Part shown: in pieces, positions 1-64,000 of the stretch
Position numbering within the stretch: position 1 is the first letter of the stretch
Layout of the letters: the number at the start of each line of letters is the position of its first letter
Assembly: GCF_000177215.2 (NCBI RefSeq)
Contig: NZ_CM001368.1
Coordinates: forward strand, 2,046,001 to 2,110,000
Length of the DNA: 64,000 bases
DNA from: Solidesulfovibrio carbinoliphilus subsp. oakridgensis
Lineage (GTDB): Bacteria > Desulfobacterota > Desulfovibrionia > Desulfovibrionales > Desulfovibrionaceae
Direction of reading: 5' to 3'
Translations under genes and position numbers: made by a program
The notes under the pieces: model-generated
Told to the model about the DNA's origin: nothing
What the model saw: the letters and a program-made list of their open reading frames with translations, nothing else
Database searches by the model: none

Positions 1-852
1 GTGGGTGTCGTTGACGGTCTTGAAATTGTCGAGATCGAGCATGACGAGGCTGACGCCAAACCCCTGCTCCCTGGCCCGGTCCAGGGCCTCCCCGGCCAGG
101 CGCAGGAAGTGGCGCCGGTTGGGCAGGCCGGTCAGGCCATCGGTTTCGGCCAGGTGGCGCAGCTCGTCCCGGGCCTCGCCAAGCTCCGCCTCCACCCGGC
201 TCGATGTCATGGCCAGGATGGAAAAGACGAAAAACGGCGAACAGAGCATGGCGACCAGGAGCAACAGCTTGGCCACATGGTCCGGAGAGGCCGTGGGACA
301 GTCCACGGCCTGCAGGGAAAGAACGGTCCGCACGGCGAACAGTGCGGCCACCACGAAAAAAAAGCCCGAAAAAAGGCCCTGGGTGGCGTAGGTGCGCCAG
401 TTCCTGGTCAGGTACGGTTCCAGGGAGATGCGGCCGAAGACAATGGCGCAGAAGGCCGAATAGATGGCCGCGCGCCGGCAGGTGTTGTAATCGATGAAGA
501 GGTAGTGGGTGATCGCGACCATGGCCAGGCCGTACAGCACGACATTGAGTCCCGAGCGCAACCGGATGTCCCCGATCTGGCCGTAGCGGGCCAGGCCGTG
601 GAACACCAGCACGGCCTCCACGAGCATGAGGGCGTTGCCCGCGAAAAGAGAGGGCGTCTCGCCAAGGACGCGGTAGAAGTTGAGGAAGATGCCGACAAAC
701 CACAGGACCTGCCCAAGGGTCATGGCCCCGAAACCGGGATAGGTCCGGCGGCAGGCATAGGCGTAGACGAGCACCAGGGACAGGGCCGCATAGAGGACCA
801 CCACCATGAGGACCATGGTCGGGGCATGGAGCAGCGACAGGAAATCGGGCAT
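1..852 (-). CDS. membrane diguanylate cyclase (GGDEF), 3' part missing
   Basis: Probable membrane-bound diguanylate cyclase, cut by the left edge of the window; such enzymes make the second messenger c-di-GMP from GTP. The 284 visible residues begin with roughly seven hydrophobic helices (about residues 8-215), followed by a short linker and the start of a GGDEF domain: DGLTGLPNRRHF near residue 245 and LVMLDLDNFKTVND at the edge. The GGDEF signature itself lies outside, so activity cannot be judged. Start chosen at the ATG preceded by GGAAG on the minus strand. The N-terminal helices resemble a generic membrane sensor; the signal sensed is unknown. The aroE gene lies 86 bases upstream in the same orientation. 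Confidence 0.85.
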   Translation of the reverse strand, partial: MPDFLSLLHAPTMVLMVVVLYAALSLVLVYAYACRRTYPGFGAMTLGQVLWFVGIFLNFYRVLGETPSLFAGNALMLVEAVLVFHGLARYGQIGDIRLRSGLNVVLYGLAMVAITHYLFIDYNTCRRAAIYSAFCAIVFGRISLEPYLTRNWRTYATQGLFSGFFFVVAALFAVRTVLSLQAVDCPTASPDHVAKLLLLVAMLCSPFFVFSILAMTSSRVEAELGEARDELRHLAETDGLTGLPNRRHFLRLAGEALDRAREQGFGVSLVMLDLDNFKTVNDTH

Positions 853-938
853 CGGCTTCTTCCAGACATTGCGAGGATATGACGCGAGAGCTATCGCATC
901 ATCCCGTCCGGCGCACAAGCCCGGAACGGCGCGATGCC

Positions 939-1751
939 TCAGCCGCCGTAGAGGGCCTGGCGCAAAAGCGGCCGCAGTTCGTCGTCCGGCAGCACCCGGC
1001 CGGTCCACAGGCAAAACTGCTCCACGGCCTGGTACAAAAACATCTCGAGTCCCGGCACCACGCCGGCCCCGGCCCGGGCGGCTTCGGCCAGAAACCGCGT
1101 TTCGTAGGGATTGTAGACCAGGTCGTAGGCCAGTCGCCCGGGCTCCCAGGCCGCGGCCGGGTAGGGGGAGACGCCCTCCTGCCGGCCGGACATGCCGATG
1201 GGCGTGGCGTTGACCACCAGCGCGGCCGGAAAATCCGCCCGGTCTTCCCAGGCCACCGGTTCCAGGCCGAACTCCAGGGCCAGGGCCCGGGCCTTGTCCA
1301 GGGACCGCCCCGTGACGCCGATCCGGGGCACCTGCAGGCGCCGCAGTCCGGCGGCCACGGCCCGGGCCGCGCCGCCGCAGCCGAGGAGCAGCGCCGCCCC
1401 GGGCGCGATGCCCCGGACCACCAGCGGCCGGCAGAACCCCTCCACGTCGGTATTGTCGGCGTGGAGGGCCCCGCCGCGCCAGAAAAGGGTGTTGACGGCC
1501 CCGACCTCCCGGCCAAGATCCGTGACCACGTCCACGAAATCCATGACCGCCGTCTTGTGCGGGATGGTGACGCTCAGGCCCTGGATCGGGGTTTCCCGCA
1601 CCCGGGCCATGAAGGCCGGCAGTTCCTCGGGCAGGGTGGCCCAGGCCTCGTAGCGGGCCTCGATGCCGAAACGCGCAAACCCCCAGTTGTGGACCAGGGG
1701 ACTCAACGTATGGCCCAGCGGGTGGCCAATGATGCCGTAGAGCCGCGTCAT
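939..1751 (-). CDS. aroE: shikimate dehydrogenase
   Basis: NADP-dependent shikimate dehydrogenase of the aromatic amino acid (shikimate) pathway, reducing 3-dehydroshikimate to shikimate in the cytoplasm. The 270-residue protein has the substrate-binding segment GHPLGHTLSPLVHN near the N-terminus, the catalytic lysine in TIPHKTAVMDF, the dinucleotide-binding glycine loop GCGGAARA near residue 127 and the family motif NATPIGM. Length is normal for the family. The start MTRLYGIIGHP was chosen because the family begins immediately before this strand; the open frame extends upstream only through repeat DNA. It lies downstream of the kor operon, separated by a 250-base repeat-rich gap, so it is probably a separate transcript. 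Confidence 0.95.
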   Translation of the reverse strand: MTRLYGIIGHPLGHTLSPLVHNWGFARFGIEARYEAWATLPEELPAFMARVRETPIQGLSVTIPHKTAVMDFVDVVTDLGREVGAVNTLFWRGGALHADNTDVEGFCRPLVVRGIAPGAALLLGCGGAARAVAAGLRRLQVPRIGVTGRSLDKARALALEFGLEPVAWEDRADFPAALVVNATPIGMSGRQEGVSPYPAAAWEPGRLAYDLVYNPYETRFLAEAARAGAGVVPGLEMFLYQAVEQFCLWTGRVLPDDELRPLLRQALYGG

Positions 1752-1770
1752 GTCGCGTCCTTGTGGAGAG

Positions 1771-1816
1771 CCGGGGGAGGGAACCCTTTTTTGCAAAAAA
1801 GGGTTCCCTCCCCCGG
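1771..1816. repeat. perfect 21-bp inverted repeat (hairpin)
   Basis: Arms 1771-1791 and 1796-1816 are perfectly complementary around a TGCA loop; each arm contains CCGGGGGAGGGAACCC followed by a T run. The following bases (GGACCCCCTCCTTCCCAAA) match the right half of the repeat at 36111-36169 read on the minus strand, so this is a member of the window-wide repeat family. It faces the copy at 1933-1982, forming an inward-facing pair. T or A runs inside the stem could also let it act as a terminator. Confidence 0.8.
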
Positions 1817-1932
1817 ACCCCCTCCTTCCCAAATTTTTCAAAGGGGTGGCGGCACAACGTCGAAGAATTTTTTCGAAAGCTTGGCTGCCGCCCGCCTCAG
1901 GCCAGCGCGGTGTGGCGACCACGCTCCCACGT

Positions 1933-1982
1933 TCGGGTGGGTCCGGGAGGGGGTGACCCCCTCCCGGCCGCCGGAGGCATCT
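1933..1982 (-). repeat. post-gene palindromic repeat, copy A
   Basis: Minus-strand copy of the family: reading down from 1982 it is GATGCCTCCGGCGGCC followed by an 11-bp stem (1943-1953 with 1957-1967). It begins about 20 bases after the stop codon of the 2-oxoacid oxidoreductase gamma gene. About 50 bases are identical to copy C at 16782-16832. Confidence 0.85.
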
Positions 1983-2003
1983 TTCCGTTTCTTCTCTCCC
2001 CTC

Positions 2004-2549
2004 CTATCCCGCGTAGGACGCGCCGGCGCGCAGGGCTTCGGCGTTTTTGGGGATGAGGTGGCTGTAGTGCTTGGCAATGACGTGGGACAGGCTCGCTTCC
2101 ACCGCTTCAAGCGGCAGGATGCCGGTGGCGTTCACGTAGGCGCCAAGGGCCACCATGTTGGCCATGCGGGTGTTGCCGAGCGTATCCGCGATCTCGTTGG
2201 CCGGCACGGCCACGACCCTGACCCGGCCGGCGTCGGCCAGCTTGGTGTCGATAAGCGAGGAATTGAGCACGAGCACGCCGTCGTCCACGAGCTGGGGCTG
2301 GAACTTGTCGAGGGACGGCCTGTTCATGATGATAAGGCTTTTGGGGGAGCGGATGATGGGCGAGCCGATGGCGTCGTCGGAGACGACGACCGTGCAGTTG
2401 GCCGTGCCGCCGCGCATCTCCGGGCCGTAGACCGGGATGTAGGTGACGTTCAGGCCGTGTTCCATGCCGGCGTAGGCCAGTAGGTTGCCGATCAGCATCA
2501 CGCCCTGGCCGCCGAAACCGGCCATGATCACGTCTTGATAGAGGCTCAC
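2004..2549 (-). CDS. korC: 2-oxoacid:ferredoxin oxidoreductase, gamma subunit
   Basis: Gamma subunit of a CoA-dependent 2-oxoacid:ferredoxin oxidoreductase (2-oxoglutarate or branched-chain type), which oxidatively decarboxylates a 2-oxoacid to acyl-CoA and reduces ferredoxin. The 181-residue protein carries the family N-terminal motif MAGFGGQGVM and the segment YGPEMRGGTANC typical of POR/KGOR gamma chains. It is the last gene of a four-gene operon in the order delta, alpha, beta, gamma, starting 4 bases after the beta gene. Substrate choice among 2-oxoglutarate, 2-oxoisovalerate and similar acids cannot be settled from sequence alone, so the kor symbol is provisional. Confidence 0.88.
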   Translation of the reverse strand: MSLYQDVIMAGFGGQGVMLIGNLLAYAGMEHGLNVTYIPVYGPEMRGGTANCTVVVSDDAIGSPIIRSPKSLIIMNRPSLDKFQPQLVDDGVLVLNSSLIDTKLADAGRVRVVAVPANEIADTLGNTRMANMVALGAYVNATGILPLEAVEASLSHVIAKHYSHLIPKNAEALRAGASYAG

Positions 2550-2553
2550 GGGG

Positions 2554-3330
2554 CTAGTCCTCCTTGGCCGCGTCCTTGAAGACGCCGAGCGGAAAGCCGG
2601 GGATCATTTCCTCGGCGATGCGGTCGTTGGCCTTCACGGGCGAAACCTTCCAGTTGGTGGGACAGGTGGCCAGGAGTTCCACAAAGCCAAAACCCTCGCC
2701 CTTGACCTGGGTCTCGAAGGCCCGGCGCACGGCCCGCTTGGCCTGGGCCAGATTCTTGATGGAATTGACGGCCGCCCGGGCGCTGTAGGCCACGCCGTCG
2801 AGTGAGGCGATGATTTCCGCCATGCGCATGGGGCCGCCCTCGCGCTCGGCGCAGCGGCCGCCGGGGCAGGTGGTGGTCTTCTGGCCGATCATGGTGGTCG
2901 GGGCCATCTGGCCGCCGGTCATGCCGTAGACGGTGTTGTTGACGAAAACGACCGAGATCCGCTCGCCCCGGTTGGCGGCGTGCATGATTTCGGCCAGGCC
3001 GATGGAGGCCAGGTCGCCGTCGCCCTGGTAGGCCAGGACGAAGGCGTCGGAGCGGGCGCGCTTGACGCCGGTGGCCACGGCCGGGGCCCGGCCGTGGGGC
3101 GCTTCGACGGTGTCGACCAGGATGTAGTTGTAGAGGAAGACCGAGCAGCCGATGGCGCTGACGGCGATGGTCCTCTCCACCACGCCGAACTCTTCCAGGC
3201 ACTCGGCCACGATCCGGTGGATGACGCCGTGCTGGCAGCCCGGACAGTAGTGGGTGGGCACGTCGGCCAGGACGGCCGGCCGGTCGAAGACGAGTTCCTC
3301 GTTTATTTCAGGCACGCTTGACATCTTCAA
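2554..3330 (-). CDS. korB: 2-oxoacid:ferredoxin oxidoreductase, beta (TPP) subunit
   Basis: Thiamine-diphosphate-binding beta subunit of the 2-oxoacid:ferredoxin oxidoreductase. The 258-residue chain has the CPGCQHG iron-sulfur/TPP motif near residue 29, the conserved GCS segment, and the TPP/Mg motif in YQGDGDLASIGLAE. Its start overlaps the last four bases of the alpha gene (ATGA-type junction at 3327-3330), indicating translational coupling. Four-subunit enzymes of this layout are standard in anaerobic sulfate reducers, where they feed low-potential electrons to ferredoxin. Confidence 0.92.
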   Translation of the reverse strand: MKMSSVPEINEELVFDRPAVLADVPTHYCPGCQHGVIHRIVAECLEEFGVVERTIAVSAIGCSVFLYNYILVDTVEAPHGRAPAVATGVKRARSDAFVLAYQGDGDLASIGLAEIMHAANRGERISVVFVNNTVYGMTGGQMAPTTMIGQKTTTCPGGRCAEREGGPMRMAEIIASLDGVAYSARAAVNSIKNLAQAKRAVRRAFETQVKGEGFGFVELLATCPTNWKVSPVKANDRIAEEMIPGFPLGVFKDAAKED

Positions 3331-4388
3331 GCCCCCTTTGCGGCCGCGCGGATGGGACCGGTGAAATCCTCGGGCGTCGGCATGTTGCCGGGGAAAAAGC
3401 CGAAGAATTCGGAATCGGTGATGCCGCGCACGGCCAGACGCACGTCCTCGACCATCTGGCCGAGGTTGTGCTCGATGGTGAGAAAGCGCTTGCCCTGCCC
3501 GGCCAGGGCGCGAAGGGCCGCCTCGGGGAAGGGATAGAGCGTCACGGGCCGGAAAAGGCCCACGCGAAGGCCCTCGGCCCGAAGGGTCCGGACGGCCGAC
3601 TTGGCGATACGGCCAATGGAGCCGTAGGCCACCACCACCAGCTCGGCGTCCTCGGTCTCGAAGGCCTCGTAGCGGACCTCGGCCCGCATGGCCTCGTACT
3701 TGTCCTTTAAAAGCTGGTTCTGGCCGGCCAGGGCCCCGTCTTCGAGAAAGAGGGACTTCAAAAGCCTCGGGGCGCGCTCGCCGCGTCCGGTCAGCTTCCA
3801 GGCGGCCCCTTCGGCCGGGTCCACGGGGCGGGCCTCGCGGGGGACGACCGGCTCCTTCATCTGGCCGACGATGGCGTCGCCGAGGAGCAGGACGGGGTTT
3901 CTGTATTTGAAGGCCAGGTCAAAGGCCTCGAAAGTCAGGTCGTAGCACTCCTGGCAGGTGGCCGGAGCCAGGACCAGGGTCCGGTAGTCGCCGTGGCCGC
4001 CGCCCTTGACCGACTGGAAGTAGTCGCCCTGGGAGGGCCCGATGTCGCCAAGGCCGGGGCCGCCCCGGTTCATGTTGACGAGCACGCCCGGCAGTTCCGA
4101 GCCGGCCATGTAGGAGATGGCCTCCTGCATGAGCGACACGCCCGGGCTCGACGAGGTGGTCATGGCCCGAACGCCGCAGGCGGCCGCGCCAAGGAGCATG
4201 TTGGCGGCCGCGACCTCGGATTCGGCCTGGACGAACTCGCCGCCGGCGGCCGGCATGGCCGAGGACAGCATCTCCGGAATGTCGTTCTGGGGGGTGATGG
4301 GATAGCCGAAATAGCAGCGGCAGCCGGCGGCCAGGGCTCCGTGGGCAATGGCCTCGTTGCCTTTTATGAAGATGCGCTTGCCGGACAT
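3327..4388 (-). CDS. korA: 2-oxoacid:ferredoxin oxidoreductase, alpha subunit
   Basis: Alpha subunit (pyrimidine-binding domain plus transketolase C-terminal-like domain) of the 2-oxoacid:ferredoxin oxidoreductase. The 353-residue protein begins MSGKRIFIKGNEAIAHGAL and carries the diagnostic GYPITPQNDIPE motif near residue 30, which contacts the substrate and TPP. The start at 4388 was chosen because it overlaps the stop of the upstream ferredoxin gene by one base and the protein aligns from here; a longer open frame upstream is only the ferredoxin gene in another frame. Part of the korDABC-type operon. Confidence 0.93.
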   Translation of the reverse strand: MSGKRIFIKGNEAIAHGALAAGCRCYFGYPITPQNDIPEMLSSAMPAAGGEFVQAESEVAAANMLLGAAACGVRAMTTSSSPGVSLMQEAISYMAGSELPGVLVNMNRGGPGLGDIGPSQGDYFQSVKGGGHGDYRTLVLAPATCQECYDLTFEAFDLAFKYRNPVLLLGDAIVGQMKEPVVPREARPVDPAEGAAWKLTGRGERAPRLLKSLFLEDGALAGQNQLLKDKYEAMRAEVRYEAFETEDAELVVVAYGSIGRIAKSAVRTLRAEGLRVGLFRPVTLYPFPEAALRALAGQGKRFLTIEHNLGQMVEDVRLAVRGITDSEFFGFFPGNMPTPEDFTGPIRAAAKGA

Positions 4389-4627
4389 TACACGCTCTCC
4401 TTGGCTTTGCTTTTGACGGTGCGCCAGACCTTGATGGCCACGTCCGGACACATCTTGGCGCACGAGGCGCAGCCCGTGCATTCGGCCATGGAGCCTTCGG
4501 GCACTTCGGCCACCTTGTAGCCCTTGGCGTTGAAACGCGAGGAAGCGGCGATGATGGTCTTGGGGCAGACCTGGACGCACAGGAGGCATCCTTTGCAACG
4601 CTCCTCGTCGATGAGAATCCGGGACAT
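4388..4627 (-). CDS. korD: 2x[4Fe-4S] ferredoxin subunit (delta)
   Basis: Small delta subunit of the 2-oxoacid:ferredoxin oxidoreductase, relaying electrons to external ferredoxin. The 79-residue protein has two complete [4Fe-4S] motifs, CKGCLLCVQVCP and CTGCASCAKMCP, spaced as in KorD/PorD. It is the first gene of the operon and overlaps the alpha gene by one base. The AGGAG-like sequence just upstream (complement of 4633-4640) supports the ATG at 4627. A free-standing ferredoxin is the alternative, but the tight coupling argues for a subunit. Confidence 0.92.
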   Translation of the reverse strand: MSRILIDEERCKGCLLCVQVCPKTIIAASSRFNAKGYKVAEVPEGSMAECTGCASCAKMCPDVAIKVWRTVKSKAKESV

Positions 4628-4675
4628 CCGTTCACTCCTTTGCGGCCGCGTCGGGCCAGGGGCAAAACCCCGGAA

Positions 4676-4699
4676 CCGGAAGAGACCGCCGTCTTCCGG
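4676..4699 (-). terminator. hairpin downstream of queA
   Basis: An 8-bp inverted repeat CCGGAAGA / TCTTCCGG (4676-4683 with 4692-4699) lies in the 110-base gap between queA and the kor operon. On the minus strand it follows the queA stop but lacks a proper U run, so it is only terminator-like. Confidence 0.3.
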
Positions 4700-4737
4700 A
4701 CCCGAAACCGCATGCGGTGGGGGTGGCGCCGTGGGCG

Positions 4738-5844
4738 TCAGAGCGCCAGCATGGCGTCGCCATAGGAAAAAAAACGATAGCCGGAGGCTATGGCCCTTGC
4801 GTAGGCGGCAAGAAGATTTTCGCGTCCGACCAGGGCGGCCAGCATAATCACGAGCGAGGATCCAGGCAAATGGAAATTCGTCACCATGCCGTCAACCACC
4901 TGAAAGGCGTGGCCGGGCCGGATGAAGATGTCGGTCTCGCCGGCAAAGGGCCGGACTTCCCCGGCTTCGCGGACCACGCCTTCGAGGGTCCGGGCGGCGG
5001 TGGTGCCGACGGCGACCACCGGCCGGCCGGCGGCCTTGGCGGCCAGGACGGCCGTGGCCGCCTCCTGCGGCACCTCGATCCACTCCCTGTGCATGGCGTG
5101 TTCGCGGATGTCCGCCACCCGGACCGGCGAGAAGGTGCCGATGCCGACGTGGCAGGTGACGGTGGCGAAGCCGAAGCCGCGCGCCCGGAGCCTTTCGAGC
5201 AGGTCCTCGGTGAAGTGGAGCCCGGCGGTCGGGGCGGCGGCCGAGCCGAGCTTGTCGTCGCTGGCGTAGACGGTCTGGTACGTCTCGCGATCGGCCGCGT
5301 CGTCAGCCCGGCGGATGTAGGGGGGCAGCGGCACGTGGCCGATGCGGTCCATGACCGCCGGCAGGCTCCCCTGCCAGGACAGGACCACCTCGGTGTGGCC
5401 AAAGGCCCCGCGCCGGGTCGCCGTGATGCAAAGGTCGGGTGCGAAGTCGATGCGGTCGCCGGGCCGGGGCGGCCGCGAGACACGCAGGAGCCCGGCGGCC
5501 GGGGCCGAGGTCCAGCCCGTGGCCGGGTCGGTTGTGGCCCGGAGAAGCGCAATGGGCGTCACCAGCAAAAATTCGGCCGCGCCGCCCGTGGGCTTGCGGC
5601 CAAGGAGGCGCACCGGCGCGACCTTGGTGTTGTTGGCCACAAGCAGCGCCCCCTCGGGCAAAAGATCCGGCAGGTCGGCGAAGACGGCGTCGCCGACCGC
5701 GCCCGTGGCCCGGTTGACGGTCATGAGCCGGCACGCGTCGCGCCTGGCGCACGGCCGATTCGCGATCCGGTCCTCGGGCAGGTCGAAATGGTAGGCGGCG
5801 AGCAGGTCGTCCGGGGCCGGGGCGGAGTCGAGAGGATTGGGCAA
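4738..5844 (-). CDS. queA: S-adenosylmethionine:tRNA ribosyltransferase-isomerase
   Basis: QueA transfers and isomerises the ribosyl moiety of S-adenosylmethionine onto preQ1 at the wobble position of GUN tRNAs, the penultimate step to queuosine. The 368-residue protein shows the family start (YHFDLPEDRIANRP), the central TAGLHFTEDLLERL motif and C-terminal NFHLPGSSLVIMLAALVG, all hallmarks of QueA. Length is slightly above the usual 340-350 because of a short N-terminal extension. lipB lies 28 bases upstream on the same strand, so both may share a transcript starting at the DHH phosphoesterase gene. Confidence 0.96.
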   Translation of the reverse strand: MPNPLDSAPAPDDLLAAYHFDLPEDRIANRPCARRDACRLMTVNRATGAVGDAVFADLPDLLPEGALLVANNTKVAPVRLLGRKPTGGAAEFLLVTPIALLRATTDPATGWTSAPAAGLLRVSRPPRPGDRIDFAPDLCITATRRGAFGHTEVVLSWQGSLPAVMDRIGHVPLPPYIRRADDAADRETYQTVYASDDKLGSAAAPTAGLHFTEDLLERLRARGFGFATVTCHVGIGTFSPVRVADIREHAMHREWIEVPQEAATAVLAAKAAGRPVVAVGTTAARTLEGVVREAGEVRPFAGETDIFIRPGHAFQVVDGMVTNFHLPGSSLVIMLAALVGRENLLAAYARAIASGYRFFSYGDAMLAL

Positions 5845-5872
5845 AACGTGTTCCTGAAGAGTAAGACGAGGC

Positions 5873-6526
5873 TTAAAGACGATCCAACCCGGCCGCGACG
5901 ATGGCCCGCATCCGCTCCCGGGCTTCTCCCATGTCCACAGGGGCGCCCGTTTCGGCGGCGGCCGAGGTCATGGCCACGCCGGCCAGGCCGCAGGGCACGA
6001 TGGCGTCAAAAAGGGCCAGGTCGTTGTCGAGGTTTACGGCCAGGCCGTGGGTGGCCACGCCGCGGGAGATGTGGATGCCGAGGGAGGCGATCTTGCGCAC
6101 CCCCACCCACAGCCCGAGCGGATTTTGCCGGCACTCGGCCGCAACGCCATAGGTTTCGAGCAGTTGCCGGCCCAGGTCCAGCACCCAGGCCACGAAGGTC
6201 TTGACGCCAAAGCCGAGGCTCCGCAGGCCCACCACCGGGTAGACGACCAGCTGGCCGGGGTTGTGGATGGTGGCCCCGCCGCCCCGGTCGGTCGCCACCA
6301 GCGTCACGTCCGGCGGCGCGCACAGGACCCGGTTGCTGGGCTTGTTGGACCCGAGGGTGATGACCGGATCGTGTTCCAGAAGGAAGACCACGCCGGCGGA
6401 CGCCCCGGCCTTGACCGCCGCGGCCGTCTCCTGCTGCAGGGCCAGGGCCACGTCGTAGGCGACGCGGCCGAGGACGCGGATCTCGGGCCTGGAGGCCGTG
6501 CCGGGCATCCCGGACGCCTCAGGCAT
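5873..6526 (-). CDS. lipB: lipoyl(octanoyl) transferase
   Basis: LipB moves octanoate from acyl carrier protein to the lipoyl domains of target proteins, the first step of lipoate cofactor synthesis. The 217-residue protein has the RGGGATIHNPGQLVVYP motif (residues about 80-96), the RKIASLGIHI segment carrying the catalytic lysine, the GLAVNLDNDL segment and the PCGL segment with the acyl-accepting cysteine. Its start overlaps the stop of the upstream DHH gene by eight bases, which indicates coupled translation. Lipoylated targets (for example glycine cleavage H protein) are not in the window. Confidence 0.94.
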   Translation of the reverse strand: MPEASGMPGTASRPEIRVLGRVAYDVALALQQETAAAVKAGASAGVVFLLEHDPVITLGSNKPSNRVLCAPPDVTLVATDRGGGATIHNPGQLVVYPVVGLRSLGFGVKTFVAWVLDLGRQLLETYGVAAECRQNPLGLWVGVRKIASLGIHISRGVATHGLAVNLDNDLALFDAIVPCGLAGVAMTSAAAETGAPVDMGEARERMRAIVAAGLDRL

Positions 6527-7451
6527 GGGCCGTGCCGTCCACGCCGCCGTTCAAAATGCGCACCACGTCCTCGAGGACCCGCTCGGCCTCGCTTTCCGGG
6601 ACCTGGCAGGTGCCGACGTTTTTGTGGCCGCCGCCGCCGTGGGCCAGCATCAGCCGGCCGATGTCCACGGGGTTGGATTTGTCGAAAATCGACTTGCCGA
6701 CCGTCAGGACCACGTTCTGCCTGGCCTTGCCCCAGATGACCTGGACGCTGACGTTGGCCTCGGGAAAAAGGGCGTAGGCCGTGAACCGGTTGCCGGTAAA
6801 TATCTCGTCCTGGTCGCGCAGGTCGATCACGAGGACCTGGCCGTCGATCCGGGACCGGGCTGTGAGCATGCCGGCGAACTGCTCCTCCTGCTCGAAGTAG
6901 CGCCGCACCCGCTCGGCCACGTCCGGATCGGCCAGGATGGCCTCGACCGGCTCGGTGCGGCACCGTTCCACGAGGTGCATCATGAGCTGGTAGTTGCTGA
7001 TGCGGTAGTCGCGGTAGCGGCCAAGGCCGGTGCGCGGGTCCATCAGAAAGCTCAGAAGAATCCAGCCCTCGGGCCCGGCCACCTCGTCGGGCGTCAGGTT
7101 GCCGCTGTCGCACCGGTCGACGTAGTCCAGCATCTCGTCGAACCGGGCCGGAAACCGGTCGTGGCCGCCGTAGTATTCCCAGATGACCCGGGCGCAGCTC
7201 GGATAGTGCTTGGAGGCGCCCGTAAATTCGATCTCGCCCAGGCGGTCGTCCTCGCTCGAATGGTGGTCGAACCACAGGCCGCAGCCCGGGGCGTAGGGCA
7301 CGTTGGCCAGGATGTCGTCCGGGCCGCAGGCCACCTTGCCGTCCTGCACGTCTTTGGGGTGGACAAACACCCACTCGTCCATGATGCCGGCTTCCTTGAG
7401 CAACACCGCGCAGATAAGGCCGTCGAAGTCCGAACGCGTCAAAAGCCGCAT
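6519..7451 (-). CDS. DHH-family phosphoesterase
   Basis: Metal-dependent phosphoesterase of the DHH/DHHA1 superfamily (relatives include nano-RNases, c-di-AMP phosphodiesterases and exopolyphosphatases). The 310-residue protein shows the N-terminal aspartate motif SDFDGLICA, the signature WFDHHSSE near residue 64 and the DHHA1 glycine motif HGGGGHKNVGT near the C-terminus. The start at 7451 is set by AAGGAGG seven bases upstream; the longer open frame is non-coding. The substrate cannot be deduced. It heads a probable lipB-queA transcript and is divergent from the unknown gene at 7650 across a 198-base gap. Confidence 0.85.
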   Translation of the reverse strand: MRLLTRSDFDGLICAVLLKEAGIMDEWVFVHPKDVQDGKVACGPDDILANVPYAPGCGLWFDHHSSEDDRLGEIEFTGASKHYPSCARVIWEYYGGHDRFPARFDEMLDYVDRCDSGNLTPDEVAGPEGWILLSFLMDPRTGLGRYRDYRISNYQLMMHLVERCRTEPVEAILADPDVAERVRRYFEQEEQFAGMLTARSRIDGQVLVIDLRDQDEIFTGNRFTAYALFPEANVSVQVIWGKARQNVVLTVGKSIFDKSNPVDIGRLMLAHGGGGHKNVGTCQVPESEAERVLEDVVRILNGGVDGTAHA

Positions 7452-7649
7452 GCCTGCCTCCTTTTCAAGTTCACCCAATCGCCGCCTTCGCACACGGCCC
7501 GACCGGCTCCCCATGCTAGCCCAGGGCCGGGTCCGAGGCAACAACGCCCCCCCGGCCCCGGACACCCGGTGCCGGCCGCCTGCCCGGCCGCGCATTTTTC
7601 CTTTGCCAGCCGGCCCGTTTTCTTGTGAAATACCAGAAGGAAACTCCCC

Positions 7650-8861
7650 ATGAAGCACCACCCGTCCGATCCGCCCGCCCTCGAAACCCTGGACGCCTTT
7701 GCCACGCTCATGGCCGAGACGGCCGCCCTGCGCCGGGAGGCCGCCACCGCCGTCCTGGCCGGCCGGCCCGTGCCCCTGGACGTCCAGGCCGGCCTCGCCC
7801 GCAGCCATGCCGCCCTGGACGAGGCCGCGGACCGCGACGGCCGGGCCGAACTCGATTGCGGCGACGACCAGTCCCTACGCCTGGATTTGTCGGAAGAGAC
7901 GCACCAGCTCGAAAACGACGTCCTCTACCTGGAAGAGGGGCGCGACGCCCTGCTCAAGCACCTGGCCCGGCGGCACCACGGCTTTCGCGAGGCCCTGCGC
8001 CAGGGGCTGCGGGAGGTGTCCGGGCCGGCGGTGGGCCTGCTTCTGTGCGACTGCGACGCGGTCTTGCGCGCTCCGGGGCAACGCTTCGTCACGGCCGTGC
8101 AGCCGGCCTGGAACGCCGTGGCGCTCTCCCGCTACGCCACGGCCCGGGCCCGCCGGCCGGTCCTCTGGTCCGAGGCCCCGCTGGCCGGCCCGGGCATCGC
8201 CGATCTGGCCACCGTGCCGCCGCGCGCCTTTGCCTACGCCGCCTCGCTTGGCCGGCAGATCGTGGACGTCGCGGGCCGGGAGAGCGCCTCGCCGCTGTCG
8301 CTTCAAAAGTCGAGCCTGCTGGAATCCATCAACGCCCGCCTGGCCATGCTCCTGGCCGATCCGAGCTGGCGGGCCTTTGCCTACGTCGGCTCCGGGCTCC
8401 AGTTCCGGCGCGGGGAGACCATTGTCGCCCGCCAGGACGTCCTTGGCACCATCGGCCAGGACGCCTCCCTGGGCCTCCTGGAACACGTCCACAACATCGT
8501 GGACGCCGTGGACCCCGAGCGGGAGCACTTCCGGGTGGAGGACGACGGCCTGGACGTGGCCGTGACCCCGACGGCCACCCATCAGGAAGTTTCGCACGAA
8601 TTTTCCCCGGCCGAGGGCCTGCGCGCCCTGGATGCGGCCCTGTCCCTGGACCTCGGCCAGGGGCCGCACCTCGCCTGCTGCGGCGGCCCTTCGGGCCTGG
8701 CCCTGCTCGAAGCCCTGGCCGGCATGGCGGCGGACCTGCGCTGCGTCTTCGTCACCGACCGGTCCGATCTCGGCCAAAGGGCCCGGGAACTCTGCCCCAA
8801 AACCGCCGTCGTCGCCCACCCCGACCTGGCCGCCGCCCTGCTCTCGGCCGCTGCACCTTAA
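7650..8861 (+). CDS. uncharacterised protein, HAD-like C-terminus possible
   Basis: Not recognised with confidence. A 403-residue soluble, alanine- and arginine-rich protein without signal peptide or membrane helix. The N-terminal 130 residues look helical; the segment VGLLLCDCDAVLRAPG near residue 128 resembles the first aspartate motif of haloacid-dehalogenase-type phosphatases (DxD). The C-terminal stretch CCGGPSGLALLEAL, VFVTD and AVVAHPDLAAALL would suit the end of a HAD/trehalose-phosphatase-like fold, as a suggestion only. AGAAGGAAA precedes the ATG. It is divergent from the DHH phosphoesterase gene. A degenerate copy of the window repeat follows its stop codon. Confidence 0.75.
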   Translation: MKHHPSDPPALETLDAFATLMAETAALRREAATAVLAGRPVPLDVQAGLARSHAALDEAADRDGRAELDCGDDQSLRLDLSEETHQLENDVLYLEEGRDALLKHLARRHHGFREALRQGLREVSGPAVGLLLCDCDAVLRAPGQRFVTAVQPAWNAVALSRYATARARRPVLWSEAPLAGPGIADLATVPPRAFAYAASLGRQIVDVAGRESASPLSLQKSSLLESINARLAMLLADPSWRAFAYVGSGLQFRRGETIVARQDVLGTIGQDASLGLLEHVHNIVDAVDPEREHFRVEDDGLDVAVTPTATHQEVSHEFSPAEGLRALDAALSLDLGQGPHLACCGGPSGLALLEALAGMAADLRCVFVTDRSDLGQRARELCPKTAVVAHPDLAAALLSAAAP

Positions 8862-8872
8862 AAGAGGAGCAA

Positions 8873-8892
8873 GAGGCCTCCGACGGCCGGGG
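8873..8892 (+). repeat. truncated post-gene repeat, copy H
   Basis: GAGGCCTCCGACGGCCGGGG starts 11 bases after the stop of the preceding gene, as in other copies, but it has one mismatch in the core and no second hairpin arm. The AT-richer flavodoxin/TetR segment begins shortly after, so the copy may have been cut by an insertion. Confidence 0.55.
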
Positions 8893-8987
8893 ATTTGGTG
8901 AACCACCTGGCAAAAGAAGTCCACCTTCCCCATCGCCACCGCCGCCGCCGTTCCCTGCTGGTCCCCCGACAGTCACGAGGCCCTCCG

Positions 8988-9584
8988 TCACAACCGGTGC
9001 GCCAGCTCCTCTGCCCAACCTCGCACCGCCGCCGGATTCAGGAATTCCCCTTTCTGTTCCTTTTTCGTGAAAGTGGTCACCATTTTCATGAAGAGACGCT
9101 CAAAAAGCGGCAAGCGCTCAAGCACCAACCGCCCCTTGAAATAAGCGATGGATACCGGGTCGATGGTAGGCGCGTTGTGGCAACGGCGTCGTTGGAAAAA
9201 ACCCACGGAATGCGTTTTATCCATGCCGGTAGCTGCTTTTTTCGGGATGGTGGCGATCGCCAAGCCCGGATCGAGAAAGAGACGTCCCTCATCGGCCGGC
9301 TCTTCCGCGATACGAACCACATAGAGCATGCTGAAAAAGAAGGCGACCTTTTTGTGGGCAAGCTGAGCGCTATGTCTTTTGAGGAACGCCTGCATCTTGG
9401 AGGTGCACCAGCCAAAGCGCATGGGACTGCCGATGATCACCGCATCATACGACTCCAATGAATCACTGGCATTCACAGACAAGGTGGTCACTGTGCTTTC
9501 CTGGCGCAAGACATCCCGGATAATGGCGCCCATGTCGGCTGTCGAACCGGAAACGGTGTCATAGACCATGGCGATGTGCCGCAT
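8988..9584 (-). CDS. flavodoxin-domain protein (HemG-like fold)
   Basis: FMN-binding flavodoxin-domain protein, 198 residues, probably a cytoplasmic electron carrier or oxidoreductase. The FMN phosphate loop VYDTVSGSTADMG lies at the N-terminus (residues 6-18) and the second flavin loop near IIGSPMRFGWC. The sequence resembles the flavodoxin_5/HemG-like group, but a role as protoporphyrinogen oxidase is not supported. Start chosen at MRHIAMVYD because AAGGAG lies ten bases upstream; a longer frame exists. The gene looks AT-richer than its neighbours and sits 37 bases after a TetR gene on the same strand, so it is probably that regulator's target and horizontally acquired. Confidence 0.82.
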   Translation of the reverse strand: MRHIAMVYDTVSGSTADMGAIIRDVLRQESTVTTLSVNASDSLESYDAVIIGSPMRFGWCTSKMQAFLKRHSAQLAHKKVAFFFSMLYVVRIAEEPADEGRLFLDPGLAIATIPKKAATGMDKTHSVGFFQRRRCHNAPTIDPVSIAYFKGRLVLERLPLFERLFMKMVTTFTKKEQKGEFLNPAAVRGWAEELAHRL

Positions 9585-9621
9585 GACAGGTTCTCCTTGG
9601 TGGCGGGTTTCTCGACAATGG

Positions 9622-10269
9622 TTATGTGTCTCCCCCGTGCTCACGACCGGTCGGGGGTGGGCTCTCGTGGCGGGCCGCCAACGCCCTCCAGGCGGCTTCA
9701 GCCAGGAGGTTGGCAGCCTCGTTAAGGGGTGTTTCGGTTCGACCGGACAGGATTTGACGCATAAATTCCAGATACGGTCCGGCGATCAGCGCTATGGTGA
9801 TGTCCGGGGGGAGTGGCCGCAATTGGCCAGCCTCCACCTGGGCGGCAAACCACCTGGCCGCCCGGCCCAGGAATTTCTCGTTTGCGGCCCGCAACTCTTC
9901 CTCGGCGGCGGGTGAAAGTGTGGTACGACGTTGGCCGAAGAGATAGCGAGCCCAGTCCTCGTTATGGGCGACCCATTCAAGACAATAGGCAACTACGGCC
10001 TGAAGGCCTTCCCGGGCGTCCGTCCGGGCCTCCAGGGCGGTAATCCATCCTGCCTGATACGCGGTGATACCTTCGAGATAGAGGGCAGCGGCCAGATCCT
10101 CCTTGCTCTTGAAGAGGTGGTAGACGCTGCCGGTGCTCGACTTGGAGCGGCGGCGGATATCAGCCATCGTGGTTCGAGAAAAGCCGAGTTCAGCGAAACA
10201 GGCCAGGGCGGCACGAAGGATGTCCTGGCGTCGTCCAGAAGTGGCAGCGCGTGTCTGTTTGGGGGACAT
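9622..10269 (-). CDS. TetR-family transcriptional regulator
   Basis: TetR/AcrR-type repressor of 215 residues. The N-terminal helix-turn-helix region is clear: RRQDILRAALACFAELGF followed by TTMADIRRRS and GSVYHLFKSKEDLAAAL (residues 13-64). The C-terminal ligand domain is variable and gives no clue to the inducer. The gene precedes the flavodoxin-like gene in the same orientation and has a 17-bp palindrome in its own promoter (10285-10301), so autoregulation and control of the two-gene operon are likely. Composition looks lower in GC than the flanks, suggesting transfer. Confidence 0.9.
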   Translation of the reverse strand: MSPKQTRAATSGRRQDILRAALACFAELGFSRTTMADIRRRSKSSTGSVYHLFKSKEDLAAALYLEGITAYQAGWITALEARTDAREGLQAVVAYCLEWVAHNEDWARYLFGQRRTTLSPAAEEELRAANEKFLGRAARWFAAQVEAGQLRPLPPDITIALIAGPYLEFMRQILSGRTETPLNEAANLLAEAAWRALAARHESPPPTGREHGGDT

Positions 10270-10275
10270 GCTTGG

Positions 10276-10305
10276 AATATGATCCTAGAATAGTATTCTA
10301 GTCAA
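10276..10305 (-). promoter_or_regulatory. promoter of the tetR-flavodoxin pair
   Basis: On the minus strand TTGACT (complement of 10300-10305) is followed after 18 bases by CATATT (complement of 10276-10281), a plausible sigma-70 promoter just upstream of the TetR start at 10269. The palindromic operator fills the spacer. Confidence 0.6.
10285..10301. promoter_or_regulatory. 17-bp palindromic TetR operator
   Basis: CTAGAATA-G-TATTCTAG is a perfect palindrome around a central base, with 8-bp arms. It lies between the -35 and -10 elements of the tetR promoter, the classic position for a TetR-type repressor site. Binding is inferred. Confidence 0.7.
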
Positions 10306-10385
10306 GGGTATGGCAAAAGCCCGAAGTGCCTTGGAAGGGTCAAACGATCCACCCTCCTCCATCGATGGAGAACTATTTCAGGGTG

Positions 10386-11471
10386 TTATTCGACGGCCTT
10401 GGCGCCGGCGATCCAGTGTTTGCGGTAGAAATAAAGGGTCATGCCAATGATGGTCGCGGCCATGACGGCCATCAGCGCGTAGATGCTCCAGGGTTCGGAC
10501 CGAAACGGCAGGGTGTCGAAGTTCATGCCGTAGAAGCCGACCAGGAAATTGAGCGGCAAGAAGATCGTGGCCACAAGGGTCAGATACTGGCCCACGGCGT
10601 TCATGCGCAACTCCGCCTTGGTCATGGCCAGCCCCACCATTTCCGACAGCATCTCGCGCAAGGTCTCCACCGCGTCGAGCACCTGGTAGACATCCTGACG
10701 GATGTCGTTCCAGAGAAGGTCCTCGGCCGCGCCCCCGCCGCCCGCCTCGCCCGGCACGTAGCGCAGGAGCACCTCGCGAAGCGGCCACAGCGACCGGTGC
10801 AGAAAGAGCACCTCGCGCTTGAGCCGGTACGTCTCCATGAGCGTGTCGCCGTTGCCGCCGGAGAGCACCAGCTGTTCCAGCTCCTCGATGTCCTCGGCCA
10901 GCCGGCCAAGGGTCAGGATGTATTCGTCGAGGATGGACGAGATGAGGGCGTGGGTCAGATGCACCCGGTCGCGCTTGGCCAGTCTGCCGCCGCCCTTTTC
11001 CAGGCGGCCGGCCAGCTCGTCCCACAGGTTGGCCTCGCGCTCCTGGAAGGTCAGCACGAAGCCCTCCCCGGAAACCAGGCAGACCTGCTCGGCCAGGACG
11101 CGCTTTTCCTCCTCGTCGTAGCCAAGGAGGCGCAGGAGCACGAATTCGAGGGTGTCGTAGTCCTCCATCACCGGCCGGTGTCCGGTGGACAGCACGTCCT
11201 CGACCAACAGCGGATGCATGCCGAACCGCTTGGCCACGGTCCGCACCAGCCCCTCGTCGTGCACCCCGACCACCCGGACCCAGTTGACCTTGTCCGGGGC
11301 GAGTTCCGGCTCCCCTTCTTCCAGCCGGTCGTAACGCCGCACGGTCACGGCCGTGCCGTCGCAGGAATAGACGATGACGTACGGCGTGAACCCGGACTTG
11401 ACCGGAAAGGCGGACTGGTCTTCGGTCAGCTCCTTGTCCCCGCGGGCGCGTTGCCTGAAGCGTTCCAGCAT
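10386..11471 (-). CDS. corA: CorA-family magnesium/cobalt transporter
   Basis: Inner-membrane CorA-type divalent cation channel of 361 residues. A long cytoplasmic domain with charged helices is followed by two C-terminal transmembrane helices; the signature YGMNFDTLPF lies at the end of the first one, giving the selectivity GMN motif. The start MLERFRQRARGDKELTED was chosen because it has an AGGAGCCGCC sequence upstream and family members begin near here; the open frame extends further. It is divergent from trmJ across 204 bases. Mg2+ is the usual substrate; Co2+ or Zn2+ cannot be excluded. Confidence 0.93.
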   Translation of the reverse strand: MLERFRQRARGDKELTEDQSAFPVKSGFTPYVIVYSCDGTAVTVRRYDRLEEGEPELAPDKVNWVRVVGVHDEGLVRTVAKRFGMHPLLVEDVLSTGHRPVMEDYDTLEFVLLRLLGYDEEEKRVLAEQVCLVSGEGFVLTFQEREANLWDELAGRLEKGGGRLAKRDRVHLTHALISSILDEYILTLGRLAEDIEELEQLVLSGGNGDTLMETYRLKREVLFLHRSLWPLREVLLRYVPGEAGGGGAAEDLLWNDIRQDVYQVLDAVETLREMLSEMVGLAMTKAELRMNAVGQYLTLVATIFLPLNFLVGFYGMNFDTLPFRSEPWSIYALMAVMAATIIGMTLYFYRKHWIAGAKAVE

Positions 11472-11675
11472 GGCGGCTCCTTGTCCGGTGATCCGGTCGC
11501 GTCGGCCGCCCGGGCGCGGCCTTCTTTTCCATAGCCGCCTTGGCAGGGCCCGGGCAAGGCCCGCCGCCTTGCGCAACCGGCGCCATCGCGGCTAGGGTGG
11601 CCGGACGGAAGGCGCCGAAAAAGCATCTTCCGGTGTTGACGCGCCCCATAACCCTTTTTCTCCTCCACACACCCC

Positions 11676-12428
11676 ATGCTCGACAACCTGACCATCGTCT
11701 TATTTCGGCCGAAATTTTCGGAAAACGTGGGCGCGGCCGCCCGGGCCTGCGCCAACATGGGCGTCTCCCGCCTGGTGCTGGTCGATCCGCCGGCCTTCGA
11801 TCCCGACCGGGCCCGGCCCATGGCCACGAGCAAGGGCGGCCTGCTCCTCGACACCCTCGAAATCGTCCCCACCCTGGCTGCGGCCGTGGCCGGGGCCGAG
11901 GCGGTCTACGGCACCACCGCCCGGCTCGGCGGCTGGCGCAAGGGCGAGGTCACGCCCGCCGAGGCGGCCGACGGCATCTGCCGGACCCTTGGCGCGGGCG
12001 GCGGCGTGGCCGTCGTCTTCGGCCCGGAGGACGCCGGGCTCTCCAACCAGGAGACCCAGTTGTGCGGCCGGCTGGTCAACATCCCGACCGCCGGCGAGGC
12101 CACTTCGCTCAATCTGGCCCAGGCCGTGCTGGTGGTCTGCTACGAGGTCTTCAAGGCGGCCAGCGGGCTGGCCGGCGACGTGGCCGGCCAGACGCCCTCC
12201 CGGGCCGCCACCCACGCCGAGCGGGAATCGCTTTTCGCCGCCCTTCGCGAGACGCTTCTCGCCATCGACTTTCTCAAGGCCGACAACCCGGACTACTGGA
12301 TGCTGCCGGTGCGCCGCTTCATCGACCGGGTGGGCCTGCGGCGCCAGGAATTCAACCTGCTCATGGGCGTGTGCCGGCAGGTCAAGTGGGCCGTCGGCCA
12401 GGGCGGGAAAAAATCCGCCGGCTCCTGA
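11676..12428 (+). CDS. trmJ: tRNA (cytidine/uridine-2'-O)-methyltransferase TrmJ
   Basis: SPOUT-class methyltransferase that 2'-O-methylates position 32 of tRNAs. The 250-residue protein begins with the SpoU pattern IVLFRPKFSENVGAAARAC and has the later SAM-binding knot motifs AVVFGPEDAGLSNQE and IPTAGEATSLNLAQAV, diagnostic of the TrmH/TrmJ group. The C-terminal helical extension fits TrmJ better than TrmH. The MscS-type channel gene follows 49 bases downstream on the same strand. Confidence 0.92.
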   Translation: MLDNLTIVLFRPKFSENVGAAARACANMGVSRLVLVDPPAFDPDRARPMATSKGGLLLDTLEIVPTLAAAVAGAEAVYGTTARLGGWRKGEVTPAEAADGICRTLGAGGGVAVVFGPEDAGLSNQETQLCGRLVNIPTAGEATSLNLAQAVLVVCYEVFKAASGLAGDVAGQTPSRAATHAERESLFAALRETLLAIDFLKADNPDYWMLPVRRFIDRVGLRRQEFNLLMGVCRQVKWAVGQGGKKSAGS

Positions 12429-12477
12429 CCCGGCCGGGGCATGGACAGCCGCCGGCCAAGGCCGTATCAAACCGGAC

Positions 12478-14964
12478 ATGACGCCCTGCCGCGCCTTCCT
12501 GTCCGCCAGCCGCCTGGCCGGAGCCCTGGTTTTGTGCCTGGCCCTGGGCCTGGCGCTGGCCGGGCCCTTGCCGCTTCGGGCCGCGGACGAGAACGACTGG
12601 GGCATGGTCATTGAGGCCCTGCGCCGCCAGGATCAGATCGTCCACACCCGGCTGGAGGAATTCAAAAGCCGCCACGCCGCCGAGGCGGCCGCCGAGGCCG
12701 AGGCGCTGGAGCAGCTGTTGCGCGAGCGGGCCAGGCTCGCCCTGTGGCAGGCCACGGCTTCGGACCCGTGGGAAATCCGCGACGTGCTGGCCGGTTTCGC
12801 CAGGCTGCGCCGGGAGGTGGCCCGCCTGGCCCAGCAGCCGCAGCAGGTCTGGGCCAGCCTCGACCAGAGCGTCCTGGCCCTCGAGACCTACAAGGACCGG
12901 CTCGACGACATCACGCGCCAGGAAGTGCCCGAACGCTTCCGCCAGGAGATCGAACCGTCCCGCCAGGCCATCGCCTCCCTGCGGGAGAGCGTGGCCGCCG
13001 CCCGCGACGCCGTGGCCGACGAGACCTCGACCCTTCGCGACCTGGCCGGCCAGGTCGCGAAGGCCGAGGCCGCCTTGCAGGCCAATCTGGCCGCGAGCTG
13101 GAAGGCCTATTACACCGAAATTTTCCCCTCGCCCGTCTCCGCCTCCTTCCTTCAGGCCCTGTCCCAGAACCTCGAGGACTGGGACCTGTGGATCGGCCTT
13201 TGCGGCGAGCTCTTGCGCACGCGCCACAACCAGCGGGAGCTCTGGCGCGGCGCGGCCACGGGCGGCGGGCTGGCCCTGGCCGTGCTGGCCGCCGCCCTGG
13301 TCGTGGCCCGCCTGTCCCGGCGCGGGGTCCAGGCGTCCGTCAACCCGGGGACCATCGTCAAGGCCGGGGGGTGCGTGGCGGCCGGGGTCTTTTTCCTGGC
13401 CGTGGCCCAGCGCGCGCCCTTTTTCCTTTTCACGGGCCTAAGCTCCATCGGGGAGATCCTGCTGACCGCCTCCCTGGTCCACCTGTCGCGGCTGCGCCGG
13501 CCAAGCGAGGCCGCGCCGCCCCGGCCGCCGATCCTGTGGCCCACCTGGCGCCTTTTCGCCCTGGGCCTGCTCCTGGAGGCGGTCCGCGTCCCGGAAGTCT
13601 TCATGGGTCCCATCCTGGCCGTGGTGCTGGCCGTGGCGGCCGTCGCCTTTTTCAAGCGGCGAAAGGCCACCCCGCGCCGGCAGCGGCTGGACCGGGCCAT
13701 CACCACCGCACTCGCCTTCCTGCTGCCGCTCCTGGCCGGCTTGGCCCTTTGCGGCCTGCCCCAGACCGCCGTCCTTGGCGCGTCGTTTCTTTTCTACGTC
13801 GGCCTGGCCCTGCGCTACGCCGGGCTGACCACCCGGTTCCTGGATCACCGGGAGACGGACCGCCACCCGGCCAAGCCGCACCTGCTGTTCGCCGTCGCCG
13901 CCGCGGCCGGGTATCCGTTTTTCTTCCTCACCTACCTTTTCCTCTTCCTGTGGCTGCTTTCCACCCAGTTCGGCGGGGAAAACGTGTTCCTGGAACTGTT
14001 GACCACCGAGACCCACATCGAATCCGTGGGCATAAGCCTCAAGAAAATCGCCTCCCTGCTCGCCGGTTTCTACGCCACCCGGGCCGGCATGGCCCTGGCC
14101 GCAGCCGGTATCGCCGGCGTGGCCGCCCGCCGCCGGGACATCGAGCGCGGGGCCAAGTCCTCGCTTCTGACCATCAACACCTACGGCTGGTGGGGGCTTT
14201 ATGCCCTGTTTGCCATGTCCGTGCTCGGGCTGTCCCTGACGAGCGTGGCCGTGGTGGCCGGCGGCCTGTCGGTCGGCATCGGTTTCGGCCTGCAGACCAT
14301 GGTCAACAATTTCATAAGCGGCCTGATTCTCCTTTTCGGCCGGTCCGTCCAGGCCGGGGACACCATCCAGCTCGGGGATGCGACGGGCGTGGTCAAGGAG
14401 GTCAACATCCGCAACACCGAGGTCCTGACCACGGAAAACGCCACGGTCTTCGTGCCCAACTCCGAGCTGGTTTCCGGCAAGATCGTCAACTGGAGCCACC
14501 GGGACCCGAGCGTGCGCCGAGACATCGGCGTGGGCGTGGCCTACGGCTCGGACACGGGGCAGGTGCGCGAGCTGCTCCTGGCGGCCGCCGCCTCCTGCCC
14601 GGCGGTCCTCGGCAATCCGCCTGCCACCGTTCTGCACTGGGACTTCGGCCCGAGCACCCTCGATTTCCGGCTGCGGGTCTGGCTGGCCGACGTGGCCGGG
14701 GCCGTGACCGCCGCCTGCGCCATCCGCGAGGCCATCGACCGGCTCTTCCGCCAGGCCGGCATCGAGATCGCCTTTCCCCAGGCCGACCTGCACCTGCGCT
14801 CGGCCCCGGTCCTGGAACGGCTTCTGGACAGCCATCTTACCGGGACCCGGGAGCGGCTGGAAGAACACGCCGTCCGGCTGGACGATCTGGAACGAAAAAA
14901 CCGCCGGTCCGAAAAAACCGCCGGCGGACCGCAAGAGGAAGTCCCCCATGACCCAGACCAATGA
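12478..14964 (+). CDS. large mechanosensitive channel, MscS/MscK type
   Basis: Inner-membrane mechanosensitive channel of 828 residues that would release solutes during hypo-osmotic shock. It has an N-terminal signal or anchor (about residues 1-35), a periplasmic coiled-coil-rich region (35-230), a set of roughly eight to ten hydrophobic helices, and the MscS pore domain around residue 590 onward with VAGGLSVGIGFGLQTMVNN followed by the beta domain containing VFVPNSELVSGKIVNWSH. Size and layout resemble MscK/MscM rather than the small MscS. The start at 12478 precedes the signal-like segment; a longer frame reading through trmJ is rejected. It overlaps the DUF362 gene by 17 bases. Confidence 0.9.
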   Translation: MTPCRAFLSASRLAGALVLCLALGLALAGPLPLRAADENDWGMVIEALRRQDQIVHTRLEEFKSRHAAEAAAEAEALEQLLRERARLALWQATASDPWEIRDVLAGFARLRREVARLAQQPQQVWASLDQSVLALETYKDRLDDITRQEVPERFRQEIEPSRQAIASLRESVAAARDAVADETSTLRDLAGQVAKAEAALQANLAASWKAYYTEIFPSPVSASFLQALSQNLEDWDLWIGLCGELLRTRHNQRELWRGAATGGGLALAVLAAALVVARLSRRGVQASVNPGTIVKAGGCVAAGVFFLAVAQRAPFFLFTGLSSIGEILLTASLVHLSRLRRPSEAAPPRPPILWPTWRLFALGLLLEAVRVPEVFMGPILAVVLAVAAVAFFKRRKATPRRQRLDRAITTALAFLLPLLAGLALCGLPQTAVLGASFLFYVGLALRYAGLTTRFLDHRETDRHPAKPHLLFAVAAAAGYPFFFLTYLFLFLWLLSTQFGGENVFLELLTTETHIESVGISLKKIASLLAGFYATRAGMALAAAGIAGVAARRRDIERGAKSSLLTINTYGWWGLYALFAMSVLGLSLTSVAVVAGGLSVGIGFGLQTMVNNFISGLILLFGRSVQAGDTIQLGDATGVVKEVNIRNTEVLTTENATVFVPNSELVSGKIVNWSHRDPSVRRDIGVGVAYGSDTGQVRELLLAAAASCPAVLGNPPATVLHWDFGPSTLDFRLRVWLADVAGAVTAACAIREAIDRLFRQAGIEIAFPQADLHLRSAPVLERLLDSHLTGTRERLEEHAVRLDDLERKNRRSEKTAGGPQEEVPHDPDQ

Positions 14965-16084
14965 CACGCCCCGCGAGCCGGCCAAGGTCTTTTTCGCGGA
15001 CCTGCGCGCCCGGGCGGCCAACAAGAACCGCACGGCCAAGCTCAAAAAGCTCTTCGAGGCCGTCGGCTGCGAGAACATCGTCGCCAAGGGCGACCTGACC
15101 GCCGTCAAGCTCCACTTCGGCGAGCGCGGCTGCGACACCCACATAAGCCCCACCCACGCCCGGGCCGTGGTCGAGCGGATCAAGGCCCTTGGCGGCCGGC
15201 CTTTCGTCACCGACACCAACACGCTTTATTCCGGCAGCCGCCACAACGCCGTGGACCACATCGCGACGGCCGTGGAGCACGGCTTCGACTACGCGGTCCT
15301 CGGCGCGCCGGTGGTCATCGCCGACGGCCTGGACAGCACCAACGTCATCGAGGTCGAAATCGCCGGCAAGCACTTCACCAGGGTCAAGATCGCCGGCGAC
15401 ATCGTGCGGGCCGACAGCCTGGTGGTCCTCTCCCACTTCAAGGGCCACGAGCTGGCCGGCTTCGGCGGGGCGGTCAAGAACCTGGCCATGGGCTGCGCCC
15501 CCCGGGCCGGCAAGCAGGACCAGCACTGCGTCCGCTTTGCCGTGGATGCCAAAAAGTGCATCGGCTGCGGCGAATGCGTGGCCGTCTGCCCGGTCGGCGC
15601 GGCCACCATGGCCGACAGGAAGGCGGCCATCGACAAGTCCTCGTGCATCGGCTGCGGCGAGTGCCTGACCGTGTGCCCGAAAAAGGCCATGTCCATCGAC
15701 TGGCACACGGAAATCGTGCCCTTCATGGAGCGGATGGTGGAATACGCCTGCGGCGCGGTGGCGGGTAAGGCCGGGAAGGTCGCCTACTTCAACTTCCTGA
15801 CCAACGTGACCCCGGACTGCGACTGCGTGCCCTGGTCCGACGCGCCCATCGTGCCGGACATCGGCTTTCTGGCTTCGACCGACCCGGTGGCCCTGGACAA
15901 GGCCTGCTGCGACCTGGTCAACGAGCAGGCCGCCTGCCCGGACTGCAAGCTCGAACACGGCCTGCCGTCCGGGGAGGACAAGTTCACGGCCCTGTGGAAG
16001 TGGACGCGCGGGGACATGACCTTCGTCCACGGCGAAGCCATGGGACTCGGCACGCCGCGCTACGAGTTGGTCAAAGTGGGGTAA
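14948..16084 (+). CDS. DUF362 protein with 2x[4Fe-4S] ferredoxin domain
   Basis: Cytoplasmic iron-sulfur protein of 378 residues. The N-terminal part carries the DUF362 signature (LTAVKLHFGERGCDTHISP); two ferredoxin-type clusters follow, CIGCGECVAVCP (about residue 204) and CIGCGECLTVCP (about 235); the C-terminus returns to DUF362 and contains extra cysteines (CDC, CC, CPDC). The family is common in anaerobes but its reaction is unknown. An AGAGGAAG sequence precedes the ATG, and the start lies inside the end of the channel gene. A repeat copy begins ten bases after the stop. Confidence 0.88.
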   Translation: MTQTNDTPREPAKVFFADLRARAANKNRTAKLKKLFEAVGCENIVAKGDLTAVKLHFGERGCDTHISPTHARAVVERIKALGGRPFVTDTNTLYSGSRHNAVDHIATAVEHGFDYAVLGAPVVIADGLDSTNVIEVEIAGKHFTRVKIAGDIVRADSLVVLSHFKGHELAGFGGAVKNLAMGCAPRAGKQDQHCVRFAVDAKKCIGCGECVAVCPVGAATMADRKAAIDKSSCIGCGECLTVCPKKAMSIDWHTEIVPFMERMVEYACGAVAGKAGKVAYFNFLTNVTPDCDCVPWSDAPIVPDIGFLASTDPVALDKACCDLVNEQAACPDCKLEHGLPSGEDKFTALWKWTRGDMTFVHGEAMGLGTPRYELVKVG

Positions 16085-16093
16085 GGGAGGGGG

Positions 16094-16146
16094 GATGCCT
16101 CCGGCGGCCGGGGGGGATTTTCCAGCCCCCCCGGACCCCCTGGAAA
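16094..16146 (+). repeat. post-gene palindromic repeat, copy B
   Basis: GATGCCTCCGGCGGCC begins ten bases after the DUF362 stop codon and is followed by CCGGGGGGG / CCCCCCCGG arms (16108-16116 and 16126-16134) and GGACCCCCT. Confidence 0.85.
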
Positions 16147-16160
16147 GGAAACTCCCGATA

Positions 16161-16199
16161 CGAAAGCGGGCCGGTGATCTTGTCGCCGGCCCGCTTTCG
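16161..16199 (+). terminator. 14-bp hairpin after the DUF362 gene
   Basis: Perfect 14-bp stem CGAAAGCGGGCCGG / CCGGCCCGCTTTCG (16161-16174 and 16186-16199) with an 11-base loop. There is no U run after it on either strand, so termination is likely but not certain. Confidence 0.5.
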
Positions 16200-16218
16200 C
16201 GTTCACAGGCGGGGGGGA

Positions 16219-16309
16219 CCGGGGGGAATCATTCCCCCCGGCGGGTCCAGGGCGGCGCCCTGGCAGGGTCCGGGACAGCGTCCCGGCGGGGTCCGGGGCG
16301 AAGCCCTGG
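16219..16309 (-). repeat. array of four GC-rich hairpins after the 16313 gene
   Basis: Four consecutive stem-loops lie just downstream (minus strand) of the small secreted-protein gene: 16219-16241 (11-bp arms), 16247-16263, 16270-16286 and 16293-16309 (7-bp arms, the last with one G-T pair). The last three share the plan GGGTCC-RGGGC-NNN-GCCCYGG at a spacing of about 23 bases, a tandem degenerate repeat. Confidence 0.75.
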
Positions 16310-16312
16310 TTC

Positions 16313-16651
16313 CTATTTGACGGGCATGGTCCTGGTGACGGTCCTGATGCAGCCGGCCGTGGCCGAGGAGACCTTGCGCTGCATGTCGGCCGGCATGGTG
16401 CCGTTGGTCAGGATGTGGGACACGGTCCGGGAATTTAAAAGCGCGGCCGTCTGCTGGGTGGCGCACCGGCAGATGGCGTGGGTCTGGGTCCTGGTGTAGC
16501 CTTTTTTCAGGAATTCTCCTTCCTTTTGCAGGCATTCCCGGAGCATCTTTTCCTCCATGGCCCGGCGCATCTCCGGCGTCACGACGATGCCGGCCGCCAG
16601 GGCCGGGGCCGATGTGAAAAGGGCCAGCAACAACCACCCGATGATTCGCAT
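16313..16651 (-). CDS. small secreted protein, unknown function
   Basis: A 112-residue protein with a clear signal peptide (MRIIGWLLLALFTSAPALAA, cleavage after ALA) and a mature part of about 92 residues. It contains three mature cysteines (MLRECLQ, AICRCATQQ) plus one in AGCIRTV; no CxxCH haem motif is present. Charged helical segments (RRAMEEKMLREC) suggest a small periplasmic helical protein. The family is not recognised. It is followed by an unusual array of hairpins and lies alone between divergent and convergent neighbours. Confidence 0.75.
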   Translation of the reverse strand: MRIIGWLLLALFTSAPALAAGIVVTPEMRRAMEEKMLRECLQKEGEFLKKGYTRTQTHAICRCATQQTAALLNSRTVSHILTNGTMPADMQRKVSSATAGCIRTVTRTMPVK

Positions 16652-16781
16652 CGGTCCTCCCGGACAGGCGGCCTCGCCGCCCCATGACGTTTCCTCCCCC
16701 TAGAGGACCCGCCGGCCAAAGGCAAGCCTGCCCCCATCCTCTCCCGCGCAATGGCCGCAGAGCTCCCGACGCCCGTCCCCT

Positions 16782-16832
16782 TTCGGGTGGGTCCGGGAGG
16801 GGGTGACCCCCTCCCGGCCGCCGGAGGCATCT
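16782..16832 (-). repeat. post-gene palindromic repeat, copy C
   Basis: Minus-strand copy starting about 13 bases after the stop of the octahaem fusion gene; stem 16803-16813 region with GGGGGTGACCCCC centre. Nearly identical over 50 bases to copy A at 1933-1982. Confidence 0.85.
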
Positions 16833-16844
16833 CCCCGTCTTACC

Positions 16845-19487
16845 CTACCGCTCCATGTTGGCGTGGTGGACGTCGCCGCCTTCCATGGGGACGGTGTGGC
16901 AGACGTCGCAGCGCTTGCCCGAGCCGAGGACGCCGGGCGCTCCCATGTACTGCATGGACGGGATGTTGTTGACGTCCAGGCCGTAGTCGTTGACGGCCAC
17001 GGTGGTCGCGTGGGGGCTGCCGTGGCAGGCGGCGCAGGGGATGTTGCCGGTGTCTTCCCGGCGGTTGCGGAAAAGGCCGGAGGCGTCCTTGGTCCAGGCG
17101 TTAAAGGCCGTGGCGTCCTTGGCCGGCCGGGTGAAGTCCTTGTGGCAGGTCAGGCAGTCGGGCTCCTGGGTCCAGGCGGCCCGGGGATGGATGGCGGCCA
17201 CGTCCGGCACGCTTCGGGGCGCAAGCGGGGCCATGAGCCAGGCCGCCGCCGTTTTGCCGGCCGCTTTTTCGGCGGCCAAAAGCGACAGGGCGTGGTCTTC
17301 CATAAAGCCGTGGCAGCGCGGACAGCCGATGCCGGCGGCGTTGTGGTTGTCGCGCTGGGCCTGGGTGACGCCGGTCGGCGCAGTGGGATGGCACCTGGCG
17401 CAGGCGGTCTCGTCGGAGCCGGTCATGTAGTTGGCGTGAAAGCCGTGGATGGCGGCCGAGAGCGAGAGGAGTTCCGGCAGGCCCTTGGCCTCCGGACCGG
17501 CGTTCGGGCCGGCGTCCGGGTGGCAGGACTGGCAGGCCACGGGCTGGCCGGCGGCGGCCCTTTGGGCCATGTCGGTGCCGTTTCGCTTGTCGTGGACCGA
17601 GAGGATGTCCCGGGCCGTGTCCGGGGCCACGCCGGTCGTGCCGTCCACGGCAAAACCGCCGCCGTGGCAGGTAAAGCACCGCATTTCGGTTGAAGTCGGG
17701 GCCACGGCCCGGGTCGTGGCCAGGACCGCGCCGGTGGCCGCGTCCTTGGCCGTGACCGTGAAGACCGGATAGGAGTTGACCCCGCCGGTGTCCGGATAGG
17801 GCGTGACCGGGATGCCGGCCGCGGCAAAGACCTTGTCCCCGGCGGCCATGGTCCCGTCGGGCCCAAGGCCGGTGGTCGAGATGTCCGGGGCCAGCTCCCT
17901 GCCGGTCAGCGATTTGGCGTATTTCCAGAAATCGGAGCGTTTCGACGGATGCTTGAACCCGTCCGGGGCCTCGTAGGTCAGGCTGACGTTGGCCGTGACC
18001 ACCTCGGGGGTGACGTCGCGCTTTACGAGCACGGCCGTCAGCGTGTTGCCGGGCACGGCCAGGGTGAACGAGCCGTCGCAGCCGGCCGTGGCCACCACGC
18101 CGAGGGTATTGAACGCCAGGAGGAGATGGCTGGCCGTGTCCGGGTCAAAGGCCGGCAGGTCCACGGTGGCCGGCTCTACGGCGACCGGCTCGTCTTTTTC
18201 GGGCGGCCGGCCGTTCAGGCCTTCGGCCACGTAGGCGGCCAGGGCCTCGCGCTCGGCCGGGTTGCCCAGAAAAGGCGGCATCTGGGTGAAAAGCTTGCCC
18301 TGGCCGGCCAGGAAGGCGCTGACCCCTTCGGACCCGATGTGCTTGGTATAATTTCGGATGTCTTTGAATGGGCCGCCCACGGCGTGGCAGGCCAGGCACT
18401 GGGCGGTGTAGAGCGCGTGGCCGGCGGCAAGTTTGTTTTCGGCCGTGACCTGCCGGACCTTGGCCCACTTGAGCCGGGGGAGAAACGGCGCGTCATAGGG
18501 CGCGGCCTGGCTCGGACGGATGTCCGTGGACCAGACCAGCCCACTTATGAGCCAGGGCTTGCGGGCCGCCTCGCGCAGGGTCTCGAAGGTGCCGATGAGG
18601 CCGAGGCCGCAAAGGAGCAACAGCGCGGCCAGGGCCCGGCGGACCGGCAGCGGCAGCCGGGTGGCCAGAGCCAGGGAACCGGCGGCCACGGCCAGGAGCA
18701 GGACCGGATAGGCCAGGCGCAAGGCCGGCATCTCGGTCGAGCGGCGCAGCACGAAGTCGCGCACGGACGGCGGCAGGACGCCGACATACCACCAGCCGGA
18801 GAGCAGCAGCACCGGGGCGGCGTAGACCACCCAGCGGCAGGCCGCCCGCAGCATGGTCTCCCGGGCCTCCTCGTCGCGGATGCCAAGGGCCGTGCCGAAG
18901 CCGAAAAGTCCGGCCAGGAGCAGGGCCATGGCCGTACGCAGGACCAGGGACGGCAGGAAGGTGGGATTGAAAAGGCCGTCCCAGAAATCGAGCGTCACCG
19001 GCCACTGGCCGGGCGTCAGCATGAAGCCGATGATGCCGTTGACCGTAAAAAGGGAAAGCCAGGCGAACAGGAAGTAGAAAAACCCGACCAACTGGTGCCT
19101 GGCCGGCTCCAGCCGGTCGAAGCCGTAATAGTAGACGAGCAGCGCCGCGATCTCGCCGGCGAAAAAGGTCCACTCCGTGGCCCAGCCCCAGACGAACGTC
19201 CGGATGAGGACCAGCGTGGCCTGGGGCGAGAGGACCGAGATGGTGAACCAGATACCGACCCCGGACAGGGCCCCGAAGACCATGGTCAGGAGCAGGAAAA
19301 ACCGGGTGTGGCGGTGAAGATAGGCCATGATCGGCGCGCTGCCGGCCTTGCGGGCCTTGGCCTCGGTCAGGACCAGGAAAAGCCCGCCGCCGACGGCGAA
19401 GTGGGCCACGAACACGTGGAGCACGGCGATGAGGGCAATGAAAAAGCCGCCGCCAAAGGCTCCGTTCTGCCAGACGGGAAAGTCCAT
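16845..19487 (-). CDS. cytochrome bd subunit I-like / octahaem cytochrome c fusion
   Basis: An 880-residue membrane redox protein. Residues about 1-340 resemble CydA: an early helix with histidines (VLHVFVAHFAVGGG), then EWTFFAGEIAALLVYYYGFDRL, close in pattern to CydA quinol-oxidase helices 3-4, and ARKPWLI recalling the CydA GRQPW motif. One CLACH site follows near residue 364 (monohaem cytochrome c-like domain). The C-terminal part has seven more CxxCH sites between about 604 and 864 (CFTCH, CQSCH, CARCH, CPRCH, CLTCH, CAACH, CDVCH), so eight c-haems in all, presumably periplasmic. It could pass electrons between quinol, cytochromes and possibly oxygen. It lies 3 bases after a second membrane subunit. 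Function is inferred. Confidence 0.85.
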   Translation of the reverse strand: MDFPVWQNGAFGGGFFIALIAVLHVFVAHFAVGGGLFLVLTEAKARKAGSAPIMAYLHRHTRFFLLLTMVFGALSGVGIWFTISVLSPQATLVLIRTFVWGWATEWTFFAGEIAALLVYYYGFDRLEPARHQLVGFFYFLFAWLSLFTVNGIIGFMLTPGQWPVTLDFWDGLFNPTFLPSLVLRTAMALLLAGLFGFGTALGIRDEEARETMLRAACRWVVYAAPVLLLSGWWYVGVLPPSVRDFVLRRSTEMPALRLAYPVLLLAVAAGSLALATRLPLPVRRALAALLLLCGLGLIGTFETLREAARKPWLISGLVWSTDIRPSQAAPYDAPFLPRLKWAKVRQVTAENKLAAGHALYTAQCLACHAVGGPFKDIRNYTKHIGSEGVSAFLAGQGKLFTQMPPFLGNPAEREALAAYVAEGLNGRPPEKDEPVAVEPATVDLPAFDPDTASHLLLAFNTLGVVATAGCDGSFTLAVPGNTLTAVLVKRDVTPEVVTANVSLTYEAPDGFKHPSKRSDFWKYAKSLTGRELAPDISTTGLGPDGTMAAGDKVFAAAGIPVTPYPDTGGVNSYPVFTVTAKDAATGAVLATTRAVAPTSTEMRCFTCHGGGFAVDGTTGVAPDTARDILSVHDKRNGTDMAQRAAAGQPVACQSCHPDAGPNAGPEAKGLPELLSLSAAIHGFHANYMTGSDETACARCHPTAPTGVTQAQRDNHNAAGIGCPRCHGFMEDHALSLLAAEKAAGKTAAAWLMAPLAPRSVPDVAAIHPRAAWTQEPDCLTCHKDFTRPAKDATAFNAWTKDASGLFRNRREDTGNIPCAACHGSPHATTVAVNDYGLDVNNIPSMQYMGAPGVLGSGKRCDVCHTVPMEGGDVHHANMER

Positions 19488-19490
19488 GCC

Positions 19491-20540
19491 CTACCCCCTC
19501 CCCGCCGGCCGTCGCCAGACGCCAAGGATCCAGACGGTCACGCCGGCGACGCCGGCAAGGCTGGCCAGGAACATGGCCAGTGGCCCGTACTGGGGCAGGA
19601 CGGCCAGGGAGGCCGGCGAGAATTCCGGGGCGAGCAGGGCCTGCCGGACCAGCTCCCGGACCGTGACCATGCCGAGGACCGTGGCCACGACGAACAGGGC
19701 GGCCCGGCCGGGGGCGCCGCGAAGGCCCTGGAAAAGGGCCGCCAGGCCAAGGCCGGCGGCCAGGGCCAGCAGGGCCGTGTGGGGGAGGCTTCCCCCAAGG
19801 AAAAGGCCGCGCGCGGCCGCCGGCAGGGTGAAGAGAAAGACCAACCCGTCGGCGAGCTGGACCATGGTGGCCCGGGTGAACCACCAAAGCCCGAGCCGCA
19901 TCCGGGCCCCGGCCTCCGCGTCGCCCCGGCCGGCGGCCCGGCGGTGGATAAGCGCCAGGAACAACCCGCCGACGGCCAGGGAGGCGACCAGGAAATGGAG
20001 CCAGCGGGGGAAAAACGTCGGGTCGCCGAAGTTGAAAAAAGTCCCCGTCTCGTGGCCGAACCAGCCGTCCCAGGCCCCGGGCCGGATGGCCAGGGTGGAG
20101 GCGTTGACCATGACGAGGCTGGCCAAAAGGAGCAGCAGGACCGGCGGCACGAGGAAGACGCCCGATCCCGGGGCGGACAGGCGCGGCTGGGCGTAGTAAA
20201 GGAACGCATAGGCGGCCATGACCACCAGGAAAAACGACATCCAGGCCACGGCCGACAGGATGGCCGCCGTGTAGAGGTACTGGCCGTAGAGGACCGAGGC
20301 GAACAGAAGCGGCGGCACGCCGAGGTTGACGGTCACGGCCACGGCCGTGGGCAGCCTGCCGCCAAGGCTCGTGGCCGCGCCCCGGCCGGGACCGGGGGTC
20401 AGGAACGCGATCAGGCTGCCGCCAAGGGCCGCGTTCATGACCAGCAGGTGGGCGGCGAAGGTGACCAGGAGCAGGGGCTCGAACAGGCCCCACGGCGCTG
20501 GAAGGGCCGAACCGGGCGGGATGGGCAGGGAGGACGGCAT
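19491..20540 (-). CDS. polytopic membrane subunit paired with the CydA-like octahaem protein
   Basis: A 349-residue integral membrane protein with about eight to nine hydrophobic helices. The first helix region (LLLVTFAAHLLVMNAALGGSLIAF) has a histidine and glycine pattern like that of its downstream partner's first helix, and HETGTFFNFGDPTFFPRWLHFLVAS has further conserved-looking histidines that might bind haem b. It is not a convincing CydB. It is first in a two-gene operon (3-base gap), so it is probably the second core subunit of a bd-like complex. Confidence 0.75.
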   Translation of the reverse strand: MPSSLPIPPGSALPAPWGLFEPLLLVTFAAHLLVMNAALGGSLIAFLTPGPGRGAATSLGGRLPTAVAVTVNLGVPPLLFASVLYGQYLYTAAILSAVAWMSFFLVVMAAYAFLYYAQPRLSAPGSGVFLVPPVLLLLLASLVMVNASTLAIRPGAWDGWFGHETGTFFNFGDPTFFPRWLHFLVASLAVGGLFLALIHRRAAGRGDAEAGARMRLGLWWFTRATMVQLADGLVFLFTLPAAARGLFLGGSLPHTALLALAAGLGLAALFQGLRGAPGRAALFVVATVLGMVTVRELVRQALLAPEFSPASLAVLPQYGPLAMFLASLAGVAGVTVWILGVWRRPAGRG

Positions 20541-20743
20541 GGGAGAACGGCTCCTTCCCGCAGCCCGGCCTCCGGACGGACCGGCAGGGAGCAGGCGGCG
20601 GACAGGGGGGATTTGAGGCGAGTCTAGGCCAGAGGACCGCCAATAACAATATCATTTGTGACATGTGGCGGGAAAACGGCCGGTATCGTCCCCTGGCCGG
20701 GCCTCGACGTCCGGGCCGGGCCATGCTAGGGGCTGCGCAAAAA

Positions 20744-20760
20744 AGGGGAGTGCCTCCCCT
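20744..20760. terminator. bidirectional terminator-like hairpin
   Basis: AGGGGAG-TGC-CTCCCCT (7-bp stem) is flanked by an A run on the left (20739-20744) and GGTTTTTCCCTTTT on the right, so either strand would read a stem followed by U residues. Confidence 0.45.
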
Positions 20761-20774
20761 GGTTTTTCCCTTTT

Positions 20775-20835
20775 CCCGCCCGGCCCTTGTCCTTGGACGG
20801 TCCAAGGCCATTTCCCCAACCGGGCGGGTTTTCTT
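20775..20835 (+). ncRNA. candidate structured RNA or attenuator with terminator
   Basis: Outer arms CCCGCCCGG (20775-20783) and CCGGGCGGG (20820-20828) enclose a second hairpin CCTTGGA-CGG-TCCAAGG (20791-20807); the outer stem is followed at once by TTTTCTT. This nested fold plus U tract is what an attenuator or the 3' end of a small RNA looks like. It lies 127 bases before the small gene that heads the menG pair. No known RNA family is recognised. Confidence 0.4.
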
Positions 20836-20961
20836 AAAAAAAGACGGGGCCGGCCCCGTAACCGGACGCCGCCGGCAGGCCCTGGCCGGCGAAACGCGCC
20901 CAATCCCCTTCCCCTCGTTCGGGGACCGGGCGGACGTACCAAGGGACGGATGGAGGAACGC

Positions 20962-21159
20962 ATGGACAAGCGGGAAAACCTGGCCTTGCAGGTGACCAAG
21001 GAGATCGTGGTCAAGTTCGTGGAGACCGGCCGCATCTCCCCCGGCAACTTCACCGAGCACTTCGGCCCCATTTATGCGGAAGTGCTGCGGGTCATCAGCC
21101 GGCCCGAGGCCGCAGGCGACGCCAAGGGCGAGGCCAGGGACGGCCGCGACCATGGCTGA
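20962..21159 (+). CDS. small conserved-looking protein upstream of menG
   Basis: A 65-residue acidic/basic mixed protein with a helical core (LALQVTKEIVVKFVETGR, then FGPIYAEVLRVIS). The pattern recalls the small N-terminal module of MucR-like proteins, but no zinc finger or known domain follows and the function is unknown. The start at 20962 was chosen because GGAGG lies 7 bases upstream; another ATG 12 bases earlier overlaps that site. It overlaps the methyltransferase gene by eight bases, so the two are translationally coupled. Confidence 0.7.
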   Translation: MDKRENLALQVTKEIVVKFVETGRISPGNFTEHFGPIYAEVLRVISRPEAAGDAKGEARDGRDHG

Positions 21160-21871
21160 TCTCCCCGTGCCGGGCGAATCGGGGCGCGTGTCCGGCATGT
21201 TCGGCCGGGTGGCCGGTTCCTACGATCTTTTAAACCACCTGCTTTCGGGCGGGCTCGACATCGCCTGGCGGCGGGCCATGGTCCGGGCCCTGCTGACCCC
21301 GGGCCTGCCGCCGGGGCCCCTGCTGGACCTGGCCGCCGGCACGCTCGACGTGTCGATCATGCTGGCCCGCCACGGCGACCGCACGATCGTGGCCGCCGAT
21401 CCCTGCCGGCCGATGCTCACCCGGGGCGTGGCCAAACTGACGGCGGAAACCCGCGGCCGCATCCATCCGGTCGAGGGCGACGGGTTGTCCCTGCCCCTGG
21501 CCGACGGGTCCGTGGCCGGGGCCACCATCGCCTTTGGCATCCGAAACATCCGGCCGCGGCCCGAGGCCTTTGCCGAGCTGGCCCGGGTCATCCGGCCCGG
21601 CGGCCGGCTGATGGTCCTGGAATTCGGCACCGGCAAGCGCCGGCTGTGGGGCGGGTGCTACAACTTCTACCTGCGCCGGGTCCTGCCGGTCATCGGCAAG
21701 ATCGTGTCCGGCGACGACGAGGCCTACCGCTATCTGGCCGCGACCATAAGCGAATTTCCCCACGAGGATGCGCTGGCCGCCGAGATGCGCCAAGCCGGCT
21801 TTCGGGACGTGACCTACCGGGCCATGACCGGCGGCATCGTCTTCCTGCATGCCGGCATCAAAGGCGCGTAA
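21152..21871 (+). CDS. menG: demethylmenaquinone methyltransferase (UbiE/MenG)
   Basis: SAM-dependent C-methyltransferase that makes menaquinone from demethylmenaquinone. The 239-residue protein has the UbiE/COQ5 N-terminal signature (MFGRVAGSYDLLNHLLSGGLD), SAM motif I LLDLAAGTLDVSI, and the second family signature near AFGIRNIRPRPEAFAEL with VIRPGGRLMVLEF. Given the futalosine-pathway genes nearby and no ubiquinone genes, menaquinone is the likely product. The start overlaps the upstream small gene. Confidence 0.93.
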   Translation: MADLPVPGESGRVSGMFGRVAGSYDLLNHLLSGGLDIAWRRAMVRALLTPGLPPGPLLDLAAGTLDVSIMLARHGDRTIVAADPCRPMLTRGVAKLTAETRGRIHPVEGDGLSLPLADGSVAGATIAFGIRNIRPRPEAFAELARVIRPGGRLMVLEFGTGKRRLWGGCYNFYLRRVLPVIGKIVSGDDEAYRYLAATISEFPHEDALAAEMRQAGFRDVTYRAMTGGIVFLHAGIKGA

Positions 21872-21966
21872 ACGGCCCCGGCCGGCAAGGGACGACAGCG
21901 GAATCGACAGGGGGACGCGGGCCGGGGGAGGGCCTGGGGCCGGCATTGCCGGGGCCCCGGGACGGA

Positions 21967-22173
21967 TCAGCCCCCGGTCGCGCGCAGCACGAAAATGAGC
22001 GCCAATCCGGCCACGATGGCCGTCATGCCGAGGGCCCGCAGCTCGCCGGGCCGCCGTTCGGCCAGGGCGCGCAACACCACGGGCATCTTCTCGGCTCCCA
22101 GGAAATACGGCAGCCCTTCCAGGATAAAGGCCAGCCCCAACGCCGTCAGGAAAAGCTTCCAATCGAATTGCAT
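21967..22173 (-). CDS. DUF2065 small membrane protein
   Basis: A 68-residue protein with two transmembrane helices: WKLFLTALGLAFILEGLPYFL at the N-terminus and GMTAIVAGLALIFVL at the C-terminus, joined by a short charged loop. This matches DUF2065 (YjeT-like) proteins, whose role is unknown. The ATG at 22173 was preferred over a TTG six bases upstream because family members start just before the tryptophan. It is convergent with menG and divergent from the nucleotide-sugar dehydrogenase gene. Confidence 0.82.
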   Translation of the reverse strand: MQFDWKLFLTALGLAFILEGLPYFLGAEKMPVVLRALAERRPGELRALGMTAIVAGLALIFVLRATGG

Positions 22174-22272
22174 GCCCAAAGACTACGGGGTCGGCCGGGA
22201 CATGTAAATACGCCTGCCTTGCCGGCCGGTCCGCTTTGCGGTATCGGCCGAAAGGTCCCCCGCTTACTATGC

Positions 22273-22278
22273 AAGGAG
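22273..22278 (+). promoter_or_regulatory. ribosome binding site selecting a TTG start
   Basis: AAGGAG lies 8 bases before TTG at 22287. The nearer in-frame ATG at 22269 has no such site upstream, so the TTG is the better start for the nucleotide-sugar dehydrogenase. Confidence 0.6.
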
Positions 22279-22286
22279 CACTACCA

Positions 22287-23600
22287 TTGATCACTTTTGA
22301 GGAAATCCGCGCGAAAAACGCGGCCGTGGCCGTCATTGGCCTGGGTTATGTGGGCCTGCCCCTGGCCGTGGCCCTGGCCAAGCATTTCGACGTGGTCGGC
22401 TTCGACGTCAAGGCCGCCCGGGTGGCCGAGCTGGCCTCCGGCCAGGACAGCACCCTGGAAGTCGATCCGGCCGAACTGGCCGCGACCTCGCTGCGCTTCA
22501 CCCATCAGGCCGCCGACCTGGCCGCCTGCAAGATCTTCATCGTGGCCGTGCCCACGCCCATAAACGCCAACCGGGTGCCGGACCTCGGCCCCCTGGTCGG
22601 CGCGTCGCGGCTCCTGGCCGGCCACCTCTCCCCCGGGTCCATCGTGGTGTACGAATCCACGGTCTACCCGGGCCTGACCGAGGAGGTCTGCCAGCCGCTC
22701 CTGGAAAAGGGGTCGGGACTGGCCGCCGGCACGGACTTTTTTCTGGGCTATTCGCCGGAGCGCATCAATCCCGGCGACAAGGTCCACACCCTGGCCACCG
22801 TGGTCAAGGTCGTGGCCGGCCAGACCCCGGAAGTCACCGATCTCCTCGCCTCGCTCTACGGCGCGGTGGTCACGGCCGGCATCCACAAGGCCCCGTCCAT
22901 CAAGGTGGCCGAGGCGGCCAAGGTCATCGAGAACACCCAGCGCGACATCAACATCGCGCTCATGAACGAGCTGTCGCTTATCTGCGAGCGCCTGGACATC
23001 GACACCATCGATGTCTTGAAGGCCGCCGAGACCAAGTGGAACTTCCTGCCCTTCCGGCCGGGCCTGGTCGGCGGGCACTGCATCGGCGTGGACCCCTACT
23101 ATCTGCTCTACAAGGCCCAGAGCCTGAACCTCCACCCCCAGGTCATCCCGGCCGGCCGGCGCATCAACGACTCCATGGGCAAGCACGTGGCCGAGGTCAC
23201 GATCAAGATGCTCATCCGCTCGGAGTGCCGGGCCAGCTGCGCCAGGATCGGCGTCCTTGGCCTGACGTTTAAGGAAAACGTGCCGGATCTGCGCAACACC
23301 AAGGTCGTGGACATCATCCACGAGCTTTGCGACTTCCGCATGCACGTCCTGGTCCACGATCCCATGGCCTCGCCGGAAGAGGCCCGGGCGGAATACGGCC
23401 TGACCACGGTGCCCGCCTCCGAGCTGCGGGACCTCGACGCCCTGATCGTGGCCGTCGGCCACGACGCCTTCAAGGGGCTTACGCTGGAAGAAATCGCCGG
23501 CTGGTTCCGGCCGAGCGTCCAGCCCATCCTCATCGACGTCAAGGGCATCTACGGCCGCCTGGACGCGGAAGCGGCCGGCTTCCGCTACTGGCGGCTCTAG
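22287..23600 (+). CDS. UDP-N-acetylhexosamine dehydrogenase (WbpA/TviB type)
   Basis: NAD-dependent nucleotide-sugar 6-dehydrogenase that oxidises a UDP-sugar to the uronic acid for surface polysaccharide. It has the Rossmann motif VIGLGYVGLPLAVAL, the segment VYESTVYPGLTEEVC, the catalytic-cysteine motif GGHCIGVDPYYL near residue 262 and the C-terminal VLGLTFKENVPDLRNTK. These fit the UDP-GlcNAc/GalNAc dehydrogenase subgroup (WbpA, TviB) more than UDP-glucose dehydrogenase. Start at TTG (22287) on the strength of AAGGAG; ATG 18 bases earlier is possible. Other polysaccharide genes are not adjacent. Confidence 0.9.
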   Translation: MITFEEIRAKNAAVAVIGLGYVGLPLAVALAKHFDVVGFDVKAARVAELASGQDSTLEVDPAELAATSLRFTHQAADLAACKIFIVAVPTPINANRVPDLGPLVGASRLLAGHLSPGSIVVYESTVYPGLTEEVCQPLLEKGSGLAAGTDFFLGYSPERINPGDKVHTLATVVKVVAGQTPEVTDLLASLYGAVVTAGIHKAPSIKVAEAAKVIENTQRDINIALMNELSLICERLDIDTIDVLKAAETKWNFLPFRPGLVGGHCIGVDPYYLLYKAQSLNLHPQVIPAGRRINDSMGKHVAEVTIKMLIRSECRASCARIGVLGLTFKENVPDLRNTKVVDIIHELCDFRMHVLVHDPMASPEEARAEYGLTTVPASELRDLDALIVAVGHDAFKGLTLEEIAGWFRPSVQPILIDVKGIYGRLDAEAAGFRYWRL

Positions 23601-23620
23601 AAGCCGCGCCCGGACGCACC

Positions 23621-24427
23621 ATGGGCCAACCCACTCCCTCCCTGCCCGTCCCCGAAACCGGGCACGGCCTCGGGCCGGGCGGCACCTCCGGAAGGGGCAC
23701 CCCCCCTTCCGGCCGCCGTCGGCTCCTTGTCGCCTGCGCCACGGCCAAGGAATACAAGGCCGCCCTGGCCCCGCTCGGGGCTCCGGCCGCTCCGGAACCG
23801 GGCCGGGCCGTGCCCTGGCGGCGGGGCGGGCGCGATTTCCTGATCCTGGTCACCGGCGTCGGCCCGGTGGCCGCCGCCCTGGCCGTGGGCCGGGTCCTCG
23901 GCCGGCACGAGGGCGCGATCGGAGGGCTCGTCAACTGCGGCGTGGCCGGCTCCTTCGACCTGGCCGGCGTTCCCCTTGGCGGGCTGGTCGCGGCCACGGC
24001 CGAGGCCTTTCCGGAGTTCGGCCTGCGCCGGGAAGCCGGCACCGATCCCCGGGGCATCGGCTTTCCCCAGCTTTCCCTCCCCGGAGCCGGGGGCGGACCG
24101 GTCTTCGACCGCCTGCCGCTCGCTCCCGAGGCGGCGGCCGGGGACATGGGCCTCAGCCTGCCGCCGGGCACGCTCTTTGGCCCGTGCGTCACCGTGGCCG
24201 GCGTCTCCGGCGACGCGGCCCGGGCCGCGCTGCTGGCCCGCCGGTACGGCGCGGCCTGCGAATCCATGGAGGGGTTCGCCGTGGGCCTGGCTGCGGCCGT
24301 GGCCGGCCTGCCTTTCCTGGAGCTTCGGACCGTCTCCAACCGGGTGGGGGCCCGCCCGCCCGAGGACTGGGATCTGGCCGGGGCCCTGGCCGCCCTCGGC
24401 CGGGCCGTTGCCATCCTTTTTTCCTGA
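23621..24427 (+). CDS. mqnB: futalosine hydrolase
   Basis: MqnB releases hypoxanthine from futalosine, the second step of the futalosine route to menaquinone. The 268-residue protein has a purine-nucleoside-phosphorylase fold signature: LVTGVGPVAAALAVGRVL, NCGVAGSFDLAGVPLG and CESMEGFAVGLAAAVAGLPFLELRTVSN; the ESMEGF segment binds the nucleoside. The N-terminal 34 residues are proline- and glycine-rich and may be a mis-assigned extension; starts nearer RRLLVACATAKEY would be GTG/TTG or none. mqnD follows 12 bases later. Confidence 0.9.
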   Translation: MGQPTPSLPVPETGHGLGPGGTSGRGTPPSGRRRLLVACATAKEYKAALAPLGAPAAPEPGRAVPWRRGGRDFLILVTGVGPVAAALAVGRVLGRHEGAIGGLVNCGVAGSFDLAGVPLGGLVAATAEAFPEFGLRREAGTDPRGIGFPQLSLPGAGGGPVFDRLPLAPEAAAGDMGLSLPPGTLFGPCVTVAGVSGDAARAALLARRYGAACESMEGFAVGLAAAVAGLPFLELRTVSNRVGARPPEDWDLAGALAALGRAVAILFS

Positions 24428-24439
24428 CAAGGACGTGCC

Positions 24440-25297
24440 ATGGATGCCATGACTGTCGCCATTTCCCCCTGCCCCAACGACGTGGTCATCTTCGGGGCCT
24501 GGATCCTCGGCCGGGTCGGGCTGCCGGACACCCTGGCCGCCTTTGCCTTCGAGGACGTGGAAACGCTGAACGAAGCCGCCCTGGCCGGCCGCTTCGACGT
24601 GGTCAAGGTCTCGGCGGCCATGGCCGCGCCCTTGGCCGCCACCTACGCGGTCCTGCCCTCGGGCGCAGCCTTCGGCTTCGGGGCCGGCCCCAAGCTCGTG
24701 GTCGCCGAAGGCTTTGCCGGCCGCCCGAAAACCGTGGCCGTGCCCGGGCTGCGCACCACGGCGGCCACCCTTTTGCGGGCCGCCCTGGCGGCCGACGACC
24801 CAAACCTGCCGCCGCCGGACGCGCCGTTTGTGCCGGTCCGCTACGACGACATCGTGGCCGCCGTGAAAGACGGCCGGGCCGAGGCCGGGCTGCTCATCCA
24901 CGAGACGGCCCTTGCCGCCGCCGACCACGGCCTGCGTCTGGTCCTCGATCTTGGCGTCTGGTGGCAGGGCCGGTTGCCGGACACGCCGGTGCCCCTTGGC
25001 GTCATCCTGGCCAAAAAGAGCCTCGGCCCGGAGAAGATCGCGGCCATAGGGGCGCTTTTGCGCCAAAGCCTCCTCGACGCCCGGGACCACCCCGGCGAGG
25101 TGGCCCCGCTGGCCCGGCTGCTGGCCCGGGAAAAAAATCCGGCCGTGATCGAGGCCCATATAAAGGCCTATGTCGGGGACCTGAGCCTCGAGATGGGCGA
25201 TACGGGCCGCCGGGCCCTCGAAGTCCTGGCCGATCTGGCGGTTGGCCGCCATTTCCCGGCGGCCCCCCCCTTGCCAGCCCCGGACCAATGCTGTTAA
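24440..25297 (+). CDS. mqnD: 1,4-dihydroxy-6-naphthoate synthase
   Basis: MqnD converts cyclic de-hypoxanthine futalosine to 1,4-dihydroxy-6-naphthoate. The 285-residue protein begins with the family hallmark ISPCPNDVVIFGAWILG and has VVKVSAAMAAPLAATYAVLPSGAAFGFG, typical of MqnA/MqnD periplasmic-binding-like enzymes; the ISPCPND start favours MqnD over MqnA. The gene lies between mqnB and a polyprenyl diphosphate synthase gene, which forms the side-chain donor, so the three form a menaquinone operon. Confidence 0.93.
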   Translation: MDAMTVAISPCPNDVVIFGAWILGRVGLPDTLAAFAFEDVETLNEAALAGRFDVVKVSAAMAAPLAATYAVLPSGAAFGFGAGPKLVVAEGFAGRPKTVAVPGLRTTAATLLRAALAADDPNLPPPDAPFVPVRYDDIVAAVKDGRAEAGLLIHETALAAADHGLRLVLDLGVWWQGRLPDTPVPLGVILAKKSLGPEKIAAIGALLRQSLLDARDHPGEVAPLARLLAREKNPAVIEAHIKAYVGDLSLEMGDTGRRALEVLADLAVGRHFPAAPPLPAPDQCC

Positions 25298-25307
25298 ACG
25301 CCAGCGG

Positions 25308-26276
25308 ATGAGCGATTTCGCGGACATTTTATCTCGGGAAGTCCCGGCCATCAACGAGTACCTGGAGGACGCGGCGGCAACGCTCAGTCCCCTGGTGCAG
25401 CCGGTGGTCCGCCATGTGCTTTTGGCCGGAGGCAAACGCCTGCGTCCGCTGCTCACCGTCCTGGTGGCCCGCGCCTTTGGCCACGACAAGGACGATGTCT
25501 ACCCGCTGGCCTGCTCGCTGGAGTTTCTCCATTCCGCCACACTCCTTCACGACGACATCGTGGACGGAGCCCCGTTGCGGCGCGGCCGGGAGTCGGCCCA
25601 CGTGCGCTTCGGCGCCACCCACACCATCCTGGCCGGCGACGTGCTCTTGGCCCTGGCCAACCGGATCGTGGCCGAGTACGACGTGCCCGAGCTGACGCGC
25701 ATCCTGTCCGAGGCCCTGCTCCAGACGGCCACCGGCGAGATCCTCGAAATCGCCCATCTGCGCGACACCGACCTGCCGCTCGAAACCTATCTTTCCATCA
25801 TCACGGGCAAGACCGCCTACCTGCTCCAGGCCGCCTGCCACTGCGGCGCCATCCTGGCCGGGGCCGACGCCAGGCTCTGCCAAGCGGCCATGAGCCTTGG
25901 CGTCAACTGCGGCATCGCCTTCCAGCTCGTGGACGACGCCCTGGACTACACCTCGCCGGCCGCGGTCTCGGGCAAGCCGACCGGGGGCGATCTCAAAGAG
26001 GGCAAGGTCACCCTGCCGCTCATCCTCTACCTGGCCGAGCAGCCCTTCGAGGCCCGTCGCCGCCTGGCCGAGGACTTCCGCCAGGACCAATTGTCCGCGG
26101 AGGACATCGAATATTTGCGCGGCAACATCGTTGCCGCCGGACACGCGGAAAAGACCCGGGAGATGGCCGCCACCTACCTCGCCAAAGCCCAGGCCGCCCT
26201 GGCCGTCTTCCCGCCATCGCCGGAAGCCGACTTGATCGGCCAGGTGCTGGCCCCCATGCTCGGCCGGGACAAATAG
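25308..26276 (+). CDS. polyprenyl diphosphate synthase (menaquinone side chain)
   Basis: All-trans long-chain prenyl diphosphate synthase, 322 residues, making the isoprenoid tail. Both aspartate-rich motifs are present: LLHDDIVDGAPLRRG (first, about residue 80) and FQLVDDALDY (second, about 205), with GGKRLRPLL for isopentenyl diphosphate binding. Chain length (octa-, hepta- or hexaprenyl) is not decided by visible residues. The start MSDFADILSREVPAIN aligns with the family; the open frame extends 66 bases into mqnD. The location directly after mqnD supports a role in menaquinone. Confidence 0.92.
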   Translation: MSDFADILSREVPAINEYLEDAAATLSPLVQPVVRHVLLAGGKRLRPLLTVLVARAFGHDKDDVYPLACSLEFLHSATLLHDDIVDGAPLRRGRESAHVRFGATHTILAGDVLLALANRIVAEYDVPELTRILSEALLQTATGEILEIAHLRDTDLPLETYLSIITGKTAYLLQAACHCGAILAGADARLCQAAMSLGVNCGIAFQLVDDALDYTSPAAVSGKPTGGDLKEGKVTLPLILYLAEQPFEARRRLAEDFRQDQLSAEDIEYLRGNIVAAGHAEKTREMAATYLAKAQAALAVFPPSPEADLIGQVLAPMLGRDK

Positions 26277-26333
26277 TTCGGGCCTCGCCGGCGGCGGACC
26301 GGCGCACCTTGGACCTTCTACCAAAGGAACGCC

Positions 26334-29330
26334 ATGCTCAGTCGCGTCGCCGTGGGCCTTCGCCCAAGCGTTACGGACGTGGTCGGCCAACGGGTGGCCG
26401 GCAAGATCAAAAGCGAACTGCATCTGCCGGTCACCGCCGTTCGCATCGTCAAGATATTCACCATCGACGGCCTGTCGGCGGACGAAGCCGGGCGCATTGC
26501 CGCGGACGGCGTCCTCCACGATCCCGTGGTCCAGGTCGCCTCGCTGTCCCCCCTGTCCCCGGCTCCGGAGGCCACGGACTGGGTCATCGAGGTGGGCTTT
26601 CGGCCCGGGGTCACGGACAACGAGGCCCGCACGGCCAAGGAGGCCATAAGCCTCGCCCTCGACCTGCCGGCCGACCGCCGCAAGACGCTCGCCGTCTACA
26701 CCGCCGTCCAGTACCACATCGAGGGCCTGCCCGACCGGGCGGCCGCCAAGCACGTGGCCGTCGATCTTCTCGGCAACGACCTCCTCCAGCGCCACCACAT
26801 CAAATCCGGCGACGCCTGGCGCGCCGATCCGGGCTTTCCGGCCCAGGCGGCCCAGGTGACCGGCCAGGCCAGTTCCAAGGTCGAGGTGCCGGACCTCTTC
26901 AACATGCTCGAAAAGGACATGGAGGCCTACGGCCGGGAGCACACCCTGGCCCTGTCCCTTGAGGAGTGGTGGGCCATCCGCGAGTATTTCGGCCTGCCCG
27001 GGTACAAGATCCGCCGGGTGTCCTGGGGCCTCATCCACAACCCCACCGACGTGGAGCTGGAGTGCATCGCCCAGACCTGGTCCGAGCACTGCAAGCACAA
27101 GATCTTTACCGCGACCATCACCTACCGCGACGAAGAGGCCGGCACCGAAGAGGTGATCGAGAGCCTGTACAAGACCTACATCCAGGGCGCCACGGCCGAC
27201 ATCCGAAAGGCCCTTGGCGAGAAGGACTTCTGCCTGTCGGTCTTTTCCGACAACGCCGGCGTGGTCCGCTTCACCGAGGATCTCCACCTGTGCATCAAGG
27301 TCGAGACCCACAACAGCCCGTCGGCGCTCGATCCCTACGGCGGAGCCCTGACCGGCATCGTCGGCGTCAACCGCGACCCCATGGGCACGGGCATGGGCGC
27401 CAACCTGCTTTGCAACACCGACGTCTTCTGCTTCGCCTCGCCCTTCTTTGAAGGCCAGCTGCCGCCGCGCCTGCTCCATCCCCGCCGGGTCCTCGAAGGC
27501 GTGCGCGAGGGCGTGGAGCACGGCGGCAACAAGTCCGGCGTGCCGACGGTCAACGGCTCCCTCGTCTTTGACGAACGCTACCTCGGCAAGCCGCTGGTCT
27601 TCTGCGGCACGGTCGGCACCCTCCCCGCCACCCTCCACGGCCAGCCGAGCTACGTCAAAAAGGCCCTGCCCGGCGACTACATCGTCATGGTCGGCGGCCG
27701 GGTCGGCAAGGACGGCATCCACGGCGCGACCTTCTCCTCCGAGGAGCTCCACGAGGGCTCCCCGGCCACGGCCGTGCAGATCGGCGACCCCATCACCCAG
27801 CGCCGGATGTACGACTTCCTCATGCGGGCCCGGGACCTCGGCCTTTATAACGCCATCACGGACAACGGCGCGGGCGGCCTGTCGAGCTCGGTCGGCGAGA
27901 TGGCCCGGGATTCCGGCGGCTGCGAGCTCTACCTCGACCGGGTGCCGCTCAAGTACGACGGGCTGGTCCCCTGGGAAATCCTCACCTCCGAGGCCCAGGA
28001 GCGCATGACCGTGGCCGTGCCGCCGAACCGGTTCGCGGACTTCATGCGCCTGTCCCGGGAGATGGGGGTCGAGTCCACGGAACTCGGCAACTTCACCAAT
28101 TCCGGCTACTTCCGCGTCTACTACGAAAAGCGGACCGTGGCCTACCTCGACATGGACTTCCTGCACGACGGCACCCCGCGCATGCGGCTTGCCGCCGCCT
28201 GGAAGCGTCCGGCCGTAGCCCGCACCGAGCCGGCCCTGCCGGCCGGCGGCCACGGGGCCCTGCTCGAAACGATGCTTGGGCGCCTGAACATCTGCAGCAA
28301 GGAATACGTGGTCCGGCAGTACGACCACGAGGTCAAGGGCGGCTCGGCGGTCAAGCCCCTGTGCGGCGTGCGCCGCGACGGCCCGTCCGACGCCGGCGTC
28401 CTGCGGCCGGACCTGTCCCGGCCGGAAGGCGTGGCCCTCTCCCACGGCATCTGCCCGCGCTACTCCGACATCGACACCTACTGGATGATGGCCGCGGCCA
28501 TCGACGAGGCCGTGCGCGGCGCCGTGGCCGTGGGCGCCGATCCGGACCGGCTGGCCGGGGTGGACAACTTCTGCTGGTGCGATCCGGTGGAGTCCGAAAA
28601 GACGCCCGACGGCCGCTACAAGCTGGCCCAGCTCGTACGCGCCAATAAAGCGCTCGCCCACTTCTGCCGGGCCTACCGCACCCCCTGCGTCTCGGGCAAG
28701 GATTCCATGAAAAACGACTACTCGGGCGGCGGCATCAAGATCTCCATCCCGCCGACGGTCCTCTTCTCGGTCATGGGATTCGTGCCCGACGTCTCCCTGG
28801 TCGTGACGTCCGATTTCAAGAACCCGGGCGATCTGGTCTACGTGCTCGGGGCCACCCTGGCCGAGCTCGGCGCCTCGGAACTGGCCGACGAACTGGGATT
28901 CACCTCGCCCGATGTGCCCCAGGTCGAGGCCGTCTCGGCCTCGCGGCGCTACCGTACGCTCCACGCCGCCATGCGCCAGGGGCTGGTGTCCGCCTGCCAC
29001 GACTGCTCGGACGGCGGCCTGGCCGTCACCCTGGCCGAGATGGCCCTCGGCGGCCGGCTCGGCGCGGACCTCGACCTGGCCGCCGCCCCGGCCACGCCCG
29101 GCCTCACCGACCTGGAACTCCTCTACAGCGAATCCCAGAGCCGGCTGGTGGTCACGGTGGCGCCGGAAAACAGGCAAGCCTTTGAGGCCCTTTTCGCCGG
29201 CCAGCCCTGCGGGCTGCTTGGCGCCGTCGCCGCAGGGCCGGCCCTTCGCCTGCGCCGCGGCCCGCAAACCCTTTGCGACGCCTCGGCCGAGGAGCTGGCC
29301 CGGGCCTTCAAGGCCACCCTCGACTGGTAG
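26334..29330 (+). CDS. purL: phosphoribosylformylglycinamidine synthase, PurS-PurL fusion
   Basis: Purine synthesis enzyme converting FGAR to FGAM. The 998-residue protein has an N-terminal region with two PurS-like stretches (VGLRPSVTDVVGQRVAGKI and VGFRPGVTDNEARTAKE, residues 5-130), then PurL proper: TWSEHCKHKIF near residue 250, VETHNSPSALDPYGGALTG, NGAGGLSSSVGEMA and CHDCSDGGLAVTLAEMALGG. There is no C-terminal glutaminase domain, so a separate PurQ must exist elsewhere. AAAGGAA precedes the ATG. The gene ends at a strong intrinsic terminator. Confidence 0.93.
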   Translation: MLSRVAVGLRPSVTDVVGQRVAGKIKSELHLPVTAVRIVKIFTIDGLSADEAGRIAADGVLHDPVVQVASLSPLSPAPEATDWVIEVGFRPGVTDNEARTAKEAISLALDLPADRRKTLAVYTAVQYHIEGLPDRAAAKHVAVDLLGNDLLQRHHIKSGDAWRADPGFPAQAAQVTGQASSKVEVPDLFNMLEKDMEAYGREHTLALSLEEWWAIREYFGLPGYKIRRVSWGLIHNPTDVELECIAQTWSEHCKHKIFTATITYRDEEAGTEEVIESLYKTYIQGATADIRKALGEKDFCLSVFSDNAGVVRFTEDLHLCIKVETHNSPSALDPYGGALTGIVGVNRDPMGTGMGANLLCNTDVFCFASPFFEGQLPPRLLHPRRVLEGVREGVEHGGNKSGVPTVNGSLVFDERYLGKPLVFCGTVGTLPATLHGQPSYVKKALPGDYIVMVGGRVGKDGIHGATFSSEELHEGSPATAVQIGDPITQRRMYDFLMRARDLGLYNAITDNGAGGLSSSVGEMARDSGGCELYLDRVPLKYDGLVPWEILTSEAQERMTVAVPPNRFADFMRLSREMGVESTELGNFTNSGYFRVYYEKRTVAYLDMDFLHDGTPRMRLAAAWKRPAVARTEPALPAGGHGALLETMLGRLNICSKEYVVRQYDHEVKGGSAVKPLCGVRRDGPSDAGVLRPDLSRPEGVALSHGICPRYSDIDTYWMMAAAIDEAVRGAVAVGADPDRLAGVDNFCWCDPVESEKTPDGRYKLAQLVRANKALAHFCRAYRTPCVSGKDSMKNDYSGGGIKISIPPTVLFSVMGFVPDVSLVVTSDFKNPGDLVYVLGATLAELGASELADELGFTSPDVPQVEAVSASRRYRTLHAAMRQGLVSACHDCSDGGLAVTLAEMALGGRLGADLDLAAAPATPGLTDLELLYSESQSRLVVTVAPENRQAFEALFAGQPCGLLGAVAAGPALRLRRGPQTLCDASAEELARAFKATLDW

Positions 29331-29355
29331 CCCGTTTCCCGCGCCGACGCGGACA

Positions 29356-29407
29356 AAACGGCCCGGGCCCTGGTTTGCGAACCAGGGCCCGGGCCGTTTC
29401 TTTTTCC
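29356..29407 (+). terminator. strong intrinsic terminator of purL
   Basis: A perfect 20-bp stem (29356-29375 and 29380-29399) of sequence AAACGGCCCGGGCCCTGGTT with a TGCG loop, followed by CTTTTTCC. It begins 26 bases after the purL stop and separates purL from the redox block. Confidence 0.85.
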
Positions 29408-29539
29408 GCCCCGTGTCCGAAACCTGGCCGGGGGACCGTGACCCACCCCAGTTCTTGTGGAATCCGTATTGCTTGCACACGGCAAATAGGATATCCGTAC
29501 GCTAATTTTTCCCCCACCTCCAGCAGAGGAGCCCTGGCC

Positions 29540-30043
29540 ATGGCCCGTTGGCGCTTGTGTATCGCGGCATTGCTGGCGACAGGCCTATGCGTTTGTCCGG
29601 CCCCCTCCCTCCTGGCCCAGCAGACCGGCGACGCCGCCCCCCCCGCGGCAAAGCCTCCGGCCTACGTCGGCTCCAAAGCCTGCCAGGGCTGCCACGCCAC
29701 GGAATACGAATCGTTTTCCAGATACTCCAAAAAGGCCCACTCCTCCCAGTCGGTCAAGATCATGGCCCCCAAGCTCAGCCCCGAGGAATTGCGCGGCTGC
29801 TTCGCCTGCCACACCACGGGCTACGGCCAGCCCGGCGGGTTCGTCAGCTTCGAGCAGACGCCCGAGCTGGCCAACGCCGGCTGCGAGGTCTGCCACGGGC
29901 CGGGGGCCGCCCACGTGGATTCGGGCGGCGATCCGGCCCTCATCAAAACCAAGCTGGCCATGTCCGAGTGCGAGCGGTGCCACAGCGCCGAACGGGTCCG
30001 GACCTTCAACTTCAAGCCCATGCTCTTCGCCGGAGCCCACTAG
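29540..30043 (+). CDS. secreted tetrahaem cytochrome c (c554-like)
   Basis: Periplasmic multihaem cytochrome of 167 residues with a signal peptide (LCIAALLATGLCVCPAPSLLAQ) and four CxxCH haem sites: CQGCH (about 48), CFACH (87), CEVCH (115) and CERCH (144). The YVGSKACQGCHATEYESF opening is typical of cytochrome c554/c' family domains. Its stop lies nine bases before the haem-containing chemoreceptor gene, so the two are almost certainly co-transcribed; a role in delivering electrons or signals to that receptor is inference. Confidence 0.88.
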   Translation: MARWRLCIAALLATGLCVCPAPSLLAQQTGDAAPPAAKPPAYVGSKACQGCHATEYESFSRYSKKAHSSQSVKIMAPKLSPEELRGCFACHTTGYGQPGGFVSFEQTPELANAGCEVCHGPGAAHVDSGGDPALIKTKLAMSECERCHSAERVRTFNFKPMLFAGAH

Positions 30044-30052
30044 GAGGCCATG

Positions 30053-32065
30053 ATGGGTGTCATTTCCCGCTCCCTCGGCCTCAAGGTGCTGCTCCTCGTC
30101 TCCGGGCTCACCATCGTCGCCTTTGCCGGCCTCTTTCTGGCCAACGCCCACTGGCAGCGCCAGGGGGCCGTGGACCAGATCGGCCACACGGCCAGGCGGG
30201 TCAGCGACATGCTGCGCATGGCCATCGAAGAGCCCATGCGCCTTGGCAAGAACGCCGAGACGGCCGCCCAGTTCGGCAAGCTCGGCAAGGCCCACAAGGA
30301 TATCAAGGTCTACCTGACGGACTTCAAGGGCAACGTGACCTACGCCACGGACGACGCCGCCCTGCGCCGGGACCTCGGGGACATCACCCGGGACGCGGGC
30401 CTCTCGGACCTGGTGCGAAAAGCCCTGGCCGCCGACTTCCACGGCGGCGACATCCTGCCCTGGGCCGGCGGCCAGGCCTTTGTGGCCGTCAATTCCGTGG
30501 CCAACGAGCCCGACTGCCACCACTGCCACGGCGCGAGCAAGCCCATCCTCGGCGCCATGGTCGTGGTCCAGGACATCGCGCCCGAGCTTTCGCGCCTGGC
30601 CGCAGACCAGTACAAGAGCGCGGCCCTGTCCCTTGGCGGCATGGCCGCGCTCCTGACGACGCTCCTTCTTTTCATGAAGTATTCCGTGGTCGGGCGGGTG
30701 AAAAAGCTGGCCGGCCTGTCGGCCGCCATCAGCCAGGGGTCCCTTGACCTGTCCTTCGACGTGCCCGGCACCGACGAGATCGCGGCCCTGGCCGGGAACC
30801 TCTCCACCATGGTCCGGGCCATGAAAGACCAGCTCGAATACAACAAAGGCATCTTAAACGGCGTCATCATCCCCATCTTCGTGGCGGACAAGGAGCGGCG
30901 CTTCGAATTCGTCAACACCCCGCTCCAGCACATCCTCGGCAAGACCGAGGCCGAGATGCTCGGCCGGCTGGTGTCCGAGAGCTTCATCCGCGACGACGGC
31001 CGGTCGGGCTGCGCCGCGGTCCTGGCCACCGGCGACTGCTCGAGCGGTTTCACCCGCTTCACCCGGACCGACGGCCACGTCTTTCCCCTGCACTACGAGA
31101 TTTCGCCGCTCAAAAACGCCTCGGGCGCGGTGGTCGGGGTCATCGGCGTGCTGATCGACCTGACCCAGGAGGAAAAGGACAAGGACCACATCCGGGCCCA
31201 GCGCGAAAAGCTCTTGGCCGTGGCCGACGAGGTGACGCACGTGGCCAGGAACCTGTCCGACGCCTCCGATCTTCTCACCTCGCGCATGGCCGAGCTGACC
31301 GACGGCGTGGAAAACACCGCCCGCGAGACCGACCGGGTGGCCACGGCCATGGAGGAGATGAACGCCACGGTCCTCGAGGTGGCCCAGAACGCCGGAGACA
31401 CGGCCCAAGCCTCGGACGTGGCCACCAGGGCGGCCATCGACGGCGGCCGGGAAGTGGCCCGCACCGTGGACGAGACCCGGCAGGTCTCCCGGAAGACCGC
31501 CGTGCTGGCCGGCTCCCTGTCCCAGCTCGAAAGCCGGGCCGTCAACATCGGCCAGGTCATGTCCGTCATCGGCGACATCGCCGACCAGACCAACCTCCTG
31601 GCCTTAAACGCCGCCATCGAGGCGGCCCGGGCCGGCGACGCCGGCCGGGGATTTGCGGTCGTGGCCGACGAGGTCCGAAAGCTGGCGGAAAAGACCATGA
31701 CGGCCACGGCGGAAGTGGCAACGGCCATCAAGGACATCCAGGAGAGCACGAGACAGGTGGTTTCCGGCATGAACGACACCAAGGCCAAAGTCGAGCTGAC
31801 CGCGGACATGGCCGAACAGTCCGGGTCGGTCCTTACCCGCATCGTCGAGCAGTCCAACCACATCGCGGACATGGTGCGCAACATCGCGGCCGCCTCGGAA
31901 CAGCAATCCGCCACCAGCGAGGAAGTCAACAGCAGCGTGAACCACATAAACGAACTGTCCAAGGACATTGCCCGCCAGATCACCGACGCCAACACCCGCA
32001 TCGGGGATGTCCGCACCATGGCCCACCACCTGGCCGAGCTGGTGGAACAGTTCCGGGAAGAATGA
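30053..32065 (+). CDS. haem-c methyl-accepting chemotaxis protein, DcrA-like
   Basis: Membrane chemoreceptor of 670 residues. After an N-terminal helix ([19 protein letters not shown]) comes a periplasmic domain with a haem-c motif DCHHCHG near residue 155, a second helix (about 185-205), a HAMP-like region, a PAS domain (around 265-380) and a C-terminal MCP signalling domain with [21 protein letters not shown]. vulgaris DcrA is the described precedent of a c-haem receptor sensing oxygen or redox. The ATG at 30053 is favoured because AGGAGG sits 5 bases before it but only 2 before the ATG at 30050. Confidence 0.92.
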
Positions 32066-32085
32066 TCCCGGGCCGGACAGCGGCC

Positions 32086-32115
32086 TTGACAACCCGGGCC
32101 GAACTAACGGATAAA
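32086..32115 (+). promoter_or_regulatory. sigma-70-like promoter of the rubredoxin-ROO genes
   Basis: TTGACA (32086-32091) is followed after 18 bases by GATAAA (32110-32115). It lies 20 bases after the chemoreceptor stop and would give a leader of about 200 bases before rubredoxin. Two copies of CCCGGGCCG (32068-32076, 32093-32101) flank the -35 box. Confidence 0.5.
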
Positions 32116-32117
32116 CT

Positions 32118-32320
32118 CAGGCAGGCGTGAGCGTTAAAGCCGGTCGCGTCTTCTGTCGGCCCGGCCGCTTCAGTAGCGACGCGAAAGCAGGCGCCCCCTT
32201 GGGGCAAGCCGTACCGACGGGAATTGACCTTGTTGCCGCTCAGGCAAGGGCGCTTGGCGGACCCGGCGCTGGGGGCAAATAAGGATTGCTCAACCGGTTC
32301 AACCCCAAAGGAGACCCCCC
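32118..32320 (+). promoter_or_regulatory. long structured-looking 5' leader before rubredoxin
   Basis: About 200 non-coding bases with several local inverted repeats: TCGCGTC with GACGCGA (about 32144-32180), GCCCCCTTGGGGC (near 32190), CCGTACCGACGG (near 32208), TTGCC-GCTCA-GGCAA (near 32233). No known riboswitch consensus was recognised. It could be a cis-regulatory leader or hold a small RNA. Confidence 0.35.
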
Positions 32321-32479
32321 ATGGACAAATACGAATGCAGCATCTGCGGCTACGTGTACGATCCCGCCGCCGGCGACCCTGACAACGGCGTGGCCCCGGG
32401 CACCAAGTTCGAAGACATCCCCGAGGACTGGGTCTGCCCGGTCTGCGGCGCGCCCAAAAGTGAATTCAACAAAGCCTAA
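32321..32479 (+). CDS. rub: rubredoxin
   Basis: Classical 52-residue rubredoxin, a cytoplasmic one-iron electron carrier. Both cysteine pairs are present, [10 protein letters not shown] and [12 protein letters not shown], with the aromatic core and the 30-residue spacing usual for the family. AAAGGAG lies nine bases before the ATG. The flavodiiron oxygen reductase gene follows 44 bases downstream, the same pairing as in D. gigas and D. vulgaris, so this rubredoxin is its likely electron donor. Confidence 0.96.
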
Positions 32480-32523
32480 CCTGTGATCCCGCCGCGCCCC
32501 CGCGCGGCCGCCTGAGGAATCCC

Positions 32524-33729
32524 ATGCGCCCTGTGGAAATCTGCAAGGATGTCTACTGGGTGGGGTCAGTCGATTGGGAGTGCCGCGACTTCCACGGCTA
32601 TATGACCGCGCCCACCGGGACAACCTACAACGCCTTTTTGATCAAGGACGAGAAAATCGCCTTGTTCGACTCGGTCAAGGCCACCCACAGCGACGAAATG
32701 CTGTGCCGCCTGGCCCATGTGGTCAAACCGGAAAAGGTCGACTACCTGATCGTCAACCATGTGGAAATGGACCATTCCGGCGGCCTGCCGGATCTGGTGG
32801 CCCGCACCCGGCCCGAGAAGATCCTGACCTCGCCCATGGGGGAACGGGCACTGCGCGCCCATTTCGACTGCACGGGCTGGCCCATCGAGGTGGTCAAGAC
32901 CGGTTCGTCGATTTCCCTTGGCAAGCGGACCCTCCAGTTCCTGGAGACCCGCATGCTCCACTGGCCGGACAACATGGCCACCTATGTGCCGGAAGACGGC
33001 CTGCTCATTTCTTCCGACGCCTTCGGCCAGAACTGGGCCACCAGCGAACGGTTCGCCGACGAAGTGGACCGGCACCTGCTCCAAAAGCAGCTCGACCGCT
33101 ACTACGCCAACATCGTCCTGCCCTTTTCCCCCATCGCCCAGAAGACCATCGAGACCATCGAGTCCATGAAGCTCGATGTCCGCTGCATCGCCCCGGACCA
33201 CGGCCTCATGTTCCGCACCCCGGAAGACGTGGCCTGGGTCATCGAGCGCTACAAGGAGCTGGCCGCCCAGAAGCAGAAGAAAAAGGCGGTCCTGGTCTTT
33301 GACACCATGTGGCATTCGACCGAGCACATGGCCCACGCCATTGCCACGGGCCTCATGGAGCACGGCGTCTCGGTCAAGCTCATGAACCTGCACGTCTTCG
33401 ACCACTCCGATGTCATGGAGGAGGTCTGGGACGCGGCCGCCGTGCTGGTGGGTTCGGCCACCCACAACAACGGCATGTTGCCCAAGGTCGCGGATATGCT
33501 GACCTACATGAAGGGCCTCAAACCCAAGGGCAAGATCGGCGGCGCGTTCGGCTCCTACGGCTGGAGCGGCGAGGCCGTCAAAGACATCGCCGGCTGGCTC
33601 GGGGAAATGGGCATGGAAATGCCCGTGGACCCGGTCCGCATCCTCTACGTGCCGACCCACGAGCAGCTGGCCGCCTGCGTGGACATGGGACGGACCATCG
33701 GCAAGGCCATCGCCGACAAGCTCGGCTAG
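32524..33729 (+). CDS. roo: rubredoxin:oxygen oxidoreductase (flavodiiron protein)
   Basis: Cytoplasmic flavodiiron protein of 401 residues reducing oxygen to water (and possibly NO) with electrons from rubredoxin. The N-terminal metallo-beta-lactamase-like domain has the diiron ligands in NHVEMDHSGG (residues about 78-87), LHWPDNMATY, SSDAFGQNW and APDHGLMF; the C-terminal flavodoxin domain starts near residue 255 with VLVFDTMWHSTEHMA. Length and motifs match ROO. The upstream rubredoxin and the haem-receptor block fit an oxygen-defence role. Confidence 0.96.
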   Translation: MRPVEICKDVYWVGSVDWECRDFHGYMTAPTGTTYNAFLIKDEKIALFDSVKATHSDEMLCRLAHVVKPEKVDYLIVNHVEMDHSGGLPDLVARTRPEKILTSPMGERALRAHFDCTGWPIEVVKTGSSISLGKRTLQFLETRMLHWPDNMATYVPEDGLLISSDAFGQNWATSERFADEVDRHLLQKQLDRYYANIVLPFSPIAQKTIETIESMKLDVRCIAPDHGLMFRTPEDVAWVIERYKELAAQKQKKKAVLVFDTMWHSTEHMAHAIATGLMEHGVSVKLMNLHVFDHSDVMEEVWDAAAVLVGSATHNNGMLPKVADMLTYMKGLKPKGKIGGAFGSYGWSGEAVKDIAGWLGEMGMEMPVDPVRILYVPTHEQLAACVDMGRTIGKAIADKLG

Positions 33730-33755
33730 GCCGCACTGTGACGCAAGACCCATGG

Positions 33756-33789
33756 GGGGACCGGCGCGCTTGTGCCGGTCCCCTTTTTT
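33756..33789 (+). terminator. intrinsic terminator after roo
   Basis: GGGGACCGGC (33756-33765) pairs with GCCGGTCCCC (33774-33783) across an 8-base loop, followed by six T residues. It lies 27 bases after the roo stop. Confidence 0.85.
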
Positions 33790-33850
33790 GCGGCGGGTCC
33801 CGGCCGGGCCCGGTCTTTCCTTCCCGGACAAAGGGGCTTAGCCTGCGGTC

Positions 33851-34789
33851 ATGGAACTGCGAAACGTCAGGACCTTCGTGTCCGTGGCCGGCCTCCTGAG
33901 CTTTCGCCGGGCGGCCGCCGTGCTCCATTACGCCCCGTCCACGGTTTCCGCCCATGTCCAGGCCCTGGAGGAGGAGCTGCAAATCAAGCTCTTTGACCGG
34001 CTGGAAAAAGGCATCCGCCTGACCGAAGCGGGGGCGCGGTTTCTGCCTTATGCCGGCAGGCTGCTGGATTTGGCCGAAGACAGCGTGTCCGCCGCCCAGG
34101 GCGAACAGGCCTGTCCGGGCATGCTGGCCATCCGGATGCCGGAAACACTCGCCGCCTACCGGTTTCCGGCCCTCCTGCCCCGGTTCCGGCAGGCCCATCC
34201 GGCCGTCGGCCTGCGGTTGCGCGGCAGTTCCAGCCATGGTGTCCGGCGGTATCTGGAAAAGGGGCTCGATCTGGCCTTTCTGGTCGGCGAGGCCAGGCCG
34301 GCGGACAATTGCTGCATCGAACGCATCGGAACCGAGGCCCTGGTCCTGGCCGGAAACGTCGCCGACTGGGGCGTCGGGCCGGTCGGGATCGAACCGGCCG
34401 ATCTGGCCCGCCGGCTGCTCCTTTGCGCCTCGTCCGACACCTCGGCCCGGTCGGTGCTGCAGCGTTGCCTCGGCCGGCACGGGGTCGAAGGAAATGTCTG
34501 GCTCGATTGCAGCAGTCTGACGGCCCTCAAAAACGCCCTCTTCGCGACCTCGGGCGGCTGCGCCTTCCTGCCCCGGATCGCCCTGGCCGGAGAGCTTGCC
34601 GGCGGCCGGGCCAGCGAACTGATCCTGCCCGGCCTGCCGGACGACCTGCCCGTCAACATGCTGTGGCACCGCGAAAAATGGCTGTCCCCCTCGCTGGCCT
34701 TTTTCATGGACCTGTCGCGTGCCGCCTGGCCGCAGGCTGCTTCCGAGCGGGAGCAGCCTGCGGCGGCAACCTCGTGTTGCGATCCTTAA
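33851..34789 (+). CDS. LysR-family transcriptional regulator
   Basis: LysR-type regulator of 312 residues. The winged helix-turn-helix is at the N-terminus (MELRNVRTFVSVAGLLSF, then APSTVSAHVQALEEEL and LFDRLEKGIRLTEAG), followed by a substrate-binding domain. Its genomic targets are unclear: roo lies upstream behind a terminator, and the redox-protein gene at 34849 converges on it. The last 20 residues are of low complexity. A weak terminator (CCTG-A6-CAGG-T7, 34815-34835) follows the gene. Confidence 0.9.
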   Translation: MELRNVRTFVSVAGLLSFRRAAAVLHYAPSTVSAHVQALEEELQIKLFDRLEKGIRLTEAGARFLPYAGRLLDLAEDSVSAAQGEQACPGMLAIRMPETLAAYRFPALLPRFRQAHPAVGLRLRGSSSHGVRRYLEKGLDLAFLVGEARPADNCCIERIGTEALVLAGNVADWGVGPVGIEPADLARRLLLCASSDTSARSVLQRCLGRHGVEGNVWLDCSSLTALKNALFATSGGCAFLPRIALAGELAGGRASELILPGLPDDLPVNMLWHREKWLSPSLAFFMDLSRAAWPQAASEREQPAAATSCCDP

Positions 34790-34814
34790 GAATTAATTAG
34801 TATGAATGGTTGTT

Positions 34815-34835
34815 CCTGAAAAAACAGGTTTTTTT
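34815..34835 (+). terminator. weak terminator after the lysR gene
   Basis: CCTG (34815-34818), an A6 loop, CAGG (34825-34828) and seven T residues. The stem is only 4 bp, but the U tract is long. Confidence 0.4.
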
Positions 34836-34848
34836 CATGGCCGCGCCC

Positions 34849-35304
34849 CTAGGCTTTGGCGGGCAGCAGCCGTGTCAGGGCCCGCACGGCGAACAGGCAG
34901 CAGTCTTTGCACGGCAGCTCCGGCAGCCGCATGGCCATGGCCCGGGCCCGGCCTTCCTCGGTGCGCAGGTCGATGGAGAACTCTCCCAGGATGTCCCGGC
35001 AGTCGATGCTGCCGAAACGCTCGGCAAAGTCCTCGGCCAGGACCTGGACATCGGCCATGCAGGCGAACAGGTCCTCCCCGGGCGTGTTGCGGCCCTTGGC
35101 CATTCCAAGGGCCAGGGCCGCGCCGGCCAGGGCCCCGCACACGTGGCCAAGGCCACCCATGCCGCCGCCAAGCCCGGTGGCGATGGCTGGCAAGCGGTCC
35201 CAGGCCAGGCCCATATGTCCGGCTGCGGCCAGCAGCACACTTTCCGAACACAGATACCCGTCTTCCAGATTTTTGAGCACAGCTGCGTCGAGAGCGTGAG
35301 ACAT
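34849..35304 (-). CDS. C_GCAxxG_C_C-type redox-active protein
   Basis: A 151-residue cytoplasmic protein of the C_GCAxxG_C_C family, small cysteine-rich redox proteins common in anaerobes. Visible pattern: YLCSESVL, GLGHVCGALAGAALALG, LFACMADV, IDCRDIL and LPCKDCCLFAV. The CGAL segment corresponds to the family GCAxxG motif with substitutions. No partner is known. The start at 35304 follows AAGGAG by seven bases. The promoter region has an inverted repeat in the spacer, hinting at a repressor. Confidence 0.82.
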   Translation of the reverse strand: MSHALDAAVLKNLEDGYLCSESVLLAAAGHMGLAWDRLPAIATGLGGGMGGLGHVCGALAGAALALGMAKGRNTPGEDLFACMADVQVLAEDFAERFGSIDCRDILGEFSIDLRTEEGRARAMAMRLPELPCKDCCLFAVRALTRLLPAKA

Positions 35305-35318
35305 GGCGACTCCTTGGT

Positions 35319-35347
35319 AGGTTATGGGCGGCAAAATGCCGCGTCAA
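35319..35347 (-). promoter_or_regulatory. promoter with internal palindrome before the C_GCAxxG_C_C gene
   Basis: Minus strand TTGACG (complement of 35342-35347), 17-base spacer, TAACCT (complement of 35319-35324). The spacer contains GCGGCA-AAA-TGCCGC (35328-35342, 6-bp arms), a possible operator. Confidence 0.4.
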
Positions 35348-35552
35348 ATCCGCCAATAGTCCCGAACGCCGCCCCTGGCGAACGAAGAGAATCGAAGGGG
35401 GTGTTCGAAGAATCCGATCGGCCAGGGGGCGCATGGCCAGGCGGCCGGTCCGCCTTGAACCGGAAGCCGGCCCGGCGTATGGAGGCCTGGACGTCCGGCC
35501 CGGGAGCATGGCCCCGGGTCCAACCGCAGTCGAGACCACACAGGGGGAGCGT

Positions 35553-36008
35553 ATGATCGTATCCGAAGGCCGGCTTGGCCGCGTGTTTGTCTTGCGTCTG
35601 GGCGACGACGACCGGATCCCGGACGCCATCGAGGCCTTTGCCGGGACCCGCGAGGTGCGCTCGGCCGTGGTCCTGGCCCTGGGGGGCCTCGAAAACGGCA
35701 ATCTGGTGGTCGGGCCCGAGGACGGCGCCGCCATGCCGCCTTTGGCCATGCTCACGGCCATCGGCAACGTCCACGAGGCGGCCTGCGTGGGCACGCTCTT
35801 CCCGGATGCGGCAAGCGGCCGGCCCACGCTCCACATGCACGCCGTGCTCGGCCGGGGCGAGGACACCCGGGCCGGGTGCGTGCGGCCGGGCCTCGACGTG
35901 TGGAAGATTTTCGAGGTGGTGGTGCTCGAGATCCTCGGCACCGACCTGGCCCGGGCCAAGGACCCGGAAACCGGCTTCCACCTCCTCGGCTGGGCCAAGC
36001 GGCCCTAA
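35553..36008 (+). CDS. PPC-domain (DUF296) DNA-binding-like protein
   Basis: A 151-residue protein consisting of a PPC/DUF296 domain, the fold found in plant AT-hook proteins and in bacterial proteins of unknown role. Typical features are RLGDDDRIPDAIEAFA near the N-terminus, the histidine segment TLHMHAVLGRGEDT and GLDVWKIFEVVVLEIL. The histidines suggest metal binding. The start is set by GGGGGAG about five bases upstream of the ATG. The open frame extends 120 bases upstream but with no family similarity. Confidence 0.85.
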   Translation: MIVSEGRLGRVFVLRLGDDDRIPDAIEAFAGTREVRSAVVLALGGLENGNLVVGPEDGAAMPPLAMLTAIGNVHEAACVGTLFPDAASGRPTLHMHAVLGRGEDTRAGCVRPGLDVWKIFEVVVLEILGTDLARAKDPETGFHLLGWAKRP

Positions 36009-36017
36009 GATTAGGAA

Positions 36018-36062
36018 GAGGCCTCCGGCGGCCGGGGGAAGTGATTCCCCCCGGATCCCCTC
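36018..36062 (+). repeat. post-gene palindromic repeat, copy D
   Basis: GAGGCCTCCGGCGGCC starts ten bases after the PPC-domain gene stop and is followed by a GGGGGAA/TTCCCCCC stem and GGATCCCC. It faces copy D-prime. Confidence 0.8.
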
Positions 36063-36110
36063 GTCCGGGGTCCTATCCCCCGCGCACCCCGCGAAAAGTT
36101 TTTGGGAAGG

Positions 36111-36169
36111 GGTCCGGGGGAACCCTTTTTTCAAAAAGGGTTCCCCCGGCCGCCGGAGGCATCTCCCCT
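36111..36169 (-). repeat. post-gene palindromic repeat, copy D-prime
   Basis: Minus-strand copy: GATGCCTCCGGCGGCC from 36168 downward, then 17-bp arms 36114-36130 and 36133-36149 containing AACCCTTTTT, closely related to the hairpin at 1771-1816. It belongs to the 3' side of the HU gene, after that gene's own terminator. Confidence 0.8.
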
Positions 36170-36185
36170 TGCCGCGCGCCATAAA

Positions 36186-36213
36186 AAAAGGCCGTGGTCG
36201 CCCACGGCCTTTT
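36186..36213 (-). terminator. intrinsic terminator of the HU gene
   Basis: AAAAGGCCGTGG / CCACGGCCTTTT (36186-36197 and 36202-36213) with a 4-base loop; the minus strand continues with a T run. It begins 23 bases after the HU stop. Confidence 0.85.
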
Positions 36214-36235
36214 GATTGCCCAATGGCGGCGAAAA

Positions 36236-36511
36236 TTACTTCACGGCATCCTTCAGGGTCTTGCCCGGGGTGAACCGGACGGCTTTGGAAGCCGGGATGT
36301 CGATGGCATTGCCGGTGCGGGGATCGCGACCGGTGCGGGCAGCCCTCTCGGACACCTTGAAGGTGCCGAAACCGGTCAGGGTCAAGGCCTCGCCCGACAC
36401 CAGGGAGTCCTGGATGGCTCCCAGAACGGCGTCAAGGACCTTTCCCGCCTCGGCCTTGGTGGCGATGCCGGCATTGGCCTGGATTTTGGCGATGATGTCT
36501 GTTTTAGCCAT
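36236..36511 (-). CDS. HU-family DNA-binding protein
   Basis: Histone-like nucleoid protein of 91 residues. The family pattern is complete: MAKTDIIAKIQANAGI, GEALTLTGFGTFKVSERAAR and the DNA-contacting arm GRDPRTGNAIDIPASKAVRFTPGKTLKDAV. HU versus IHF subunit cannot be settled by eye, although the arm fits HU. AAGGAG lies 11 bases upstream. It has a strong terminator and is likely monocistronic. Confidence 0.95.
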   Translation of the reverse strand: MAKTDIIAKIQANAGIATKAEAGKVLDAVLGAIQDSLVSGEALTLTGFGTFKVSERAARTGRDPRTGNAIDIPASKAVRFTPGKTLKDAVK

Positions 36512-36631
36512 GAGCGTGCGATCTCCTTATCGTGTGATTGCCGCGACGTCCCGGGCCCGAAAACGGGGAGACCGTGGGAAACGGCGCGGCCGGTCGCGAT
36601 TTCGGTCCGAGATATAGCGAAAACCCACGCC

Positions 36632-37030
36632 TTAGGCCACCACTTTTCCCTTCTTCTCCCACAGACGCATATCCTTCATTTTCTTGCGCCGATCCCGCTG
36701 CAACGACTTGCACACCAGGGGCATGGATTTCTTGTAGCCGTGCTTGGCCTTGTATTCCTCGGGGGTCAGGCCGTGGGAAGCCAGATGCTTTTTGGTGATC
36801 ACCTTGAACGATTTGCCGCATTCCATGCAGGTGACGGATTTTTCCTTGATCGCTTTTTTCGCATCCATGTCCATCGTCTGCTCGGCCACGCCGGCCGGCA
36901 CCTCGCCACTGATGTCACGGATGCCGACCGCCAGTCGGCGGATCATGGACGTGATCTCCTCATCGGTCATATGGCGCACGGACGCCTGGGCCCGGACTAT
37001 CTCCAGAGCGCTTTTAAGGTAATCTTCCAT
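36632..37030 (-). CDS. MucR/Ros-family transcriptional regulator
   Basis: Regulator of 132 residues with the prokaryotic C2H2 zinc finger of Ros/MucR: CMECGKSFKVITKKHLASH followed by GLTPEEYKAKHGYK and a basic tail (QRDRRKKMKDMR). In alphaproteobacteria such proteins silence surface-polysaccharide and virulence genes; in this group the targets are unknown. AAGGAG lies six bases before the ATG. A TTGACA box (complement of 37096-37101) is present upstream, but the -10 is poor. Confidence 0.92.
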   Translation of the reverse strand: MEDYLKSALEIVRAQASVRHMTDEEITSMIRRLAVGIRDISGEVPAGVAEQTMDMDAKKAIKEKSVTCMECGKSFKVITKKHLASHGLTPEEYKAKHGYKKSMPLVCKSLQRDRRKKMKDMRLWEKKGKVVA

Positions 37031-37268
37031 GGAATCTCCTTCCTGTCTTCAAAGTCGCTTCAAAAGCGCCCCAACCTGCGGTATGCCCCCCTGTTTGTCA
37101 ATTATTTTCAGCCCGGCATCGTTTCTTTGCAAGGGTTTTGCATGCTCGCCCATGCAGTCCAGAAAGGAAGATCCGCTTTCTTACACTTTTGAAATGTTAA
37201 TTTATACACCAAATACCGGCGGACAAGGCCGCTCCTTGCCCAAAACCCGCCTGCCCGGACAAAAAAAA

Positions 37269-37296
37269 GCCGGGATGCGGCACACCGCATCCCGGC
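37269..37296 (-). terminator. intrinsic terminator of the first Hsp20 gene
   Basis: GCCGGGATGCGG / CCGCATCCCGGC stem (37269-37280 and 37285-37296); the minus strand then runs into eight T residues. The rest of this 283-base gap holds only a possible mucR promoter. Confidence 0.88.
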
Positions 37297-37313
37297 AAAG
37301 GCCATGGCCCGGA

Positions 37314-37682
37314 TCACCCGGCCTGGATCTCGATCTTGCGAGGCTGCACCCGTTCAAGGCGCGGCAGGTACAGTTCCAGCACCCCGTCCTTGAGCGTGGC
37401 CTTGATCTTCTCCTTGTCCACGATGTGCGACACCGTGAAGCTGCGGAAATACTCGCCCCCGCCGAACTCCACGTGCCCGAGCTTCTGGCCTTCCGGCAGG
37501 GCGTATTCGGCCTTGCCCGACACCTTGAGCTCGTCCTCGTTGAGGTCGATGACAAGCTCGCTTTTGGCGACGCCCGGCATGTCGACGTATATATAAAAAC
37601 CGTCTTCCCGTTCGATGATGTCCGTGGCCGGCTTGACGCGGGGCAGCCGGCGCTCCTCGGTCCTGGCTTCATTGTCCGTCAT
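37314..37682 (-). CDS. Hsp20-family small heat-shock protein (1)
   Basis: Alpha-crystallin-domain chaperone of 122 residues that would hold unfolded proteins. The domain runs from about residue 22 (DIIEREDGFYIYVDMPGV) to 110, with the hallmark EYFRSFTVSHIV and the C-terminal GVLELYLPRLER (GVLxxxxPK-like). It lies 28 bases after a second Hsp20 gene on the same strand, making a two-gene operon that ends at a strong terminator. Paired unequal small Hsps often form mixed oligomers, which is inference here. Confidence 0.93.
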   Translation of the reverse strand: MTDNEARTEERRLPRVKPATDIIEREDGFYIYVDMPGVAKSELVIDLNEDELKVSGKAEYALPEGQKLGHVEFGGGEYFRSFTVSHIVDKEKIKATLKDGVLELYLPRLERVQPRKIEIQAG

Positions 37683-37710
37683 GGTTGTCCTCCCGGCGCG
37701 GCCGCGCCTC

Positions 37711-38124
37711 TTACACGGGTTCGATGCTGATCTTTTTGGGCTTGCTCTCGTCGGATTTGGGCAGGACCACTTCCAGCACGCCGTCGCGCATGGTGGCCGA
37801 CACCTTTTCCCGGGCCACGCCGGCCTGGATGTTGACCACGCGCTGAAAAAACCCCGTCGGCCGCTCCTGGCGGTAGTACTTGCCCTTGACCGCCTGCCGC
37901 TCGCCCTTGATGACCAGGCTCGAGTCGGTGAGCGTCAGATCCAGCGCCTCCATGTCCATTCCCGGGATCTCGCACCGCACGTAGAGGTTCTCGTCATCCT
38001 CGCCGATGTTGATCGGCGGATAGGCCATGCTGCGCTGGCTTATGGCCATGGACGGCCATAACGACTCGAAAAGCCTGTCAAAAGGGGTTGTGGCCCCATA
38101 AAACGGACTCAGATCAATGACCAT
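37711..38124 (-). CDS. Hsp20-family small heat-shock protein (2)
   Basis: Second alpha-crystallin chaperone, 137 residues. The crystallin domain includes PPINIGEDDENLYVRCEIPG, TGFFQRVVNIQAGVAREKV and DGVLEVVLPKSDES. The start at 38124 is supported by GGGAGG a few bases upstream; a longer frame upstream is not Hsp20-like. First gene of the small-Hsp operon and divergent from htpG across 254 bases. Confidence 0.93.
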   Translation of the reverse strand: MVIDLSPFYGATTPFDRLFESLWPSMAISQRSMAYPPINIGEDDENLYVRCEIPGMDMEALDLTLTDSSLVIKGERQAVKGKYYRQERPTGFFQRVVNIQAGVAREKVSATMRDGVLEVVLPKSDESKPKKISIEPV

Positions 38125-38161
38125 ATATCCACCTCCCGAAAGTGGTTTTTCCTCATCCTGA

Positions 38162-38189
38162 AACATATACAAGCACCCGGCCCTGTCAA
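38162..38189 (-). promoter_or_regulatory. promoter of the hsp20 operon
   Basis: Minus strand TTGACA (complement of 38184-38189), 16-base spacer, TATGTT (complement of 38162-38167). Closer to sigma-70 than to sigma-32 consensus. No CIRCE element is seen. Confidence 0.45.
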
Positions 38190-38235
38190 TGGGGCAATCC
38201 CCCTTCCCGGCACCTCTTCCCGCAGTCCGTCGGGC

Positions 38236-38263
38236 CTTGACACCGACATTCGGCTCCTTATTT
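38236..38263 (+). promoter_or_regulatory. sigma-32-like heat-shock promoter of htpG
   Basis: CTTGAC (38236-38241), 14-base spacer, CCTTATTT (38256-38263); the E. coli consensus is CTTGAA-N13-15-CCCCATNT. It lies 115 bases before the htpG start. Confidence 0.5.
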
Positions 38264-38378
38264 TTTTGCCCGTATCCGCCAGGGGCAACCGTCCCGCCGG
38301 CCGCGTCCGGTACGGCCGGGGAGCGCCTTTTTTCCGCCCCAAGCCGGCACGAAAATCCACTTGAGAAAGGAGCCACGC

Positions 38379-40283
38379 ATGACCGCCACGCCCAAAGGCG
38401 AGACCCACGAATTTCGCGCCGAAATCCGCAAGCTGCTCGATATCATCACCCACTCCATCTACACCAACCGCGAGATATTCCTGCGCGAACTGGTGTCCAA
38501 CGCCTCCGACGCCCTGGACAAGCTGCGCTTCGAAACCAGCCGCGGCACGGCCGTGGCCGATCCCGACACCCCCCTTGAAATCCGCATCACCACGGACAAG
38601 GACGGCGGCCGGCTGACCGTGGCCGACACCGGCTGCGGCATGAGCCGCGAGGAACTCGTGGACCACCTCGGCACCATCGCCAAGTCCGGCACCGAGGCCT
38701 TCATGAAATCCGTGGCCGACAACGCCGAGAACAAGGACGCCGCCTCCAACCTCATCGGCCGCTTCGGCGTCGGCTTCTACTCCGTCTTCATGGTGGCCGA
38801 CAAAGTCACGGTCACCTCGCGCTCGCTCCACGCCGACGCGGCCCCGGCCCGGTGGATTTCCGACGGCTCGGGCAACTTCACCATCGAGGACGTGGAAGGC
38901 GAGGTCCCGCGCGGCACCTCCATCGACATCACCCTCAAGGCCGACACCAAGGAATATGCCGACCCCGAACGCCTGAAGGCCGTCCTTCGCACCCACTCCA
39001 ACTTCATCTCCTTCCCCATCCTGGTCGACGGCGAGAAGACCAACACCATCCCGGCCCTGTGGCGCGAATCCAAATTCTCCGTCACCCCGGAGCAATACAA
39101 GGAATTCTATCAGTTCCTGACCTACGACACCGACGAGCCCCTGGCCACCATCCACGTCAGCGTGGACGCGCCGGTCCAGTTCACGGCGCTCCTTTTCATC
39201 CCCAAAAAGGGACTCGGGCCCATGGCCTTTCGCGAGGCGCTCCACCACGGCCTCGACCTGTACGTCCGCCGGGTGCTCATCTCCAAGGAGACCAAGGAGC
39301 TCATCCCCGAGTATCTCGGCTTCGTGCGCGGCGTGGTCGATACCGAGGACCTGCCGCTGAACCTTTCCCGGGAAACGCTCCAGGAGAACATCGTCCTGCG
39401 CAAGATCCAGTCCGTGCTCGTCAAGCAGGTCCTCGACAAGCTCAAAAACCTGGCCAAGGAAAACCCGGACGCCTACGCCGAATTCTTCAAGGAACACGGG
39501 CAGGCCCTCAAACTCGGTTACGGCGACTACGCCAACCGCGAGGCTTTCGCCGACCTCATGCGCTTCGATTCCTCGGCCATCGACCCGGACGCCGGCTTCA
39601 CCTCGCTTGCCGCCTACGTCGAACGGGCCAAGGAAGGCCAGAAGTCCATCTACTACCTGTCCGGCCCCTCCCGCGCCGCCCTGGACCTCAACCCGCACCT
39701 GGAAATCTTCCGGTCCAAGGGCCTGGAAGTCCTCTATCTGCACGAGCCGGTGGACGAGTTCATCATGGACACCATCGGCACCTACAAGGAGCTGCAACTC
39801 AAGTCCGCCGAACTGGCCGACGCCTCGGAGCTCGACGCCTTCGAAGGCACCGCCCCCAAACCCGAGGCCCCGGAACTGTCCAAGGACGATGAAGCCGCCT
39901 TCGACGATTTCCTCAAAAAGACCAAGGAGCTCCTCGGCGACCGCGTGACCGAGGTGCGCCTGTCCACCCGCCTGACCCAGAGCCCGTCCTGCCTGGTCTC
40001 CCCGGACGACCACATGACGTCGAGCATGCAAAAGATCATGCGGCTGGTCAGCAAGGACACCTCCATTCCCAAGAAAGCCCTGGAACTCAACCGCGACCAC
40101 CCGCTCATCCGCAACCTGCTCTCCATCTACCGCCGCGACGCCGCCGACCCCTTCCTCGGCCGGGCCGTGGAACAACTCTACGACTCGGCGCTCCTCCTCG
40201 ACGGCTACCTGGCCGACCCGCACCAGATGGTCGCCCGGATCAACGAGTTATTGTCCGATGCGAGCGCGTTGCACGTGAAGTAG
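38379..40283 (+). CDS. htpG: Hsp90-type chaperone HtpG
   Basis: ATP-dependent cytoplasmic Hsp90 chaperone of 634 residues. The N-terminal ATPase domain shows [20 protein letters not shown], the DTGCGM nucleotide motif and [15 protein letters not shown]; middle and C-terminal domains follow with [13 protein letters not shown] and DHPLIRNLL. Length is normal. The ATG at 38379 is preceded by GAAAGGAG; an in-frame TTG upstream is less likely. It is divergent from the Hsp20 operon. Confidence 0.97.
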
Positions 40284-40293
40284 AGAAAAATAA

Positions 40294-40346
40294 GATGCCT
40301 CCGGCGGCCGGGGGGGATCATCCCCCCCGGACCCCCTGGGCGGGGC
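40294..40346 (+). repeat. post-gene palindromic repeat, copy E
   Basis: GATGCCTCCGGCGGCC begins ten bases after the htpG stop; arms of 11 bp (40308-40318 and 40320-40330) close on one C, followed by GGACCCCCTGGG. Core identical to copy G. Confidence 0.85.
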
Positions 40347-40401
40347 ACAGGGGTGGCGGCCCGGTTTGGGTCGCGGCAGCACCGATTGTCCCGATAGGGA
40401 G

Positions 40402-40443
40402 GGTTTGGGAGGGGCTTAGCCCCTCCCGGCCGCCGGAGGCCTC
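40402..40443 (-). repeat. palindromic repeat, copy E-prime
   Basis: Minus-strand copy GAGGCCTCCGGCGGCC with GGGAGGGGC/GCCCCTCCC arms, facing copy E about 60 bases away. No minus-strand gene ends here, so it breaks the usual gene-orientation rule. Confidence 0.75.
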
Positions 40444-40499
40444 TTCGTCTTCTCCCCCTCTCCCTCCTTCCCCTGGACCTCGCGCGCAACGCCGGGTAC

Positions 40500-41162
40500 A
40501 TGGCGGACATGGAACTGGCGGGCGACATCGCGGACTTCCTGCTGCACCTGGACACGCGGCTGGCCGGGCTGGCGGCGGCGGACGGGTGGCGGGTGTACGC
40601 GGTCATCTGGTTGGTGATTTTCGCGGAAACGGGCTTCGTGGTCACGGGCATCCTGCCGAGCGACACGGTGCTGTTCGCGGCTTCGGCCCTGGCCGCCCGG
40701 GGAACGCTGTCGGTGTGGCCGATCCTGGTCGGCGGCATGCTGGCGGCCTTTGGCGGCGACGAGCTCAATTATGCCTTTGGCCGGTGGCTCGGGCGCGCGT
40801 TCGGCCGGGGGCGGACCCTGCCCTTTGTCCGGGCGCGGCACCTGGAACTGGCCCACCGGTATTACGAGGAGCATGGCGGCCTGACCATCGTGGCCGCCCG
40901 GTTCGTGCCGGTCCTGCGTTCGCTGGCGCCGTTGGTGGCCGGCGTCGCGGCCATGCCGTGGCGTCCTTTCACGGCCTACAACCTGCTCGGCAAGGCCCCG
41001 TGGACGGCGCTCTACGTGGCGGGCGGCTATTTCCTGGGGTCCATTCCGTTTTTCGCCACCAATTTCCCGGCCGTGGTGCTGCTCGCGATCTGCCTGCCCC
41101 TGGCCGTGGCCGGGGCCAGGCTGGCCTATCTGGCCTGGCGGCCGGGCGGCCGGTCCCAGTGA
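40500..41162 (+). CDS. DedA-family membrane protein
   Basis: DedA/SNARE-associated (VTT-domain) membrane protein of 220 residues, a family now linked to lipid scrambling or undecaprenyl-phosphate recycling. Signature stretches are FAETGFVVTGILPSDTVLF, GGDELNYAFGRWLGRAFG (family G-x-x-x-GYxxGR-like) and FVPVLRSLAPLVAGVAAMPW. Four to five hydrophobic segments are visible. No clear ribosome binding site was seen. It stands between the htpG repeat pair and the DNA repair genes. Confidence 0.88.
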   Translation: MADMELAGDIADFLLHLDTRLAGLAAADGWRVYAVIWLVIFAETGFVVTGILPSDTVLFAASALAARGTLSVWPILVGGMLAAFGGDELNYAFGRWLGRAFGRGRTLPFVRARHLELAHRYYEEHGGLTIVAARFVPVLRSLAPLVAGVAAMPWRPFTAYNLLGKAPWTALYVAGGYFLGSIPFFATNFPAVVLLAICLPLAVAGARLAYLAWRPGGRSQ

Positions 41163-41235
41163 ACATCGTCGCGGCGAGCGCTGCCAGGTCCGAAAACGGC
41201 CAGCCCTGGCGGACGCAGGCCGCTATCCTCTTCCC

Positions 41236-42684
41236 ATGAAGCTCGACCCAGCCGGATGCTACCGGGCCTTTGCCGCCAGGGACGCGCGTTTTGACGGCCG
41301 TTTTTTCGCCGGCGTGACGTCCACGGGCATCTATTGCCGGCCGGTGTGCACGGCCCGGTTGCCACGGGAGGAGAACTGCCGGTTCTTCCCGAGCGCGGCG
41401 GCGGCCGAGGGCGCGGGCTTCCGGCCGTGCCTGCTCTGCCGGCCGGAGGTGGCGCCGGGCCTGCCCGGCACCGACGCGGGCCGGCGGCTGGCCTTTGCGG
41501 CGGTGCGGCTGATCAATGAGGGGGCGCTTGCCGAGGGCGGCCTTGCGGGCCTGTGCGACCGGCTCGGGGTCACGTCCCGGCATCTTCGCCGGGTGTTCGG
41601 GAGCCTCCTTGGCGTCTCGCCCGTGGCCTTTGCCCAGACCCAGCGGCTCTTATTGGCCAAAAGCCTGCTCACGGACACGGCCATGCCGGTGACGGATGTG
41701 GCCTATGCCAGCGGATTTGCCAGCCTGCGGCGGTTCAACGCCCTTTTCCGGAGCCGCTACGGCCTGACGCCGACGGCGGTGCGCCAGGGCGAGCCCGGCA
41801 GGCTTCCGGCCGGGGACGCGCCGACCCTGACGCTCGGCTACCGGCCGCCCTACGACTGGGACGGGCTGCTTGGCTTTCTTTGCCTGCGCAGTATCGGCGG
41901 TGTGGAGGCGGTGGCGGACGGCGTCTACCGGCGCACCCTGGCGATTTCCCGAAACGGCGTGGTCCACGCCGGCTGGCTGGCCGTGGCCCACGCGCCGGCG
42001 AAAAACGCGGTGCGGGTGACGGTTGCGGCCGGGCTGTTGCCGGTGCTGCCGGCGGTGCTCACACGGGTGTCGCACCTTTTCGATCTGGCCTGCGATCCGG
42101 CGGCCATTGCCGCGGGACTTGCGGGCCTGGCGGACGGCCACGAGGGCCTGCGCCTGCCCGGGGCGGCGGACGGGTTCGAGGTGGCGGTGCGGGCCATCCT
42201 CGGCCAGCAGGTGACGGTGGCCGGGGCGCGGACCCTGGCCCGGCGGTTCGCGGCCGCTTTCGGCGAGCCCGTCAGCACGCCGTTTGCGGACCTGACCACG
42301 GTCTTCCCGGGTCCTGCCCGGGTGGCCGGCCTCACGGTCGACGCCATCGCCTCCCAGGGCATCCTCGCCGCCCGGGCCCGGGCGATCATCGGCCTGGCCC
42401 GGGCCATGGCCGAGGGGGGGCTGGTCCTGTCGCCGGCGGCGGACGTGGCGGCCACACGCGCGGCCCTGCTCGCCCTGCCCGGCATCGGGGCCTGGACGGC
42501 GGACTACATCGCCATGCGGGCCCTGGCCTGGCCCGACGCCTTCCCGCACACGGACTTTGGCGTCAAAAAGGCGCTTGGGGAAACCGATCCGAAGCGGGTG
42601 CTGGAACGGGCCGCCGGCTGGCGGCCGTGGCGGGCCTACGCCGTCATGCACCTGTGGCGGAGCTTGCAAGGAGAAACGGCATGA
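41236..42684 (+). CDS. alkA: Ada-type zinc / AraC / AlkA fusion (3-methyladenine glycosylase II)
   Basis: DNA alkylation-repair fusion of 482 residues. The N-terminus is an Ada methyl-phosphotriester zinc domain with four cysteines (YCRPVC, FRPCLLCRPE, residues about 33-70), then an AraC helix-turn-helix region (VTSRHLRRVFGSLLGVSP, DVAYASGFASLRRFNALF), then an AlkA glycosylase domain (about 190-475) with LPGIGAWTADYIAMRAL helix-hairpin-helix and the aspartate in PHTDFGVKKAL. It should both sense methyl damage and excise 3-methyladenine. It overlaps ogt by four bases. Confidence 0.93.
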   Translation: MKLDPAGCYRAFAARDARFDGRFFAGVTSTGIYCRPVCTARLPREENCRFFPSAAAAEGAGFRPCLLCRPEVAPGLPGTDAGRRLAFAAVRLINEGALAEGGLAGLCDRLGVTSRHLRRVFGSLLGVSPVAFAQTQRLLLAKSLLTDTAMPVTDVAYASGFASLRRFNALFRSRYGLTPTAVRQGEPGRLPAGDAPTLTLGYRPPYDWDGLLGFLCLRSIGGVEAVADGVYRRTLAISRNGVVHAGWLAVAHAPAKNAVRVTVAAGLLPVLPAVLTRVSHLFDLACDPAAIAAGLAGLADGHEGLRLPGAADGFEVAVRAILGQQVTVAGARTLARRFAAAFGEPVSTPFADLTTVFPGPARVAGLTVDAIASQGILAARARAIIGLARAMAEGGLVLSPAADVAATRAALLALPGIGAWTADYIAMRALAWPDAFPHTDFGVKKALGETDPKRVLERAAGWRPWRAYAVMHLWRSLQGETA

Positions 42685-43166
42685 AACGCGCGATCCGATA
42701 CGAAAGCCGCCTGGGGCCGATGCTGCTTACGGCCGAGGGCGACGTCCTGACAGGCGTCTGGTTTTTGGGCCAGAAGCACTTTCCCGCCGCCCCGCCGCCG
42801 TGCGGCCAGGCCTGCCCTGGCGACGTCCTCGACCGGGCGGCGCGGCAGCTGGGCGAGTACCTGGCCGGCCGGCGGCGGGTCTTCGACATCCGTCTCGCCC
42901 CGGCCGGCACGGCCTTCCAGCAGGCGGTGTGGGAGGCCCTGCTCGCCATCGGCCACGGCGAAACGGCCACCTACGGCGAGCTGGCCCGGCGGATCGGCCG
43001 GCCCCGGAGCGTGCGGGCCGTGGGCGCGGCCGTGGGAAAAAATCCCATCTCGATCCTCATCCCCTGCCACCGGGTGGTCGGGGCCGACGGCCGGCTGACC
43101 GGCTACGCCGGCGGCCTGGACAAAAAAGAGGCCCTTCTCGCCCTGGAAAACCCGCCCACCTCCTAG
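42681..43166 (+). CDS. ogt: methylated-DNA--protein-cysteine methyltransferase
   Basis: Suicidal O6-alkylguanine repair protein of 161 residues. The acceptor-cysteine motif is ILIPCHRVVGADG, with TATYGELARRIGRPRSVRAVG and GNP-like VGKNP preceding it. Its ATG overlaps the last bases of the Ada/AlkA gene (ATGA), and AAGGAG lies within that gene. The methyltransferase domain missing from the upstream Ada-like fusion is thus supplied as a separate chain. Confidence 0.96.
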   Translation: MKRAIRYESRLGPMLLTAEGDVLTGVWFLGQKHFPAAPPPCGQACPGDVLDRAARQLGEYLAGRRRVFDIRLAPAGTAFQQAVWEALLAIGHGETATYGELARRIGRPRSVRAVGAAVGKNPISILIPCHRVVGADGRLTGYAGGLDKKEALLALENPPTS

Positions 43167-43183
43167 CTGTCCCCTCCCCCGTC

Positions 43184-43231
43184 GGGGAGGGTCCGGGAGG
43201 GGATCATCCCCTCCCGGCCGCCGGAGGCATC
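43184..43231 (-). repeat. post-gene palindromic repeat, copy F
   Basis: Minus-strand copy beginning about 17 bases after the glycosyltransferase stop; 12-bp arms 43193-43204 and 43206-43217 around a single C. It occupies most of the gap to ogt. Confidence 0.85.
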
Positions 43232-43247
43232 TTTCTCTTTATCCCCG

Positions 43248-43964
43248 CTACCCCCGGTGAAAAATCCCGAACCTGGCGATCCACCAGAAGGCGGCCAGGC
43301 CGTCGCGCCAGCCGATCTTTTTGCCTTCCTCGTAGGTGCGGCCGTAGTAGGAGACCGGCACCTCGTAGATGCGGGCCCCGAGCCGGGCCACCTTGGCCGT
43401 CAGTTCCGGCTCCACGCCGAACCGGTCGCTCTCGATGGCGATCTTCTCGAGGATCTCGCGGCGAAAGACCTTGTAGCAGACTTCCATGTCCGAGAGATTG
43501 ATGTCGTTTAGCATGTTGGAAAAAAGGGTCAGCACCCTGTTGGCCACGGAGTGCCAGAAATAGAGCACCCGGTGGGGGCCGCCGAGAAAGCGCGAACCGA
43601 AGACCACATCGGCCTTGCCCGAGAGGATGGGGGCTAGGAGATGGGGATAGTCCTCGGGATCGTATTCCAGGTCCGCGTCCTGGATGAGGACCAGATCGCC
43701 TACGGCGGCGGCGAATCCGGTGCGCAGGGCCGCGCCCTTGCCCCGGTTTTTTTCGTGAAAGAGCACCCGCACCCGGTCGGTCCCCTCCAGGGTACGCAGA
43801 TAATCCCGGCTGCCGTCGCGGGAGGCGTCGTCCACCAGGATCACCTCCCAGGTCTCGGGCCGGGCCAGCACCTTGTCCAGCACCGCTTCCAGGGTTTTCA
43901 CCTCGTTGTAGACCGGGATGACGACGCTCAGCCGCAGCCCGGGGCCGGTATCTGATCCTTGCAT
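43248..43964 (-). CDS. family 2 glycosyltransferase (dolichyl-P-mannose synthase-like)
   Basis: GT-A fold glycosyltransferase of 238 residues, probably transferring a sugar to a lipid carrier at the inner membrane. Motifs: VVIPVYNEVKTLEAVL, ILVDDASRDGSRDYL and the metal-binding LIQDADLEYDPEDYP; the C-terminal YEVPVSYYGRTYEEGKKI is typical of DPM1-like enzymes. No C-terminal membrane helices are present. The start at 43964 was preferred over a long upstream extension inside the aldolase gene. It is 13 bases downstream of the aldolase-like gene, so it may be co-transcribed, but no functional link is evident. Confidence 0.9.
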   Translation of the reverse strand: MQGSDTGPGLRLSVVIPVYNEVKTLEAVLDKVLARPETWEVILVDDASRDGSRDYLRTLEGTDRVRVLFHEKNRGKGAALRTGFAAAVGDLVLIQDADLEYDPEDYPHLLAPILSGKADVVFGSRFLGGPHRVLYFWHSVANRVLTLFSNMLNDINLSDMEVCYKVFRREILEKIAIESDRFGVEPELTAKVARLGARIYEVPVSYYGRTYEEGKKIGWRDGLAAFWWIARFGIFHRG

Positions 43965-43977
43965 GGAGACTCCGTTT

Positions 43978-45147
43978 TCAGAGGGGGATGGCGCCGAGCG
44001 CTTCGAAATAGCGGGCCCGGCACAGGGTTTCGATGGCGCCAAGCGAGGCCAGGGCCTCGTTGAAATCGTCCGCGCCCATGGTGAAGACGCCGTGGCCAAG
44101 GACGATGGCGCCCCGCTTTCCGGCCAGGGCCGGGGGCATGGTGTGGACCAGGCCGCGCGGCCCGGCGCCGACCTCGCCGGGCACGATGGGAATGTCGTCC
44201 ACGGACCGGCAGGCGTCACAGGCCACATGGCAGGCGTCGCGGCGGGGACAGCCTGCCCGGTCGCAGGCCATGGACAGGATGACCGCGAATCTGGGGTGGC
44301 CGTGGAGGATGGCCCGGCGGCCGTCCAGACGGGCCAGGGCGGCGTGGGCCGAAAGTTCGCTCGAGGCGGTAAGTCCCGCGCAGGACGAACCGTCCAGCGG
44401 ACAGAGATCGATGGCCCCTTCGAGCTCGTCCAGGGCCGCGCCGGTCTGGCTGATGGCCAGCACGCCGTCCAGGTTGTAGGAAATGTTGCCGAAAACCGAA
44501 TCCACCAGCCCGAGCTCCACCGTGGCCCGGCCGGCTTCGGCCATGGCGGCGAGCATGGTTTCGCGGTCGGTGAACGGCCCCCCGGCCAGGGCGGGCAGGG
44601 CGGCGGGCGGCGGCGGCAGGAAGGCCACAGCCGCGTCGAAGGCCCGGCGAAAGGCGAGATCGGCGGTGCCGGCCCGGACGGCGGCGAGGTAGTCGGAAAA
44701 AAACTTCACGAATCCGGCAAAGGCCACCGAGGAGACCGTGATGAAGGCCTGCTCCGGGGAAAGGGCGCCGTGGGCCAGGATGCCGTGGCCGGGCAAATAG
44801 GCCCCCTTGCGCCGGGACAGGGCCTCGGCCGCGAGAAGCGGCGAGGCTTCGGCCACCACCGGGATGTCGTGGAAAAAGGTCCGGGTCTCGCAGTCCCGGG
44901 GCCGGATGGCCGGGGCCTCGCGGCCGGCCAGGAACTCCAGGATGGTCCGGTAGGGCTCGGCCGGGGGCACGAGCATGAGGCAGGAGACGTCCAGGCGCCG
45001 GACGGTTGCGGCCAGGAAGCCGTTTATCGGATCGTGTGGCCGGGAAAAAGCCAGGTCCTCGTCCAGGCAGGCCACGGCCGCCGCGCCCGGCGGGGTGAGG
45101 CCCGCCCGCTCCAGGCGCCGGGCGAACCGGCCGGCCAGGGCCTTCAC
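43978..45147 (-). CDS. tandem class II aldolase/adducin-like protein
   Basis: A 389-residue protein built from class II aldolase-like parts. The C-terminal half has the full pattern: VFGNISYNLDGVLAISQTG, SSELSAHAALARL, the zinc-binding ILHGHPRFAVIL and IVLGHGVFTMGADDFNEAL. The N-terminal half also holds a tail-like LPGHGILAHGALSPEQAF, suggesting an internal duplication with a decayed first copy. A cysteine-rich insert (CDRAGCPRRDACHVACDAC) follows the zinc motif. The GTG start at 45147 is preceded by GGAGG and overlaps the AOR-like gene's stop by four bases. Substrate unknown. Confidence 0.82.
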   Translation of the reverse strand: MKALAGRFARRLERAGLTPPGAAAVACLDEDLAFSRPHDPINGFLAATVRRLDVSCLMLVPPAEPYRTILEFLAGREAPAIRPRDCETRTFFHDIPVVAEASPLLAAEALSRRKGAYLPGHGILAHGALSPEQAFITVSSVAFAGFVKFFSDYLAAVRAGTADLAFRRAFDAAVAFLPPPPAALPALAGGPFTDRETMLAAMAEAGRATVELGLVDSVFGNISYNLDGVLAISQTGAALDELEGAIDLCPLDGSSCAGLTASSELSAHAALARLDGRRAILHGHPRFAVILSMACDRAGCPRRDACHVACDACRSVDDIPIVPGEVGAGPRGLVHTMPPALAGKRGAIVLGHGVFTMGADDFNEALASLGAIETLCRARYFEALGAIPL

Positions 45148-46886
45148 GCCGCCTCCGGGCCGGTGGGACGGCCGTCGGCGTCGCAGCCCCGCAAGCGGTA
45201 GTACTTGGCCCGGGCGGCCAGGAAGTCGGCCCGGGAAAGCGGCGGCACGTCGAACCCGTCGCCGCCGGTGCCGGGTTCGGTGAAAAACCGGGCCGGCAGG
45301 TCGTCGTCGGCCGCCCCCATTCCGCGCCGGGCGTTGCGGCCGCGCTCGGCCCGGACGGTCCCCTCGCCAAGGGCGGCCAGATCCCCGGCCGCAACGGGCC
45401 GGCCGGTGGCGGCGGCCAGGGCGAGGGCCCACTCCTCCAGGCCGACGGCCAGGGAGAGGAGGGCGCAGCCGCCGAGAGAAGCGGCGGCGGCCACGGCGTT
45501 TTCCCCGAGCACCACGGCCCGGGCCTTGCCCTCGAAGGTGAACCGGTCCGTGGCCACTGGCTTGCGCAAAAGTTCGTGGGCCAGGCAGCCCCCCTGCCAC
45601 GGGTCCGGCCCGGACGGGGCGACGGCCAGGGACAGGGCCAGCCCGTAGGCGCCCCGGGGATCGAAGGCCGGCAGTTCCATCCCCTTGACCTGCATGGCCG
45701 CCTCGGGACGGCCCTCGGAAGCGGCGTAGCCGGCCGCGCCCCGGCCAAGCTCGCGCCCTTCCCCGTCCATGGCCCCCATGGCGGCGAGAAGCTCAAGCAC
45801 CCGGTCCGGGGACAGGGGCTGGCCGGTTATTTCGGCCCGGCAGGCGAGCGTCGCGGCCGCGCCCGGGGCGTGGAGGCCATGGTCCAGGCAGCGGTTGCGG
45901 GCGGCCACGGCCAGTTCCGGGTCGGACAGGCCGAGCAGGGCCGTGAAATGGGCGAGACCGTCCACGTCCGGCAGGAGCCGGCCCTCGGCCGTGACCCGGC
46001 GGCAGCCGACCGGACAGCCGGGGCAGGCTTCCCCATGCGCCCCAAAGTCCGCTTCCAGGCGCGGGGCATTGGCGGCGAAAGAGCGCGGGAAAACCGTGCG
46101 CCGGAAATTGTCCGTCGGCAGCATCCTCCGGCCGGCGAGCAGATCGACCAGGGCGGCCGTGCCGCACCGGGAAAAGCCGCAGGCCCCGGCCAGGGCCGGG
46201 GCGGCGGCAATGAGCCGCTCCATGGCCGCCCGGGCCTTCTCCAGGCCGTCCGGGTCGGCCACGGTCGGGGAAGCCGTGCCGGTGGCGGCGAGAAACGCGA
46301 AGTTCTTGGCCGCCAGGGCCAGGCCAAGGCCCGCGCCGCCGGCGTCGTGCCACCGGTCGGCCACCAGCGTGGCCAGGGGCGAGCCGGCCCATCCGGCCGG
46401 GCCGACGACCGCCGCAGCGTCCCAGGCGGCCAGCCCGTCGAAAAGAGCCGGCGTCGGCCGGCCGGCCAGCTCCCGGGCGTCGACCAGCCCGGCCGCGTCG
46501 TCCCGAACTTCGAGCCCCACCGGACGGTCGGCCCGGCCCGTGACCACCACGGCGGCCAGTCCGGCCCGGGCCAAGGCCGTTCCCAGGCGGCCGCCGAGGC
46601 TGGCCGTGGCCGCGCCACCGGTCCGGGGCGAAAGGAAGGCGGCCGACAGGTGGCCGGCCCCGGGCAGGGAACAGCCGGCCAGCCGGCCAGGGGCAAAGCA
46701 GACCGCCGCCCGGGGGGCGTCCCAGGGAAGGTCCAGGGAGTCCTCCAGCAGGGCCCCGGCCAGCCCCCGGCCGCCCCAGGCGCTGACGAGCAGGGCCTCG
46801 GGCGCGGGCAGGCGACGGACGCTGCCGAGCCCCGGCCCGGGGTGCAGGGCGACGCGCAGGATGGCGGGCCGGGACGGGTGCTGCAT
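45144..46886 (-). CDS. aldehyde:ferredoxin oxidoreductase-like protein
   Basis: Tungsten-pterin AOR-family protein of 580 residues, somewhat short. N-terminal AOR motifs are seen (SAWGGRGLAGALLEDSLDLPWDAP, LSPRTGGAATASLGGRLG), the [4Fe-4S] cysteines ACPGCPVGCRR near residue 290, the substrate region KGMELPAFDPRGAYGLALS and a fourth cysteine in LGGCALLSLAVG. Spacing resembles AOR, but sequence is diverged and alanine-rich, so substrate and cofactor occupancy are unsure. It is coupled by a 4-base overlap to the aldolase-like gene, which suggests that the two act on one aldehyde or sugar metabolite. Confidence 0.85.
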   Translation of the reverse strand: MQHPSRPAILRVALHPGPGLGSVRRLPAPEALLVSAWGGRGLAGALLEDSLDLPWDAPRAAVCFAPGRLAGCSLPGAGHLSAAFLSPRTGGAATASLGGRLGTALARAGLAAVVVTGRADRPVGLEVRDDAAGLVDARELAGRPTPALFDGLAAWDAAAVVGPAGWAGSPLATLVADRWHDAGGAGLGLALAAKNFAFLAATGTASPTVADPDGLEKARAAMERLIAAAPALAGACGFSRCGTAALVDLLAGRRMLPTDNFRRTVFPRSFAANAPRLEADFGAHGEACPGCPVGCRRVTAEGRLLPDVDGLAHFTALLGLSDPELAVAARNRCLDHGLHAPGAAATLACRAEITGQPLSPDRVLELLAAMGAMDGEGRELGRGAAGYAASEGRPEAAMQVKGMELPAFDPRGAYGLALSLAVAPSGPDPWQGGCLAHELLRKPVATDRFTFEGKARAVVLGENAVAAAASLGGCALLSLAVGLEEWALALAAATGRPVAAGDLAALGEGTVRAERGRNARRGMGAADDDLPARFFTEPGTGGDGFDVPPLSRADFLAARAKYYRLRGCDADGRPTGPEAA

Positions 46887-47021
46887 GGCAATCCTTCAAA
46901 CGAAATCGTGGCAACCGGAAGTAGCAGAAGGAAAAAGCCGAGGCAACGAGGCCCGCCGCCCTAAAGCCCGGCCGGCCCCGGCCGATAGGAGAGGCATGGA
47001 CCCACGCGAGCGAGGCGGATC

Positions 47022-47834
47022 ATGCAGGTAACGGCCCTTTCCTCCAACCTTTCGACGCTCCTGCCGAGCGCCCCGGCAAGCGCCCGGGGCCTGACCCTTG
47101 GCCGGTATTCCGAGGGCAACGCGGCGACCGCCGCCACGGCCGCCGGGACCAAGGCCCCGTCCGGCACCTCCGACACCTTTGCCGCCGAAATCATGCGCCG
47201 CTTGCAGTCGTCCCAGACGGCCAGCAACGCCGGGGCACTCCTCGAAAGCGGCGCGGCCGGGGACCTGCAATCCGCCCTGGCCGACACCGTGGACTATGTG
47301 CGGGAAACCCACGGCGACGCCGCGGCCACGGCCGTCATGGGCATCGTCATCAAGGGGGTGGGCAACGGGTCGGGCGGCGAGGACGCGCTTGGCAACGCGC
47401 TTGTCTCCTCGCTTCAGTTCATCGACCGCAATTTCGGCATCGCCTCAGGCGACGCGGCCATGGCCCAGTTCAACGGCTCGCTCAACAACGCGGTCAACGG
47501 CTACTTCCAGAACGGCAAGACCGAACTCTTCCACGCCGCCGGGGAGGCTGGCGGCGCGGCCGGACAGGTCCAGGGCATCCTGGCCTCCACCCTGTCGTCG
47601 GTCGCCGGCACCTTCGGCCAGGACGCGGCCGAGACCGTGGCCGACATCCTGGCCGGCAGCCTCAAGGAAACCGGGCTTACCCGCCAGGGCCTCGGCGCGG
47701 CCCTTGGCAAGGCCGACGAATACCTGGGCGAAAACTTCGGCGCGTCCAACGCCTCGATGCTGCCCTATCTGGCGGACCAGGCCGGCCCGGCCACGGCCCT
47801 CCCCAAGGGTACGGTCCTGGATCTGGCCGTGTAG
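47022..47834 (+). CDS. uncharacterised 270-residue protein
   Basis: Not recognised. An alanine-, glycine- and serine-rich soluble protein without cysteine, signal peptide or membrane helix. The first 50 residues are of low complexity (STLLPSAPASARG, ATAATAAGTKAP), the rest is a series of probable amphipathic helices (DLQSALADTVDYVRETH, TVADILAGSLKETGL, AALGKADEYLGENFG). Composition recalls secreted or flagellar-type proteins, but no motif proves it. GAGGCGGATC precedes the ATG. It is divergent from the AOR-like operon and converges on the restriction gene. Confidence 0.7.
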   Translation: MQVTALSSNLSTLLPSAPASARGLTLGRYSEGNAATAATAAGTKAPSGTSDTFAAEIMRRLQSSQTASNAGALLESGAAGDLQSALADTVDYVRETHGDAAATAVMGIVIKGVGNGSGGEDALGNALVSSLQFIDRNFGIASGDAAMAQFNGSLNNAVNGYFQNGKTELFHAAGEAGGAAGQVQGILASTLSSVAGTFGQDAAETVADILAGSLKETGLTRQGLGAALGKADEYLGENFGASNASMLPYLADQAGPATALPKGTVLDLAV

Positions 47835-47958
47835 CCGGCCATCCGCCCTTTCCAGGCCGCCCGGGAGTTTCTCGTTTTCCCCCGCCGGCCGGGTGTTGCC
47901 GCCGACCGCCCCCCTTTCGCGACCAACCGTCGAAACGCCCCCGCCCTCCTGCCCCAAG

Positions 47959-49059
47959 CTACCGGAGGTCTTCCAGCAACGACGAAAACGGCGCCATCTC
48001 CAGCATGGCGGTCAGGTTGGCCAGGGTGAAGACCCGGCCGTCGGTGTCCCGGACCACCGGCCCCAGGGTGTCGTTGACCCGGGTCCAGCCCATGCCGGCC
48101 AGCACGGCGACCAGGGGCACGCCGCCAAGCCGGATCGACTCCTCCCGAAGGCGGGCGAAGCGCGGGGCCTTGTCCCGGGCCGTGCCGCCGTCGTTGACGG
48201 TCTTGCATTCGAGCATGGCCCGCAGGTTCCCGGCCCGGTCGTAAACGATGAAATCCGGAGCCGGCGTCACCCGGACCTCGAACCGGGCCGCGATCTCGGC
48301 CTGGTTGTGGGCGCCCGTGCGGATGTGGGGGATGCCGTGGGCCGTGAAAAGCGTTTCCACGGCCTCTTCGAGCAGGTTGCCGCGCAAGGTCGAGGTGGCG
48401 TCCAAGACCTGCCGGAAGGCCCCGCCGGAGTGGCGCTGGTGGAGAAAGACGGCAAACGGCACCCCGCCCCGGGCGAAATCCCGGACCGAGTCCCAGCCGG
48501 CCTCGGTGTCGGGCTTGGCCTGCTTGCTGGCCAGGTTGCCGGGCGGGTCGCCAAAGAGATCCCCGGCCAGGATGCGGACGAGCGTCAGGGCCGCCACCCG
48601 GGCCTGGTCAAACGTCGTCTTGGAACCGCTTCGCTCCATGGAATCGATCTTCCCGGCGGTCAGTCCCGGCAGGCCCTCGGCCTCCCCGGCCAGACGCGTG
48701 GACTGGGCGAACTCCTCCCGGGTCAGGCCGGTGATGGTCCGAAAGACCAGAAGCGACCGGGAGTTGGCCTCGAGAACCGCCCGCAGGTCGGCTTCCGCCA
48801 CCCGGGAAAAGCCGTCCGTGGCGGCGAAGGTGTCCCGGTAGACGGCCTGGAAATAATCCGGGGCGTAGAAATCGGCCTTGTGGATGTAGGCGAAATTCGG
48901 GGCCAGGTGCGGCACGTAGGCCTGCCGGGCCACGGCGGCGTAGATGGCCTGGTGCGCGCCCGTGCCGTGGCGCTCCGGGATGAGCCGGATCCGGGCCACC
49001 CGCTGGTCCCAGCCCGGGGCCCCGACGATCTCCGCGATGGTCTCCTCGGGCGTGGCCAC
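47959..49059 (-). CDS. type II restriction endonuclease, PD-(D/E)xK type
   Basis: Probable restriction endonuclease of 366 residues. A PD-(D/E)xK nuclease core is visible in APDFIVYDRAGNLRAMLECKTVND, about 100 residues from the C-terminus (D, then ExK). The N-terminal part (HGTGAHQAIYAAVARQAYV) is not assigned to a known family by eye. The gene follows 4 bases after a DNA methyltransferase gene on the same strand, the arrangement of a type II system. The GTG at 49059 is tentative; no strong ribosome binding site is seen. Specificity unknown. Confidence 0.75.
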   Translation of the reverse strand: MATPEETIAEIVGAPGWDQRVARIRLIPERHGTGAHQAIYAAVARQAYVPHLAPNFAYIHKADFYAPDYFQAVYRDTFAATDGFSRVAEADLRAVLEANSRSLLVFRTITGLTREEFAQSTRLAGEAEGLPGLTAGKIDSMERSGSKTTFDQARVAALTLVRILAGDLFGDPPGNLASKQAKPDTEAGWDSVRDFARGGVPFAVFLHQRHSGGAFRQVLDATSTLRGNLLEEAVETLFTAHGIPHIRTGAHNQAEIAARFEVRVTPAPDFIVYDRAGNLRAMLECKTVNDGGTARDKAPRFARLREESIRLGGVPLVAVLAGMGWTRVNDTLGPVVRDTDGRVFTLANLTAMLEMAPFSSLLEDLR

Positions 49060-49063
49060 GGCG

Positions 49064-50026
49064 TCACCCGGCGTCGGTAAGCGAACCCGGCACGTCGTCG
49101 GCCACGTCCGCGGCCAGCCGCCGTTTCGCCTCGGCCACGTACTCCTCGTGGAGCTCGAACCCGCCGGCCAGACGGCCCAGACGCCGGGCCACCACCACCG
49201 TGGTGCCGCTGCCGGCAAAGGGGTCGATCACCACCCCGCCGGCCGGCGAGGCCACCCGGATGAAAAATTCCGCCAGCCCCTCGGGCATGGCCGCGGTATG
49301 GGCCACGCCCCGGTGCTGGTTGTAGGTCTGGGGCACGGACACCACGTTGCCCGGGTCCGCGCCGCCGAGGAGATAGGTCTTGGTCCGGTCCCGGCCGAAC
49401 CCGGCCATGGTGTTTCGCCGGCCAAGGGTGTCGCGCTTGCGGCGGGCGATCTCGGCCGGATCGGCCTTGTAGGGCACGCGCACCGCGTCCAGGTCGAAGT
49501 GGGGACGCACGCCCTTGGCAAAGTGGTAGACGTATTCGAAGCTGTCCTTGGTGCGCGGCCCGAACCGGCCGGGCACGGCGTTGGGCTTGGCCCAGATGTA
49601 GGTCTCGAGCCACCGCCAGCCCATGTGCTGCAGGGCCAGGACCAGGGCGTAGACGTAGGGGTGGCGCTGGCCCTTCAAGGCCCCCCGGTTGGCCACCCGG
49701 TTCTTGATGTTCAGGATCATGCTGCCGGAATCCTTGGCCGCGTCCAGCATGGCCCGGGCAAAGGGCAGGAACCATTCGACGTACCGGTCGGGATGGATGC
49801 GGCTGTAGGCCCGGGCGTCGGCATAGGGCGGACTCATGAAAAAGAGGTCCACGCTCCGGGCCGGGAGGCGGGGCAACAGTTCCAGGGCGTCGCCGTGGAC
49901 GAATCCCTCGGCCAGGGCGTCTGCCAGCGGACAGGCCGGGGCCGCCGTTTCCTTGGCCGGGACGAGGCCCAGCGCCTCCCTGGACGTGCCGGTGTTCCCG
50001 TCTTTTTTCTGCTGCTTGTGGCTCAT
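49064..50026 (-). CDS. type II DNA methyltransferase (SPPY, N4-cytosine or N6-adenine)
   Basis: Site-specific DNA methyltransferase of 320 residues. The catalytic motif IV is FMSPPYADARAYS near residue 66 and the SAM-binding motif I, VIDPFAGSGTTVVVARRLG, is C-terminal, so the order is that of the beta class. SPPY is more common in N4-cytosine enzymes. Start at MSHKQQKKDG by composition; the longer frame upstream is arginine/proline shadow sequence. It protects host DNA from the endonuclease encoded just downstream. Confidence 0.9.
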   Translation of the reverse strand: MSHKQQKKDGNTGTSREALGLVPAKETAAPACPLADALAEGFVHGDALELLPRLPARSVDLFFMSPPYADARAYSRIHPDRYVEWFLPFARAMLDAAKDSGSMILNIKNRVANRGALKGQRHPYVYALVLALQHMGWRWLETYIWAKPNAVPGRFGPRTKDSFEYVYHFAKGVRPHFDLDAVRVPYKADPAEIARRKRDTLGRRNTMAGFGRDRTKTYLLGGADPGNVVSVPQTYNQHRGVAHTAAMPEGLAEFFIRVASPAGGVVIDPFAGSGTTVVVARRLGRLAGGFELHEEYVAEAKRRLAADVADDVPGSLTDAG

Positions 50027-50222
50027 GGTATTTGGGGGCCGCGTCCTTGCCCCGACGCGCGCCGTGGAAAACGGCCGGCGCGGGGCGATTGATCGAAGCG
50101 GCGCTGCCGCCTGTTGGTGCCAAGGGCGGCCGCAAGGCGCGGCCGGCTGTCGGAGGAAAATACCCGGCCCGGCCCGCCTTGTCCAAGGGATTGCCAGGGG
50201 CCGGGACAGGCGGGACCCGGCC

Positions 50223-51353
50223 TCAGGCGGCCGAGGGCACGGAATCCGGCTGGGGCAGGACCAGGATGACGGTGGTCGTGTCCGTGGCGTCGGACGTCTC
50301 CATGCGGGCGCATCCGCCGTGGGTCTCGGCAATCAGCCGGGCCGAATAGGCCCCGAGGCCGGTGCCGCCGGCCTTGCCCGAGGTGGCGAACTTCTTGAAG
50401 AACCGCTGGCGGATATCGGCCGGCACCGCGCCCCGGTTGGCCACGGTGAGGACGGCCGGATCGCCCGGTTGCAAGTCCACCGTGACCGTGGCCCGGGCCG
50501 GCGAGGCCTCCAGGGCGTTTTTCAGGGTGTTGGCCAGCATGGTATAAAGGAGCAGCCGTTCGCCGGCAATCAGGCACGGGGCCGCGCCGTCGTCGGGCTC
50601 CCCGGCCAGGGTCAGGGCGCAGGCCACTTGCCGGTGGGCGGAGGCAGGCGCGAGTTCCGTGAAAAGCCTGCGCGCCATTTGGGCCATGTCCACGGGTTCC
50701 GGGCGAAGGACGTAGGCCCCGCGCTCCATCTTGAACAGATCCAGGGACAGGTTGATCATGGAGAGCATCTTGAGGCCGTTTTCCTCGATCAGGCGCAGAA
50801 AAAGGGCCTGGTTCTCGGAGAGGCCGCCTTCGTCCAGGATCAGCGGCGGCAGGCCGATGATGCCGGTCAGCGGGGCCTTCAGGTCGTGGCGCATGATGTG
50901 GTCCACGTCCTCGCGCAGCTTGGCCGCCTCGGTCAGGGCCGCGTTTTGCCGGGCCAGCGTCACCCGGGCCGCCCGCAGCTCCAGGTGGTTTTTCACCCGG
51001 GCCCGGACCACGGCCGGGCTGACCGGCTTGGCCAGGTAGTCCACGGCCCCGAGCGACAGGCCGAAGGCCTCGTCCTCGGGGGCGAAGCGGGCGGTGACGA
51101 AGATGACGGGGATCTCCCGGGTGGCCGGACCGGCCTTGAGCCGCCGGCAGACCTCGTAGCCGTCGAGGCCCGGCATGACCACGTCGAGGAGGATGATGTC
51201 CGGCAAGAGGCGCGCCGCCAGTTCCAGGGCGTCTTCCCCGCGCGTGGCCACGTGGATGTCGTGGCCGTCGCGCAGGTACTCGGCCAGAACGCGGATGTTG
51301 GCCGGCACGTCGTCCACGAGCAGGACGGAGGGCCTGGCGGTGCGGTCGGTCAT
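50223..51353 (-). CDS. REC-histidine kinase signalling protein
   Basis: A 376-residue soluble signalling protein with an N-terminal receiver (VLLVDDVPANIRVLAEYL; phosphoacceptor in IILLDVVMPGLDGYEVC; KP in YLAKPVSP) followed by a coiled coil and a histidine kinase region (DHIMRHDLKAPLTGIIGLP near residue 150, C-terminal ATPase FATSGKAGGTGLGAYSARLIAE). It has no output or membrane domain, so it is a cytoplasmic relay. It lies 132 bases downstream of the HD-GYP regulator on the same strand and may share its signal. Confidence 0.9.
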   Translation of the reverse strand: MTDRTARPSVLLVDDVPANIRVLAEYLRDGHDIHVATRGEDALELAARLLPDIILLDVVMPGLDGYEVCRRLKAGPATREIPVIFVTARFAPEDEAFGLSLGAVDYLAKPVSPAVVRARVKNHLELRAARVTLARQNAALTEAAKLREDVDHIMRHDLKAPLTGIIGLPPLILDEGGLSENQALFLRLIEENGLKMLSMINLSLDLFKMERGAYVLRPEPVDMAQMARRLFTELAPASAHRQVACALTLAGEPDDGAAPCLIAGERLLLYTMLANTLKNALEASPARATVTVDLQPGDPAVLTVANRGAVPADIRQRFFKKFATSGKAGGTGLGAYSARLIAETHGGCARMETSDATDTTTVILVLPQPDSVPSAA

Positions 51354-51485
51354 GGGCGGCGGCGCGGCCGGATGTCCGGCCCCTTGGTTATGTCCCGAAC
51401 AGACAGGGCCATGTGGTTTTCAAAAAAGCCGGGGAAGGCGTCCCCTCTTCCCGGCCTCCGCCCGCGCGGCCCCGGGACGGCGGGT

Positions 51486-52604
<1,119 letters not shown>

Positions 52605-52853
52605 GATCGCCTGAAAATTCCGGTGGCGAGACTCTAGGGCATGGATTCCCGTGGGGTCAAGCCTGCCGCGACCGGTCGCCGGCCGGCCGAAGCGCGCCCC
52701 GTCCGGGGCGGGCGGCCCTTTTGACGCCCGATGCGGAAAAAGGCATGGTTCCTTGGGCCCAAAGCGTCCCGGCGGTTGCTTGGCCGCCGAACCTCATGGT
52801 ACCGTCCAGCGTTGCAACGACACTGGGAAAGAGAGAACCGCCACGGATTGCGC

Positions 52854-54683
52854 ATGCATCGTATGACCGCCTTTCTGCTCTGGGCCATTCTCGCCTGCAT
52901 GGTCCTTGGCGCCGCGCCCGTCCGGGCCGAAACCCCTCCCGCCCCGGCGGCCGGGGCTCCGGCCGGGCTGGCCTACGTGGTCCGCTACGACGGGGACATC
53001 GCGCCGGACACCCTGGCCCTCCTGCGCCAGATATCGAAGGCCGAGTCCCTGCTCCAATCCCCGCCGGATTCGGTCCTGCTCCTCGAACGCCGGGCCGAGG
53101 AGGACAAGGCGGCCTTCCTGAAGGTCTTCCAGTCCGAAGGCCGTTTCGCGGCCACGGTCGCCGCCACCGTGGACCAGTCCGTGTCCCCGGCCGTCCTCAC
53201 CTATCACATCACGCCCGGCCCCCGGTTCGAACTGCGCCGGGTCACCCTGGCCCCGACCGGGGACACCGCGGGCGAAGCCGGGGTCCTGCCCGCGCCCGCG
53301 GCCATCGGCCTTGGCGTGCCGTCGCCTTTTTCCGCCAGGGCCGTGGTCGAGGCCGAGGGCAGGATCCTCGCCGCCCTGCGCAAGAACGCCCACCCCTTCG
53401 TGGCCATCGCCGACCGCAAGGTCACGGCCGACTTCGACACCCACGCCGTCACCGTGGCCTGGACCGTGGACACCGGCCCCCGGGCGGCCTTTGGCGAGCT
53501 GCGGTTTGCCGGGGTGGCCACGGTCAAGGAGCGCTTCCTGGCGAACATGGCCCCGTGGCAGCCCGGCCAGGCCTACGACGCCGATCTGGTGGCCCGGTAC
53601 CGCAAGACCTTAAATGGCCTCGATCTTTTTAACGCCGTCCAGATCGAGCCCATAAACGAGCCCGGCCCGGACGGCCGCATCCCGCTCCGGGTCGTGGTGG
53701 TCGAGCGCAAGCACCGGACCATAAAGGGCGGCATCGACTACAAGACCGACGAAGGCCCCGGGGCCAACCTCGGCTGGGAGCACCGCAACCTTTTCGGCGG
53801 GGGCGAGAAATTCTCGGTCGCGGCCGGCGCCTCGGCCATCGAGCAGACCGGCGAAGCCGCCTTTGAAAAGCCGGATTTCATCACGCCAAAGGAGCTCTTC
53901 AAATCCAAGGCCAAGGTGGCCGACGAGGACAAGAAGGCGTACAAGGGCCAAAACGCCCAGGCCACGGCCTCGGTGCGCCGCCAGTTCACGGACGCCTTTT
54001 CGGCTGCCGCCGGCCTTGGCCTGCGGGCCTCGCGCATCGAGGAGGACAAGTCGAAGCCCTGGGAGAACGACAAGCGCTACGGCTTCGTCTTTTTGCCGCT
54101 CGAGACCACCTACGACACCCGGGACGACGTGCTCGACGCCCATAAGGGCCTTCTCGGCAGCTTTTCCTTCGCCCCCTACTGGGCCACCCTGGCCCAGGGC
54201 CAGAGCTTCCTGCGCCCGGAATTTTCGCTCTCCAATTATTTCAAGCTGGCCGATGACCCGGGTGTGGTCCTGGCCACCCGCATCATCGGCGGGGCCAACA
54301 TCGGCGCCGACCGCGACGACGTTCCCCCGGACCTGCGCTGGTACGCCGGCGGGTCGGGCTCCATCCGGGGCTACCCCTACCAGACGGTCGGTCCGCTGCG
54401 CAGCAAGACGCCGGTCGGCGGCGGCTCGCTTTTGACCTTTTCGGTGGAACTGCGGCTGCGGATCACGGAGCTTGTCGGCCTGGTTCCCTTTGTCGACGGC
54501 GGTTCGGCCTTTGAAAACGCCCTGCCTCCCTACAACCAGCCCCTTCTGCTCGGGGCGGGCCTCGGCATTCGCATCTACACCCCGATCGGACCCATACGGT
54601 TCGATGTGGCCACGCCGGTGACGCGGCGCAAGGATATCGACGACATTGCCCAATTCTACTTCAGCATCGGACAATCCTTCTAG
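52854..54683 (+). CDS. tamA: outer-membrane translocation protein TamA
   Basis: Omp85-family protein of 609 residues, the outer-membrane half of the TAM complex that inserts or transports outer-membrane material. It has a signal peptide (MTAFLLWAILACMVLGAAPVRA), three POTRA-like domains (about 40-320) and a C-terminal beta-barrel with the signature GGSGSIRGYPYQ and a terminal phenylalanine (YFSIGQSF). The start at 52854 precedes the signal peptide; a longer frame is rejected. tamB overlaps its end. Confidence 0.92.
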   Translation: MHRMTAFLLWAILACMVLGAAPVRAETPPAPAAGAPAGLAYVVRYDGDIAPDTLALLRQISKAESLLQSPPDSVLLLERRAEEDKAAFLKVFQSEGRFAATVAATVDQSVSPAVLTYHITPGPRFELRRVTLAPTGDTAGEAGVLPAPAAIGLGVPSPFSARAVVEAEGRILAALRKNAHPFVAIADRKVTADFDTHAVTVAWTVDTGPRAAFGELRFAGVATVKERFLANMAPWQPGQAYDADLVARYRKTLNGLDLFNAVQIEPINEPGPDGRIPLRVVVVERKHRTIKGGIDYKTDEGPGANLGWEHRNLFGGGEKFSVAAGASAIEQTGEAAFEKPDFITPKELFKSKAKVADEDKKAYKGQNAQATASVRRQFTDAFSAAAGLGLRASRIEEDKSKPWENDKRYGFVFLPLETTYDTRDDVLDAHKGLLGSFSFAPYWATLAQGQSFLRPEFSLSNYFKLADDPGVVLATRIIGGANIGADRDDVPPDLRWYAGGSGSIRGYPYQTVGPLRSKTPVGGGSLLTFSVELRLRITELVGLVPFVDGGSAFENALPPYNQPLLLGAGLGIRIYTPIGPIRFDVATPVTRRKDIDDIAQFYFSIGQSF

Positions 54684-57600
54684 GGAAGGCCGCGCCCCCT
54701 CCCCCCGGCCCCGGGGCCGCCGGTGGCTCCGCTGGCTGGCCTGGGGGCTCGGGGGCGTGCTTGGCCTGGTCCTTCTCGTCTGGGGACTGCTCCTGACGCC
54801 CTTTGGCCTTGGCGGCGCGGCCCGTGTGGCCGAACGCCTGATCGCCGCCGGCTCTGGCATGCAGGCCCGCATCGAGAACGTGTCCGGCGTCCTGCCGGTT
54901 TCGCTCTCCGTCGGCCGGTTCGCCCTGGCCGACGCCAAGGGCCCGTGGCTCATCGTCAAGGACGCCCGCCTGTCCTGGTCGCCCCTGGCCCTTTTGCGGG
55001 GCCGGGTGGAGGTCCGCGAGGTCGCGGCCGACATCGTCCGCCTGCGCCGGGCACCGGCCCTGCCGCCGGCTGCGGCCGAGCCCATGCCGCTTGAATGGCC
55101 GCCGCGCTTTCCGCGCCTGCCGGCCATCCTGGTCGACCGGCTTTCGGTCGGCCGGCTGATCCTCGACAAGGAAGTGGCCGGACAGGCCGCCGTCATCTCC
55201 ATCTCCGGCCGGCTGGCCGAATCCGGGCGCGGGGCCGTCGGCCTGACCCTTGCCGCCACGCGCCAGGACGGGGACAAGCCCTTGGCCCTGCGGCTGGCCG
55301 GGTCCCTCAATTACGCCGACTGGCGGCTGGCGGCCAAGGCGTCCCTGACCGACGCCCCGGGTGGGCTCCTGTCCGCCGTCCTGGCCGGCCCGGACGGCGG
55401 CCCCCTGGCCCTGGACCTGACCGGCGACGGGCCGCTTGACGCCTGGAAGGGCCGGCTGGTCGCGACCCTGTCGCAAAAGGAGCTTCTCGGCCTGGACCTC
55501 GGCCTTGGCGTGCCGCTTCAAAAAGACGCCACCGCCTCCTTTTCCCTGGACGCGGCCGCCACCCTGCCGGACGGCCTCCTGCCCGAGGCCGTTTCCCGTC
55601 TCGTGGGCCAGGCGCCGACCTGCCGTCTGGCCGGCCGCTACGGCCTGGTGTCCGAGGACCTCTTCCTGGACCGCCTGGACGCGTCCGCCGCCGTCGGCAG
55701 CCTGACGGCCACGGCCGGGCTCAAGGCCTCGGACAATACGATGACGGCCACGGCCAAACTGTCCCTGCCCGACGCCGCCCGCCTGGACCCGTCCCTGGCC
55801 GGGGTCGTGGAGGCCAGCCTCGACGCCTCGGGGCACCTGTCCCGGCCCATCCTCGGCCTGCGCCTCGTGGCCAAAGACGTCCGCTCCGGGCCGCTGGCCC
55901 TTGGCGCGGCCGACCTGACGGCCAGGGCCGAGCCCACGGGCGACTTGTCCGGCCCCTTTCCCGGCGCGACCCTGTCTCTTGCCGGCAATCTGACCAATCT
56001 GGCCGGTCCCGAGGGCACCACGCTCCTTGGCGACGACCTGGCCCTGTCCCTCACCGCGGCCGTGGACGGCCAGGGCGGCATCGCCGCCAAGGCCCTGACC
56101 ATCACCGGCAAGGGCGGGGAGGTGCGCCTGACCGACGCCGGCTGGCAGGACGGCCAGGCCGCCGGCAGGCTGGCCCTCAATGTCGCCGACGTGGCCGGCG
56201 CGGCCTCCCTGGCCGGGCTCAAGCTGTCGGGCTCCCTGGCCACCACGGCCGACCTGACCGCCGATGCGGCCGGCGCGGGCAAGGCCACGCTCACGCTCCG
56301 GTTCGCCGATCTGGCCGGCCGCGACCCGGCCGATACGGCCGCCGCCGCCCTGGCCGCGCTCCTTGGCGCCTCCCCGACCCTCGACCTCAAGGCCGCCTTC
56401 TCGCCGGCCGGCGCAGAACTGTCCGAACTGTCCCTGGCCGGCAAGGCCGTCACCCTGACCGCCACCGGCAGCGTCGATGCCAGGGGCCAGCCCGTGGCCG
56501 CCAAGGTCGCGGCCAAAATCCCGGACCTGTCCGCGCTCGGCCCGGCCCTGGGACAAAAGGCCGGCGGCAGCCTGGAACTCTCGGCCGAAGCCACGAGCCC
56601 GGCCGGGGCCCCGCATCTCCAGGCCAAGGCCACGGCCGACAAGCTGGTCCTTGGCGATCTGGCCCTGGCCGCGGTCACGCTCGACGCCTCGGCCACGGAC
56701 GCCCTGGCCCGGCCCGCCGGCAAGCTCCTCCTCACCGCCCGGCGCGAAGGCGAGTCGGCCAGACTGGAAACGGCCTTTGCCCTGGCCGGCGACCGGCTGA
56801 CGGTTTCGGACTTGAAACTGGCCGCGCCGGACGCCGCGTTCTCCGGCAACGCCGTTCTCGACACCAGGACCGGCCGGGTCTCGGGCAAACTTTCCGGCAA
56901 TGCGGCCAATCTGGCCGGCCTCGGCCGGTTCGTCGGCCAGACGCTCGCCGGCAGCCTGCGCCTGACCGCCACGGCCGAGGCCAAACCGGCCGGGCAGAGC
57001 CTTGCCCTGGACCTGTCCGGCGCGAACCTGCGCCTGCCCGGGGTCGCGGCGGCGAGCCTCACCGTCGGGGCCAGTCTCGACGACGTGACGGGAAATCCCC
57101 GGGGCAAGGCCACGGTGGCCGGCAAGGGCGTGGACGCCGGCGGACTTTCCCTGGCCACCCTGTCCGTGGCCGCCACCGGCGACGGCAAGCTCATGGCGGC
57201 CACGGTCGAGGCCAAGGGGACCATCCCCGGCGACAAGCCCCTGGAGTTGGCCACCCGGGCCACCCTGGCCCCGGCCGGCCAGGGGCGAAAACTCACCCTG
57301 ACGGCCCTCGCCGGCAGCCTCGACGCCCGCAAGTTCGCCCTGACCGCGCCGGCCGTCCTGACCTTTGGCGACGGGACCACCCGGCTGGACGGCCTGGCGC
57401 TTGCCTACGACAAGGCGGTGCTGACCGCCCAGGCCGCCATCAGCCCGAAGCAGGCCACGGCCAAGGCCACGGTGGACCGCTTTCCCCTGCCCCTTTTGTC
57501 TTCCTTCGGCCTGACCGGCGTGGACGGCACGGCCTCGGCCACCGTCACCCTGTCCGGCTCCCCGGCCCGGCCGGAACTGGCCGCCGACCTCCGCTGCGAG

Positions 57601-59094
57601 GGCGTCAAAATGGCGGCCGAGAACACGCGCGGCGCCCCGCCCCTGTCCGTCCGGGCCACGGCCGGCCTAAGCGGCGGCAAGGCGACCGTGAAGGCCGTGG
57701 TCGCGCCGAACGGCAAGAAGGAGGCCGTGACCCTGGAGGCGGCCCTGCCCGTGCGCTTCGCCGTGGAGCCCTTCGTCTTCGACCTGCCCCAGGGCGGGAG
57801 CCTCACCGGCCGGCTCCTGGCCGACACCGACCTGTCCGACCTGGCCCCCCTCCTGGCCCAGGCCAACACCCGGGCCACGGGCCGCCTGACCGCCGATCTG
57901 GCCCTTGGCGGCAGCCTGGCCGCCCCCACCGTGTCCGGGGCCATGGCCCTGGCCGCCAGCCGCTTCGAGAACGCGGACAGCGGGCTCGTCCTTCGGGCAC
58001 TCACCCTGCGGGCCGAGGCCGCGAACGGCGTGCTGACCATCGTCCAGGGCGCGGGCCAGGACACCAAGGGCGGGTCCTTCACCCTCTCCGGCTCGGTCGG
58101 CTTCGCCGATCCGGTCAACGGCCCCGTGGACCTGACCCTGCGCCTGTCCAAGCTGCAGGTGGCCGGCCTCGACCAGTACACGGCCAAGGCCGACGGCACG
58201 ATCGCGGTCAAGGGCACGCTCTCGCGCATGCAGGCCTCCGGGGCCCTGACCATCGGCCCGGCGGACATCAACCTGCCGACCAACCTGCCCCCAAGCGTGG
58301 TGGTCATCCCGGTCGTCTACGTCAACGACCCCAGGGCTCCCAAAACCAAACCCAAGCCCACCCCGCCGGCGGCGGCCCGCCACATCGACCTCGATCTCAA
58401 GATCGCGCTTGGCCAGGCGGTCTACGTGCGCGGCATGGGCCTCGAATCCCGCTGGGGCGGCGAGATCGCCGTCACGGGCACGGCCGCCGCCCCGGTCGTC
58501 ATCGGCAAGTATTACGTGGAAAAGGGCCTGGTCGAACTTTTCGGCAGCAACCTCGAAATCACCAAGGGCGACGTCGTTTTCCGCGGCGAGTCCCCGCCGG
58601 CTCCGACCCTTGACATCCTGGCCGAGACCACTTCCGACGACGTCACCGCCGGCGTCTCCATCACCGGCGACGCGGGGAACCCCTCGATCAACCTGACCTC
58701 CAACCCGCCGCTGCCCCACGACGAGGTTCTCTCGCGCATCCTTTTCGGCCAAAGCGCCGCCACCCTCTCCCCGATCCAGGCCGCCCAGCTGGCCCAGGCC
58801 GCGGCCTCCCTCTACGCCGGCGGCTCGCCGACCAGCATCCTGGCCCGCACCCGGCGCATCCTCGGCCTCGACCAGCTCACCCTGGTCTCGGGCAAGGGCG
58901 GCATCTCCTCCACGGTCGTGAAGGCCACCAAGGAGATCGTCAAGGGGGTCAACGTGGGCGTGGAACAGGGCCTTGGCGCCCAAAGCGGCGCCGTGTCCGT
59001 GGAAGTCCAGGTCACCCCCAACATCACCGTGGACAGCCGGGTCGGCGTGGACAACAAGCAGGGCGTGGGCGTCAACTGGAAGTGGGATTATTGA
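54646..59094 (+). CDS. tamB: translocation and assembly module protein TamB
   Basis: TamB/AsmA-like protein of 1482 residues spanning the periplasm, a possible lipid conduit between membranes. One N-terminal anchor helix (WGLGGVLGLVLLVWGLLL, about 33-50) is followed by a long repetitive alanine/leucine/glycine beta-rich region and the C-terminal TamB (DUF490) domain with GLVELFGSNLEITKGDVVF and SNPPLPHDEVLSRILFGQSA. The likely start is TTG at 54646, overlapping tamA by 38 bases, with AAGGA upstream; no ATG fits. The pairing with tamA is the standard arrangement. Confidence 0.93.
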   Translation: MPNSTSASDNPSREGRAPSPRPRGRRWLRWLAWGLGGVLGLVLLVWGLLLTPFGLGGAARVAERLIAAGSGMQARIENVSGVLPVSLSVGRFALADAKGPWLIVKDARLSWSPLALLRGRVEVREVAADIVRLRRAPALPPAAAEPMPLEWPPRFPRLPAILVDRLSVGRLILDKEVAGQAAVISISGRLAESGRGAVGLTLAATRQDGDKPLALRLAGSLNYADWRLAAKASLTDAPGGLLSAVLAGPDGGPLALDLTGDGPLDAWKGRLVATLSQKELLGLDLGLGVPLQKDATASFSLDAAATLPDGLLPEAVSRLVGQAPTCRLAGRYGLVSEDLFLDRLDASAAVGSLTATAGLKASDNTMTATAKLSLPDAARLDPSLAGVVEASLDASGHLSRPILGLRLVAKDVRSGPLALGAADLTARAEPTGDLSGPFPGATLSLAGNLTNLAGPEGTTLLGDDLALSLTAAVDGQGGIAAKALTITGKGGEVRLTDAGWQDGQAAGRLALNVADVAGAASLAGLKLSGSLATTADLTADAAGAGKATLTLRFADLAGRDPADTAAAALAALLGASPTLDLKAAFSPAGAELSELSLAGKAVTLTATGSVDARGQPVAAKVAAKIPDLSALGPALGQKAGGSLELSAEATSPAGAPHLQAKATADKLVLGDLALAAVTLDASATDALARPAGKLLLTARREGESARLETAFALAGDRLTVSDLKLAAPDAAFSGNAVLDTRTGRVSGKLSGNAANLAGLGRFVGQTLAGSLRLTATAEAKPAGQSLALDLSGANLRLPGVAAASLTVGASLDDVTGNPRGKATVAGKGVDAGGLSLATLSVAATGDGKLMAATVEAKGTIPGDKPLELATRATLAPAGQGRKLTLTALAGSLDARKFALTAPAVLTFGDGTTRLDGLALAYDKAVLTAQAAISPKQATAKATVDRFPLPLLSSFGLTGVDGTASATVTLSGSPARPELAADLRCEGVKMAAENTRGAPPLSVRATAGLSGGKATVKAVVAPNGKKEAVTLEAALPVRFAVEPFVFDLPQGGSLTGRLLADTDLSDLAPLLAQANTRATGRLTADLALGGSLAAPTVSGAMALAASRFENADSGLVLRALTLRAEAANGVLTIVQGAGQDTKGGSFTLSGSVGFADPVNGPVDLTLRLSKLQVAGLDQYTAKADGTIAVKGTLSRMQASGALTIGPADINLPTNLPPSVVVIPVVYVNDPRAPKTKPKPTPPAAARHIDLDLKIALGQAVYVRGMGLESRWGGEIAVTGTAAAPVVIGKYYVEKGLVELFGSNLEITKGDVVFRGESPPAPTLDILAETTSDDVTAGVSITGDAGNPSINLTSNPPLPHDEVLSRILFGQSAATLSPIQAAQLAQAAASLYAGGSPTSILARTRRILGLDQLTLVSGKGGISSTVVKATKEIVKGVNVGVEQGLGAQSGAVSVEVQVTPNITVDSRVGVDNKQGVGVNWKWDY

Positions 59095-59108
59095 TTGAGG
59101 GAGTTTAA

Positions 59109-59153
59109 GATGCCTCCGGCGGCCGGGGGGGATCATCCCCCCCGGACCCCCTG
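59109..59153 (+). repeat. post-gene palindromic repeat, copy G
   Basis: GATGCCTCCGGCGGCC starts 14 bases after the tamB stop; 11-bp arms 59123-59133 and 59135-59145 around one C, then GGACCCCCTGG. The same sequence as copy E over the whole core. Confidence 0.85.
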
Positions 59154-59328
59154 GAGGGGACGCGGGAAGCGGGTGGCGTCCGGAAGTGTTTTCTTCCCGC
59201 ATCCGGCCGAGAAAAAAGCCGGGACCGCGCGTTTCTTTCGAGAGGGATTCCGGGAGTCGTGATGCGTCGGCTTGGGCGCTTCGGCGCGCGTCAACCTTTT
59301 TGCCAGGCTTTTGCCGGGAGGGTGCACC

Positions 59329-60141
59329 ATGATCCGTTTCATCCGCATCGTGAGCCTTGCCTTCGTCGCCCTGACCATGTGCTGCGGCACCTCGGTCGCC
59401 GTGACCCCCTTTGACGTCTACGAGGGCAGCAACCTGCGCAAGATCGTCCAACGCGGCACGCTGGTCGTCGGCATGGAACTGAAGTTCTGGCCCTTCGAGT
59501 ACGTGGACGAACAGGGCAATCCCGTCGGCTTCGACGTGGACATCGCCAGGACCCTGGCCGAACGGCTCGGGGTCAAACTCGAAATCAAGGACATGGAATG
59601 GACCGGCCTCATCCCGGCCCTGACCGCCGGCAAAATCGATCTCATCATCTCCGGCATCACCGGCACCCTGGAACGCGGCAAGTCCATCACCTTCACCTCG
59701 CCCTACTTCACCACCGGCCTGTGCGCCTTGCTCAGCGCCCAAAAGGCCGGAGACGTGACCGACGCGGCCGCCCTTGACGCCCCGGGCCGGATCATCGCGG
59801 TCAAGACCGGCACCACGGCCGATCTGGTGGCCACCAAGCGGTTCCCCAAGGCCACGATAAACCGCTACAGCGACGAGACGGCCTGCGTCCAGGAAGTGGT
59901 GGCCGGCCGGGTGGACGCCTTCTTCTACGACCAGATCTCCATCGGCAAGCACCACAGGCAGAATCCCGAAACCACCAAGGCGCTCCTTACGCCGTTCACC
60001 TACGAACCCTTCTGCATCGCCCTGCAAAAAGGCGACTTCGACTGGTGGCAATGGCTGGAGTCCTACCTCGCCACCATCAAGAGCGACGGGACCCTCGAGG
60101 CCCTGCGCGCCAAATATTTCAAGGACATTCTCGGCAACTAG
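59329..60141 (+). CDS. amino-acid ABC transporter substrate-binding protein
   Basis: Periplasmic binding protein (family 3) of 270 residues with a signal peptide (IVSLAFVALTMCCGTSVA). Family features: RGTLVVGMELKFWPFEYVDE, GFDVDIARTLAERLG and the domain-crossing KIDLIISGITGTLERGKSI. It probably delivers a polar amino acid to the permease encoded just downstream. The start is set by GGGAGGG seven bases upstream. A cysteine pair (MCC) lies in the signal region and is not a clear lipobox. Confidence 0.92.
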   Translation: MIRFIRIVSLAFVALTMCCGTSVAVTPFDVYEGSNLRKIVQRGTLVVGMELKFWPFEYVDEQGNPVGFDVDIARTLAERLGVKLEIKDMEWTGLIPALTAGKIDLIISGITGTLERGKSITFTSPYFTTGLCALLSAQKAGDVTDAAALDAPGRIIAVKTGTTADLVATKRFPKATINRYSDETACVQEVVAGRVDAFFYDQISIGKHHRQNPETTKALLTPFTYEPFCIALQKGDFDWWQWLESYLATIKSDGTLEALRAKYFKDILGN

Positions 60142-60307
60142 GCGTCCGTTCCAACGGGCCGGTCCTGTCCCGATGCCGGCGCGCCCTTTGGCGGCGCGCC
60201 GGCATCCCTCGACGGCCACGTTGCCGGAACCCGTTTTCCCGGCCGCCCCGCGCCACCAACGCCCACGACCGCCGGACCGGCCGGTCCGGCCTTCCCAAGG
60301 AGGCTCC

Positions 60308-60691
60308 ATGTCCCGTCGCGTCCTCGTCCCGGCCCTGTGTCTCCTGGCCCTTTTATGGTGCCTGCCCGCTCCGGCCCCGGCCGAGACCCGGCAGGTCTTC
60401 GCCCACCTCTTCACGGTCCCGACCGACGGCGCGGGCGGCACCGACGCCGCGGCCAGGATGCCGGCCTTCGAGGCCTGGCTCGTCGCCTCCTTCGGCGGCT
60501 ATACCCGGCTCGGGTCCGGGGGCGGCGGCTGGAAAAACGAGGCCGGGCAGGTGGAGATCGAAGGCAACACCGCCTACCTGGCCACCGCCGACCGGGACGT
60601 GTCCAAGGAAATCGCGGCCCGGCTGGTGGCGGACTTCGGCGAGCGGGTCCCCTACGTGCTGGTCTTTCCGGCCGGCCTTTTCGCCAAATGA
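60308..60691 (+). CDS. small secreted protein inside an ABC transporter operon
   Basis: A 127-residue protein with a signal peptide (LVPALCLLALLWCLPAPAPA) and a mature part of about 100 residues (ETRQVFAHLFTVPTDGAGG and GGGWKNEAGQVEIEGNTAYLAT). The family is not recognised. It overlaps the permease start by four bases (ATGA), and AAGGAGG lies before its own ATG, so it is an integral member of the transporter operon. It may be an accessory periplasmic factor. Confidence 0.78.
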   Translation: MSRRVLVPALCLLALLWCLPAPAPAETRQVFAHLFTVPTDGAGGTDAAARMPAFEAWLVASFGGYTRLGSGGGGWKNEAGQVEIEGNTAYLATADRDVSKEIAARLVADFGERVPYVLVFPAGLFAK

Positions 60692-61449
60692 GCGAGAAGG
60701 CCTTTCGCCTGACGGTCCGTTTCCTGCTTCTGGCCGCCCTGGCCGGCCTCCTGTGGCTGGTCCTGTCGCACCTGCGCTACCACTGGGACTGGGAGGCGGT
60801 CTTCGCCTACCGCCGGATTTTCGTGGCCGGGCTCGGCATGACGATGGTCATTTCCATCGGCGCCATCGTCCTCGGCCTGGCCCTCGGACTGGCCTCGGGG
60901 CTGGCCTCGGTGTCGGGCAGCGTGGTCTTGAGCGAAATGGCGGCCCTCTATGTGGGGGCCTTTCGCGGCACGCCGCTGCTGGTGCAGATCCTCATCTTTT
61001 ACTTCTGCATCGGGGTCCTGGTGCACGTGGACAGCCCCTACGTCATCGGCACGGCCACCCTGGCCTGTTTTTCCGGAGCCTACATCTCGGAGATGGTGCG
61101 GGCCGGGGTGGAATCCGTGGACCGGGGCCAGTGGGAGACGGCCGTGTCCTCGGGGCTGACCCACCGGCAGGCCCTTTTCTACGTGATATTTCCCCAGGCG
61201 GCCCGGCGGATCGTGCCGCCGGTGACGGGACAATTCGTCTCCTGCATCAAGGACTCCTCGCTCCTGTCGGTCATCAGCGTGCGCGAACTGACCAAGGCGG
61301 CCGAGGTCGTCAACGCCACCACCTACAAGACTTTCGAGGCCTACCTGCCCCTGGCGCTTTTGTACCTGCTCCTGACCTGGCCCCTTTCGCACTTGACCGG
61401 CCGTCTGGAAAGGGGAATACGTAACGGAACCACCTTTCCGCCGCGATAA
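60688..61449 (+). CDS. amino-acid ABC transporter permease (HisM/GlnP type)
   Basis: Integral membrane permease of 253 residues with about five to six helices and the family motifs GAFRGTPLLVQILIFYF and ESVDRGQWETAVSSGLTHRQAL (EAA loop region), followed by VIFPQAARRIVPPV. It overlaps the small secreted protein gene. No ATP-binding subunit gene is found here, so the ATPase must be encoded elsewhere or shared. Confidence 0.92.
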   Translation: MSEKAFRLTVRFLLLAALAGLLWLVLSHLRYHWDWEAVFAYRRIFVAGLGMTMVISIGAIVLGLALGLASGLASVSGSVVLSEMAALYVGAFRGTPLLVQILIFYFCIGVLVHVDSPYVIGTATLACFSGAYISEMVRAGVESVDRGQWETAVSSGLTHRQALFYVIFPQAARRIVPPVTGQFVSCIKDSSLLSVISVRELTKAAEVVNATTYKTFEAYLPLALLYLLLTWPLSHLTGRLERGIRNGTTFPPR

Positions 61450-61475
61450 GCTTCGGCGGCTCCAAGGAGAATCCC

Positions 61476-61736
61476 ATGTCCGACATCAAAGTCTATGCCC
61501 TCTCCACCTGCGTGCACTGCAAGCACGCCAAGGAATACCTCGAAGACCACCAGATCCCCTACGACTGCACCCACGTGGACTTCCTGTCCGGCGAGGAGCG
61601 CAACCAGGTCATGGACATCGTGCGCAAGCTCAACCCCGCCGTGTCCTTTCCGACCATCGTCATCGGGGACAAGGTCATCGTCGGTTTCCGCCGCGAGGAG
61701 ATCGAGGAAGCCCTGTCCAAGTGCGAGAAGAAATGA
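61476..61736 (+). CDS. glutaredoxin-family protein
   Basis: Thioredoxin-fold protein of 86 residues with the redox motif STCVHCKHAKEYL near residue 10 and the cis-proline region AVSFPTIVIGDKVIVGF. The CxxC fits glutaredoxins and NrdH-like redoxins. AAGGAG lies before the ATG. Its stop overlaps the ATG of the ferredoxin-thioredoxin-reductase-like gene (ATGA), suggesting that the two act as a redox pair, with iron-sulfur-derived electrons reducing this protein rather than a classical thioredoxin. Confidence 0.9.
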   Translation: MSDIKVYALSTCVHCKHAKEYLEDHQIPYDCTHVDFLSGEERNQVMDIVRKLNPAVSFPTIVIGDKVIVGFRREEIEEALSKCEKK

Positions 61737-62074
61737 ACGCCAACGAACTTTACGAGCAGCTCAAGCCCCTCCAGGAGGCCAAGGGGAGCTTTTTCAACCC
61801 CGACAGGGCCATGACCCTGGATTTGCTGGCCAGCCTGCTCACCAACAAGGAACGCTACGGCTACATGGCCTGCCCCTGCCGTCTGGCCTCGGGCACCTTC
61901 GCCCTGGACCGGGACGTGGTCTGCCCATGCGTCTACCGCGACCCGGACGTGGCCGAGTTCGGGGCCTGCTTCTGCGGCCTGTACGTCTCCCCGGCCGTGC
62001 GCGACGGCAAGGCCCCCCTGCCCGTGGTGCCGGAACGCCGGCCCCTGGAAAAGACCCTGGCCGCCCTGGGCTGA
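61733..62074 (+). CDS. ferredoxin:thioredoxin reductase-like catalytic subunit
   Basis: A 113-residue iron-sulfur protein similar to the FTR catalytic (beta) subunit, which passes electrons from ferredoxin to a disulfide on a redoxin. Cysteine pattern CPC (YMACPCRLASG), CPC (VVCPCVYRDPD) and CFC (GACFCGLYVS) matches the [4Fe-4S] plus disulfide arrangement of that family. No FTR variable subunit gene is nearby, as is usual outside phototrophs. Translational coupling with the glutaredoxin gene supports a ferredoxin-driven redoxin system. Confidence 0.9.
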   Translation: MNANELYEQLKPLQEAKGSFFNPDRAMTLDLLASLLTNKERYGYMACPCRLASGTFALDRDVVCPCVYRDPDVAEFGACFCGLYVSPAVRDGKAPLPVVPERRPLEKTLAALG

Positions 62075-62180
62075 CCCGCGCGCCCGCGGGCCTCCGGATA
62101 CGCCGGCCCCGACGGGAAGCCCGGCCCTCGCCTCCGGCGTCCCGGGCCTTGGGATTCGATGCCCTGGGGAGAAACCCGGA

Positions 62181-64000
<1,820 letters not shown>

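Follow-up and report, generated by a model that had tools for sequence, protein, structure and literature searches.

A CydA-type membrane core fused to eight c-type haem sites, with a CydA-like partner: a predicted cytochrome c-fed bd-type oxygen reductase in a sulfate reducer

Introduction

To our knowledge, the bd oxidases with solved structures that the comparisons below brought up are quinol-oxidising. A gene pair of Solidesulfovibrio carbinoliphilus subsp. oakridgensis raises the question of whether an enzyme of this class can be fed in another way. In the window examined here (the whole stretch of 64,000 nucleotides, positions 2,046,001 to 2,110,000 of contig NZ_CM001368.1), a protein beginning as a CydA-like membrane core continues into a long chain of c-type haem sites, and a second membrane protein is encoded just upstream. 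The original prediction, made from the DNA letters, proposed direct electron exchange between periplasmic cytochromes and membrane quinone or oxygen chemistry. The analysis below asks which of these partners the pair is built for.

The gene pair and its domains

Both open reading frames were verified at the predicted coordinates, on the minus strand and 3 bases apart (19488-19490). The features are as follows.

16845 to 19487, minus strand: P0001, 880 residues from an ATG; CydA-type membrane core, class-I cytochrome c, beta domain and seven-haem domain
18516 to 19487, minus strand: CydA-type core, P0001 residues 1-324; eight long helices (hhalign, VIA, conservation)
19161 to 19175, minus strand: EWTFF, P0001 residues 105-109; E105 corresponds to E. 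coli E99 (hhalign)
18552 to 18566, minus strand: ARKPW, P0001 residues 308-312; corresponds to E. coli GRQPW 447-451 (hhalign)
18216 to 18446, minus strand: class-I cytochrome c domain, P0001 residues 348-424; CLACH at 364-368
17688 to 18140, minus strand: beta domain, P0001 residues about 450-600 (AlphaFold2 strands)
16848 to 17687, minus strand: seven-haem domain, P0001 residues 601-880 (CxxCH positions, Pfam, conservation)
19491 to 20540, minus strand: P0002, the CydA' subunit, 349 residues from an ATG; open reading frame with nine long helices

The host genes mark a sulfate reducer, with two dsrA above the NCBIfam cut-off. The claim of a co-encoded second membrane subunit in such an organism was borne out. 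Cytochrome c3 genes were also found in the genome. No sigma-70 promoter was predicted. Terminator-like sites numbered 11, against 3.8 expected from shuffled sequence. Conservation was read from an alignment of P0001 comprising the window and 64 of 77 eligible homologues (65 rows), and from one of CydA' comprising the window and 63 of 70 homologues (64 rows).

A CydA-type core without the quinol site

The AlphaFold2 model of P0001 (pLDDT 91.9, pTM 0.88) has the CydA fold over residues 7-324, with VIA Z-scores of 30.3-32.3 across 310-318 residues to ten CydA chains of bd entries. Rows 1-20 of the Foldseek search were exclusively bd-oxidase subunits, and hhalign matched the core to CydA with E 1.8e-6 locally and 3e-9 globally. 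Pfam Cyt_bd_oxida_I covers residues 17-232 at 29.0 bits, barely exceeding its cut-off of 26.2. The ninth CydA helix is missing from the core.

By hhalign, H24, E105, E112, E306 and R309 of P0001 correspond to E. coli CydA H19, E99, E107, E445 and R448, which we take to be ligands of haems d and b595 and residues of the proton path. These five, together with E302, R305 and P311, are invariant in all 65 aligned sequences. The core residue set is also complete in the split (5/5), near (4/4), monohaem (9/9) and Desulfovibrio-type (3/3) relatives examined and, in the set of genomes with the fused form, in 45 of the 50 rows, the other five rows being CydA' open reading frames. The invariance of H24 arises partly by construction, because this residue sits in one of the two patterns used to search for loci, but it is present in 30/30 sequences retrieved without those patterns.

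EWTFF had been placed near the CydA quinol/haem region; it does not lie at the quinol site and aligns with the E99 to E107 region beside haems d and b595. Its W106 is invariant, and a one-residue gap before E112 corresponds to E. coli Leu101, an insertion described in an excerpt of PMC8951039. ARKPW is preceded by the invariant E302, R305 and E306. The invariance of E302 and R305, which correspond to E. coli W441 and A444, shows that the active site differs from that of canonical bd enzymes.

The site of quinol oxidation has been lost. The position of E. coli H186 is occupied by F in 54 and by L in 11 of the 65 sequences, and that of M393 is A266 in P0001 and Met in a single row (1/65). Between matched positions, E. 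coli has about 120 extra residues (237-391 against 230-264 in P0001; global alignment); the Q-loop between TM6 and TM7 is gone, and in the model a loop roughly 16 residues long (236-253) takes its place. With the b558 His replaced by F or L, no conserved equivalent of Met393 and no Q-loop, quinol cannot enter as it does in CydA. A lack of CydA's haem b ligands had been named as an outcome that would refute the original prediction; the result is split, the b558 pair being absent and the haem d/b595 set invariant. With the Q-loop and both b558 ligand positions lost, the membrane-quinone side of the original proposal is disfavoured. An exchange of electrons with periplasmic cytochromes is what the fusion most naturally suggests.

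The partner is a second CydA-like subunit

The absence of a CydB-like partner holds at the level of sequence: hhalign of P0002 against CydB reaches a probability of 0.7, on which CydB homology was dropped, and P0002 matches no Pfam family, nor is any family matched by more than 2 of its 64 relatives (E up to 0.1). It does not hold at the level of fold. The AlphaFold2 model of P0002 (pLDDT 91.5) has the bd-subunit fold, with VIA Z 24.4-27.7 to CydA and CydB. Nor is the partner a different kind of polytopic protein, as had been suggested, for hhalign aligns it with the P0001 core itself (E 1.7e-10, probability 96.9). P0002 is, on its hhalign match and bd-subunit fold, a diverged CydA paralogue, CydA', that pairs as CydAA'. 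Residues H31 (H19-like), M291, R179, R295 and R299 are invariant (64/64), and H182 (H186-like) is kept in 63 of 64 rows.

Under another reading, the pair would be an NrfD-type membrane anchor with a multihaem cytochrome, or some other polytopic electron-transfer protein with no more than a resemblance to CydA. The core superposes on the NrfD relatives ActC, ActF and PsrC with VIA Z 16-18, and the best bd-subunit match of P0002 in Foldseek has E 1.3e-3, with PsrC at rank 11. However, the scores of both proteins to bd subunits are higher (Z 30-32 for the core, 24-28 for P0002), the family matches to CydA and between the two proteins stand against it, and no NrfD Pfam match was obtained for P0001 or P0002 (E up to 1) or among the 64 CydA' members (0.1). 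Membership of the N-terminal domain in the NrfD family thus found no support. An NrfD origin was rejected on the fold and family evidence for both subunits, and we give it next to no credence.

A quinone function would deserve more weight. Qrc and alternative complex III link cytochromes and quinone through NrfD-type subunits, and bd and NrfD-type subunits have a common fold (VIA Z 15-18). P0001-P0002 might be a cytochrome:quinone oxidoreductase, in which the periplasmic multihaem chain exchanges electrons with menaquinone via a site in CydA', without O2 chemistry. The His of CydA' at the H186 position and its three invariant Arg would suit such a site, the names of many carriers are those of anaerobes, and the Nitrospina genome paper of 2013, in the excerpt available (PMC3578206), raised a role of this kind for bd-like proteins without the canonical quinol residues. 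However, the core retains all the haem d/b595 and proton-path residues tested, for which an enzyme acting on quinone alone would have no use. The Q-loop is absent, and no quinone-site signature was found. A quinone-linked role for the pair is the less likely one, and we consider this oxidoreductase unlikely.

Eight c-type haem sites outside the membrane

P0001 contains exactly eight CxxCH motifs, at residues 364, 604, 652, 696, 722, 778, 818 and 860, whereas 1000 shuffled versions average 0.012 and never exceed 1. With the Pfam and fold evidence, this count shows the predicted fusion of a CydA-family core to one plus seven c-type haem sites to be genuine. The first site belongs to a class-I cytochrome c domain: Pfam Cytochrome_CBB3 matches residues 352-420 at 28.2 (cut-off 27), residues 353-425 match cytochrome c6 chains in profile comparison, and M403, invariant in 65/65 sequences, is likely the distal ligand of the haem. 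For the beta domain that follows, VIA gave only weak matches (Z 5-6).

The C-terminal half scores above the Pfam cut-offs of Cytochrome_C7, Mtrc-MtrF_II-IV (32.5 bits against 30, covering part of the seven-haem domain) and Cytochrome_C554; Cytochrom_c3_2 stays below its cut-off on P0001, and a cytochrome c3 profile gives a weak match at residues 601-673 (E 0.006). Candidate distal ligands in the seven-haem domain are H632, H681, H684, H715, H826, H874 and H875, each in 65/65 sequences, and H732 in 62/65.

By the positive-inside rule, the N-terminus is outside in 61 of 65 rows for P0001 and in all 64 for CydA'. Together with the eight helices of the core, this predicted topology places the cytochromes in the periplasm, directly after the haem-ligand Glu.

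Distribution and neighbourhood

The fusion is no assembly error; that explanation was rejected because the fusion occurs in 50 of 99 genomes (P0001 matched across 830 or more of its 880 residues, host included) and in 76 of 80 named loci, where all eight CxxCH are present. These loci (L093-L172), the top 80 from at least 560, come from several phyla. A P0001 match is absent altogether in 36 of the 99 relatives. CydA' lies directly upstream at 74 of these 80 loci; it was not found at L108, L143 and L153, with 3-10 kb of upstream sequence to search. The record names of the carriers fall in at least seven phyla, many of them naming sulfate reducers or further groups generally regarded as anaerobes, and the pair occurs in many bacteria of oxygen-poor habitats. 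Five genomes of the host's family encode the multihaem part (7-10 CxxCH) in a gene of its own, the gene order being CydA', CydA-c, multihaem. The distances of core and CydA' correlate (r 0.84, 58 pairs).

A quick tree of 75 chosen rows, with canonical CydA and with no published OR-N or OR-C sequence among them, groups the fused form together with the split and near forms (SH-aLRT 96), apart from canonical CydA; the fused form alone requires three changes. The mutual order of canonical CydA and CydA' in it is not trusted, because long branches meet there.

No operon larger than the two genes was found to be conserved across the 80 loci. The largest neighbour family occurs at 12 of these 80, and no oxygen-stress neighbour is conserved among them. 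The survey relied on simple longest-ORF calling, which picks spurious antisense frames in high-GC DNA, and many loci are short, so that partners could be missed.

Every one of the 41 genomes sampled in the class, host included, encodes canonical CydA and CydB, and another O2 reductase is therefore not obviously needed. This, and the altered active-site residues E302 and R305, would fit a bd-type reductase of another ligand (such as NO or peroxide) that detoxifies in anaerobes and is fed by periplasmic cytochromes. The proton and haem residues, however, match those of O2-reducing bd enzymes. Since 12 of the 80 loci is the most that any neighbour family reaches, the gene surroundings give no conserved hint of nitrogen oxides or peroxide. 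We judge such a reductase improbable.

Proposed function

The reading that we favour, with moderate confidence, is that P0001-P0002 is a self-contained bd-type oxygen reductase of the CydAA' kind, with cytochrome c instead of quinol as its predicted electron source. Since the usual site of electron entry is lost and eight haem sites lie outside the membrane, the pair probably reduces O2 with electrons from periplasmic proteins and not from membrane quinones. With haem inserted at these sites, the seven-haem domain would receive electrons from the periplasmic cytochrome pool; the donor in the host is perhaps tetrahaem cytochrome c3, itself supplied with electrons by hydrogenase or formate dehydrogenase. 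From the seven-haem domain, electrons would reach the class-I cytochrome c, positioned just over the membrane, and finally a two-haem active site in the CydA core (H24/E105, E306/R309), where O2 would be reduced to water. Protons may be drawn from the cytoplasm via E112/E105, as proposed for E. coli E107, and in that case a membrane potential could be built, or at least O2 removed. CydA' would fill the place of CydB in the membrane dimer and may bind a haem.

A broader view, which we put forward as a tentative possibility, is that the pair represents a 'wired' terminal oxidase widespread among anaerobes. It would be a portable complex of two genes, recorded under names from at least seven phyla, and would bypass quinones, its bd-type O2 site drawing electrons straight from multihaem cytochromes in the periplasm and perhaps even from extracellular ones. 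It might then be a catalyst so far missing for the O2 reduction, linked to cytochromes and H2, that has been reported in Desulfovibrio. That H2-dependent O2 reduction via hydrogenases and c-type cytochromes has been proposed for Desulfovibrio (PMC4383621, in excerpt) also speaks for the favoured reading.

If the favoured reading is true, a covalent cytochrome chain replacing the quinol site would be a second way of feeding the bd enzyme class. Anaerobes could route the periplasmic oxidation of H2 or formate, or electrons from outside donors, to O2 while leaving the quinone pool untouched, and periplasmic O2 reduction in sulfate reducers would become testable. Current Pfam annotation yields a borderline CydA match for P0001 and nothing for P0002; H24, E105, E112, E302, R305, E306, R309, eight CxxCH and CydA' upstream offer a signature for annotating such pairs.

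Comparison with known systems

Canonical CydAB enzymes (E. coli, G. thermodenitrificans) have the same core fold and the counterparts H19, E99, E107, E445 and R448. P0001 also lacks the Leu101 insertion, as has been described for G. thermodenitrificans; among PDB entries, the profile found its best bd match in chain 5doq_A from that organism. In contrast to canonical CydAB, the pair described here has no b558 ligands, Q-loop or ninth CydA helix, CydA' replaces CydB and eight c-type haem sites are added.

OmcA/MtrC cytochromes are decahaem proteins of the outer membrane without an inner-membrane core. The match of part of the seven-haem domain to Mtrc-MtrF_II-IV recalls them, but P0001 starts with an inner-membrane CydA core of eight helices and has seven plus one CxxCH, not ten. 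A multihaem cytochrome fused to a truncated haemoglobin has been proposed as an alternative terminal oxidase in cable bacteria (PMC11976967, in excerpt); it likewise joins a multihaem domain to an O2-reacting haem protein, but the latter is an unrelated globin and not a bd-type membrane core. Desulfovibrio vulgaris, according to the same excerpt of PMC4383621, has a bd quinol oxidase and a cc(b/o)o3 cytochrome oxidase as membrane O2 reductases. Its bd oxidase is quinol-fed, and cc(b/o)o3 is of the haem-copper type and uses monohaem cytochrome c553. Among the literature matches listed, none was found to describe a CydA with a fused chain of seven or eight haems.

Murali, Gennis and Hemp reportedly set out in 2021 a classification that includes OR-N type CydAA' bd-like oxygen reductases. 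The likeness to these enzymes is close: a CydA-type core without the quinol site, a CydA-like partner replacing CydB, and cytochrome c as the proposed donor. They are described second-hand in excerpts of PMC10839748 and PMC12342949, the former holding them likely to use cytochrome c instead of quinol. Compared via these second-hand descriptions, the present pair differs in that a module of cytochrome c, beta domain and seven haem sites is fused to CydA. On the best reading, the gene pair closely resembles the published OR-N/CydAA' enzymes and adds a seven-haem wire to their plan.

The two-gene unit and its haem sites

Both open reading frames were confirmed at the positions given in the original prediction; they lie on the minus strand:

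19491-20540, minus strand, ORF of the P0002 gene (349 aa), the partner subunit
16845-19487, minus strand, ORF of the P0001 gene (880 aa), the large protein, 3 bases after the P0002 gene

P0001 contains eight CxxCH motifs (residues 364, 604, 652, 696, 722, 778, 818 and 860); 1000 shuffles of its sequence gave a mean of 0.012 and a maximum of one. Pfam Cyt_bd_oxida_I matches residues 17-232 with 29.0 bits (cut-off 26.2), Cytochrome_CBB3 exceeds its cut-off at 352-420, and Cytochrome_C7, Mtrc-MtrF_II-IV and Cytochrome_C554 are also above theirs. No match was returned by the Pfam search of P0002. A UbiE/COQ5-type methyltransferase gene (window 21074-21871, plus strand) is divergent from the unit.

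Fold, topology and identity of the partner

AlphaFold2, supplied with alignments of 65 (P0001) and 64 (P0002) sequences, gave confident models of both proteins (pLDDT 91.9 and pTM 0.88 for P0001; 91.5 and 0.89 for P0002). Foldseek listed bd-oxidase subunits in all of rows 1-20 for P0001 (12 matches with E ≤0.001) and in the top ten rows for P0002 (best E 1.3e-3, none at 0.001), with PsrC at rank 11 (E 0.024). VIA, which re-aligned only Foldseek's own candidates, with one row per entry, placed P0001 residues 7-324 at Z 30.3-32.3 to ten CydA chains, followed by ActC/ActF (Z ~18) and PsrC (Z 16.3), which upholds the CydA-like N-terminal core proposed originally. For P0002, the scores were Z 25.2-27.7 to nine CydA chains, 24.4 to one CydB and 14.7-18.4 to NrfD-type chains. 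A further observation on both models is the likeness between bd-oxidase and NrfD-type subunits (ActC, ActF, PsrC), which reach VIA Z 15-18, where unrelated membrane proteins listed beside them score clearly lower.

By hhalign, P0002 matches the P0001 core over 270 columns (probability 96.9, E 1.7e-10), CydA directly only weakly (probability 8.7, E 0.0038) and CydB not at all (probability 0.7, E 0.083); the P0001 core itself matches canonical CydA with E 1.8e-6 locally and 3e-9 globally. Judged by these profiles, P0002 is therefore a CydA', a diverged relative of the P0001 CydA core. By sequence, the partner's lack of CydB likeness stood, but it is itself CydA-like and not simply a different polytopic protein.

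The P0001 core has eight long helices, the ninth CydA helix being missing. The N-terminus was assumed to lie outside; inside Lys+Arg are then more numerous in 61/65 P0001 rows and 64/64 P0002 rows, with a small margin in the window's P0001 (10 inside vs 8). With this topology, the chain would exit the membrane on the periplasmic side immediately past E306/R309, at the start of the class-I cytochrome c domain, which places the cytochromes in the periplasm. This domain has an invariant M403 and a profile match to cytochrome c6, and is followed by seven haem sites (CxxCH) with further invariant His at 632, 681, 684, 715, 826, 874 and 875, and H732 in 62/65.

Ligands and the active site

The original prediction had looked to a CydA alignment for the haem ligands, and the outcome was divided. 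With E. coli numbering verified on the K-12 CydA sequence, hhalign pairs H19, E99, E107, E445 and R448 with P0001 H24, E105, E112, E306 and R309, each present in 65/65 rows. Two counterparts are lost, namely H186 (L183 in P0001; F 54/65, L 11/65) and M393 (A266; Met in 1/65), and the Q-loop is shortened by ~120 residues relative to E. coli CydA. R184, next after L183, is invariant, as are E302 and R305, which stand where E. coli has W441 and A444. H24 starts one of the two search patterns that found the relatives; in a pattern-free set (n=30), H24, E105, E112, E302, R305, E306 and R309 each occur in 30/30. A wider survey found no gap in the catalytic set of 5 split, 4 near, 9 monohaem and 3 Desulfovibrio-type relatives; of its 50 rows for fused forms, five turned out to be CydA' ORFs and the remaining 45 have every residue of the set. 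CydA' has its own invariant residues (H31, R179, M291, R295 and R299, 64/64) and His in 63/64 at H182, the H186 position, and is without Glu at the E105 and E112 positions (0/64).

In short, the computations show a CydA core whose catalytic residues are kept and whose quinol entry is lost. A cytochrome:quinone enzyme appears an unlikely identity for P0001/P0002, and a reductase of a ligand other than O2 a less likely one still. We favour, with moderate confidence, a cytochrome-fed O2 reductase over both: P0001/P0002 would be a bd-type O2 reductase fed by cytochrome, for which we infer haem loading, O2 as substrate, the electron direction and the donor. Besides two canonical cydA, the genome of the host, a sulfate reducer, has a pair of dsrA genes and, in several locations, matches of the cytochrome c3 type. 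Its dsrA region occurs in two copies (G000:C1:1296655-1299084 and 2531816-2534246), each with an adjoining second dsr-type match.

The host also carries a solitary, divergent CydA-like gene with one CxxCH (L232:7319-8803; G000:C1 ~1,550,318-1,551,802, plus strand). Its product has Asn at E105, Ala at R309 and an extremely long branch (4.39) in the quick tree, and no CydA' was found within the 16 kb fetched. This gene may be degenerate or differently used.

Gene context and distribution

At least 560 stretches in genome_contigs encode relatives; the 80 best were retained for the counts that follow. Eight CxxCH occur in 76 of these 80; L122 and L128 have seven, and L160 and L169 run to the contig end. 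The partner is near-constant: CydA' lies upstream in 74/80 (73 by tblastn, L152 by HMM), with spacing ≤18 bases except in L112 and L134. Upstream DNA is absent in L109 and L115 and limited to 1 kb in L113; CydA' was not found in L108 (Desulfonema magnum), L143 and L153 despite 3-10 kb upstream. There is no conserved third gene, the largest neighbour family reaching 12 of the best 80.

In the split variant (L233-L237), the order is CydA', CydA-c and a separate adjacent multihaem gene with 7-10 CxxCH, and CydA' is present in all five loci, L237 included. L246, L249 and L250 have the core with one cytochrome c and CydA', without an adjoining wire; L247 combines a three-CxxCH core and CydA' with an octahaem protein encoded by a gene of its own. 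At L238:4921-6609 and L239:5603-7522, relatives of the cytochrome c-beta-multihaem half, with eight CxxCH, stand alone: the 11-12 kb fetched contain neither a CydA core nor a CydA'. In the host's family, L245:4192-7994 and L251:5028-7939 encode a one-CxxCH CydA-like protein and then a CydA'-like protein that has two CxxCH itself; L245 additionally has a two-CxxCH protein ahead of the pair. The quick tree, built on 75 chosen rows, has three groups: the fused, split and near forms together (SH-aLRT 96), CydA' (100) and canonical CydA (99). Pairwise distances over 58 pairs, uncorrected for species relatedness, correlated at 0.84 for core and CydA' and 0.78 for core and multihaem domain.

P0001 matches of any length were found in 63/99 genomes, host included, and over ≥830 of 880 residues in 50/99, a count including G068, whose row holds a stop. 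The phylum sample gave P0001 matches in 97/395, many of them a monohaem core or cytochrome part only, and P0002 matches in 61/395. The best 80 of at least 560 loci are mostly Desulfobacterota by name, the others being Bacteroidales, Ignavibacteria, Kapabacteria, Melioribacteraceae, Nitrospiraceae, Spirochaetia, Glassbacteria, CSSED10-310 and Eisenbacteria; because nearly all are metagenome bins, single taxon names may be wrong.

Comparison with known bd-type enzymes

The bd superfamily is split into qOR, OR-C and OR-N (PMC13189123). OR-N CydAA' enzymes, several of which occur in Nitrospirales (PMC12342949, PMC6606698), are described as likely fed by cytochrome c, with experimental confirmation still lacking (PMC10839748). 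A Nitrospina genome paper reported that bd-like proteins there are without the quinol residues, and discussed a role linked to quinone as a possibility (PMC3578206). No description of a seven-haem CydA fusion was found among the papers listed by the literature searches, mostly non-subscription; Murali et al. 2021 may include such sequences. Leu101 of E. coli is, according to PMC8951039, inserted in E. coli and mycobacteria and missing in G. thermodenitrificans, where the in-plane haem is bound by both His and Glu. P0001 has a one-residue gap at this position, between E105 and E112, and in this its core is like the G. thermodenitrificans bd as described there.
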